Shown: piece after piece, positions 1 to 36,716 of the stretch | Numbering within the stretch: the stretch's first letter is position 1 | Layout of the letters: the number at the start of each line of letters is the position of its first letter | Assembly (NCBI GenBank): GCA_903827945.1 | Contig: CAIKKN010000027.1 | Coordinates: 1 to 36,716, forward strand | Reading direction: 5' to 3' | DNA from: an uncultured Actinomycetes bacterium | GTDB taxonomy: Bacteria; Actinomycetota; Actinomycetes; Nanopelagicales; Nanopelagicaceae | Length of the DNA stretch: 36,716 bases | Translations under genes and position numbers: made by a program | The notes under the pieces: model-generated | The model's database searches: none | Seen by the model: only the letters and a program-made list of their open reading frames with translations | What the model was told of the DNA's origin: nothing

Positions 1-657
1 AATAATGCGTCGGATCGCTGCCAGACCGTCAGCACCATCAGTCAGTGCACCAATCGGCTCAAACCTTAAATCGCCTTGGTGCAAGTGTTCATCACCTGAT
101 GCAATATACGGGGGATTAGAGACAATCAGATCAAATCGCCCCTCAGGTGGTAGGGCTTCATACCAACTGCCTTGCCACCACTGCACGCGAGCACCGAGCT
201 GCTGGCAATTCTGTTGCGCCACGATCAGCGCCTCAATACTGACGTCGGTTGCCGTCACAACGGCCTCGGGTCGCGCCAGTGCCACACTGATGGCGACAAC
301 ACCGCTGCCCGTCCCAAGATCAAGCACAGCAGGCTGAAGTGTGTTCTGAATTGCCTGGAGCGCCACTTCAACCAGCAATTCAGTTTCAGGCCTTGGGATC
401 AATACGCCTTCGCCTACCTCTAAATCAAGATACCTAAAAGCAGCTTCCCCGATGATGTACTGTGTAGGTCTTCCTTCTAAGCGCTCATTAATAAATCCTT
501 GAAAGTCTTCGCGAATCTGGGAAGTAAATTCAATCGCTTTGGAATGTAAATCCATTCGAGTCACATGCGCTGCATGCGCTAGAAGTAATTCTGCGTCAAC
601 AGGGTTTATTTCCTTTGTTGCCAACTTTTCTTTAGCAGCGCGCAGAAGTTCTTTCAT
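1..657 (-). CDS. prmC: Peptide chain release factor N5-glutamine methyltransferase, 3' end cut by window edge
   Basis: PrmC (HemK) methylates the glutamine of the GGQ motif in release factors RF1 and RF2, using S-adenosylmethionine in the cytosol. Reading the minus strand from the ATG at 657 gives 219 residues with no stop before the window edge, so roughly the last quarter is missing. Visible are the helical N-terminal domain, RPETELLVE at about residues 89-97, the SAM-binding loop DLGTGSG at 113-119, and the family signature NPPY at 181-184, which binds the substrate glutamine. The gene lies 34 bp downstream of prfA on the same strand, so enzyme and substrate are probably co-transcribed, the usual bacterial arrangement. 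No frameshift is seen in the visible part. Confidence 0.95.
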   Translation of the reverse strand, partial: MKELLRAAKEKLATKEINPVDAELLLAHAAHVTRMDLHSKAIEFTSQIREDFQGFINERLEGRPTQYIIGEAAFRYLDLEVGEGVLIPRPETELLVEVALQAIQNTLQPAVLDLGTGSGVVAISVALARPEAVVTATDVSIEALIVAQQNCQQLGARVQWWQGSWYEALPPEGRFDLIVSNPPYIASGDEHLHQGDLRFEPIGALTDGADGLAAIRRII

Positions 658-691
658 ATTTCTTCAATATTTCTTTGATTGCCTGTAAAGG

Positions 692-1780
692 TTATTCGCT
701 CGCGAGTTTTGCAGCTTTATCTGCAGCCAATAGAGCATCAATCATGTCGTCTAACTCACCGTTCAGCACTGCATCCAAGTTATTCGCTTTGAAATTGACG
801 CGGTGATCTGAAATACGATTTTCTGGATAGTTATACGTGCGAATGCGTTCTGAGCGATCTACGGTACGAACTTGAGACTTGCGCTCAGCCATTGCTGCCG
901 CATCTGCTTGTTCTTGAGCGTGAGCCAAGAGGCGGGCACGCAAGATTCGCAGGGCGCTTTCCTTGTTTTGGAGTTGTGACTTTTCGTTCTGGCATGAAAC
1001 AACGACACCAGTTGGAATGTGGGTAATTCGGACTGCAGAGTCAGTTGTATTCACTGATTGTCCGCCAGGTCCTGATGAGCGGAAGACGTCCACTCGAAGA
1101 TCTTGTTGGCGAATCTCAATATCTACTTCATCAGCTTCTGCAAGAATCAAAACTCCGGCAGCCGATGTGTGAATTCTGCCTTGAGATTCAGTTTCTGGCA
1201 CGCGTTGAACTCGGTGGACTCCACCTTCAAATTTCAATCGTGCGTAAGGTGTTTCACCTGGCTGGGCGATTCCTTTAGATTTAATTGCCATGCTCAACTC
1301 TTTATAGCCGCCCATTTCAGAGTCGGTTGTATCAATAATTTCAGCTTTCCAATTATGCTTTTCTGCGTATCGCGTATACATGCGCAGTAAGTCGCCAACA
1401 AATAGAGCTGACTCATCGCCACCTACGCCCGCTTTAATTTCAAGGATGACGTCACGGTCTTCATTTGGATCACGTGGCAGTAGAAGTTCTTCTAATTTCT
1501 CTTCTGCCGCTTGTAGTGCTTCCTCAAGAGCCGGGATTTCACTCGCGAAAGAGGCATCTTCGGCAGCCATCTCTTTACCTGCAGCTAGATCTTCTTCTGC
1601 AGACTTGAATGCTCTGTATCCACCAATGACTGGGCCGAGTGCGGCATAACGCTTACCAAGTTGGCGGGCTTTTCCTTGGTCTCCATGAATCGAAGGATCA
1701 GCAAGATCTTTTTCTAGTTGGGCGTATTCGGTGAGGAGGGCAGGGACTTGTCCAAAGCGTTCTTTATTTTCTTTAGCCAT
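692..1780 (-). CDS. prfA: Peptide chain release factor 1
   Basis: RF1 recognises UAA and UAG in the ribosomal A site and triggers peptidyl-tRNA hydrolysis. The 362 residues match the usual family length. GGQ lies at residues 239-241 within [15 protein letters not shown], and the codon-reading P-x-T tripeptide of RF1 (here PET, 195-197) precedes GRIHTSA, which separates it from RF2, whose tripeptide is SPF. The start is supported by AAAGGAG about 9 nt upstream of the ATG. It follows rpmE on the same strand but is separated from it by a strong terminator-like hairpin, so prfA-prmC probably also has its own promoter or is reached by read-through. Confidence 0.97.
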
Positions 1781-1826
1781 TTATTCGCACTCCTTTCCAA
1801 AATTCTTTTGCCGTTTTATTGTGGTC

Positions 1827-1874
1827 AAAAATAAAAGAGACCCCACGCACCGCAATGGGTGCGAAGTGGGGCCT
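1827..1874 (-). terminator. Intrinsic terminator downstream of rpmE
   Basis: Read on the minus strand, AGGCCCCAC and GTGGGGTCT form a 9-bp outer stem (1866-1874 with 1838-1846). An inner GCACC/GGTGC stem extends it, and TTTTATTTTT follows. This is a textbook rho-independent terminator placed just after the rpmE stop and before prfA. Confidence 0.85.
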
Positions 1875-1885
1875 CTTAAGAAAAA

Positions 1886-2158
1886 CTACTTGAGAACTTG
1901 CTTGCGCTTTACTGGCGCCTTCTCTGCTTTTGGAGCTGCTGCTTGAGCTGCTGCTGTCTTTGCTTGACGAGCTTCGAATGCTGCAACACGGCCGCCGGTA
2001 TCTAGGATACGTTGCTTGCCTGTGTAGAAAGGATGGCACTGGGAGCACACTTCAACGTAAATAGATCCGGAAGTCTTTGTGCTGCGAGTTGTGAATACTT
2101 CGCCGCAACCACAAGTAACGGTGGTCTCAACGTAGTCTGGGTGAATATCGTTCTTCAT
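1886..2158 (-). CDS. rpmE: Ribosomal protein bL31
   Basis: bL31 is a small protein of the large ribosomal subunit that bridges to the 30S head. The N-terminus MKNDIHPDY is typical. Zinc-type cysteines are present as C16-x-C18 and C38-x-x-C41 ([13 protein letters not shown]), so this is the zinc-binding paralogue rather than the zinc-free one. I place the start at the ATG at 2158, not at an in-frame ATG four codons upstream, because GGAG (2165-2168) sits 6 nt before it and overlaps the upstream ATG. The 90-residue length exceeds a minimal bL31 (about 70) owing to an Ala/Lys-rich C-terminal tail, which some actinobacterial versions carry. Confidence 0.96.
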
Positions 2159-2223
2159 TTTTATCTCCATTTGGATTAGGCGATGCTGGGTCCGTTTCGG
2201 GTGAACCAGCTGTTGAATATTAC

Positions 2224-2244
2224 AGGCGCTCGCGAGGAGCGCCT
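2224..2244 (-). terminator. GC-rich hairpin after rho
   Basis: AGGCGCTC and GAGCGCCT form a perfect 8-bp stem around a 5-nt loop, 35 bp beyond the rho stop and upstream of rpmE. There is no clear U-run on the minus-strand side, so termination efficiency is uncertain. It could also act as an mRNA 3'-end stabiliser. Confidence 0.5.
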
Positions 2245-2278
2245 AATTCACTTTATTTTGAGTCAAATTAAGCGGGAA

Positions 2279-4000
2279 TCAGACCCCGTTGAGGGCTGAT
2301 GAACCAGGCGCCTTTTCGGCACTTGCCTCGCTACTGGTGGTGGTCTTTTGGATCTGGAGCAAGAACTCTACGTTGGACTTGGTGCCCTTCATCTTTTCAA
2401 GAAGAAGTTCAAGTGCCTGTTGTGAATCCAATGCGTGCAGAACTCGACGCAAACGCCAGACGATATTGAGCTCTTCTGTACCCATAAGGATTTCTTCCTT
2501 ACGTGTACCTGAAGCATCAACATCAACGGCTGGGAAAATACGCTTATCGGCAAATTTACGATCAAGCTTAAGTTCCATATTTCCTGTGCCCTTGAACTCT
2601 TCAAAGATAACTTCATCCATCTTTGAACCAGTTTCAACAAGAGCTGTTGCAAGAATAGTGAGCGATCCACCGTTTTCGATGTTACGTGCAGCACCGAAAA
2701 ACTTCTTTGGTGGATACAAGGCGGCTGAATCCACACCACCGGACAAAATACGTCCTGAAGCCGGAGCAGCGATGTTGTATGCACGACCAAGACGCGTAAT
2801 GGAATCGAGAAGCACAACAACGTCATGTCCAAGCTCTACAAGACGCTTTGCGCGCTCGATAGCAAGTTCAGCGACGGTGGTGTGATCATCAGCTGGGCGA
2901 TCAAAGGTTGAAGCAATAACTTCGCCCTTAACGCTGCGCTGCATATCGGTAACTTCTTCTGGACGCTCATCCACTAGAACAACCATGAGATGACACTCAG
3001 GATTGTTTGTTGTGATTGCGTTAGCAATTGCCTGAAGAACCATCGTCTTACCAGCCTTAGGAGGTGAAACGATAAGTCCGCGCTGACCCTTACCAATTGG
3101 AGCAATTAAATCGATGATGCGAGTAGTCAAAATACCTGGCTCAGTTTCAAGGCGTAGACGCTCTTGAGGGTAGAGAGGTACGAGTTTTGAGAATTCAATA
3201 CGGTTTCGTGACTCTTCAGGATCTTTACCATTCACCGTATCGAGTTTTACGAGTGCGCTAAATTTTTCTTTGCGCTCGCCCTCTTTAGGTTCACGTACTT
3301 GGCCGGTAATGACATCGCCCTTACGTAGTCCAAAACGTCGAACTTGTTGGAGACCAACATAAACATCGTCAGGACTTGGAAGGTATCCACCAGTCCGGAT
3401 AAATGCGTAGTTATCAAGGATGTCTAGCAATCCGCCTACTGGCAGGAGGATATCGTCCTCGCTAAGAACAACTTCGCGTTCATTTCTGTCGGGACGATCC
3501 CCGCGGTCACGGAAGCGATTGTTGCGATCATTTCCGCCACGATCATTTCTATTGCCTCGATCGTTACGGTCACTGCGGTCACGATTGCGACGATTGCTGC
3601 GATCATTACGGTTGCCGCGATCATTTCGATCACTGCCTTGAGAATCTGAATTTTGATTGTTGCCTGAATTATCTGGCTTATCTGAGTCATCACTCACGTC
3701 GGAGTCCTCATCTTCATTATCGTTTGAGGCGTTATTGTCAGCGCCCGATTTCTTAGAGTTGCGATTATTTCGCGCTTCTTGTTTTGCTAGGCGGCGCTCT
3801 TCTTTTTCGAGCTTTGCGGCTTCGCGGTTTGCTGCTTGCAGATCTGAAATAGATTGGACGAGAGCAGCTTTTGCCAACTTAGCAGCCCCATCAATCCCAA
3901 GAGCGGCGGCAGTCTTCTTAAGTTCAGGCAATGTGAGTGCACTGAGGTCGCCCGGGGCCTTTTCGGCTTTCACGGGGCTAGTTGTCTTCTTATCAACCAT
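2279..4000 (-). CDS. rho: Transcription termination factor Rho with long disordered insertion
   Basis: Rho is the hexameric RNA-dependent ATPase that ends transcription at C-rich unstructured RNA. The order is: a Rho-N helical domain (about 17-55), a charged low-complexity stretch (about 65-176) of Lys/Glu and then Asn, Asp, Ser, Arg and Gly repeats such as NDRGNRNDR, the OB-fold RNA-binding domain (about 180-260), and the ATPase core with P-loop PPKAGKT at 313-319 and [11 protein letters not shown] downstream. At 573 residues it is much longer than the roughly 420 of E. coli Rho; the insertion accounts for this, and such insertions are common in actinobacterial Rho. The 184-bp upstream gap separates it from thrB; no strong Shine-Dalgarno is seen near the ATG. 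Confidence 0.97.
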
Positions 4001-4109
4001 GTACTTTGGTTTTACCTTTGTTAGTTATTCGTTTATTTGTATTTAGTGCCTGACTCTGCACACAGAGTTTTACCCACTTTGTAAAGTGATTGTTGGCTTT
4101 TTAGACCGG

Positions 4110-4134
4110 CTCTAAACGGTGAAAAGTTTTAGAG
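4110..4134. terminator. Inverted repeat between thrB and rho
   Basis: CTCTAAAC and GTTTTAGAG can pair with one bulge around an 8-nt A-rich loop, about 50 bp after the thrB stop. There is no convincing U-tract on the minus strand, so it is at best a weak terminator for the threonine operon. The rest of the 4001-4184 gap shows no open reading frame with coding character and must hold the rho promoter, which I could not place. Confidence 0.3.
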
Positions 4135-4184
4135 GATTGTGGTCTCGCCTTCAGACAGGAGAAACCTAACACAATTTTGAGGGC

Positions 4185-5132
4185 TTATGCCACTCCCTGA
4201 GCGGAAATTGCCAATTTCTTAGCGGTAAATCCCGCCCCTGCAGCGTGAATGATGTCATCCGCATCCAGGTCGCTTCCTGTGTGAAGTACGAGAACGCTCG
4301 GGCCTGCGCCAGAAATTGTGGCTGCAACACCAGCTGCGCGAAGCTTTTTCAAGAGCGCTGCAGATTTTGGCATTGCCTCTGCTCTGTAGCCCTGATGTAA
4401 ATGATCTTCAGTTGCAGCGAAAAGTAAATCTGGTCGATGGGAAAGTGCATGAACCAACAACGCAACGCGTGAAGTGTTTGCAACAGCATCTTTGTGAGGA
4501 ATTGATTCAGGCAATAGCTTTCGAGCTTTACTTGTTGCTAGGTGATTTTCAGGAATGAATACAATTGCTTTAATGCGCTCATCTACATGAATTTTTACCG
4601 CACGGCCCACAGATTTCTCACTGGCATGCTCGTTCAAATTTTCCATCCACGCAACAGTTGCGCCACCAAAGTATGCCGCGGCGACGTTATCTGGATGTCC
4701 TTCTAATTCAGTTGCGAGAGCTATGACATCTTCATCCGTTAATAATTCATCCCCGCCCAGTACTAGGGCACGCGCAAGTGAAAGTCCGCCAATAATCGCC
4801 GATGAGGATGAACCAAGTCCACGACCATGAGGTGTTACGTTAAGAGCTCGAAGGGCAATACCCGTGGGCTTTGCTCCCATAAATTCAAAACCTTTTAGCA
4901 TCGCTTTAATAACTAAGTTGTTCTTATCTTTCTTAAAGCCTGCATCATCAGATCCTTCACCAGTGACATCAACATCAAATGTTGCATCATCGAGTATTTG
5001 CGCCGCGTAGTGATCACGCATATCAAGAGCAATACAAAGTGAATCAAAGCCTGGACCAATGTTTGCGCTGGACGCTGGTACAGATACCTGCGCCATTGTT
5101 GCTCGAAAAGTGACTCGATTCATGGATGCCAT
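4185..5132 (-). CDS. thrB: Homoserine kinase
   Basis: ThrB phosphorylates L-homoserine with ATP, the step before threonine synthase. It is a GHMP-kinase protein of 315 residues, close to the family length. The N-terminal VSVPASSANIGPGFDSL block and the ATP-binding loop PHGRGLGSSSS (about 101-111) are clear, and the C-terminal GHMP motif appears as ISGAGPSVLVL. It is the last gene of the argS-lysA-hom-thrC-thrB series, 15 bp after the thrC stop. Two other in-frame ATGs lie at codons 4 and 13; neither choice affects the conserved core, so the exact start is uncertain. Confidence 0.95.
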   Translation of the reverse strand: MASMNRVTFRATMAQVSVPASSANIGPGFDSLCIALDMRDHYAAQILDDATFDVDVTGEGSDDAGFKKDKNNLVIKAMLKGFEFMGAKPTGIALRALNVTPHGRGLGSSSSAIIGGLSLARALVLGGDELLTDEDVIALATELEGHPDNVAAAYFGGATVAWMENLNEHASEKSVGRAVKIHVDERIKAIVFIPENHLATSKARKLLPESIPHKDAVANTSRVALLVHALSHRPDLLFAATEDHLHQGYRAEAMPKSAALLKKLRAAGVAATISGAGPSVLVLHTGSDLDADDIIHAAGAGFTAKKLAISAQGVA

Positions 5133-5147
5133 TTTGCGCCCGCTACC

Positions 5148-6203
5148 TTATAAACCCATCGCTGCGGCAGCAGCTTTAACATCGACCGGAATTACTGTTG
5201 GGGCCGCTGCGTTATCAAGAACCCAACCGACATCCTTAAGTCCATTACCTGTAACAGTAATAACGATTGTTTTATCCTTTGGAAGTTTTCCTTCAGCCTT
5301 CTTCTTGAACAAACCTGCAATTCCGGCAGCAGAAGATGGCTCAACAAATACGCCTTCTTTTCCTGCGACTAAACGATATGCCTCTAAAATTTCATCATCG
5401 GTCACTGAATCAATGAGCCCACCTGAAACATCGCGAGCTTCGACTGCTTGTGCCCAAGAGGCTGGATTTCCGATTCGAATTGCAGTTGCAATCGTCTCTG
5501 GATTTTCTACAATCTTGTTATTCACAATTGGCGCAGCGCCTTCGGCTTGAAATCCCCACATCTGCGGAAGCTTTGTTGAGAGCTTGTCTGCGTAATACTC
5601 CTTATAGCCCTTCCAATATGCGGTGATATTTCCTGCATTTCCGACAGGGAGAATGTGCATATCTGGAGCATCGCCAAGAAGGTCTACGACTTCAAAAGCT
5701 GCTGTCTTTTGGCCCTCAATACGAAATGGATTTACAGAGTTAACTAGGGAAATTGGATAATCATTTGAAAGATCGCGAGCAAGATTCAAACAATCATCGA
5801 AGTTTCCATCAACTTGTAACAAGCGAGCACCGTGGGCAATAGCTTGAGCAAGTTTGCCCATTGCAATTTTTCCTTGCGGGACAAGGACAACAGGAAGCAT
5901 TCCAGCCTTTGTTGCATAAGCAGCAGCGGATGCCGATGTGTTACCCGTAGATGCACAGATAACAGCTTTTGCACCATCTTCTGCTGCCTTGGACATTGCC
6001 ATAGTCATTCCGCGATCTTTAAATGATCCAGTCGGATTAGCACCTTCAACTTTAAGCCAGATGTTATTTCCAAGCATCTCCGAAAGAACACATGCGTACA
6101 CAAGAGGCGTTCCACCTTCGCGAAGGGTAATGACAGGCGTCTTCTCACTTACCGGCAGGCGATCGCGATACTCATCGATTACCCCGCGCCACTGATGTGC
6201 CAT
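5148..6203 (-). CDS. thrC: Threonine synthase
   Basis: ThrC converts O-phospho-L-homoserine to L-threonine with pyridoxal 5'-phosphate. The lysine that carries PLP is K62 in GSFKDRGM, followed by the phosphate-binding glycine-rich region [13 protein letters not shown]. At 351 residues it is the short class of threonine synthase found in actinobacteria and plants' relatives, not the roughly 430-residue E. coli form. Its ATG overlaps the hom stop by one base (TAATG), which indicates translational coupling within the operon. Confidence 0.96.
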
Positions 6204-7504
6204 TAGGAAGGTAGCCCCTCTACTCGAATCACACTTGCAATTCGCTTTACGAATTCCAAACCGTTTAGTTCTTTGACCGTGTTGGCAAGCGACTCTTCTG
6301 TCGCAAGATGTGTAGTAACTGTCAGCTCGGCCGCATCTTCATGGCCGGTCTGACGCACAGTGGAGATTGAAACATTATTGGCTGCAAAAGTATTTGCAAC
6401 ACCAGCTAGAACGCCGGGACGATCCAGCACATCAAGGCGAATCAAATAACGAGTATGAGTAGTGCCGATATCTGCGATAGAAAGAGTTGCGTAATCAGTT
6501 GTTGCCGGGGCCGTGCGACCATCAATCAAATTACGGGCGATTGCCACAAGATCACCAAGTACTGCAGATGCGGTTGGAACCCCGCCGGCTCCGCGACCAT
6601 AGAACATCAATTCACCAGCGGCCTCGGCTTCGACAAAAACAGCGTTAAATGCGCCGCGCACAGATGCCAGCGGATGTGTATTTGGCAATAGTGTTGGGTG
6701 AACGCGCACTGACAATTTTTCATCGTCAATATTCTCGGCAATCGCTAGAAGCTTGATGACCATACCCATATCTTTTGCGATCGCAATATCGCGTGAAGAA
6801 AGTTTTGTGATTCCTTCGCGGTATACATCTGCATCCGTCACCGTATGGTGGAAAGCCAATGTAGCCAAGATTGCAGCTTTTGCCGCCGCATCAAATCCTT
6901 CAACATCAGCTGTTGGATCCGCCTCTGCAAAACCAAGTGCTTGAGCTTCCTTCAAGGCGATATCGAAATCCGCGCCAGTTTCAAACATCTTGGTCAAAAT
7001 GAAGTTTGTCGTGCCATTTACAATTCCCATTATCTTTGTGACATAGTCACCGACAAGTGATTCAGAGAGCGGGCGAATAATTGGAATTGCGCCAGCAACG
7101 GCAGCTTCATAATAAAAATCAACATCGTGCTTATCAGAAGCAGTTTCTAGTTCATCGCCGTGGCGAGCAAGGAGAGCTTTGTTCGCTGTTATGACGGCCT
7201 TGCCATTGTTGAGAGATTTCAAAAGGTATTCATGGGCAGGCTCAATGCCACCTATTAATTCGATAATCACATCAATTTCCGGATCGTTGACCACTGAAAG
7301 CGCATCTGAAGTGAAAAGGTTTTTATCGATTCCGGGACGAGGGACGTTTACGTCGCGAACAGCAATCTTCTTAATAACAAGGTTTGCACCTGAGCGTGCT
7401 TTAAAGTCGATGCGGCTCTCAGCCAGCAATCGAACTACTTCTGAGCCCACAACACCGCAGCCCAAAAGGCCGACATACAGGGTGTCTTTATCTAATTTAG
7501 GCAT
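6203..7504 (-). CDS. hom: Homoserine dehydrogenase with ACT domain
   Basis: Hom reduces aspartate semialdehyde to homoserine with NAD(P)H at the branch point to threonine and methionine. The Rossmann motif [13 protein letters not shown] is at about 12-24, the catalytic-domain signature around [12 protein letters not shown] follows, and the last 80 residues form an ACT domain ([19 protein letters not shown]), the usual site of threonine feedback inhibition. The length of 433 is normal for Gram-positive Hom without a fused aspartokinase. It lies 21 bp after lysA and overlaps thrC by one base. Confidence 0.97.
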
Positions 7505-7525
7505 GGCTGAATTATCGCAAACTTA

Positions 7526-8851
7526 TTAGATATCTAGCGCCAATAAATCGGCTTCGGTCTCACGGCGCACAATTATGCGTGCATTTCCATCAATAACTGC
7601 AATAACCGCTGGTCTTGTGAGGTGGTTGTAGTTGCTAGCCATCTGGCGGCCATAGGCACCAGTTACTGGGACAGCCAAAATATCTCCCGGCGCAATATCT
7701 TCGGGTAATTGGATCTCGCGGATGATGATGTCGCCAGATTCGCAATGCTTTCCAACAATTCGACTCGATACATTGTGCGAAGTTGAAATTCGATTTGCGA
7801 GCACGGCATGATATTTCGCATCATAAAGTGCTGGGCGCATATTGTCCGTAAAGCCGCCATCCACCGCGATGTAGCGACGGGTGTCTCCACCATCAAGCTC
7901 AATGTTCTTAGTCGTTCCAACCGTATACAAAGTTGTTGTGGTTGGTCCTGCAATCGCACGACCCGGCTCAATAGAAATATGAGGAATTCGAATTCCCACA
8001 TTCCCACATTCACGAGTGACAATGCTCGCTAACTCACCAAGTACTGAATCAGCATTTACTGATTCTTCACCGGGAAGATATGCAACGCCGAAGCCACCAC
8101 CAAGATCAAGTTCTGGAAGTTCATCTGAGTAATGATCGCGGAATTTTGCAAGCAGGCTAATTACTCTTTCAGCAGCAACTCCAAATCCTGCTGCATCAAA
8201 TATTTGAGAACCAATATGTGAATGCAGTCCAACTAATTTAAGAGATTTTTCTGATTCGATTTCTTCAATTGCTTTCCATGCCGCACCTGAGGCAAGTGAG
8301 AATCCGAACTTCACATCTTCGTGGGCTGTTGCGATAAATTCGTGGGTGTGGGCTTCAATCCCCGGCGTAACTCGAATAAAGACTTTTTGAATCTTCTTGT
8401 GCGAAGCCGCGATACGAGCTACTCGCTCGATCTCATGAAAAGAGTCAACAACAATCGCGCCAACACCGGCGAGAACGGCCTTTTCAATCTCAGCTTCGCT
8501 CTTATTGTTGCCATGTACTTGAATGCGCTCGGCTGGGAAATTCACGGCGAGAGCGACTGCTAGCTCTCCCCCGCTTGCGACATCGATGCCGATTCCAACG
8601 CTATCAATCCAGCGGGCAATTTCTTTATTGAGAAAAGCCTTACTTGCGTAATAAACATTCCCGGCATGACTTCCAAAGTGCTTATCTAAGGCAGTCTTAA
8701 ATGAAATTGCCCTGGATTTGAAATCTGCTTCGTCAACAACAAAAAGCGGTGAACCAAAATCTCTAATAAGGGTGTCGGCGCTAACGCCTGCAATTGAAAG
8801 TTCTGAATCAAAAGATGCGTTTGCGGAGAAAATCTCAGGATTAAAGGACAT
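7526..8851 (-). CDS. lysA: Diaminopimelate decarboxylase
   Basis: LysA decarboxylates meso-diaminopimelate to L-lysine, the last lysine step, with PLP. The PLP lysine is K71 in YYASKAF; the glycine-rich loop LGGGFGVAY, EPGRAI and CESGD (which contributes the partner subunit's active-site Cys) are present. The 441 residues match the family, with the N-terminal extension usual in actinobacteria. AAAGGA is placed 9-10 nt before the ATG. It sits between argS (17 bp upstream) and hom, the classic actinobacterial argS-lysA-hom order. Confidence 0.97.
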   Translation of the reverse strand: MSFNPEIFSANASFDSELSIAGVSADTLIRDFGSPLFVVDEADFKSRAISFKTALDKHFGSHAGNVYYASKAFLNKEIARWIDSVGIGIDVASGGELAVALAVNFPAERIQVHGNNKSEAEIEKAVLAGVGAIVVDSFHEIERVARIAASHKKIQKVFIRVTPGIEAHTHEFIATAHEDVKFGFSLASGAAWKAIEEIESEKSLKLVGLHSHIGSQIFDAAGFGVAAERVISLLAKFRDHYSDELPELDLGGGFGVAYLPGEESVNADSVLGELASIVTRECGNVGIRIPHISIEPGRAIAGPTTTTLYTVGTTKNIELDGGDTRRYIAVDGGFTDNMRPALYDAKYHAVLANRISTSHNVSSRIVGKHCESGDIIIREIQLPEDIAPGDILAVPVTGAYGRQMASNYNHLTRPAVIAVIDGNARIIVRRETEADLLALDI

Positions 8852-8868
8852 GTGAATTAAGTCCTTTC

Positions 8869-10569
8869 TTACATCTTCTCGGGTGCACTTACACCCAACA
8901 AGGTTAACGAATTAGCGATGACCTGCGCTGTTGATTTACATAAGGTCGCACGTGCTGCGTGTAAATCTGTTGGGGTCTCATCACCCATTGGCAGAACTCG
9001 GCAATCAGCGTAAAAACCGTGATAAAGCCCAGCAAGTTCTTCGGCATAACGAGCAATTCTGTGTGGTTCACGAAGTTCGGCCGCGCCAGCAACGATTCGA
9101 GGAAATTCGCCAAGCGCGCCAATAAGTTCGCGTTCACGCTCGTGCACCAATAACTCTGGATGAATGTGATCAACTCCAAAAGGAATATTCAAATCGGTCG
9201 CATTTCGCAGAACGGCGCAAATACGTGCATGGGCATATTGCACATAATAAACAGGGTTTTCATTTGTTCGAGTGCGAAGCAAATCAACATCCATCACCAT
9301 TGGGGTATCAACTGGATAACGTATCAATGTATATCGGGCGGCATCGACGCCAACCTTTTCCACTAATTCTTCAAGAGTGATAATTGTTCCCGCGCGCTTT
9401 GAAAGTTTAACTTCCTCGCCATTTTCCATAATCTTTACAAGCTGCCCAATGAGAATTTCTACGTTGTAATTGGGGTCATCACCTGCGCAAGCCGCCAAGG
9501 CCTTCAACCGCCCAACATAGCCGTGATGATCAGCTCCGAGCATGTAGAAGCAAATGTCATAACCACGCTCACGCTTTGAAATGTAATAAGCAGAATCCGA
9601 TGCAAAATACGCATGCGAGCCATTGCTCTTAATCATCACGCGATCTTTATCGTCACCAAAGTCTGTTGTGCGAAGCCACGTCGCACCATCTTGAATAAAG
9701 ACATGTCCGTGAGCCACAAGTGTTTCTTGGGTATGTTTAAAGAAATCATTCTCGTACAGAGATTTTTCAGAGAACCAAACATCAAAGTGTGTGCCGAAGG
9801 CATCAAGAACGCCTTGCTGTTGTTTGAGTTGAAGTGCGTATCCACGATCTCGGAATGCAATCATTCCTTCTTCCTCGCCCAACTTCACCAAATCTGGTTC
9901 TACAGCGAGAATTTCTTTTGCAATATCTTGAATGTATGCACCGTGATAACCATCTTCAGGAGTTTGTTGACCTAAAGCGGCCGCACGAATTGATGCACCA
10001 AATTTATCCATTTGAACGCCGCGATCATTGATATAGAACTCCCGGCTCACGCGCGCGCCTGCCGCCGTCAAAACCCTTCCAAGTGCATCGCCGACAGCCG
10101 CCCACCGTGTGTGACCCAAATGCAAAGGTCCAGTTGGGTTAGCGCTAATAAATTCTAAATTAATTGAAACGCCAGCAAGGGTTGTGCCAACTCCAAATTG
10201 TGAAGCGCGATTTAATATCTCAGAAATGACAGCGCCTTGGCTCGCTCTTCCTACGGTGAAATTAATAAAACCTGGTCCTGCAATATCTATTGCATCTAAT
10301 AAAGAGGAAATCTCTTCATCTTTCTCAAGCCCGGATTTAAGGATTTCGGCAACCACGCGTGGCGCAATTGCTGCCGGTTTGGCTAGAGCGAGCGCAATGG
10401 AGGTTGCAAAATCCCCATGATCTCGGTTCTTTGGCCGATCCAATGAGATGGTTTCGGGAATGCTCACTTCCTGGGAAAGCTGACCAGTCGAAATTGCTTG
10501 ACTCAGAACACGCCGTATCCCCGCGACGATAACGTCTTGGGCCGAGGGTCCAGGTGCCTGTGTGTCCAT
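8869..10569 (-). CDS. argS: Arginyl-tRNA synthetase
   Basis: ArgS charges tRNA-Arg with arginine. It is a class I synthetase: the N-terminal Arg-tRNA-synthetase domain comes first, then HLGH at about 150-153 and the KMSKS-like loop KLSKRAGT, then the C-terminal DALR anticodon-binding domain. I start at the ATG at 10569 (MDTQAPG, 566 residues) rather than at a TTG ten codons upstream, because the only promoter-like signal, TAAACT, lies exactly 7 nt before this ATG and would make the mRNA leaderless; no Shine-Dalgarno fits either start. It heads the lysA-hom-thrC-thrB operon. Confidence 0.96.
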   Translation of the reverse strand: MDTQAPGPSAQDVIVAGIRRVLSQAISTGQLSQEVSIPETISLDRPKNRDHGDFATSIALALAKPAAIAPRVVAEILKSGLEKDEEISSLLDAIDIAGPGFINFTVGRASQGAVISEILNRASQFGVGTTLAGVSINLEFISANPTGPLHLGHTRWAAVGDALGRVLTAAGARVSREFYINDRGVQMDKFGASIRAAALGQQTPEDGYHGAYIQDIAKEILAVEPDLVKLGEEEGMIAFRDRGYALQLKQQQGVLDAFGTHFDVWFSEKSLYENDFFKHTQETLVAHGHVFIQDGATWLRTTDFGDDKDRVMIKSNGSHAYFASDSAYYISKRERGYDICFYMLGADHHGYVGRLKALAACAGDDPNYNVEILIGQLVKIMENGEEVKLSKRAGTIITLEELVEKVGVDAARYTLIRYPVDTPMVMDVDLLRTRTNENPVYYVQYAHARICAVLRNATDLNIPFGVDHIHPELLVHERERELIGALGEFPRIVAGAAELREPHRIARYAEELAGLYHGFYADCRVLPMGDETPTDLHAARATLCKSTAQVIANSLTLLGVSAPEKM

Positions 10570-10576
10570 TGACTTG

Positions 10577-10582
10577 AGTTTA
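10577..10582 (-). promoter_or_regulatory. Candidate -10 box for leaderless argS mRNA
   Basis: TAAACT on the minus strand is separated from the argS ATG by 7 nt. A -10 hexamer at this distance places the transcription start at or next to the ATG. No good -35 hexamer is seen at 16-18 bp; TTGATA occurs at 21 bp. Confidence 0.45.
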
Positions 10583-10644
10583 GTGGTTCTTAAGTTCAAG
10601 TGTTATCAAACCGTTATACAGCGATAGTGGTGAAAAATCACCCC

Positions 10645-10878
10645 TCAGATAGGGTTACTCACGTTTACACCCCATCTAATAGGTCGCAGCAGGTTTGGCC
10701 CATCATCGTGAAAAGTCACACCGTATGCGCCTCGCTTGGCTAATTCATTAACTGTGCGAACTGGGTCAAGTGGCCCACGTGTTGCATCGCCGAAAGGATC
10801 GCGTGCTTGCCAGCCGACGGTCCATAGGCCAAATGTGAACTTATCTGCAGGTGTTGGCTTGTTTGAAGCGCTCGCCAT
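10645..10878 (-). pseudogene. xylA: Truncated relic of xylose isomerase (N-terminal fragment)
   Basis: The 77-residue frame starts with [17 protein letters not shown], continues with [15 protein letters not shown] and reaches [11 protein letters not shown]. This is the N-terminus of the actinobacterial xylose isomerase family, which isomerises D-xylose to D-xylulose and is about 390 residues long. Homology appears to stop around residue 57, immediately after the HDD motif, and the frame ends 20 codons later; nothing resembling the metal-binding or catalytic remainder fits before argS begins at 10569. The start has AAAGAG 5-6 nt upstream, so a short peptide could still be made. I infer a deletion relic caught between argS and a tRNA gene; no xylB or xylose regulator is nearby. 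Confidence 0.8.
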
Positions 10879-10893
10879 CTTTAACTCTTTTCT

Positions 10894-10910
10894 CGCCTCC
10901 TCAAGAGGCG
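10894..10910. repeat. Short perfect hairpin upstream of the xylA relic
   Basis: CGCCTC and GAGGCG pair perfectly around CTCAA, followed on the plus strand by GTTTTGG. It may be a remnant of the old xylA control region or a weak terminator; the T-run is poor. Confidence 0.4.
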
Positions 10911-10979
10911 GTTTTGGATATTGGCTAACTTACCCTTAGCCTTGCCCTTGCGCCAGTAAGATTTTTATTGGGCACGCTC

Positions 10980-11063
10980 GCGGGAGTGGTGAAATGGCAG
11001 ACACGCAGGTCTTAGGAACCTGTGCTTTACGGCGTGTGGGTTCAAGTCCCACCTTCCGCACCA
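10980..11063 (+). tRNA. tRNA-Leu (anticodon UAG)
   Basis: The acceptor strand GCGGGAG (10980-10986) pairs with CTTCCGC (11053-11059) with one G-U. The anticodon stem CAGGT/ACCTG holds loop CTTAGGA with anticodon TAG, which decodes CUA and, by wobble, other CUN leucine codons. A long variable arm marks it as class II (Leu/Ser), the T arm contains GTTCAAGTC, and CCA is encoded. It lies alone on the plus strand between the xylA relic and the regulator gene. Confidence 0.96.
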
Positions 11064-11108
11064 GCAATAAGTTGGGTTCGTTCTAATTACTTTAAGACCT
11101 GAAACAGG

Positions 11109-11885
11109 TTAAATAAAGCCCGCGGCCGCAGGAAAATCTGGCCCGCTCTCCTTAATTCTTTTTTCCTCTTTTGCGTCAGCTAATCTAAATCCAACGCTTC
11201 TAACCACACTGATAACTTCAGGGCCGCCGTGCTCACGAATCTTCTTACGTAGGCGAGATGCATGAGTATCCACGAGCTCATTCGTCCCAAGACCCTGCAT
11301 GACTCCGATTGCTTCAAGAATCTGATTGCGAGTGTAGATTCGCTGTGGATTCTCCATCAGGAGTTGTAAGAATTGATATTCGGTATTTGTTAAATGCAAT
11401 TCTGCTTCATTAACCATAAATAGATGCTGGCTCAAATCCATCTTCAAAGCGCCCCACGTGAGGATATTTGCTCGAGGTGCTCGCTGGCTTTGTCCACGCT
11501 TGATTTGCTGGTTGATACGCGAAGTGAGGATCTTGCTTTCTATTGGCTTGCTGACGTAATCATCAGCTCCTGCAGCCATCACCATCTCTTCGTTAATTAC
11601 TTCCTCACGGCTGGTCAACATGAGAATTGGAACCGTCGAACTCGCGCGAATCCAGCGACAGAGTTCTAGTCCGCGAAGTGGCAGAGAGGCGATATGAATA
11701 ATTACAAGACTAAAATCTCGTTGTTCTAATATTTCTTTTGCCTCAGTTGCTGAGGCGGTGTCATAAACGACAAAACCCATAACTTCAAGGTGTAGCCGAA
11801 CTTCAAGGCGATCGATTGGATTGTCTTCAACGAGAAGCACATTATTTGGTGCTTCATCTAATTCAAAATGATTAATTTCATCCAT
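11109..11885 (-). CDS. OmpR/PhoB-type response regulator lacking the phosphoacceptor Asp
   Basis: The 258-residue protein has a receiver domain (about 14-130) joined to a winged-helix DNA-binding domain (about 140-235, with TNTEYQFLQLLMENPQRIYTR and SRLRKKIREHGG). The receiver keeps the acidic pair E20-D21, the T91-S92 switch and K113-P114, but where the phosphorylated Asp should lie after beta-3 the sequence reads VIIHIASLP (61-69), with no acidic residue. Phosphorylation by a histidine kinase is therefore unlikely. No kinase gene is adjacent. It is read divergently from the MFS exporter across a 385-bp gap, so it might control that exporter, its own promoter, or both; the target is unknown. 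Confidence 0.88.
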   Translation of the reverse strand: MDEINHFELDEAPNNVLLVEDNPIDRLEVRLHLEVMGFVVYDTASATEAKEILEQRDFSLVIIHIASLPLRGLELCRWIRASSTVPILMLTSREEVINEEMVMAAGADDYVSKPIESKILTSRINQQIKRGQSQRAPRANILTWGALKMDLSQHLFMVNEAELHLTNTEYQFLQLLMENPQRIYTRNQILEAIGVMQGLGTNELVDTHASRLRKKIREHGGPEVISVVRSVGFRLADAKEEKRIKESGPDFPAAAGFI

Positions 11886-12270
11886 TCTGGGCCCCAGTTC
11901 CTAAAGCATTTCTCAATTGCGCTGAATTTCGAAAATTGGCCGGATGGAACATCCCATGGGGTTTATCTCTTACTGATGACCATAACACGCAATACTTACG
12001 AATATCCCCCCTCGTTGGCGTCTGCCCCTCTTGTCCTCCGCTACTCCCTCTCGTATTTGCACTGATAAAAGAAATACCTCCAAAAACCTCAACCCGTTGG
12101 AAGAAGATGTGATTTAGCCCATTATTAGGGTGTTCTTAACCAATTTGGCCCAAATAGGGAATGAACTCAGGGCAGAATTCGTTCTCACAAGGAAGACTGG
12201 CGCTCTTTCTTTCCTCACATACCGTCTAAGAGTGCACCGCCGCTATTCTCAAACTTTCATTGGAGTTATT
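11886..12270. promoter_or_regulatory. Divergent intergenic region between regulator and exporter
   Basis: These 385 bp hold no convincing gene. An in-frame extension of the exporter frame back to about 12130 exists but lacks hydrophobic or conserved character. The only structure I see is an inverted repeat GTATTT...AAATAC (12053-12058 and 12072-12077) and the Shine-Dalgarno of the exporter (GGAG, 12262-12265). Promoters for both flanking genes must be here, but I could not place them with confidence. Confidence 0.5.
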
Positions 12271-13752
12271 TTGTCTAAAACATCTAAAGCAGCTAATTCA
12301 GAAATTAACGAAGGCCTTGATCCAAACCGCTGGCGCACGCTTTTCGTCGTCGCGATCTCCCAGCTCATGGTTGTCTTGGATTCCTCGATTGTGAACATAG
12401 CAATTCCTCACGCAAAACATGATCTACATATTTCAAATGCAGATCAGCAGTGGGTCGTAACTGCGTACACATTGGCTTTTGGATCTCTCCTTTTGCTTGG
12501 CGGTCGTATTGGTGATTTCGTAGGCAGAAAAAGAGTTCTGATCATCGGACTTCTTGGTTTTGCTGGCGCATCAGCCCTTGGCGGAATCGCTTCAACTCAA
12601 GCACTTCTCTTTGCTGCTCGAGGATTACAAGGCGTATTTGGTGCTTTGCTTGCACCGGCAGCCCTCGCAATTATCTCTGTGACATTTACCGTTCCAAAAG
12701 AGCGCGCAAGAGCATTCGGCGTAATGGGTGCTATTTCTGGTGGAGGCGCTGCAATCGGCCTCATCCTTGGTGGAACTCTTACCGAGTACTTCTCATGGCG
12801 TTGGTGCTTAACAGTGAACGTTCCAATCGCGATAATCGCTGCGGCACTTGCTCTTAAATATGTACACGAGTCAAAGGCTTCTGGCGATCGTAGTTATGAC
12901 ATCCCTGGAGTCATCACGGCATCAGCAGGTCTCTTCGCACTTGTCTACGGATTTAATCACGCCGCCACAAGCGGTTGGGGTAATTCAACAACACTTGCAC
13001 TATTTATTATTGCTGCAATCCTGCTCGTGGCATTTGTTATTATCGAAAAGATGGTTCCATATCCACTGCTTCCTCTTCGCATCGTTACCGAACGAAATCG
13101 TGGCGGTTCATACTTAGGTTCACTCGTTGTTGGAGCAGGACTCTTCTCAATGTTCCTCTTCCTTGGCTTGTACCTCCAAACAATTCTTGGTTACTCACCT
13201 TTGAAGTCAGGATTCGCATTCTTGCCATTTACTGGCGGAATCATTGTCTTCGCTGGAATTGCATCGCAGTTGCTTCCTAAAATTGGACCAAAGCCATTAA
13301 TGATTCCTGGTCTGGTCGCTGCCGGAATCGGCTTGTTAATGCTCACGCGTATTACACCTGATACTTCATATGTAACTCACGTTCTTCCATCACTGATCAT
13401 TATGTCTAGCGGTATGGCATTGGTCTTTATCCCACTCACAACCACGTCATTACACGCTGTTGGTAATCATGACTCTGGTGTTGCATCAGCAATGATCAAC
13501 ACAAGTCAGCAAATTGGTGGATCTTTGGGAACAGCACTTCTCAATACAATCGCTGCGACAGCAAGCACTACGTACATTGCCTCACACCAAGCACTTGGCA
13601 AGATGGCTACACCAAATGGAATCGTCCATGGATTTACTGAAGCTTTCAAAGTCGGAGCAGCCCTCCTCTTTGCCGGCGCAGTAATCCTCTTCTTCTTTAT
13701 CAATATCGGTAAAGATGCCGTTGTTGAGACAGAAGGCGTTGTAGTCCACTAA
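12271..13752 (+). CDS. MFS drug exporter, DHA2 (14-helix) family
   Basis: This is a proton-driven exporter of the EmrB/QacA type in the cytoplasmic membrane. LDSSIVNIAIP in the first helix, GGRIGDFVGRKR between helices 2 and 3, RGLQGVFGALLAPAA in helix 4 and the antiporter region GGGAAIGLILGG in helix 5 are DHA2 signatures, and about 14 hydrophobic segments fit 493 residues. I choose TTG at 12271 as start because GGAG stands 5 nt upstream and the protein then begins just before helix 1; the longer frame to 12130 would add 47 unlikely residues. The substrate cannot be told from sequence. It faces the unusual response regulator. Confidence 0.9.
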   Translation: MSKTSKAANSEINEGLDPNRWRTLFVVAISQLMVVLDSSIVNIAIPHAKHDLHISNADQQWVVTAYTLAFGSLLLLGGRIGDFVGRKRVLIIGLLGFAGASALGGIASTQALLFAARGLQGVFGALLAPAALAIISVTFTVPKERARAFGVMGAISGGGAAIGLILGGTLTEYFSWRWCLTVNVPIAIIAAALALKYVHESKASGDRSYDIPGVITASAGLFALVYGFNHAATSGWGNSTTLALFIIAAILLVAFVIIEKMVPYPLLPLRIVTERNRGGSYLGSLVVGAGLFSMFLFLGLYLQTILGYSPLKSGFAFLPFTGGIIVFAGIASQLLPKIGPKPLMIPGLVAAGIGLLMLTRITPDTSYVTHVLPSLIIMSSGMALVFIPLTTTSLHAVGNHDSGVASAMINTSQQIGGSLGTALLNTIAATASTTYIASHQALGKMATPNGIVHGFTEAFKVGAALLFAGAVILFFFINIGKDAVVETEGVVVH

Positions 13753-13784
13753 TTTCTTTGATCAAAAAGATTTAGAAACTCGAA

Positions 13785-14483
13785 CTATCGAGAATAGGAA
13801 ACGAACTTTCCAATTTCTTGAAATCCAACCTTTTTATACGCGCTAATCGCAGGCGTATTTGAGGAGAGCACCACAAGATTTATCCGCTCGATTCCTCGGT
13901 CGTAAGAAAGGCCGAGGAGTCCAGCACACACTTTCTGTGAATAACCTCGCCCGCGCATTTTTTCGTGAGTCGCTACGGAAGAGAGCATGTACTCCCCTGA
14001 CTCCCACTCCGTGATCGCAGCGATGGCAGCAATTTCTTCATCTTCATTTCGCACACAACCCCAGAATTGAATCTCTGGATTACCCGGGCGCGCTGAGGAA
14101 TCTGGCGCATGTGTTGATAAGAATTCTTCGATGAATGTGTCATCTTCGAGCAGTTCGATGGAGTAACTCTGCTCTTTAATCAATATCGCGTGTGTCTCCC
14201 ACAGGTGGCGCGGGGTGAAAGTTGGACTTAAAACGTCAATCACCGCTTTGTTTAAATCTTGTGGAAGAGCGAATTCATTCCACTCGGGCAATATCACTGG
14301 ATTTGAGCCGATTCCCAAGCCAAAGAAACCCTCTTTTGTTTTGCGTGTGAAAGAAAGTGAGTTGTCATCCCGGACGGCGCTTACAAACGCTATTTCGGGA
14401 ATCCAAACGCGAGGCACATTGAGTGGCCCACAAAGTTCGAGAGTCCACGCCATGGCTTCTGAGTAGTCAGAAGTGGAGACCAT
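13785..14483 (-). CDS. GNAT-family N-acetyltransferase
   Basis: The C-terminal half (about 120-232) is a GNAT fold: the acetyl-CoA pyrophosphate-binding loop appears as RGRGY at 187-191 after MLSSVATHEKM, and SSNTPAISAYKKVGF is the usual end motif. The N-terminal half is less conserved and may be a degenerate second domain. The substrate is unknown. TAGAGT lies 6 nt before the ATG, so the gene may be leaderless; it also follows the cytochrome operon by 26 bp on the same strand and could be read with it. It converges on the exporter gene. Confidence 0.85.
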   Translation of the reverse strand: MVSTSDYSEAMAWTLELCGPLNVPRVWIPEIAFVSAVRDDNSLSFTRKTKEGFFGLGIGSNPVILPEWNEFALPQDLNKAVIDVLSPTFTPRHLWETHAILIKEQSYSIELLEDDTFIEEFLSTHAPDSSARPGNPEIQFWGCVRNEDEEIAAIAAITEWESGEYMLSSVATHEKMRGRGYSQKVCAGLLGLSYDRGIERINLVVLSSNTPAISAYKKVGFQEIGKFVSYSR

Positions 14484-14509
14484 GGGTGGACTCTATCGAA
14501 GCTGTGTTA

Positions 14510-15442
14510 TTACAACTTACGTGCGTACCATTTTTTCCAAATCAAGCGATGAATTGGAATTTTGTAAGGCAACTTCCGAATGAACGGGAAGATTGGGAAG
14601 AGTGCCAAACAGAGGGTGAGCAGCCCCATGAGGGTCATCACCAATGTATCTGCATTTCCAGATGACTTGAATGGCTCGACCTGATACCAGAGCGAGAAGA
14701 GCCACAACCAAGATTGTCCTGGCCATGATCCAGTTTCATTCATGACACCCCATTGATCGCCACCCAGATGTTGCGCAGCTGCCAACTCACCAAAGTATCC
14801 CTCGCTGTCAGCCAAGAAGAGAAGTGGTTTTGTGAAGTCAGTTGGAAGTGGTGTATCACTTGTAGTCAGTGCGCCATCAAGAGCGCCTGTCTTGGCCATC
14901 ACTAATAGAGCGGAGACCATTTCAGGTACAGGGCCAAATGCATTTGCAGTATCTGCGACAGAGACCGCGTCTGTGGCTTTTCCTAAAGCATCAACATAAG
15001 CAGTTGCCCACTTACCTTGTTGATCGGATGAAGCCTCTTTCCACGCAGTAACTGCATCATTTGCGGCAGGGTCGTTAAGAATTGCCAGAGGCTCAGTAAC
15101 GAAAGATGTCGCTGGATCTACTGGAATTCGAACCCCAGCCCAATCCTGCAATTTCAATGGTCCAAGTGTTGGGCCCTTTGCAGCATTGTTATATGGAGCG
15201 CCGTATCCAGCCGATGTTGTGGTTCCAGCTAATTCGCCAGTTGCTGTTTGAACAAAGTCCGGTGCATTTGTAAGTGCCCAGGATTTAAGTGTTACTGCCT
15301 TTTCATCGGGTGAACTAAAGAATAAAGAAAGTCCGGCTGCAAGCAGCGCGACTACGACAACGGCAATTACGCCTTCTTTAATGATGTCATAAGAACGAAC
15401 TGGTCCGCTCCACTTTTTTGAAGGATCAACTTTCATAACCAT
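14510..15442 (-). CDS. Divergent subunit-IV-like partner of cytochrome b with large extracytoplasmic insert
   Basis: The 310 residues begin with a cytosolic stretch, one helix (about 22-43), then about 185 mostly polar residues that should lie outside the membrane, an amphipathic segment SWLWLFSLWYQV (about 234-245), and a helix at about 256-278 followed by a basic C-terminus. Position, topology near the end, and LWYQVEPFK recall the C-terminal half of cytochrome b (subunit IV, PetD/QcrC), whose PEWYFL...YQ motif forms the quinol-oxidation site, but PEWY itself is not there and the extracytoplasmic insert has no counterpart I recognise. The ATG overlaps the cytochrome b stop (TAATG), with GGAGG 9 nt upstream. 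The family assignment rests mainly on the neighbour and is tentative. Confidence 0.55.
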   Translation of the reverse strand: MVMKVDPSKKWSGPVRSYDIIKEGVIAVVVVALLAAGLSLFFSSPDEKAVTLKSWALTNAPDFVQTATGELAGTTTSAGYGAPYNNAAKGPTLGPLKLQDWAGVRIPVDPATSFVTEPLAILNDPAANDAVTAWKEASSDQQGKWATAYVDALGKATDAVSVADTANAFGPVPEMVSALLVMAKTGALDGALTTSDTPLPTDFTKPLLFLADSEGYFGELAAAQHLGGDQWGVMNETGSWPGQSWLWLFSLWYQVEPFKSSGNADTLVMTLMGLLTLCLALFPIFPFIRKLPYKIPIHRLIWKKWYARKL

Positions 15443-16068
15443 TAGAAAGCACCTCCTTCAATTGTTGCATCATTATCTATTGGTGGAACGACGCCCTTGC
15501 GTCGCACCAAGAGAATGTGCCAAACAACAATAATTCCAACAGCAAGTGGCAAAAGTGCAACGTGCAGCAAAATTGCCTGGCCAGTGTTAAGAGTATTGAA
15601 GAATGCGCCTATTCCCATTGCATTGAATCCATCTTTTGCTTCGGTGGCAATCCACTGAGAATCAAAGTTTGTTTGGATGAGATACCCGGTAAGGGCAGTG
15701 ACGATTGAGGCCATAAATGCAATGACGCCAGTAACCCAAGTTGCTGTGCGCTTTCCGCGCCAGGCGGCCATCCAGAATTTGCCCCAGAGGTGGACAACCA
15801 TGAAGACGAAGAAGAGCTCAACGCTCCACAGATGCATCGAATTCCAGAAGTGTCCAACACTTGAAACGTGCCACCACGCTGGACCCTCAAGAGTGAGAAC
15901 AAGACCTGTTGCAATCAACATCACGAGGGAAGCAATTGTCAGTACACCGAATACATAAATCCACGATGCCACATATGCTGGTTGATTATCAGGAAGAAGA
16001 TCTTCTGGTTGCATGCTTTCCAATGTGGACTTGCGAAGTCTGGCAGTCCAGTTCTTAGAAGAGCTCAT
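15442..16068 (-). CDS. b6-like di-heme cytochrome b (N-terminal four-helix type)
   Basis: This 208-residue integral membrane protein corresponds to the four-helix half of cytochrome b (PetB/QcrB). Two histidine pairs needed for two b hemes are present: H79 and H93 in helix B, H169 and H184 in helix D. Their spacings of 14 and 15 residues are those of b6-type rather than mitochondrial cytochrome b. ALTGYL and the end HILLVRRKGVVPP also match. The LPWD-like motif after GYL is replaced by IQTN, and the Cys that anchors the extra covalent heme in b6 and Bacillus QcrB has no equivalent near residue 39. Expected role: quinone-linked transmembrane electron transfer. Neighbouring genes do not include a Rieske protein or cytochrome c. 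Confidence 0.85.
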   Translation of the reverse strand: MSSSKNWTARLRKSTLESMQPEDLLPDNQPAYVASWIYVFGVLTIASLVMLIATGLVLTLEGPAWWHVSSVGHFWNSMHLWSVELFFVFMVVHLWGKFWMAAWRGKRTATWVTGVIAFMASIVTALTGYLIQTNFDSQWIATEAKDGFNAMGIGAFFNTLNTGQAILLHVALLPLAVGIIVVWHILLVRRKGVVPPIDNDATIEGGAF

Positions 16069-16070
16069 CT

Positions 16071-16238
16071 CTAGTCATCCTTTCCATGTGGAAACGGAAG
16101 AAAAATCGCCATCGCAAAAATCACAAACATCGAAACGATGATGACGAGGTTTCCAACCGATACTTGAAAGGGCCCGATGCCCAAGTAGTGGGCTGGGTGG
16201 TTAAGGTTGATAAGTGCCATATTTAGTGCCGAATGCAT
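16071..16238 (-). CDS. 55-residue single-helix membrane peptide of the cytochrome operon
   Basis: From the ATG at 16238 the product has 55 residues: a short N-terminal part with two His (NLNHPAHYLG), one strong transmembrane helix at about 28-49 and a short charged end HGKDD. A start is chosen here because GGAG (16245-16248) is 6 nt upstream; the frame is open back to 16370 but those extra residues are polar and lack a ribosome-binding site. It ends 2 bp before the cytochrome b ATG. I do not recognise the family; size and placement suggest a small accessory subunit like those around cytochrome b complexes. Confidence 0.65.
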   Translation of the reverse strand: MHSALNMALINLNHPAHYLGIGPFQVSVGNLVIIVSMFVIFAMAIFLPFPHGKDD

Positions 16239-16397
16239 ACGGCTCTCCATTTCAGTTATGAGCAAGGTACTCCGATAAGCGTGAATTGAACCCAGACGAA
16301 GGGTTAATAAAGAGGTATTGCTGAAGACTGGAGTGGTGGCGCTCCTAACATTCCCCTTAGACTCTGACATCCGTTGATTCGAGCAAGTGAGGCAATA

Positions 16398-17339
16398 ATG
16401 GCTGAGAAGAAATTCCTTTCATGGGTTGGATTTAAAGAGGAGACACCAGTGGCGAAAACTGACGTATCAAGTCTGGATTCATCCACCACCGGATCAGTAG
16501 TTGCTCAGGGTTCCCAAAGTAACATCGCACGCATTCGCGAACTTGAAAATCAACTTGCTGAACTTCGCTCACGCAGAGACATCACTAGTCTCACAAAAGA
16601 AGAATTTGAAATCCTGGCTTCTGAAACTGCCATGTCACTTATTAAAACTGCGCAATCTCGTGAAGCTAGAGCCGTTGCAACTGCTCAAAAAGCTCTCAGT
16701 GACAGCAGTCGCTCTGTAAAGGAACTTCTGGAAAGTTCAGAACAGAAGGCGAAAGCGGCGCTTGCCCAAGCAGAGTCACGCGGCCGTAAATATATCGAGG
16801 CAGCGCAGGCTGATGCTGAAGTAAAGCTTGCCGAAGCTCTTAAGGAAGCAGACCACATTATTGCAACGAAGAAACGTGAAGCTTCAGCCCTTGTTGCTTC
16901 TGCCAAACAAGAGGCAGAGGAACTAATCTCGGGGGCTTCAAATGACGTGGCCGATTATCGTGGTTGGCTATCAACGGCCATTGCAGAGGCTGAACGACTT
17001 CACCGAATTCAGGTGCAGTCACTCAGCGCTGCCGAGCAAGCAATTACACAAACTCGTGGTCGTCTTGCAACTGCATTTGAAAAGCTTGCATCTCTCCAAG
17101 TTGATATCAACGACAACCTATCTTCAGATAACTTGCCGAAGTCGAAAAGCTATACTCGAAATGGCGCAGAGGTAAACACAAACGTTGACACGATTCCCGT
17201 TTATGTGAAGAAGAGTGCGGCAAAGAAAGCAGTAGCAAAGAAAACTGTTGCAAAACAGGCCCCGAAGAAAACTGCTAAAAAGGCTGCCAAGAAAGTTGCC
17301 AAGAAGGTCGCAAAGAAGTCTTCTGCAAAACGTAAGTAA
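16398..17339 (+). CDS. DivIVA-like coiled-coil protein with histone-H1-like basic tail
   Basis: The 313 residues form a short head, a long Ala/Glu/Lys-rich coiled coil (about 40-230) of the kind found in DivIVA/Wag31 and F0F1-b-like proteins, a hinge, and a C-terminal tail (about 265-313) built of AKK and KKAAKK steps that looks like histone H1 or the mycobacterial HupB tail. Such tails bind DNA or acidic polymers; the coiled coil would make it oligomeric. No transmembrane helix is seen. The ATG at 16398 has GAGG 5 nt upstream; a TTG eight codons earlier does not. TAGACT at 16358-16363 may be its -10. Its stop overlaps the next ATG (TAATG). Confidence 0.75.
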   Translation: MAEKKFLSWVGFKEETPVAKTDVSSLDSSTTGSVVAQGSQSNIARIRELENQLAELRSRRDITSLTKEEFEILASETAMSLIKTAQSREARAVATAQKALSDSSRSVKELLESSEQKAKAALAQAESRGRKYIEAAQADAEVKLAEALKEADHIIATKKREASALVASAKQEAEELISGASNDVADYRGWLSTAIAEAERLHRIQVQSLSAAEQAITQTRGRLATAFEKLASLQVDINDNLSSDNLPKSKSYTRNGAEVNTNVDTIPVYVKKSAAKKAVAKKTVAKQAPKKTAKKAAKKVAKKVAKKSSAKRK

Positions 17340-19099
17340 TGTTCGCAACAAAGAAATCTAAAGCCGCTAGATACATCGCCCCCATCGATGGCCTACGGGC
17401 TATCGCTGTTGTCGCAGTACTTCTGTATCACGCCGGGGTTAATTGGATTCCAGGCGGTTTCCTTGGAGTAGACCTCTTTTTTGTCATATCTGGTTATGTA
17501 ATTACTCGCCTCCTGCTCGACTCTATTGAAGAATCAAGTGCTCTAGATCTCCGCGCTTTCTATGCGGCAAGGCTTCGCAGGCTATTTCCAAGTCTTCTAC
17601 TCATGATGGCTTCCACGACAATCATCGTCGCAATCTGGGCTCCAGACGCTGCAAAGAGATTTTTTCAAGATATTCCCTATGTCCTGACTGGAAGTAATAA
17701 CTGGCACCTAGTCGCAAATCATCAAGATTATTTTGCAGCAATTGGTCGCCCCCCATTGTTGCAGCACACGTGGTCTCTGGCAGTTGAATTACAGTTCTAT
17801 TTGATATGGCCAATTATTCTTCTTGGAATCCTAAAATACTTTGGCAAGAAAAACATTGCACGAGGCGCACTTTCAATCGCAACCATTTCAGGTTTTGCTC
17901 TATTTATCTTTTCGCTAAATGTTGACTCAGCATCTTCTAGCCGTATTAGTCATATCTATTTTGGTAGTGATACACACAGCCTTGGCCTCTTCCTTGGCGC
18001 AGCTCTAGCCGTTAGCTGGGTTCCACAAAATCTCTCAAAGAATATTTCACAACGAGCCCAAGATTTTGTTGACTTCATCGGAGTAATTGGATTATTGGGG
18101 TTGCTATCTACTTTTCTATTTATCGATGAAAGCAACGCCACTCTCTATCGCATTGCATTTCCATTGGCCGCGATTTTTGGCTGCTTTACTCTAACTTCCC
18201 TTGTACATCCCTCTTCTCGTTTTGCCCCGCTCATTAGTAAGAAACCACTTCTTTGGATTGGCCAACGTTCATACGGAATCTATCTTTGGCACTGGGTTAT
18301 CTTTCAAATCATGCGCCCAGGAATTGATCTTGCAGGTGATGTTTGGGCAATCAACGCAGTGCGAATCCTTATCGTTCTTGGTTTGGCAGATATCTCATTG
18401 CGATATGTTGAAATTCCTATTCGCCGAGGTGAGTTAGCACTTTGGTGGCGAGGCCTTAAATATCGCACCCCGGATGTACGCAAACGAGGACGCTTTATGG
18501 TCTGGTTCACCGCTGGACTGACCGTTGTTGTGCTTGCTTCATCATCCACTGTTGCGATTTATCGTCACAACCACGCTAAGCAAGAAGTTGTGCAGACAGA
18601 TGCAAATAACGCTGCCGAGATTCCTATTATTCAGGAGAAGAAGGATGGAATTTGGCTTACCGGAGATTCCGTCATTCTGGGTATTCGCGCCAAGTTAGCC
18701 TCTCATTACACGTTGGCGCTAGTAAACGCCCGAGTTGGAAGACAAATTCAAGAACTTACTGATGTTGTGATTCAAGATCTTCCACATGTAGCTGGAGATA
18801 CCATCGTGCTTGATTTAGGAAATAATAACCGCCTTACAAGGGGTTCGGTTGAAAATCTCTTCGCTCTTCTGAAGAACCAACCACATATTGTTGTAGTTAA
18901 TACGGCGGTTCCACGCGGATGGAAAGATGAAAACAATCAGATTATTGCTTCAGTAGCCGCGGAATACTCACAAGTGCAAATCGTGGATTGGGCTTCGATC
19001 TCTGCCAATCATCCCGAATTCTTTGGACCCGATGGGGTTCATCTCAATGACGCTGGAAGCAGTGTGTATGTTGCCGCAATTATGGATTACTTAAAATAG
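17339..19099 (+). CDS. Acyltransferase-3 (OafA-type) fused to SGNH domain
   Basis: This membrane enzyme transfers acyl, usually acetyl, groups to cell-surface glycans. The N-terminal acyltransferase-3 part (about 12-400) opens with PIDGLRAIAVVAVLLYHAG, contains FFVISGYVITRLL and about ten helices, and includes HTWSLAVELQFYL. A final helix leads to an extracytoplasmic SGNH hydrolase-like domain with G442-D443-S444, LGNNN, and the catalytic pair D565-x-x-H568 (DGVH). The 586 residues fit OafA/YrhL fusions that modify peptidoglycan, lipopolysaccharide or teichoic-type polymers. It is translationally coupled to the coiled-coil gene, which suggests stoichiometric or joint expression, and is followed by a strong terminator. 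The acceptor glycan is unknown. Confidence 0.92.
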   Translation: MFATKKSKAARYIAPIDGLRAIAVVAVLLYHAGVNWIPGGFLGVDLFFVISGYVITRLLLDSIEESSALDLRAFYAARLRRLFPSLLLMMASTTIIVAIWAPDAAKRFFQDIPYVLTGSNNWHLVANHQDYFAAIGRPPLLQHTWSLAVELQFYLIWPIILLGILKYFGKKNIARGALSIATISGFALFIFSLNVDSASSSRISHIYFGSDTHSLGLFLGAALAVSWVPQNLSKNISQRAQDFVDFIGVIGLLGLLSTFLFIDESNATLYRIAFPLAAIFGCFTLTSLVHPSSRFAPLISKKPLLWIGQRSYGIYLWHWVIFQIMRPGIDLAGDVWAINAVRILIVLGLADISLRYVEIPIRRGELALWWRGLKYRTPDVRKRGRFMVWFTAGLTVVVLASSSTVAIYRHNHAKQEVVQTDANNAAEIPIIQEKKDGIWLTGDSVILGIRAKLASHYTLALVNARVGRQIQELTDVVIQDLPHVAGDTIVLDLGNNNRLTRGSVENLFALLKNQPHIVVVNTAVPRGWKDENNQIIASVAAEYSQVQIVDWASISANHPEFFGPDGVHLNDAGSSVYVAAIMDYLK

Positions 19100-19110
19100 A
19101 GAAGTGCAAT

Positions 19111-19147
19111 AAAAAAGCCCTACCAATTTCTTGGTAGGGCTTTTATT
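19111..19147. terminator. Bidirectional intrinsic terminator
   Basis: GCCCTACCAA (19117-19126) and TTGGTAGGGC (19131-19140) form a perfect 10-bp stem with a 4-nt loop, with A6 on the left and TTTTATT on the right. It can end both the plus-strand acyltransferase operon and the convergent minus-strand gene at 19158. Confidence 0.92.
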
Positions 19148-19157
19148 AATTAACTAA

Positions 19158-20066
19158 TTAGGAATACTGTCCTGGAAGTCCAAAGACAAGTCCGCCAACA
19201 ACACTTCCATCTCCATAAACTGCGGAAACTCGGAATGATGACCAACCTGTGGTGTCACCCTTTGTAATATCCAGTGAAAGTTGTGATGCAGGAACAGTTG
19301 AAATCAATTTCCAATCTCCACCGTTTGAGCGAATCTCAACATTAAAGTTTGTGATTCCAGTCGCTCCATCTGCAGCCTTCCAGAAAATTGTTGCACCTGT
19401 TGCTGTGTAGTGAGCAACGATGCCGACTGGTGCTGGCATGTCAGCCGATGGCGCAGCAGACATTGTTGCTGCTGGAGTTGAAGCATCTGGTGTAGCTGCT
19501 GCTGATTCAGATGGTGCTGCTGATTCAGAAGGAGCCGATGAGGCTGCTGGCGATGCCGTATCACTCGAAGTCGATGTGTGGTTACGTGAAACAACCGCAA
19601 CAGCAAGCAAGACAATTCCGACGAACACTGCAAGCACTACGCGGCTTGAAGACTTCTGTTGAGCAGGCTTTGCGGCTGATGCCGCTGCAGGTGCTGGTGT
19701 TGTAGATATTGACTTTGTCGATGTAGCAGATCCTTTAGAAGGAACTGCAGGAATAACAATACGGTCAGCAACGGGAGCTGAAGCAAGAACTTTCTTCGCA
19801 ACTTTTTTAGATGCTGATTTCTTAGCTGCTGACTTCTTAGCTACCTTCTTGACTGCCTTTTTAGCAACTGCCTTTTTAGCCGCTTTCTTTACAACTTTTT
19901 TAGCGGGAGCCTTCTTGGCAACCTTCTTAACTGGCTTTTTTGCTACAGCTTTTTTAGCTACAGCCTTCTTCGCGGTGGTCTTCTTTGCTACAGACTTTTT
20001 TGCAACTTTTTTCTTTGCAACAGTCTTCTTAGCAGCAGACTTCTTTGCGGTCTTCTTAACGGCCAC
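19158..20066 (-). CDS. Membrane-anchored protein with H1-like Lys/Ala tail and Fn3-like outer domain
   Basis: The 302-residue product starts with about 94 residues of [14 protein letters not shown] repeats like histone H1 or HupB tails, then a linker, one transmembrane helix (about 142-160, [17 protein letters not shown]), a Ser/Ala/Pro-rich spacer, and a fibronectin-III-like domain (about 204-297, with [25 protein letters not shown]). The basic tail should lie in the cytoplasm and the Fn3 domain outside. Start: GTG at 20066 with AAGGAG 7 nt upstream; an extra 13 codons further up lack any ribosome-binding site. I know of no named family with this order. It is convergent with the acyltransferase and lies 83 bp after rdgB on the same strand. 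Confidence 0.8.
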
Positions 20067-20149
20067 AGATGTGCTCCTTGATGTTAATAGTGAGGTTAAT
20101 TCCAATGAGATAAGCCTACCTCACTCACAGATTTGAGCAGGAAAATGGC

Positions 20150-20773
20150 CTAAAGCGTGGCTGACAAAATGGGCAAAATCTTTCGCATGGCTTGCCCGCG
20201 ATGGCTGATTTGGTCCTTCGCCTCTGCGCTTAATTCAGCCGATGTTTGCGTGAACCCATCGGGCACAAAGATTGGGTCATAGCCAAAACCATGCTCGCCC
20301 CGAGGAACATCAATGATTTTCCCTGGCATTTCACCCGATTCAAATACAACCTCGCCGCCTCGCGCATGTCCTTCTGGAAACGCTAATGCAACAACGCAAC
20401 GAAATTGCGCCGATCGATCTACCGCGCCATTTAGCTCTAGGTCGCGTATCTGTTGCAATACCTTGACGATGTTTGCTTCATCATCGCCGTGAACTCCCGA
20501 CCAACGTGCTGAGTAGACACCAGGATCGCCATTGAGAGCATCAATGAAAATTCCACTGTCATCGGCCAGGCAAGGCTTGCCGGTAGCTTGGGTTATTTGA
20601 ACTGCTTTAAGGCGAGAATTCTCTTGGAGTGTGGTTCCTGTTTCATCGACATCCGGTAGTTGTGGAAAATCTAGAAGACTAAGAACCTCAACAGAAATGC
20701 TACTTTGATCCATCATTCTCTTGAACTCGCGAATCTTTCCCACATTTCGCGAAGCAAGTATCAATTGGCGCAT
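20150..20773 (-). CDS. rdgB: RdgB/HAM1-type non-canonical purine NTP pyrophosphatase
   Basis: It hydrolyses dITP, ITP and XTP to monophosphates, keeping deaminated purines out of DNA and RNA. Signatures are LASRNVGKIREF at the N-terminus, DDSGIFIDALNGDPGVYSARW, GEHGFGYDPIFVP and SHRGQAM near the end. The 207 residues are a normal length. It follows rph by 27 bp in the same direction, a pairing conserved in many actinobacteria. Confidence 0.96.
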   Translation of the reverse strand: MRQLILASRNVGKIREFKRMMDQSSISVEVLSLLDFPQLPDVDETGTTLQENSRLKAVQITQATGKPCLADDSGIFIDALNGDPGVYSARWSGVHGDDEANIVKVLQQIRDLELNGAVDRSAQFRCVVALAFPEGHARGGEVVFESGEMPGKIIDVPRGEHGFGYDPIFVPDGFTQTSAELSAEAKDQISHRGQAMRKILPILSATL

Positions 20774-20800
20774 ATTATTTATTAATCCGTGCGGCCCCGA

Positions 20801-21526
20801 TTAGAGGAGCGCAGCTCTTTGAAGAGCGGCCAATTCCGCGCATCCAGCAGTTCCAAGGTCAAGGAGTTGATTGAGTAGTGCTCGATCAAATGGAACACCT
20901 TCGGCAGTACCTTGCACTTCAACAAAGTTACCATCGCCTGTACAAACAATATTCATATCTGTATCTGCCGTGACATCTTCTTCATAACAAAGATCAAGCA
21001 TGGGAACTCCACCGATGATTCCTACTGAGACTGCGGCAACCGACTGACGAAGTGGCTGGCGATCTGCCAATACATGTCCCTTGGACTTAGCCCATGTAAT
21101 TGCATCAGCGAGGGCTACGTACGCACCGGTTATAGCAGCGGTGCGAGTTCCACCATCTGCTTGCAGTACATCGCAGTCAACAACAATCGTATTTTCCCCT
21201 AGCGCATGCGTATCAACAACCGCGCGAAGTGAACGACCTACTAATCGAGAAATCTCTTGCGTACGACCACCAAGTTTTCCTTTTACACTTTCACGGTCAG
21301 AACGCGTGTGAGTAGCGCGAGGCAACATCGCATATTCAGATGTAACCCAACCTTTACCCGTACCTGCAATCCAACGAGGAACTCCCGGAGTAAATGAAGC
21401 AACACACAAAACGCGCGTATTCCCAAACTCAACTAGGACCGATCCCTCAGCGTTATTCAACCAATTGCGGGTGAATTTGATTGGGCGAAGTTGATTTGCC
21501 TGCCGTCCATCAATACGTGCGCTCAT
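20801..21526 (-). CDS. rph: Ribonuclease PH
   Basis: RNase PH is a phosphate-dependent 3'-5' exonuclease that trims tRNA 3' ends and rRNA. The protein has the phosphorolytic domain from ARIDGR through [14 protein letters not shown], and the C-terminal VQGTAEG region. I start at the ATG at 21526 (MSARIDGR, 241 residues), with the purine-rich GAGAGAGA just upstream; a TTG seven codons earlier lies inside that sequence. It sits 52 bp downstream of murI. Confidence 0.96.
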
Positions 21527-21578
21527 CTTTTCTCTCTCTCGACTCAAGTAATCTATTTAAACAAAATATCTTCTGGAA

Positions 21579-22376
21579 CTAAATTGAATTTTCAACCTTC
21601 AATACTTCTGGTCCAAGAAATCTACGGGCAAGGGTTGCAAATGAAGTGCTATCCCCCGTAGATACAAATTTATATGTGGGCGCCCCATCAGAAGTTGAGC
21701 GCAAAAGATCGTGTTCGACCAAGGTCCGATACAAATCCTTCGCTGTTTCATCCGCGCTGGAAACAAGAGTTACATCATTTCCCATAACATATGAAATAAC
21801 GCCGGTCAGAAGCGGATAGTGAGTACATCCCAGGACCAATGTATCAATGCCATCTTTGACTAGAGGAGTTAGGTAATCTTTTGCAATTTTTGTAATTGCC
21901 TCTCCAGATGTTTCACCGCGCTCGACGAATTCAACAAATTGAGGACACGCAATCGAAGAGATCTCAAGTTGTGGCGCTGCTGCGAAGGCATCCAGGTAAG
22001 CACCCGAATCGATTGTTGCTTGAGTACCAATAACCCCAACTTTTCCGGTTCGAGTAGCAGATACTGCTCGTCTTGCTGCTGGCTGAATAACTTCAATGAG
22101 AGGGACATCGTAACGCTCCCGCGCATCGCGCAAAGTTGCCGCACTTGCGCTATTACACGCAATAACAATCGCCTTTACGCCGGCTGCTACAAGTTGATCC
22201 ATAATTTCTAGAGCGAAAGAGCGAACTTCTGCAAGTGGGCGTGGACCGTATGGGCCTCTGGCTGTATCACCAACGTAGAGAATTGATTCGTTGGGGAGTT
22301 GATCAATAATCGCACGAGCAACAGTTAATCCACCGACTCCGGAATCAAAGATTCCAATCGGGGCGTTAGAGCTCAT
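21579..22376 (-). CDS. murI: Glutamate racemase
   Basis: MurI makes D-glutamate for peptidoglycan by cofactor-free racemisation using two cysteines. Both are present: C74 in ACNSAS and C184 in GCTHYP; D11 in IFDSGVGG and the [10 protein letters not shown] loop also match. The length of 265 is normal. It is 9 bp downstream of the DUF2017 gene on the same strand. Confidence 0.97.
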
Positions 22377-22385
22377 GCTCGAATC

Positions 22386-22940
22386 TTACTGGGTCAATAA
22401 CTCTAGAAGGCTCTCCTGTAACCAGCCGAGCCAGAAATAGACTGCATAGATACCTTTTTGAGGATCCTCATCAGGCATGTTCTCGAATATTTCAAAACTT
22501 TCTCCATGAATTTCCAAACGGACCGAGAGCGCAATTCGCAAGTCATTGATGGCCTTAAGCCACATCTCCCCATTTAAATCAGGAATGACACCTGCTTCTT
22601 CTTTATCAACTAGGACCGTTAATTCTTCTCGAATAACGCGAAGTGAATCCTGCTTATTTCTACGCAGCCCAGGTTCTGTATATCGGCGAAAATCATCTGC
22701 TGCTTCCGGGTCTGCATACGCATTTGGCAGTAATCGCTTCAAGACTGGATCTTCTGGAGCAACAACTTCTTGCTGCATTGCCATCAATTGTGCAAAAGGA
22801 TCGTTCTGATCGTAATGATGTTGAAAATCTCCTTCGCCTAATAATTCCAGGAGTTGCTCAACGAGGTTGATCAGAACATGAGCCTCATCAATTGAGAGTG
22901 AGAGTGAAAAATTCTCTCCATGTCGTGAAAATTGAGACAT
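22386..22940 (-). CDS. DUF2017 family protein
   Basis: This 184-residue protein resembles the DUF2017 family, which in actinobacteria is found immediately after clpS. LSLSIDEAHVLINLVEQLLELL near the start and MPDEDPQKGIYAVYFWLGWLQESLLELL at the end are typical. It appears soluble and helical. Function is unknown; the constant link to ClpS hints at a role with the N-degron adaptor. Its ATG overlaps the clpS stop by one base. Confidence 0.85.
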   Translation of the reverse strand: MSQFSRHGENFSLSLSIDEAHVLINLVEQLLELLGEGDFQHHYDQNDPFAQLMAMQQEVVAPEDPVLKRLLPNAYADPEAADDFRRYTEPGLRRNKQDSLRVIREELTVLVDKEEAGVIPDLNGEMWLKAINDLRIALSVRLEIHGESFEIFENMPDEDPQKGIYAVYFWLGWLQESLLELLTQ

Positions 22941-23227
22941 TAAATTTTGTCGTCTCGTTGAAGAGTCGCCCAGAGACCGTGCTCGTGAAGTGCCTGAACA
23001 TAATGTTCCATCTCTTCTCGAGATCCAGTTGCAACAACGGCTCGACCTTCAATATGTACCTGCATCATCTTGTCATGTGCTTTTTCTTTCGTGAATCCAA
23101 ATATCTTAATCAAAACAAAAGTTACATACGACATGAGATTTACCGGATCATCCCAGACGATACAAACCCAGGGGCGGTCAAGAAGTTGTTCGATAGTTAC
23201 ATCGATATCTGTAAGTGTGTCGCTCAC
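22940..23227 (-). CDS. clpS: ATP-dependent Clp protease adaptor ClpS
   Basis: ClpS delivers proteins with N-degron residues to ClpAP or ClpCP. The family core is clear: [21 protein letters not shown], the [17 protein letters not shown] helix and a final [13 protein letters not shown] take GTG at 23227 (95 residues) as start because GGGAGG (23238-23243) lies about 10 nt before it; the frame upstream to 23254 contains that Shine-Dalgarno. It begins the clpS-DUF2017-murI-rph-rdgB run. Confidence 0.95.
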
Positions 23228-23278
23228 TGAGACACTACCTCCCTTCAAAATCAAGAATTCGAGAATTACTCATCAAAA

Positions 23279-25093
23279 TTATCGAACTACAACAGCAAGA
23301 ATAGCGCTGGAGGATGCTAGGAATTTACTATCAGCGGGTGCGCTTAACGAAAAGCGATAGATTCCGGGCACACTTTCTTTGACAGTCGCCACAAAGTTTC
23401 CACTCGTATCTACTGTTACATCCTGCGAACTCTTAGCTCCGTCAAAAAGAGTCAGCTTAAAACTCTGCCCTTGCGAGGCGCTCGGAATCGGTGTGATGCT
23501 TCCAGCGAGTTGGAATGCAACTCCTCGCCTCACTGATGTTGGGCCTTTCAACCACGTCAATCTTCGAGCCGCTTGCAGTAACAGCTCTGTGGTTCGTCCT
23601 TCAGCTCTCTCCCATGTTCCATCTGAAATCATCCGGGCTTGAGTATTTTCACCAAGAATCATTGGGGCTGCAAGAATTCCTGAAACATTTGTAACACCTG
23701 TAAAAATTGGCGTCCAATCAGTAGATGCAGTCTTCACTTCTATGCGAACGGGCAGACCTGCAAGTGGCCGCTTATCTGGAAGAGTAAATGTCCCGCTGAT
23801 ATTTGCCAGACCTCCATAAACAGTTGAACTGGCGTCGGAAGTTAAATTAGCAACCACAACATCGGGAGCTATCGATTTTGCAACGGTTCGAATTGCCTCC
23901 GTTGCAGCTGGATCTTCCATGCCAAGTGTCCATTGACTGACCCCACCAATTCGATACTTTGCAACAAGATTTGCACGTAGGGCAAATCCCTGCGCATCTT
24001 GATACCAAACAACGCGAGTAGCGGTGCATTGGGTAAGTTGGCCATCAGCCGTCGTCCCGTTGTAAACCTTCTGATATGTAAAGGATGTTTCGCCATATTT
24101 TGCTTGATATTGAGGAGTTGCTAAATAAGTTGCTGCAAGCGCCGGTGCATCTCTCATCACTACTGTTGCGGCGGCGGCAGTTGTCTTAACTGTTCCGAGA
24201 TAGTTAATTGGCAGCGAAGGACATACTCCCTGCACCGACGTTACCCAATCGCGTCCATATCCTGGAAGACCAACATAAATTTTGGAGGCAGGAACAACAG
24301 AAATTGCGTATTGAACCGTTTGTTCGACCCACGTGATTGGTCCAATTGGCCCAGGTGTTGATGTGGAATAGTCATACGTCATGATGCGAAGGCGATCAAT
24401 CACAGAGCCTAAATCCGCCCACGAATAAACCCAATATCCCTTCTTGCCAGTTGTTGGATCAAAGAGTGGTGGCGTGGTGAGTGAAAGTAATTTTCCTTGC
24501 GCGTGCAAAGAAGTGGCGAGCGCTTTCATAAATGCTATGAATCGAACTTGCGTCGTTGCCCACGAAGTACTTCCATCGACATATGCAAAGTTCTCAAAAT
24601 CTAAATCAATTCCATCAAAATTATTTGTTGTTACGAAATCTGTAATTGTCTTGACGAGTAAGTCACGCTTTGGTGCATCAACCATTAAGTTCGAAAGAAC
24701 CATCTTCTGCGTTGATCCAGTTTTCGGATCTTTCGATGCGGTGGAGTCGGTAATTGTCGGAATAATTTGATATCCAGCAAGACGTAACTTGTTAAGAGTA
24801 TCTCCGATGGCGTTGCTCGGATTTGCCGGTGTGTAGAGGTCAGAAATCTTGGTCGCGCTATCAAGGGCATACCAAAATGGCATTACCTCTTTTATTAGGT
24901 CTGCATTAGCGAGCGCACTATCTAATCCACCATTTTGCTTTCCGGCTGATGGATATGTCCGATAATAAGGAATCCATCCGGTCAAAATTTTCCGCGGCGG
25001 ATTATCGGCCAAAGCTTGGGGAGTCTGTATAACTGCGCTTGTGAGCGATGCCATCAAAATGAGGGAAAGCGCAATAAGACGGGTGGGCCTCAT
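23279..25093 (-). CDS. Secreted glycoside hydrolase family 18 protein
   Basis: A signal peptide (about 1-29, a hydrophobic core ending in PQALA) precedes a GH18 barrel with the catalytic motif DGIDLDFE at 160-167, where E167 is the acid. GYGRDW and QWTLGMEDP are also GH18-like, nearest to the spore-germination/YaaH type of cell-wall hydrolase rather than a bulk chitinase, which is inference. About 170 C-terminal residues form one or two Ig-like beta domains. The start at 25093 overlaps the DUF3039 stop in ATGA and has AAAGGA upstream; the open frame extends further but lacks a signal peptide there. Predicted length 604. Likely acts on N-acetylglucosamine polymers of the cell wall or environment. 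Confidence 0.88.
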   Translation of the reverse strand: MRPTRLIALSLILMASLTSAVIQTPQALADNPPRKILTGWIPYYRTYPSAGKQNGGLDSALANADLIKEVMPFWYALDSATKISDLYTPANPSNAIGDTLNKLRLAGYQIIPTITDSTASKDPKTGSTQKMVLSNLMVDAPKRDLLVKTITDFVTTNNFDGIDLDFENFAYVDGSTSWATTQVRFIAFMKALATSLHAQGKLLSLTTPPLFDPTTGKKGYWVYSWADLGSVIDRLRIMTYDYSTSTPGPIGPITWVEQTVQYAISVVPASKIYVGLPGYGRDWVTSVQGVCPSLPINYLGTVKTTAAAATVVMRDAPALAATYLATPQYQAKYGETSFTYQKVYNGTTADGQLTQCTATRVVWYQDAQGFALRANLVAKYRIGGVSQWTLGMEDPAATEAIRTVAKSIAPDVVVANLTSDASSTVYGGLANISGTFTLPDKRPLAGLPVRIEVKTASTDWTPIFTGVTNVSGILAAPMILGENTQARMISDGTWERAEGRTTELLLQAARRLTWLKGPTSVRRGVAFQLAGSITPIPSASQGQSFKLTLFDGAKSSQDVTVDTSGNFVATVKESVPGIYRFSLSAPADSKFLASSSAILAVVVR

Positions 25094-25338
25094 TGATCCT
25101 TTTTCTTGAGCCCGGCGTGAATCTCCTTGCACGTTGGGCAGATGGGAAATTTCTCTGGATCGCGATTGGGAATCCATTTCTTCCCACAAAGCGCCTTCAC
25201 GGCCTTGCCTGTGAGCGCAGATTCCAGAATCTTCTCTTTTAAAACATAGTGCGAGAAGCGTTCGTGGTCGCCATCTTCTTGCGTGAGCTCTTCCTCGCGC
25301 TCAAGAACGTCTGTGCGAATACGTGAAAGGAATCCCAT
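25090..25338 (-). CDS. DUF3039 family small protein
   Basis: 82 residues with DHERFSHYVLKEKILESALTGKAVKALCGKKW, then PICPTC; cysteines 51, 67 and 70 with a His could bind zinc. This matches the actinobacterial DUF3039 family, whose function is unknown. TAAGAT sits 7 nt before the ATG, so transcription is probably leaderless. It overlaps the GH18 gene by 4 bp, so the two are likely one transcript. Confidence 0.85.
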   Translation of the reverse strand: MGFLSRIRTDVLEREEELTQEDGDHERFSHYVLKEKILESALTGKAVKALCGKKWIPNRDPEKFPICPTCKEIHAGLKKKDQ

Positions 25339-25377
25339 GCATACAATCTTATCTGTCCAATAGATTAAACTGCCGTA
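25339..25377. promoter_or_regulatory. Compact 39-bp divergent promoter region for DUF3039 and argF
   Basis: Two start codons face away from each other across only 39 bp. Minus-strand TAAGAT (25346-25351) is 7 nt from the DUF3039 ATG; plus-strand TAGATT (25361-25366) is 11 nt from the argF ATG. There is no space for Shine-Dalgarno leaders on either side, and none is seen. -35 boxes would have to lie inside the opposite gene's start. Confidence 0.5.
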
Positions 25378-26316
25378 ATGAAGGACTTGCTCCGTACCGC
25401 AGACTTGAGTCGCGCAGATGTCGACCTACTTCTGGACACTGCTGCCGATTTTGCCAAGAGCCCGTTTGGCTCAACACAGACACTGGCCAATCGCACAGTT
25501 GCCATTTACATGACCAAGCCCTCGACTCGTACACGCCTTGCCTCTGAAACAGCTGTGGCTCATTTGGGTGGAACTCCAATGTTCTTGCGCGGTGATGATT
25601 TGCAAATCGGTCGCGGTGAAACAATTGCAGATACAGCCAGAATAATTAGCGGATTTGCATCTGCTCTCATCGTTCGCACCTTTAAACAATCCGATGTAGA
25701 TGAACTTGGCCAATGGGCAAGCATCCCAGTTCTCAACGCACTCACAGATGATGATCACCCAACTCAATTGCTGGCGGACTGGGCAACGATTCGCGAAGTT
25801 TTTGGAAATGATATTGCTGGACGCAAATTTACATATGTTGGCGATGGCAACAATATGGCGCATGCATGGTTAACTATGGGCGCGATTCTTGGTGCGCATG
25901 TTGTTGCTGCAACTCCATCAGGAAAATGGGCGCCGGATGCGAAGGCAGTTGCCAAAGCGCAAGAGATTGCGGCGACTACTGGTGGCAAAGTTGAAATCAC
26001 ACACGACCCTGAAGCTGCAGCAAAAGACGCTTCTGTTATTTACACGGATGTCTGGATGTCGATGGGTGACCCGGAAAGTGAACGAAGTGAAAAGTTGAAG
26101 GCTCTCTCACCTTTTGCTGTCACAGACCAGTTGATGTCCTTGACCGCCAAAGATGGAATCTTCATGCATTGCCTTCCAGCCCATCGCGGCGAAGAGGTTG
26201 CGGCATCGGTTATTGATGGCCCGCGATCGGTGATTTGGCGCGAGGCCTACCATCGCCGCACCACTATTCAAGCGTGTTTGTACCATCTGATGCGCGGAGA
26301 ACTGCAGGGCCGCTAA
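25378..26316 (+). CDS. argF: Ornithine carbamoyltransferase
   Basis: ArgF makes citrulline from ornithine and carbamoyl phosphate. The carbamoyl-phosphate loop is PSTRTR (48-53), HPTQ follows near residue 126, the ornithine SMG loop is DVWMSMGD, and HCLP with Cys265 is at 264-267. The 312 residues fit the family. It stands alone rather than in an argCJBDFRGH cluster, which probably lies elsewhere. No clear ArgR box is seen in the tiny upstream gap. Confidence 0.97.
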   Translation: MKDLLRTADLSRADVDLLLDTAADFAKSPFGSTQTLANRTVAIYMTKPSTRTRLASETAVAHLGGTPMFLRGDDLQIGRGETIADTARIISGFASALIVRTFKQSDVDELGQWASIPVLNALTDDDHPTQLLADWATIREVFGNDIAGRKFTYVGDGNNMAHAWLTMGAILGAHVVAATPSGKWAPDAKAVAKAQEIAATTGGKVEITHDPEAAAKDASVIYTDVWMSMGDPESERSEKLKALSPFAVTDQLMSLTAKDGIFMHCLPAHRGEEVAASVIDGPRSVIWREAYHRRTTIQACLYHLMRGELQGR

Positions 26317-26341
26317 GTCCGTGGGCTACCACTCAATCAAG

Positions 26342-26357
26342 TGAGAATAAATTCTCA
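26342..26357. promoter_or_regulatory. 16-bp perfect palindrome between argF and pntAA
   Basis: TGAGAATAAATTCTCA is a perfect 7+2+7 inverted repeat, 25 bp after argF and 66 bp before the pntAA start. It lacks a U-run, so it is not a plain terminator. It lies upstream of the candidate pnt -35 box and could be an operator. Its core recalls an ARG box but does not match it. Confidence 0.4.
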
Positions 26358-26388
26358 TGAAATTAACGCCTTATTTAGGACCATTACT

Positions 26389-26417
26389 TAGACACTGGCG
26401 CTGTTGCCAAGTAGCGT
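26389..26417 (+). promoter_or_regulatory. Candidate promoter of the pnt operon
   Basis: TAGACA (26389-26394) and TAGCGT (26412-26417) are separated by exactly 17 bp and are close to the -35 and -10 consensus hexamers. The -10 ends 6 nt before a GTG at 26424, which would give a leaderless pntAA message. Confidence 0.5.
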
Positions 26418-26423
26418 TTGCGC

Positions 26424-27548
26424 GTGCGCATATCAGTTCCAAAGGAAACCCGCCCCGGCGAAAATCGCGTGGCCCTGGTTCCTGACATCATCTCCAAACT
26501 AACTCGAGCAGGACTCGAAGTGGTTATTGAATCCGGTGCAGGTGTATCTGCTCAATTTTCTGATGAGCAATTCACTAAAGCTGGTGCAATCGTAAAGAGT
26601 GGAAACGTCATAAGTGACAGCGATGTCGTGGCGTCAATCCAACCTCTAACACCTGATCAAATGAAGTCACTCAAAAAGGGCACCATTACGATCTCATTCT
26701 TATCTCCCACAACAGCTGTTGATTCGATTGAAGCAGCCGCAAGTGCCGGAGCCACAGCACTTTCCCTCGAACTTGTTCCACGTATTTCGCGTGCGCAATC
26801 GATGGATGCTCTGACTTCACAGGCACTCTGTGCGGGATACCGAGCAACACTTGTTGCAGCGGAAATGTCTCCACGCTTCTTCCCTCTTTTGATGACCGCC
26901 GCAGGAACAGTTACTCCAGCAAATGTTGTCATTCTCGGAGCAGGCGTTGCAGGACTTCAAGCAATTGCAACAGCAAAGCGACTTGGAGCAGTTGTAAGTG
27001 CTTACGATGTTCGCCCAGCTTCAGCAGATGAAGTGAAATCAATGGGCGCAAAGTTCATCACACTTGAACTTGAAGCACTCGAAGGTCAAGGCGGATATGC
27101 ACGCGAAATGACTGAAGATCGTGCAGCCCAACAACGTGCACTTCTCACGCCATATATTGCAGCAGCAGATGTACTAATTACTACGGCTGCCGTTCCTGGT
27201 CGTCCAGCTCCTCGATTGGTCACAGCTGACATGGTCGCGACGATGGCGCCAGGTTCAGTTGTTGTTGACCTTGCTTCTGAAACCGGTGGAAACGTAGAAG
27301 GAACAAAGCCCGGTGAAATTATTACAACGCCTAATGGAGTGAGAATGTGGGGCGGCAAGGATGTCCCATCACAACTTCCATTCCACGCCTCTATGTTGTT
27401 CTCACGAAACGTCGTGAATTTGCTTATGTTGATGGTGAAAACCACCGAAGGCGTAGCAACTGTTATTCCTGACTTCTCTGATGAAATTATCGATGCCGCA
27501 ACCGTTACACACGGTGGAGCTCGTCGTACTCCGGAAGGGAAGAAATAG
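26424..27548 (+). CDS. pntAA: NAD(P) transhydrogenase, subunit alpha part 1 (NAD(H)-binding)
   Basis: This soluble subunit binds NAD(H) in the proton-translocating transhydrogenase, which drives hydride from NADH to NADP+ with the proton gradient. The alanine-dehydrogenase-like N-terminus (VPKETRPGENRVALVPD) and Rossmann motif LGAGVAGLQAIATAKRLGA are clear, and RPGENRV is the expected signature. I choose GTG at 26424 because a promoter-like -10 lies 6 nt upstream; a TTG at 26418 adds two residues and cannot be excluded. The product has 374 residues, as in three-subunit enzymes of the Rhodospirillum type. pntAB follows after 2 bp. Confidence 0.93.
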   Translation: MRISVPKETRPGENRVALVPDIISKLTRAGLEVVIESGAGVSAQFSDEQFTKAGAIVKSGNVISDSDVVASIQPLTPDQMKSLKKGTITISFLSPTTAVDSIEAAASAGATALSLELVPRISRAQSMDALTSQALCAGYRATLVAAEMSPRFFPLLMTAAGTVTPANVVILGAGVAGLQAIATAKRLGAVVSAYDVRPASADEVKSMGAKFITLELEALEGQGGYAREMTEDRAAQQRALLTPYIAAADVLITTAAVPGRPAPRLVTADMVATMAPGSVVVDLASETGGNVEGTKPGEIITTPNGVRMWGGKDVPSQLPFHASMLFSRNVVNLLMLMVKTTEGVATVIPDFSDEIIDAATVTHGGARRTPEGKK

Positions 27549-27550
27549 AA

Positions 27551-27865
27551 ATGACATCCATGGCTATTCTGACAATCTTCGCACTCTCCATTTTCGTGGG
27601 ATTTGAAGTTGTCTCCAAAGTGTCTACAACTCTTCACACACCTCTTATGTCTGGTGCTAACGCGATCCACGGAATCATTCTTGTGGGCGCAATCATGGTG
27701 GCAGACGGAGCCACGAGCACGCTTGAAACCTCACTCGCTATCGCAGCAGTTCTTCTTGCCACTATCAATATGGTGGGCGGATTTGTTGTAACCGACCGCA
27801 TGCTTGAGATGTTCAAGGGAAAACCAAAAGCCGCAAAAGCTAAAGATGCGGAGGCAGCAAAGTGA
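27551..27865 (+). CDS. pntAB: NAD(P) transhydrogenase, subunit alpha part 2 (membrane)
   Basis: The 104 residues hold three hydrophobic helices (about 4-22, 38-53, 62-85) with the family signature TPLMSGANAIHGII, and a Lys/Ala-rich cytosolic end. In the three-subunit enzyme this part pairs with PntB to form the proton channel. It is separated from pntAA by 2 bp and overlaps pntB by 4 bp (GTGA). Confidence 0.95.
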   Translation: MTSMAILTIFALSIFVGFEVVSKVSTTLHTPLMSGANAIHGIILVGAIMVADGATSTLETSLAIAAVLLATINMVGGFVVTDRMLEMFKGKPKAAKAKDAEAAK

Positions 27866-29250
27866 ATAAAAACATTTACGAGCTACTCGGCTTGGCTGTA
27901 GCGCTCTCCTTTATCTTGGCCCTCAAGGGACTTTCAGCTCCTAAGACAGCGCGTCGAGGAAACTTGATTGGCGCAGCAGGTGCAACTCTGGCAACCGTTG
28001 TTGTCTTCTTTGCGCCTCTCGGAGAAGGTAAATCACATCACAACACAATCTTGATCATCGCTGCGATCGCAATTGGCGTCCTTGTTGGCGTTCCTGCTGC
28101 TCGTAAGATTCAAATGACACAAATGCCACAACTTGTTGCACTCTTCAATGGTGTTGGTGGAGGCGCTGCTGCACTCGTTGCAACGGCCGAATACCTAAAC
28201 CTTGGCGATGGCGCATCAACGGCTGAAGTTGTCGCTACAGTCTTTACGGTGATTGTTGGTTGCACATCCTTCTCTGGATCTGTTGTTACCTTCCTAAAAC
28301 TTCAAGAATTGATGACAACTCGTCCTGTTGTATTCCCTGGTGGTCGCTTCGTTATTGCAGCGACACTTGCAGGAGTACTTGGAACTGGTGGTTGGACAAT
28401 CTCTTCTGGCGGAAACACTCCCCTTCTTGTTATGGGCGGATTAGCACTCCTCTTTGGTGTGCTCTTTGTTCTTCCTGTTGGTGGCGCAGACGTTCCAATT
28501 GTTATTTCACTTCTGAACGCTTTCACCGGTCTTACAGTTGCCGCAAGTGGTTATGTACTGCAGTCAACGCTTTTGATTGTTGCCGGAACACTTGTTGGTG
28601 CTTCAGGAACAATTTTGACTCGCAAGATGGCAGAAGCGATGGGTCGTTCACTCTTTGGAACACTCTTTGGGGCCTTCACTGCAAAGCCACAAGTAGCAAC
28701 GGGTGAAGCGGAAGCTCGTTCTGTGAAATCAGGTTCTCCTGATGACGTCGCAATCTTGCTTAACTACGCACAACGCGTAGTTATCGTTCCTGGATTTGGT
28801 CTCGCTGTTGCGCAAGCACAGCACACCGTTCGCGAACTTGCGGATATGTTGGCGGCCAAGGGAATCGATGTTGCTTACGGAATTCACCCTGTTGCAGGCC
28901 GTATGCCTGGCCATATGAACGTCTTGCTTGCAGAAGCGAACGTTCCTTATGAGCAGCTTGTTGAGATGGATGAAGTTAACCCAACATTCCCACAGACCGA
29001 TGTGGTTTTGGTTGTTGGCGCTAACGACGTTGTAAATCCCGCAGCAAAGACAACACCTGGTTGCCCAATTTATGGAATGCCAATTTTGGATGTCTCTGAG
29101 GCAGGAAATGTGATCTTCCTAAAGCGCTCGATGCGCCCAGGATTCGCTGGTATTGAGAATGAACTTCTCTACGATGCGAAAACAACGTTGCTCTTTGGTG
29201 ACGCGAAAGATTCACTTACAAAAGTTGTAAATGCTCTCAAGGCGTTATAG
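27862..29250 (+). CDS. pntB: NAD(P) transhydrogenase, subunit beta
   Basis: PntB has about nine membrane helices that carry protons and a C-terminal NADP(H)-binding domain. VGGGAAALVA in the membrane part and the NADP domain motif VPGFGLAVAQAQH, followed by GIHPVAGRMPGHMNVLLAEA and GANDVVNPAA, are diagnostic. The length of 462 is standard. The GTG start overlaps the pntAB stop by 4 bp. The complex supplies NADPH for biosynthesis, and a terminator follows directly. Confidence 0.97.
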   Translation: MNKNIYELLGLAVALSFILALKGLSAPKTARRGNLIGAAGATLATVVVFFAPLGEGKSHHNTILIIAAIAIGVLVGVPAARKIQMTQMPQLVALFNGVGGGAAALVATAEYLNLGDGASTAEVVATVFTVIVGCTSFSGSVVTFLKLQELMTTRPVVFPGGRFVIAATLAGVLGTGGWTISSGGNTPLLVMGGLALLFGVLFVLPVGGADVPIVISLLNAFTGLTVAASGYVLQSTLLIVAGTLVGASGTILTRKMAEAMGRSLFGTLFGAFTAKPQVATGEAEARSVKSGSPDDVAILLNYAQRVVIVPGFGLAVAQAQHTVRELADMLAAKGIDVAYGIHPVAGRMPGHMNVLLAEANVPYEQLVEMDEVNPTFPQTDVVLVVGANDVVNPAAKTTPGCPIYGMPILDVSEAGNVIFLKRSMRPGFAGIENELLYDAKTTLLFGDAKDSLTKVVNALKAL

Positions 29251-29276
29251 AACACGTATCAAGAAGTAGTTATAAG

Positions 29277-29311
29277 AGCCCCTAGGAGAAATCTTGGGGG
29301 CTTTTCTATTT
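29277..29311 (+). terminator. Intrinsic terminator of the pnt operon
   Basis: AGCCCCTAGGA pairs with TCTTGGGGGCT over 11 bp, with two G-U pairs, around a 4-nt loop, and TTTTCTATTTTT follows. The T-tract runs into the stop codon of the convergent GNAT gene (CTA at 29306-29308 on the plus strand). Confidence 0.88.
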
Positions 29312-30214
29312 TTCAAAGGTGCTATAAGAACTTTGGGCGACCATACCCGCATTTTCGTAGAACTTGAGTGCACCAGATTTGTTTGCAATGTCAACATACA
29401 ATTCTACGGCTTCAAAGCCTTTTGATGCACAATAACTAAACGCCCACTGAAGCAATAACTTGCCTAGGCCAGTTTTCTGGTGGCTATGTTTCACGCCAAT
29501 GGTGTGTATATATCCTTGATTGATATGTGCAATTTCATCGTTAACCTCGACATAACCAACGTCTTCGCCGTTGAGGGAAAGGATGTGAATCCCGTGAGGA
29601 TCATAACTTTCAGAATCAAAACGAAAATCCTTAAAATTTTGGAGCGTACGCGGAACAAACCCAAAATGATTTGCGAAAGCATCATGTTGAATTTCATGTA
29701 CGACTTCCCAATCAAAATCACTACGCAAAGTCCGCATCGAAATTCCTACAGGGAGCGTTGGATATTCTTTGGGCAGCCCTAATTTTTTCATTGCGTACGA
29801 GGTTTGAATTCTTGTAAATCCGAGCGATTCCCAGGCTTGAACCTGTTGTACGTCTAAGTTGTTTACATTTGGCTGAAGGTTGAAGGTTGGGTCAACTAAT
29901 AAGGCTTTTTCAATGGTTTTACTGACTGCCGTGTTCATCCATTTCGAACCTGGGGTAACGGCGACCTGTGTCCAATATTTCTTACGTGATGGGTCTTCCA
30001 ATAGTCCGATGAAAGCTACTGGGACATCTGAATCTTTAGGGTATAGAAGCTGGGAGTGCCCAATTAAATCCGCTCTTCCAGTCACAAACATTTCAAGTTC
30101 CTCGGAAGACATTCCTTCAAACTTCGGATCTACATGTTTTTCCCAAGAGTCAACAATTGCTGTCGCGATATTCAGAGTCTTAGTTGTTGCAGCTTCAAGG
30201 CGATAATTACTCAC
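29306..30214 (-). CDS. Tandem GNAT acetyltransferase, mycothiol-synthase-like
   Basis: The 302 residues contain two GNAT-like halves (about 1-150 and 155-302). The second is well formed: YIHTIGVKHSHQKTGLGKLLLQWAF binds acetyl-CoA and ELYVDIANKSGALKFYENAGM is the ending seen in MshD, mycothiol synthase, which acetylates cysteinyl-glucosamine-inositol and is also a double GNAT of about 300 residues. The first half is degenerate. No other mycothiol gene is nearby, so MshD function is possible but unproved. The start is a GTG at 30214 with no Shine-Dalgarno; TATCTT 6 nt upstream could be a -10 box. Convergent with pntB. Confidence 0.7.
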   Translation of the reverse strand: MSNYRLEAATTKTLNIATAIVDSWEKHVDPKFEGMSSEELEMFVTGRADLIGHSQLLYPKDSDVPVAFIGLLEDPSRKKYWTQVAVTPGSKWMNTAVSKTIEKALLVDPTFNLQPNVNNLDVQQVQAWESLGFTRIQTSYAMKKLGLPKEYPTLPVGISMRTLRSDFDWEVVHEIQHDAFANHFGFVPRTLQNFKDFRFDSESYDPHGIHILSLNGEDVGYVEVNDEIAHINQGYIHTIGVKHSHQKTGLGKLLLQWAFSYCASKGFEAVELYVDIANKSGALKFYENAGMVAQSSYSTFEK

Positions 30215-30277
30215 AAACAGAAGATAGCAGGAGCAGTCGAAGTCTACGAGATTGGGATTGTAGATTGGGTCTTGAAG

Positions 30278-30946
30278 TTACGCCTCAGAGAGTGCTGTAG
30301 CAAGGGTCTGAGTGAAGACTTCTTGAGGTTGAGCTCCGCTAATTCCATACTTCATGTCGATGACAAAGAATGGAACGCCGTTAGCGCCGAGTTGGCGAGC
30401 AATATCTTGATCCTGCAAGACTAAATCCCGGTAATTATCGCTTATCAGCACTGCAATGACTTCGGTGCGGTCTAGACCAAGTTCATCGGTAATTGCAAGA
30501 ATGTCATCGTGGGTAAAGAGTGGCTTTGATTGTTCGAAATACGCTGAATACATCTTCTCGAGAAGTTCTTGGGCGAGCCCGGTTGATTCAGCCCACTTCA
30601 GAACGCGATGGGCGTCCATAGTGTTGCCGCTAAATGTATTTTCTAAGTCGTAACACAGACCTTCGCCATCTGCAATGGAACAAACATTTGCTTGCATCGC
30701 CGAAACTTTATCGATATCGATGTTGTATTTATCTGAAAGAAGTTCCTTTGTGGGAATGACGCCTTCAATATCTGGCTGCAATTGGAATGCACGGTGGCGA
30801 ACTTGGATTTGCACTCCAGGATTCGCAACTTTTATTTCGGCAATACCTTTTTCAAGGCGTCGCTTACCAATGAAACACCAAGGGCAAACGACATCTGACC
30901 ACACATCAACAATCATCGTCGCATCTTTTGCCTCAGAGACTGTCAC
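30278..30946 (-). CDS. DsbA-family FrnE-like thiol oxidoreductase
   Basis: The 222 residues form a thioredoxin fold with helical insert. The redox pair is C21-P-W-C24 in DVVCPWCFIGKRRLEKG, typical of FrnE/2-hydroxychromene-2-carboxylate isomerase-like cytosolic oxidoreductases; there is no signal peptide. GANGVPFFVIDMKYGISGAQP near the end gives the cis-Pro loop. Related proteins act in oxidative or electrophile stress. It starts at GTG overlapping the Old Yellow Enzyme stop by 4 bp (GTGA), so it ends the pirin-OYE-FrnE operon. Confidence 0.9.
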   Translation of the reverse strand: MTVSEAKDATMIVDVWSDVVCPWCFIGKRRLEKGIAEIKVANPGVQIQVRHRAFQLQPDIEGVIPTKELLSDKYNIDIDKVSAMQANVCSIADGEGLCYDLENTFSGNTMDAHRVLKWAESTGLAQELLEKMYSAYFEQSKPLFTHDDILAITDELGLDRTEVIAVLISDNYRDLVLQDQDIARQLGANGVPFFVIDMKYGISGAQPQEVFTQTLATALSEA

Positions 30947-32016
30947 TTTTTAGCCGGCTTTCCTCGAATTAATTGAATTGGCCAAACAACGTCGGCCCCT
31001 AAGGCTTCTGCTGCCATCAATGGCCAACGTGGGTTTCGAAGAAATTCGCGCGCCATCATTACTGCGTCCGCTTTCCCGGAAGAGATCACTTCATCGGCTT
31101 GATGAGGCTCAGTGATCATTCCAACAGCAGACGTTGTGATTCCGGTGTGAGACTTAATTGCTTCTGCAAAATGCACTTGGTAGCCAGGCCCTGGTGTGAT
31201 TTTTGCGTTGTGAACATTGCCTCCGGAGGAAGTATCAATTAAATCAGCACCAAGGTCCTTAAGTTGGGGAACTAGTTGAATGGAATCTTCTAGGGTCCAA
31301 CCTCCCTCAGTCCAATCAGATGCTGAAATGCGCACAAAGAGAGGCATCTGCGTTGGCATCTCTTTTCGAACAGCAACAACAACTTCGCGGAGGAACCTTG
31401 TGCGGTTTTCAAAAGAACCGCCATATTTATCGGTGCGATGATTAGATAGCGGTGAATAAAATTGGTGCAGCAAATATCCGTGAGCTGCATGGATTTCAAG
31501 AACATCAAAGCCTGCCTTGATTGCGCGTGAAGCTGCGGCGGCCCAAGCTCTTACTATTTCTTGTATTTCCGAAATGGTGAGCTCGCGAGGTGTTGCGTAT
31601 CCTTCATATGCGATTGCTGAGGGCGCAACAATTTCCCAACCGCCTTCTTCGGGCGTTGCCATCAAGTGATCACTCTCGCCAGGACGAGTCGTTCCGCCCT
31701 TGCGACCGGCATGTGCAAGTTGAATTCCCATTTTCACACCGTAGGAATGAGCGAGTTTAATGATTGGGGTAAAAGCGCTGGATTGCTCATCTGTCCACAT
31801 TCCTGGACATCCGATTGTTATTCGTCCCTCAGGAACAACACCCGTTGCTTCCACAAATACGAGACCGGCTCCCCCGGTTACAAATGCTCCAAGATGCGCG
31901 TGATGAAATTCTTGAATTTTGCCATCTTCACACGAGTACATGCACATTGGTGAAACCCAGATGCGATTGCTGATTTTTGTATCGCGAATTGTTAATGGGT
32001 CAAAAAGATGTGGCAT
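30943..32016 (-). CDS. NADH:flavin oxidoreductase, Old Yellow Enzyme (YqjM/NamA class)
   Basis: An FMN enzyme that reduces activated alkenes such as unsaturated carbonyls and some nitro compounds with NAD(P)H. The 357 residues show the YqjM-class features: C25 in SPMCMYS, QLAHAGRKG, and the substrate-binding His pair in EIHAAHGYLLHQF followed by SPLSNHRTDKYGGSFENRTRF. The flavin phosphate site lies near the end (KADAVMMAREFLRNP). Native substrate is unknown. One-base overlap with the pirin stop and 4-bp overlap with the FrnE-like gene indicate one transcript for handling reactive electrophiles. Confidence 0.93.
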   Translation of the reverse strand: MPHLFDPLTIRDTKISNRIWVSPMCMYSCEDGKIQEFHHAHLGAFVTGGAGLVFVEATGVVPEGRITIGCPGMWTDEQSSAFTPIIKLAHSYGVKMGIQLAHAGRKGGTTRPGESDHLMATPEEGGWEIVAPSAIAYEGYATPRELTISEIQEIVRAWAAAASRAIKAGFDVLEIHAAHGYLLHQFYSPLSNHRTDKYGGSFENRTRFLREVVVAVRKEMPTQMPLFVRISASDWTEGGWTLEDSIQLVPQLKDLGADLIDTSSGGNVHNAKITPGPGYQVHFAEAIKSHTGITTSAVGMITEPHQADEVISSGKADAVMMAREFLRNPRWPLMAAEALGADVVWPIQLIRGKPAKK

Positions 32017-33155
32017 TAGTTATTTCCTTCTTGCAGCTCTGTTGGGGCGCCATGCACATCGAGAATATCTTTTGAACCCTTAACTTGCGCAGAGTCACTC
32101 TCGCTGCGAGCCTGCACTGCATCCTTCTTAACATCCCCACCAAGCTTGTCGGTGCGGTTCAGAGGTTTATGAGTTTGATGTTCTGCAGGAACGGTGCCGA
32201 GAAGACCTTTTTGGAAGTCTTCAAATGCCTTGAGAACTTCTGCTTTTGTATTCATTACGAATGGGCCCATCCAGGCAACCTGCTCGCGAATTGGTTCTCC
32301 GCCAAGAATCAACACATCCATGGAAGGGCTGCGGGATTCTTGATTTTGATCGGCGCGAATAACAAGTAAATCACCTTCAGGATTGCCCGTCGTATTTAAA
32401 ACTGCAAGCTGCCCGTTCTGAATAGGTTGACGCTCCTCGCCAACTGTTCCATGGCCATTCAAGGTGTAAATAAGTGAGTTGTAATCACTTCGCCAAGGCA
32501 ATCGTAATTCTGCGCCAGGTGCGATAGTTGCGTGAATCATTGTCATTGCTGTTTGCGTTGATCCAGGACCTGCATGGTTTTCAAGACCCTTGACGGATCC
32601 AGCAATTACGCGCAGAAGAGCTCCGCCATCATGAGATGCGAGAAGTCCGACTTGGCTTGCACGAATATCTTGGTAGGCGGGAGTTGACCACTTCTTAATT
32701 GCAGGAAGATTTACCCACAATTGAAAGCCATGGAATAAGCCGCCAGACATAACCAAATGTTCTGGTGGTGTTTCGATATGCAATATTCCTGCGCCGGCTG
32801 TCATCCACTGTGTATCACCATTTGTAATGGTTCCACCGCCGCCGTGATTATCTTTGTGATCAAAAATTCCATCAATAATGTATGTCACTGTTTCGAAGCC
32901 ACGATGTGGGTGCCAGGGAGTTCCCTTTGGTTCACCCGGTGCATATTCCACTTCACCCATTTGATCCAAGTGAATGAATGGGTCAAGGTCCATCAAATCA
33001 ACACCAGCAAATGCACGACGAACTGGAAAACCCTCACCCTCAAAACCTTGCGGCGCTGTCGTAACACTTTTTACACGACGGGCAGGAAGGTTAATTCCCG
33101 GCGCCGTTACTACGCGCGGAAGTACGGTGATGTCGCTGACTGTTACTGCTGGCAC
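32016..33155 (-). CDS. Pirin family protein with C-terminal extension
   Basis: Pirins are double-cupin proteins with one metal, some with quercetinase activity. The metal ligands are predicted as H82 and H84 (WHPHRGFETVTY) and H126 and E128 (MTAGAGILHIETP), matching the pirin pattern. The 379-residue length exceeds the usual 230-300, with a polar last 80 residues (KPLNRTDKLGG and onward) that look disordered. The start is a GTG at 33155 with GAGGAG 8 nt upstream. It leads the operon with the Old Yellow Enzyme and FrnE-like genes. Confidence 0.92.
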   Translation of the reverse strand: MPAVTVSDITVLPRVVTAPGINLPARRVKSVTTAPQGFEGEGFPVRRAFAGVDLMDLDPFIHLDQMGEVEYAPGEPKGTPWHPHRGFETVTYIIDGIFDHKDNHGGGGTITNGDTQWMTAGAGILHIETPPEHLVMSGGLFHGFQLWVNLPAIKKWSTPAYQDIRASQVGLLASHDGGALLRVIAGSVKGLENHAGPGSTQTAMTMIHATIAPGAELRLPWRSDYNSLIYTLNGHGTVGEERQPIQNGQLAVLNTTGNPEGDLLVIRADQNQESRSPSMDVLILGGEPIREQVAWMGPFVMNTKAEVLKAFEDFQKGLLGTVPAEHQTHKPLNRTDKLGGDVKKDAVQARSESDSAQVKGSKDILDVHGAPTELQEGNN

Positions 33156-33236
33156 GTTAAGGACTCCTCGTTCGTTCTTGATTTCACAGATTCAAAGCTG
33201 GGTAAATCACTCATTGATACTGAAATGTAAGTTTGA

Positions 33237-33248
33237 TTGAATATTCAA
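33237..33248. promoter_or_regulatory. 12-bp perfect palindrome upstream of the pirin operon
   Basis: TTGAATATTCAA lies about 81 bp before the pirin GTG, in the divergent gap with the HNH gene. Palindromes of this form are typical binding sites of MarR/TetR-class regulators of electrophile or redox operons; no such regulator is in the window, so the role is inference. Confidence 0.35.
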
Positions 33249-33261
33249 CTACTCAAAGTAT

Positions 33262-33287
33262 AGAACATTTTCAATACTGAGAACATT
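33262..33287. promoter_or_regulatory. Direct repeat AGAACATT x2 in the pirin/HNH divergent gap
   Basis: AGAACATT occurs at 33262-33269 and 33280-33287, 18 bp apart, just beside the palindrome at 33237. Spacing near two helical turns could serve a dimeric activator. The gap (33156-33366) otherwise shows no gene. Confidence 0.3.
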
Positions 33288-33366
33288 CCCAGAGTTTCTA
33301 AACTATTTTGGAATTTGTGAGATTTATCCACATTCACGCTCAAGGATTTGAATTTAAGAACTCCCA

Positions 33367-35061
33367 ATGTCAGTCCTCTCCACAAAGATTCACTTTATGA
33401 ACGCCACCACCTCCACCGCATTCCAGGGGCCAATTGATTCCGTGGGAATCGAAGCTTCCGCATTGGTTGGCACAGCATCATCGGTTGGCACAGCATCATC
33501 GGTTGGCGCAGCTTCATCGGTTGGCGCAGCTTCATCGGTTGGCACAGCATCATCGGTTGGCACAGCATCATCGGTTGGCACAGCATCATCGGTTGGCACA
33601 GCATCATCGGTTGGCGCAGCTGCTCCATTGTTTGGCGCAGCATCATCGTACGCGTCTCCAAACGATCCCAACGAAGTCCGCCTTAGTGAACTGCTTGGAC
33701 TTACAGCCGGCATTGCAGTGCTTATCGAACTCCACGATATGAAGCGTGAACTCAAAACATTTAGCACCTCCGCGCGCATTGACTATCTAAGAGCGCTGCA
33801 GCGCCAAGCTTCTTGGATAAACGCTTGGGAGCAAGAAGCAATTATCGCCGTGGCCGGACTCCAGCCATCCGAGCCCGACGATTTCTTCCAAGGGCCCGAT
33901 GACATGGAACGCGAGGATGTTGCAACCGCTTTGCGACTTGCTCCACAGACTGCTCAAAATCGAATTGATATCGCACGAACTTTAGTAGGGCACTTGCCAC
34001 AGGTCTGTTCGGCGCTTGCAACGGGCGAGATTTCTGCAGCTCATGCGACATCAATTGCACGCGAAGTATCAGATATTGTCGATAAGAATGTTCCTGCTCA
34101 CACAATTCGAAAGATTGAAGAAATAGCAATTGCTCATGCTGAATTTCATACGCCATCTCAAGTAACAAATAAGGTGAGAGCCGCAATCGCAAAGTTAGCA
34201 CCTCAAGAGTTCGAAGAAGAAGCTGCCAAGGCGAAGGGCGATCGCCGTGTTGAGATTTACCCAAATAAATTTGGAATGTCGACGGTTGTTGCTATTTTGC
34301 CCGCGGCCGATGCCCAGACTCTCATGCTCGCAATCGACAAGTTGGCAAGAATTAGATTTAAAGAGGAGCTAAAGAATCAGAGCTCGCTCCAAAACGGACT
34401 CACGACCCCAGATCATGGATTCAAAAATGATAGTGATAAGAATTCGAGTTTGAATGATGGAAGTGAAGGTCTTCAAAAGAAATCAACCGGATTGCGTCTT
34501 GAACAACTTCGTGCCGACGCCCTTACCCAACTTGCCGCTTCTTATCTCGCAACTTCCAAAGATGAAGCGCTCAATCATCGCCGCCCAGTGACAGTGAACT
34601 TAACGATTGACCTAAATACGCTCCTTGGACTCGACAATAATCCAGGAATATTGATCGGATACGGCGCCATTCCGGCACAAGTTGCTCGGGAGTTGGCCGC
34701 TGATGGAAAATGGCGAAGATTCATCACCGATCCGATATCCGGCAACCTTCTCGATTACGGACGTGATACTTATGAGCCGCCACAAGCACTTATTGATTTC
34801 TTGATGGCTCGAGACCGCATATGCAGATTCCCCGGCTGCCGACAACCAGCGCGTATCGCAGACATTGATCATGCACATCCTTGGGATGATGGGGGAAATA
34901 CTTCCGCAGAAAATATGGGGCTTCTATGCAGGCGCCACCACAGAATGAAAACGGTTGGTGGGTGGAATTTAGAAAGTCATAGCGATGGCTCGTGTCAGTG
35001 GACTTCACCAAGCGGCAAAATTTACAAAGTCGACGCTCGAGCCATCAACGAAGTCGCGTAG
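33367..35061 (+). CDS. DUF222-HNH endonuclease-like protein with N-terminal repeat tract
   Basis: The protein (564 residues) has a repeat-coded Ser/Val/Gly/Thr/Ala stretch (about 33-86), a DUF222 region of the actinobacterial 13E12-repeat family (about 100-480, including QAQNRIDIARTL-like helices), and a C-terminal HNH nuclease: CRFPGC, D501-H502 in DIDHAHPW, and LCRRHHRMK. Such genes are common and often multicopy in actinobacteria; a role in mobile-element or defence biology is supposed but not shown. The repeats start within the first 40 codons, before the conserved part. Start codon: ATG at 33367; a second in-frame ATG at 33397 is possible and neither has a good Shine-Dalgarno. Confidence 0.88.
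   Translation: MSVLSTKIHFMNATTSTAFQGPIDSVGIEASALVGTASSVGTASSVGAASSVGAASSVGTASSVGTASSVGTASSVGTASSVGAAAPLFGAASSYASPNDPNEVRLSELLGLTAGIAVLIELHDMKRELKTFSTSARIDYLRALQRQASWINAWEQEAIIAVAGLQPSEPDDFFQGPDDMEREDVATALRLAPQTAQNRIDIARTLVGHLPQVCSALATGEISAAHATSIAREVSDIVDKNVPAHTIRKIEEIAIAHAEFHTPSQVTNKVRAAIAKLAPQEFEEEAAKAKGDRRVEIYPNKFGMSTVVAILPAADAQTLMLAIDKLARIRFKEELKNQSSLQNGLTTPDHGFKNDSDKNSSLNDGSEGLQKKSTGLRLEQLRADALTQLAASYLATSKDEALNHRRPVTVNLTIDLNTLLGLDNNPGILIGYGAIPAQVARELAADGKWRRFITDPISGNLLDYGRDTYEPPQALIDFLMARDRICRFPGCRQPARIADIDHAHPWDDGGNTSAENMGLLCRRHHRMKTVGGWNLESHSDGSCQWTSPSGKIYKVDARAINEVA
33463..33624 (+). repeat. 18-bp in-frame minisatellite, 9 units
   Basis: Nine contiguous 18-bp units (162 bp) encode SVGTAS-type hexapeptides. 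The order is two TCGGTTGGCACAGCATCA units (the first with one changed base), two with CGCAGCTTCA, four more of the first kind and a final CGCAGCTGCT unit. All lengths are multiples of three, so copy-number changes stay in frame. Confidence 0.97.
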
Positions 35062-35072
35062 TCACCCGAAAC

Positions 35073-35175
35073 TTGTTCCGTGACCTTGTTCCGTGACCTT
35101 GTTCCGTGACCTTGTTCCGTGACCTTGTTCCGTGACCTTGTTCCGTGACCTTGTTCCGTGACCTTGTTCCGTGTC
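35073..35175. repeat. 13-bp minisatellite, 7 perfect units plus a partial one
   Basis: TTGTTCCGTGACC is repeated seven times without a mismatch (35073-35163), then an eighth unit degenerates (TTGTTCCGTGTC). It begins 12 bp after the HNH stop and ends 28 bp before the next gene. The period is not a multiple of three and no spacers exist, so it is a non-coding tandem repeat, not a CRISPR. Confidence 0.97.
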
Positions 35176-35203
35176 TTAGTCGCATAGAGATTAGACTGAA
35201 GAA

Positions 35204-35482
35204 ATGAAGAGCCTGGCCTACCTCGTCGCATTCCTACTTGCGCTCGTAATAATTGGTGGTCCCCTAGCTCTCGGTCTCACGATAATTCGAACTCAACGAC
35301 GCCGTTCGACGATAACCAAATCCCTAGTGGCAAGTTTACTTGCCCTACTTTCAATTTTTATAGGTTTGATATTGATCATAAATTCAGGCGGAGCGGTTTC
35401 CAAAGCCATCGGACTTGTTGGGCTTGGTACTGGGATTCCAGCTATTCTTCGATCGATACGTTCGATACGAGACTTGTACTAG
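35204..35482 (+). CDS. Small two-helix membrane protein, unknown family
   Basis: 92 residues: hydrophobic segments at about 4-27 and 40-60, basic RRR between them, a third weaker hydrophobic stretch near 68-82. I do not recognise the family. TAGACT lies 6 nt before the ATG, suggesting a leaderless message, and the 13-bp minisatellite lies right upstream. Confidence 0.55.
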   Translation: MKSLAYLVAFLLALVIIGGPLALGLTIIRTQRRRSTITKSLVASLLALLSIFIGLILIINSGGAVSKAIGLVGLGTGIPAILRSIRSIRDLY

Positions 35483-35502
35483 TTTAAAAAGTTTTAAAAA
35501 AC

Positions 35503-35904
35503 TTACTGCAACTCTGGGTTTCTCTTGATTCCAAAATACCAAAAAGCCCAGACGATTACAGCGGCTGGGATGGAGTTCCAACGTTCACTATTGCTTCGAG
35601 AGATTGCATTCATTAAGACGCCCGCAACGCCTACGTAAAAGAAAGCTCGAACTATCCAATCCGGATGAACAGTGTCCGCATGAAATATGAGTTTGAAAAT
35701 CCATACTTGAAAAAAAATCATCAAAGTCATGAAGAAATATAAGACTCGTATTCCCAATGGAAAGGCAGTGAATTGACCGCCCGCTGCTCTAGTAAGCGCG
35801 AAATGTGCGTTGAACACGACTCCAATTACAAGAATTAGATTCCAAATAAAAGCGAGAAGAACGATTGCGAATGTTGGTTTGTTCCAACTCAGTCTCTGTT
35901 GCAT
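35503..35904 (-). CDS. Four-helix membrane protein, unknown family
   Basis: 133 residues with four hydrophobic helices (about 11-31, 47-69, 84-100, 111-128) and short loops. The family is not recognised and no conserved motif is evident. It converges with the small membrane protein before it. Its ATG is followed by normal-looking codons; no Shine-Dalgarno was certain. Confidence 0.6.
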   Translation of the reverse strand: MQQRLSWNKPTFAIVLLAFIWNLILVIGVVFNAHFALTRAAGGQFTAFPLGIRVLYFFMTLMIFFQVWIFKLIFHADTVHPDWIVRAFFYVGVAGVLMNAISRSNSERWNSIPAAVIVWAFWYFGIKRNPELQ

Positions 35905-36008
35905 GGAGAAAGTCTTGCATCCGGGGGGAATTTCGAGGCTTCAGGATTGAGAATTATCCCCCTCTTCAAGATGATGAGTGCCAGAACTCGAGAGAAGCCA
36001 AATTCAAG

Positions 36009-36014
36009 TAACAT
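36009..36014 (+). promoter_or_regulatory. Candidate -10 box for DUF1905 gene
   Basis: TAACAT ends 6 nt before the GTG, the same spacing seen at several other genes here. No clear -35 box was found. Confidence 0.35.
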
Positions 36015-36020
36015 TTTGGC

Positions 36021-36305
36021 GTGGAATTTAAGTTTGAAGGAGCCCTTTGGTACTGGCGTGGGCCGTCGCCTTTCCACTTCATTTCGATTCCGCTTAAGCA
36101 GTCCGAACAAATCAAGAAGATCTCATCGAGTGTCACATACGGATGGGGTGCAATTCCGGTATCCGCGCGAGTGGGAAAGACAAATTTTACGACTTCTATC
36201 TTTCCGAAAGACGGCCTCTATATAGTTCCCATTAAGAATGCGGTTCGTTTGGGCGAAAAATTAGAAATTGATGACGTTGTAAAGGTGTCATTGCAACTGG
36301 GATAG
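36021..36305 (+). CDS. DUF1905 family protein
   Basis: 94 residues: VEFKFEGALWYWRG at the start, HFISIPLKQSEQIK, VTYGWGAIPVSARVGKTNF, TSIFPKDGLYIVPIKNAVR and a final DDVVKVSLQLG. This follows the DUF1905 pattern (small beta-barrel-like proteins of unknown function). The start is a GTG; TAACAT at 36009-36014 lies 6 nt before it, so the gene may be leaderless. Its last codons are duplicated just downstream. Confidence 0.85.
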   Translation: MEFKFEGALWYWRGPSPFHFISIPLKQSEQIKKISSSVTYGWGAIPVSARVGKTNFTTSIFPKDGLYIVPIKNAVRLGEKLEIDDVVKVSLQLG

Positions 36306-36341
36306 ACGGTTGTCGTACAGGTGTCATTGCAATTGGGATAG
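36283..36341. repeat. Direct repeat spanning the DUF1905 stop
   Basis: AGGTGTCATTGCAACTGGGATAG-like 23-bp segments lie at 36283-36305 and 36319-36341 with one mismatch, a 36-bp period. The similarity weakens leftward (GACGTTGT versus GACGGTTGTCGT). The first copy ends with the DUF1905 stop codon, the second abuts the ssrA 3' end. Confidence 0.9.
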
Positions 36342-36345
36342 CTAG

Positions 36346-36713
36346 TGGAGGTGCCGGGAATTGAACCCGGGTCCTTAAGCACTGAAACGGAGCTTCTACG
36401 GGCGTAGTGTGCTAATCGTTTTCTCAGTCCAGACTCTCACGCACACATGTAGTCAACGAACTCATTTGCAGTAAGTTCTCCAATTACATCTGCAACACTG
36501 TAATCAGAAAAGCTCTCTAGTCGACGCCAGATTCCCAGACGAGAGCGCGCTGGGGCTGACGGATTATCGGGCTAGCTTATGCAGCTAGAGCGAAATCAAC
36601 TGTAGTTTTATCTGCAGTTATAGTTTTGCTTGGTTTTTGGTTAACGAGATCATCCAAGCTTCCTCGGCCCGCTTCCTCTGTTCCAACAACTAAAGTCGAA
36701 ACCGATCACCCCC
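36346..36713 (-). ncRNA. ssrA: Transfer-messenger RNA
   Basis: tmRNA rescues stalled ribosomes by acting as tRNA-Ala and then as mRNA for a degradation tag. The 5' end GGGGGTGATCGGTTTCGAC (from 36713 on the minus strand) pairs with the 3' CACCTCC through GGGGGTG, with one G-U; the T arm GGGTTCAATTCCC is intact, the discriminator is A and CCA is not encoded. The tag frame ends ...VDFALAA at the stop 36577-36579 and runs back through ADKTT and KPSKTIT to about 36645. The molecule is 368 nt. The 5' end is 3 bp from the window edge, so its promoter is outside. Confidence 0.95.
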
Positions 36714-36716
36714 ATG

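Follow-up and report, generated by a model that had tools for sequence, protein, structure and literature searches.

Here, we report that a window of 36,716 nucleotides (the whole stretch of DNA that was analysed) from an uncultured bacterium of the Nanopelagicaceae carries three adjoining genes, the trio, whose products are predicted to form a di-heme cytochrome b complex without a Rieske protein or the standard motifs of the quinol-oxidation (Qo) site. Its core belongs to the known cytochrome b superfamily; in the open-access literature we found no description of the trio. We give an even chance to the reading that the complex is a di-heme b conduit between menaquinone and a partner on the outer side of the membrane, working in either direction and switched by oxygen or redox state. 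Quinol oxidation in concert with a Rieske protein is what defines cytochrome b complexes, and if this family keeps both hemes without quinol chemistry, another use of the same core would be shown. The kept heme ligands, the lost Qo motifs, the lack of an adjacent Rieske or cytochrome c gene and the joint evolution of the three genes support a di-heme complex at the level of sequence, and to that extent the first-pass annotation, which had proposed such a complex from the letters of the window, is borne out. The three genes are:

16071 to 16238, minus strand: peptide gene, first of the trio (55 aa), with GGAG upstream of the ORF
15442 to 16068, minus strand: cytochrome b gene (208 aa)
14510 to 15442, minus strand: partner gene (310 aa)

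A Shine-Dalgarno-like sequence lies ahead of each gene, 2 bp separate the peptide gene from the cytochrome b gene, and the start and stop of the partner and cytochrome b genes share one base, all within 14510-16238 of the minus strand, where the first-pass annotation had correctly placed them. The peptide has one predicted membrane helix and a homologue ahead of cytochrome b in 108 of 110 loci, and the partner gene lies directly 3' of the cytochrome b gene in the relatives compared. It had also been said that the peptide is fused in the operon; this does not hold in the window, where it is a separate ORF, but it does in relatives, i.e., peptide and cytochrome b are fused in three loci (L124, L127 and L140), cytochrome b and partner in another (L114), and a single ORF spans all three in one genome (G047). 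All these fusions follow the gene order, and such natural fusions indicate that the trio is, judged by its genes, one three-subunit membrane complex. Elsewhere in the window, a 77-aa ORF at 10645-10878 (minus strand) reads like the N-terminal end of xylose isomerase, which we take to be possibly a remnant, and the protein encoded at 19158-20105 (minus strand) has a long lysine/alanine-rich region of AKK-type repeats followed by a later membrane helix.

Matches to the trio were found at 544 loci or more (at least 544) in one genome collection, and chance is excluded as an explanation of the trio by its conservation in hundreds of genomes. The best 80 of the at least 544 loci belong to Actinomycetes (Nanopelagicaceae, Streptomyces, Kitasatospora, Nocardioides, Intrasporangium) and Acidimicrobiia and include a few bins labelled Dormiibacterota or Chloroflexota. 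The spread is patchy: an even sample of 296 Actinomycetota genomes contained 10 with the trio. On plasmids there was no copy of the partner and only a distant cytochrome b. One genome (G183) has two divergent trio copies (L200, L201), one of them between P-type ATPase genes.

The 208-aa protein is a four-helix cytochrome b, above the curated cut-offs of both Pfam PF13631 (44.3 bits, cut-off 27) and PF00033 (33.9 bits, cut-off 27.2), and its PDB matches are cytochrome b6. The two His pairs sit on helices B and D with spacings of 14 and 15, and in an alignment of 35 relatives H79, H93, H169 and H184 are invariant, as is R189 after the heme ligand. No Cys is conserved in the trio cytochromes b, so the Cys for a covalent heme at the inner site is absent. 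At the site of the LPWD turn the alignment places the following:

15667 to 15678, minus strand: IQTN (residues 131-134 of cytochrome b), in alignment with PetB and canonical cytochrome b

All 20 trio members compared have lost LPWD here, reading QxN[FW]D in nearly all and MTNWD in one, vs LPWD, LPFD, LPMN, LPDD or close variants in 22 canonical cytochrome b proteins. Kept heme pairs, IQTN in place of LPWD and a missing heme Cys had all been read from the window alone; the heme pairs, the loss of LPWD and the lack of the Cys extend to the relatives compared. On the outer face, Q132, N134, D136, Q138, K145 and D146 are invariant or nearly so. In a phylogeny of the 20 trio members and the 22 canonical proteins, run as a check on the same annotation, the trio cytochromes b form a single clade (support 100/100) outside PetB/QcrB, with the Qo motif lost in all members compared. 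The branch that separates them is 3.4 changes per column; with branches this long the exact relationship is unsure, and we name no canonical family as the nearest.

The partner contains a pair of hydrophobic helices, at residues 24-42 and 267-285, and gives no Pfam, NCBIfam or PDB sequence match, nor a Pfam match to the cytochrome b C-terminal domain PF00032 (helices E and F). Two of its parts need to be located:

14702 to 14722, minus strand: PGQSWLW (partner residues 241-247) where PEWY is expected, from the alignment of relatives
14723 to 15310, minus strand: extracytoplasmic insert of about 195 residues, predicted all-helical by AlphaFold2

PEWY, including its Glu, is absent from the partner in all members compared; P241, G242, Q243, W245 and W247 are invariant in 37 relatives, and N235, E236, Q243, W245 and Y253 are invariant or nearly invariant residues of the outer face. 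The first-pass annotation had the partner replacing subunit IV without PEWY and with some 185 extracytoplasmic residues between its helices. The missing PEWY and the large insert stand, the latter now measured at about 195 residues. Comparison by hhalign of the insert-free partner with 33 subunit IV sequences gave a probability of 65% and a score of 33.0, barely above the 32.2 of the best among 60 block-shuffled controls; derivation from, or replacement of, subunit IV is plausible and weakly supported, i.e., suggestive. Structure prediction and profile searches of the insert gave an all-helical model (pLDDT 81, pTM 0.80) and no Pfam match, and no fold match was found among the PDB or BFVD matches listed, which does not by itself prove a new fold. 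The insert shows no cofactor motif, and neither Cys nor His is conserved in it; we rejected a cytochrome c-like domain or a metal domain on this ground, and the insert probably carries no heme or iron-sulfur cluster. Please note that the AlphaFold2 model of the whole fusion has a mean pLDDT of 71 with a weak membrane part, and we claim no heme or quinone geometry from it.

The outer-face residues of the two proteins (Q132, N134, D136, Q138, K145 and D146 of cytochrome b; N235, E236, Q243, W245 and Y253 of the partner) resemble a pocket, and this would suit a complex that still oxidises quinol at a rebuilt outer site and passes electrons from quinone to quinone across the membrane. We regard this as rather unlikely, given that no member compared retains LPWD, or PEWY with its Glu, and that no acceptor of high potential is available to take the second electron.

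No Rieske or heme-c gene adjoins the trio in 93 loci, which extends to relatives what had been observed in the window, and the search of the relatives' operons leaves the reading of a Rieske-less complex unrefuted. Apparent Rieske-like matches near trio loci are a small LuxR-type regulator (see below), and two isolated CxxCH matches appear to be accidental. The coexistence of the trio with a separate qcrCAB cluster was also checked: the window's genome encodes a full, normal qcrCAB, with a QcrB of 530 aa that has LPDD and PDFY, and the trio would work alongside the ordinary bcc complex and is not a substitute for complex III. The same genome has two unlinked genes for outer-face Rieske proteins (G000:C9:99334-99783 and G000:C34:4964-5839; loci L003 and L002), one product being TAT-type, 161 aa long and without the disulfide Cys, and the other a fusion of a DoxX-like membrane protein with a Rieske domain. 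A diverged bc-type complex could in principle borrow one of these, or QcrA. However, within the genus 13 genomes with the trio lack the TAT-type protein and 3 without the trio have it, and the DoxX-Rieske fusion is present in all 6 genomes without the trio, a pattern in which neither unlinked Rieske tracks the trio; with the Qo motifs lost and no Rieske gene beside the trio in relatives, we consider borrowing improbable.

No gene is consistently adjacent to the trio outside single lineages, and the neighbours were rejected as a clue to the substrate because they are lineage-specific only (MIP with ArsC, NhaA, ctaA/ctaB, a LigB-like dioxygenase, universal stress proteins, P-type ATPases). Genes for a MIP-type channel and ArsC adjoin the trio in L089-L100, L116 and L073, upstream in one clade and downstream in L073, and an NhaA gene lies directly downstream on the same strand in L080, L081, L085, L101, L108, L115 and L130. 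In four Acidimicrobiia loci (L138, L195, L196, L198) ctaA is beside or near the trio, together with ctaB and a redoxin gene. The last arrangement, and the coexistence with qcrCAB, would fit a complex that is no enzyme but serves bcc-aa3 or other respiratory machinery as an accessory or sensory heme-b module; against this are the patchy spread (10/296) and the full conservation of the heme pairs, which suggests transmembrane electron flow, and we hold it to be unlikely.

The principal new finding concerns regulation: some 100 bp ahead of the trio there is a conserved dyad. Neither this dyad, nor the boxes and the regulator described below, nor the natural fusions were visible to the first-pass annotation. 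Among high-GC loci the palindrome GGGNCNNNNGNCCC, which matches the DevR/OsdR-type hypoxia box (GGGNC-N4-GNCCC), occurs within 400 bp upstream of 10 of 29 trios, vs 12 of 302 control upstreams taken from other genes of these loci (Fisher P 1.7e-6; the dyad P values are indicative, related sequences not being independent), and 9 of 12 sites are placed 96 to 151 bp ahead of the peptide's first conserved residue. Upstream of the high-GC trios, boxes with other spacings or in inverted form stay at background level. The consensus of OsdR is AGGGCCGATCGGCCCT, and its predicted targets include universal stress proteins, pyruvate phosphate dikinase, alcohol dehydrogenase, nitroreductase and nitrate reductase (NarG2) (PMC5069765). 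Universal stress protein genes are found 1-4 kb from the trio in four loci, one of which also has PPDK, phosphoketolase and ADH. The DevR/OsdR-type box GGGNC-N4-GNCCC is absent from the window, whose dyad is the following:

16331 to 16344, no strand assigned: 14-bp dyad GAGTGGTGGCGCTC, putative operator, 93 bp before the ATG of the peptide

Across the window's low-GC lineage the dyad GAGNGNNNNCNCTC is found, exact, upstream of 29 of 61 trios vs 2 of 669 control upstreams; it has the same 5-4-5 form as the high-GC box with a different half-site, and it is conserved amid poorly alignable upstream sequence. Whole-genome counts of the GAGNG dyad are not above control, and a large regulon was rejected on that ground.

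In 11 loci a small gene is divergently transcribed from the trio; its product, about 105 aa long, has a LuxR-type helix-turn-helix. This GerE-like HTH falls below the Pfam GerE cut-off, and the C-terminus of the protein carries CxH-x10-CxxH in 28 of 28 members, which is likely to be a metal or Fe-S site; members of the family include G000:C24:47309-47620 (locus L214) and L119 2565-2894, possibly metal or Fe-S redox sensors. In the window's genome the gene is away from the trio (on contig C24). Within the genus, 24 genomes have both regulator and trio and 6 have neither, with two exceptions, one with its peptide gene at a contig edge (G005) and one with a contig that begins inside the trio (G008); the co-occurrence gives a Fisher value of 5e-5, or 8e-6 once one contig-edge case is taken into account. 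In the window's lineage we infer that the small regulator binds the dyad.

Control of the trio's expression by oxygen, NO or redox state is probable, with DevR/OsdR-type regulators acting in high-GC lineages and the small LuxR-type protein with its metal motif in the window's lineage. Regulation of this stress type, together with a four-helix di-heme b architecture, would also fit a role in detoxifying superoxide, or some other small oxidant or reductant on the outer side, similar to that of the superoxide oxidase CybB. The trio, however, is b6-type and not b561-type, it has a large outer domain and an extra subunit, and nothing in it is specific to superoxide, making this reading highly improbable.

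In the conduit between menaquinone and an outer partner that we favor, a cytochrome of the b6 type, whose two bis-histidine hemes span the membrane, would be joined by the IV-like partner and the one-helix subunit. The first-pass annotation had likewise proposed a quinone on one face and a partner outside. Menaquinone would react at an inner (Qn-like) site, where R189 is kept, and the outer heme would exchange electrons with a P-side partner docking on or under the cofactor-free insert, the docking surface also comprising the conserved QxNFDSQ and NExxxxPGQxWLW. We lean slightly to a flow from the outer donor to menaquinone, which would conserve energy. With the Qo motifs and Rieske gone, the hemes kept and low-oxygen-like sites upstream, the trio probably represents a hitherto undescribed respiratory device for adverse conditions. 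That it represents a widespread, undescribed Rieske-less class coupling an outer partner to menaquinone under a DevR-like or metal-dependent low-oxygen switch, including in the abundant freshwater Nanopelagicales, is a proposal we make tentatively and at somewhat less than even confidence. If the low-oxygen link is true, it bears on the survival of hypoxia and starvation by abundant, genome-reduced freshwater bacteria and by soil actinomycetes.

Among known systems, PetB/PetD of the b6f complex are alike in the four-helix b6-sized protein, the two His pairs, the gene order of b followed by a IV-like gene and the small one-helix subunit; in contrast, the trio has no LPWD, PEWY, covalent-heme Cys or Rieske protein and falls in a separate clade, and its partner, with two helices and about 195 residues on the outer side, differs from PetD. 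QcrB of the actinobacterial bcc complex shares phylum, cytochrome b superfamily and genome with the trio, but it is 530 aa long, has LPDD and PDFY, and is clustered with qcrC and qcrA. The best NCBIfam match of the trio cytochrome b is ExtP (NF040969, E 5.6e-14), a b-type cytochrome of Geobacter selenite/tellurite operons; the match falls below the cut-off (52.5 bits vs 290), and the trio has no heme-c gene cluster alongside. As to regulation, the word cytochrome is absent from the main text of the OsdR paper (PMC5069765). In high-GC lineages the box, where a trio has it, shares with the DevR (DosR)/OsdR regulon its consensus, a similar position and some neighbour families, whereas the window's lineage differs in using another dyad and the small regulator.
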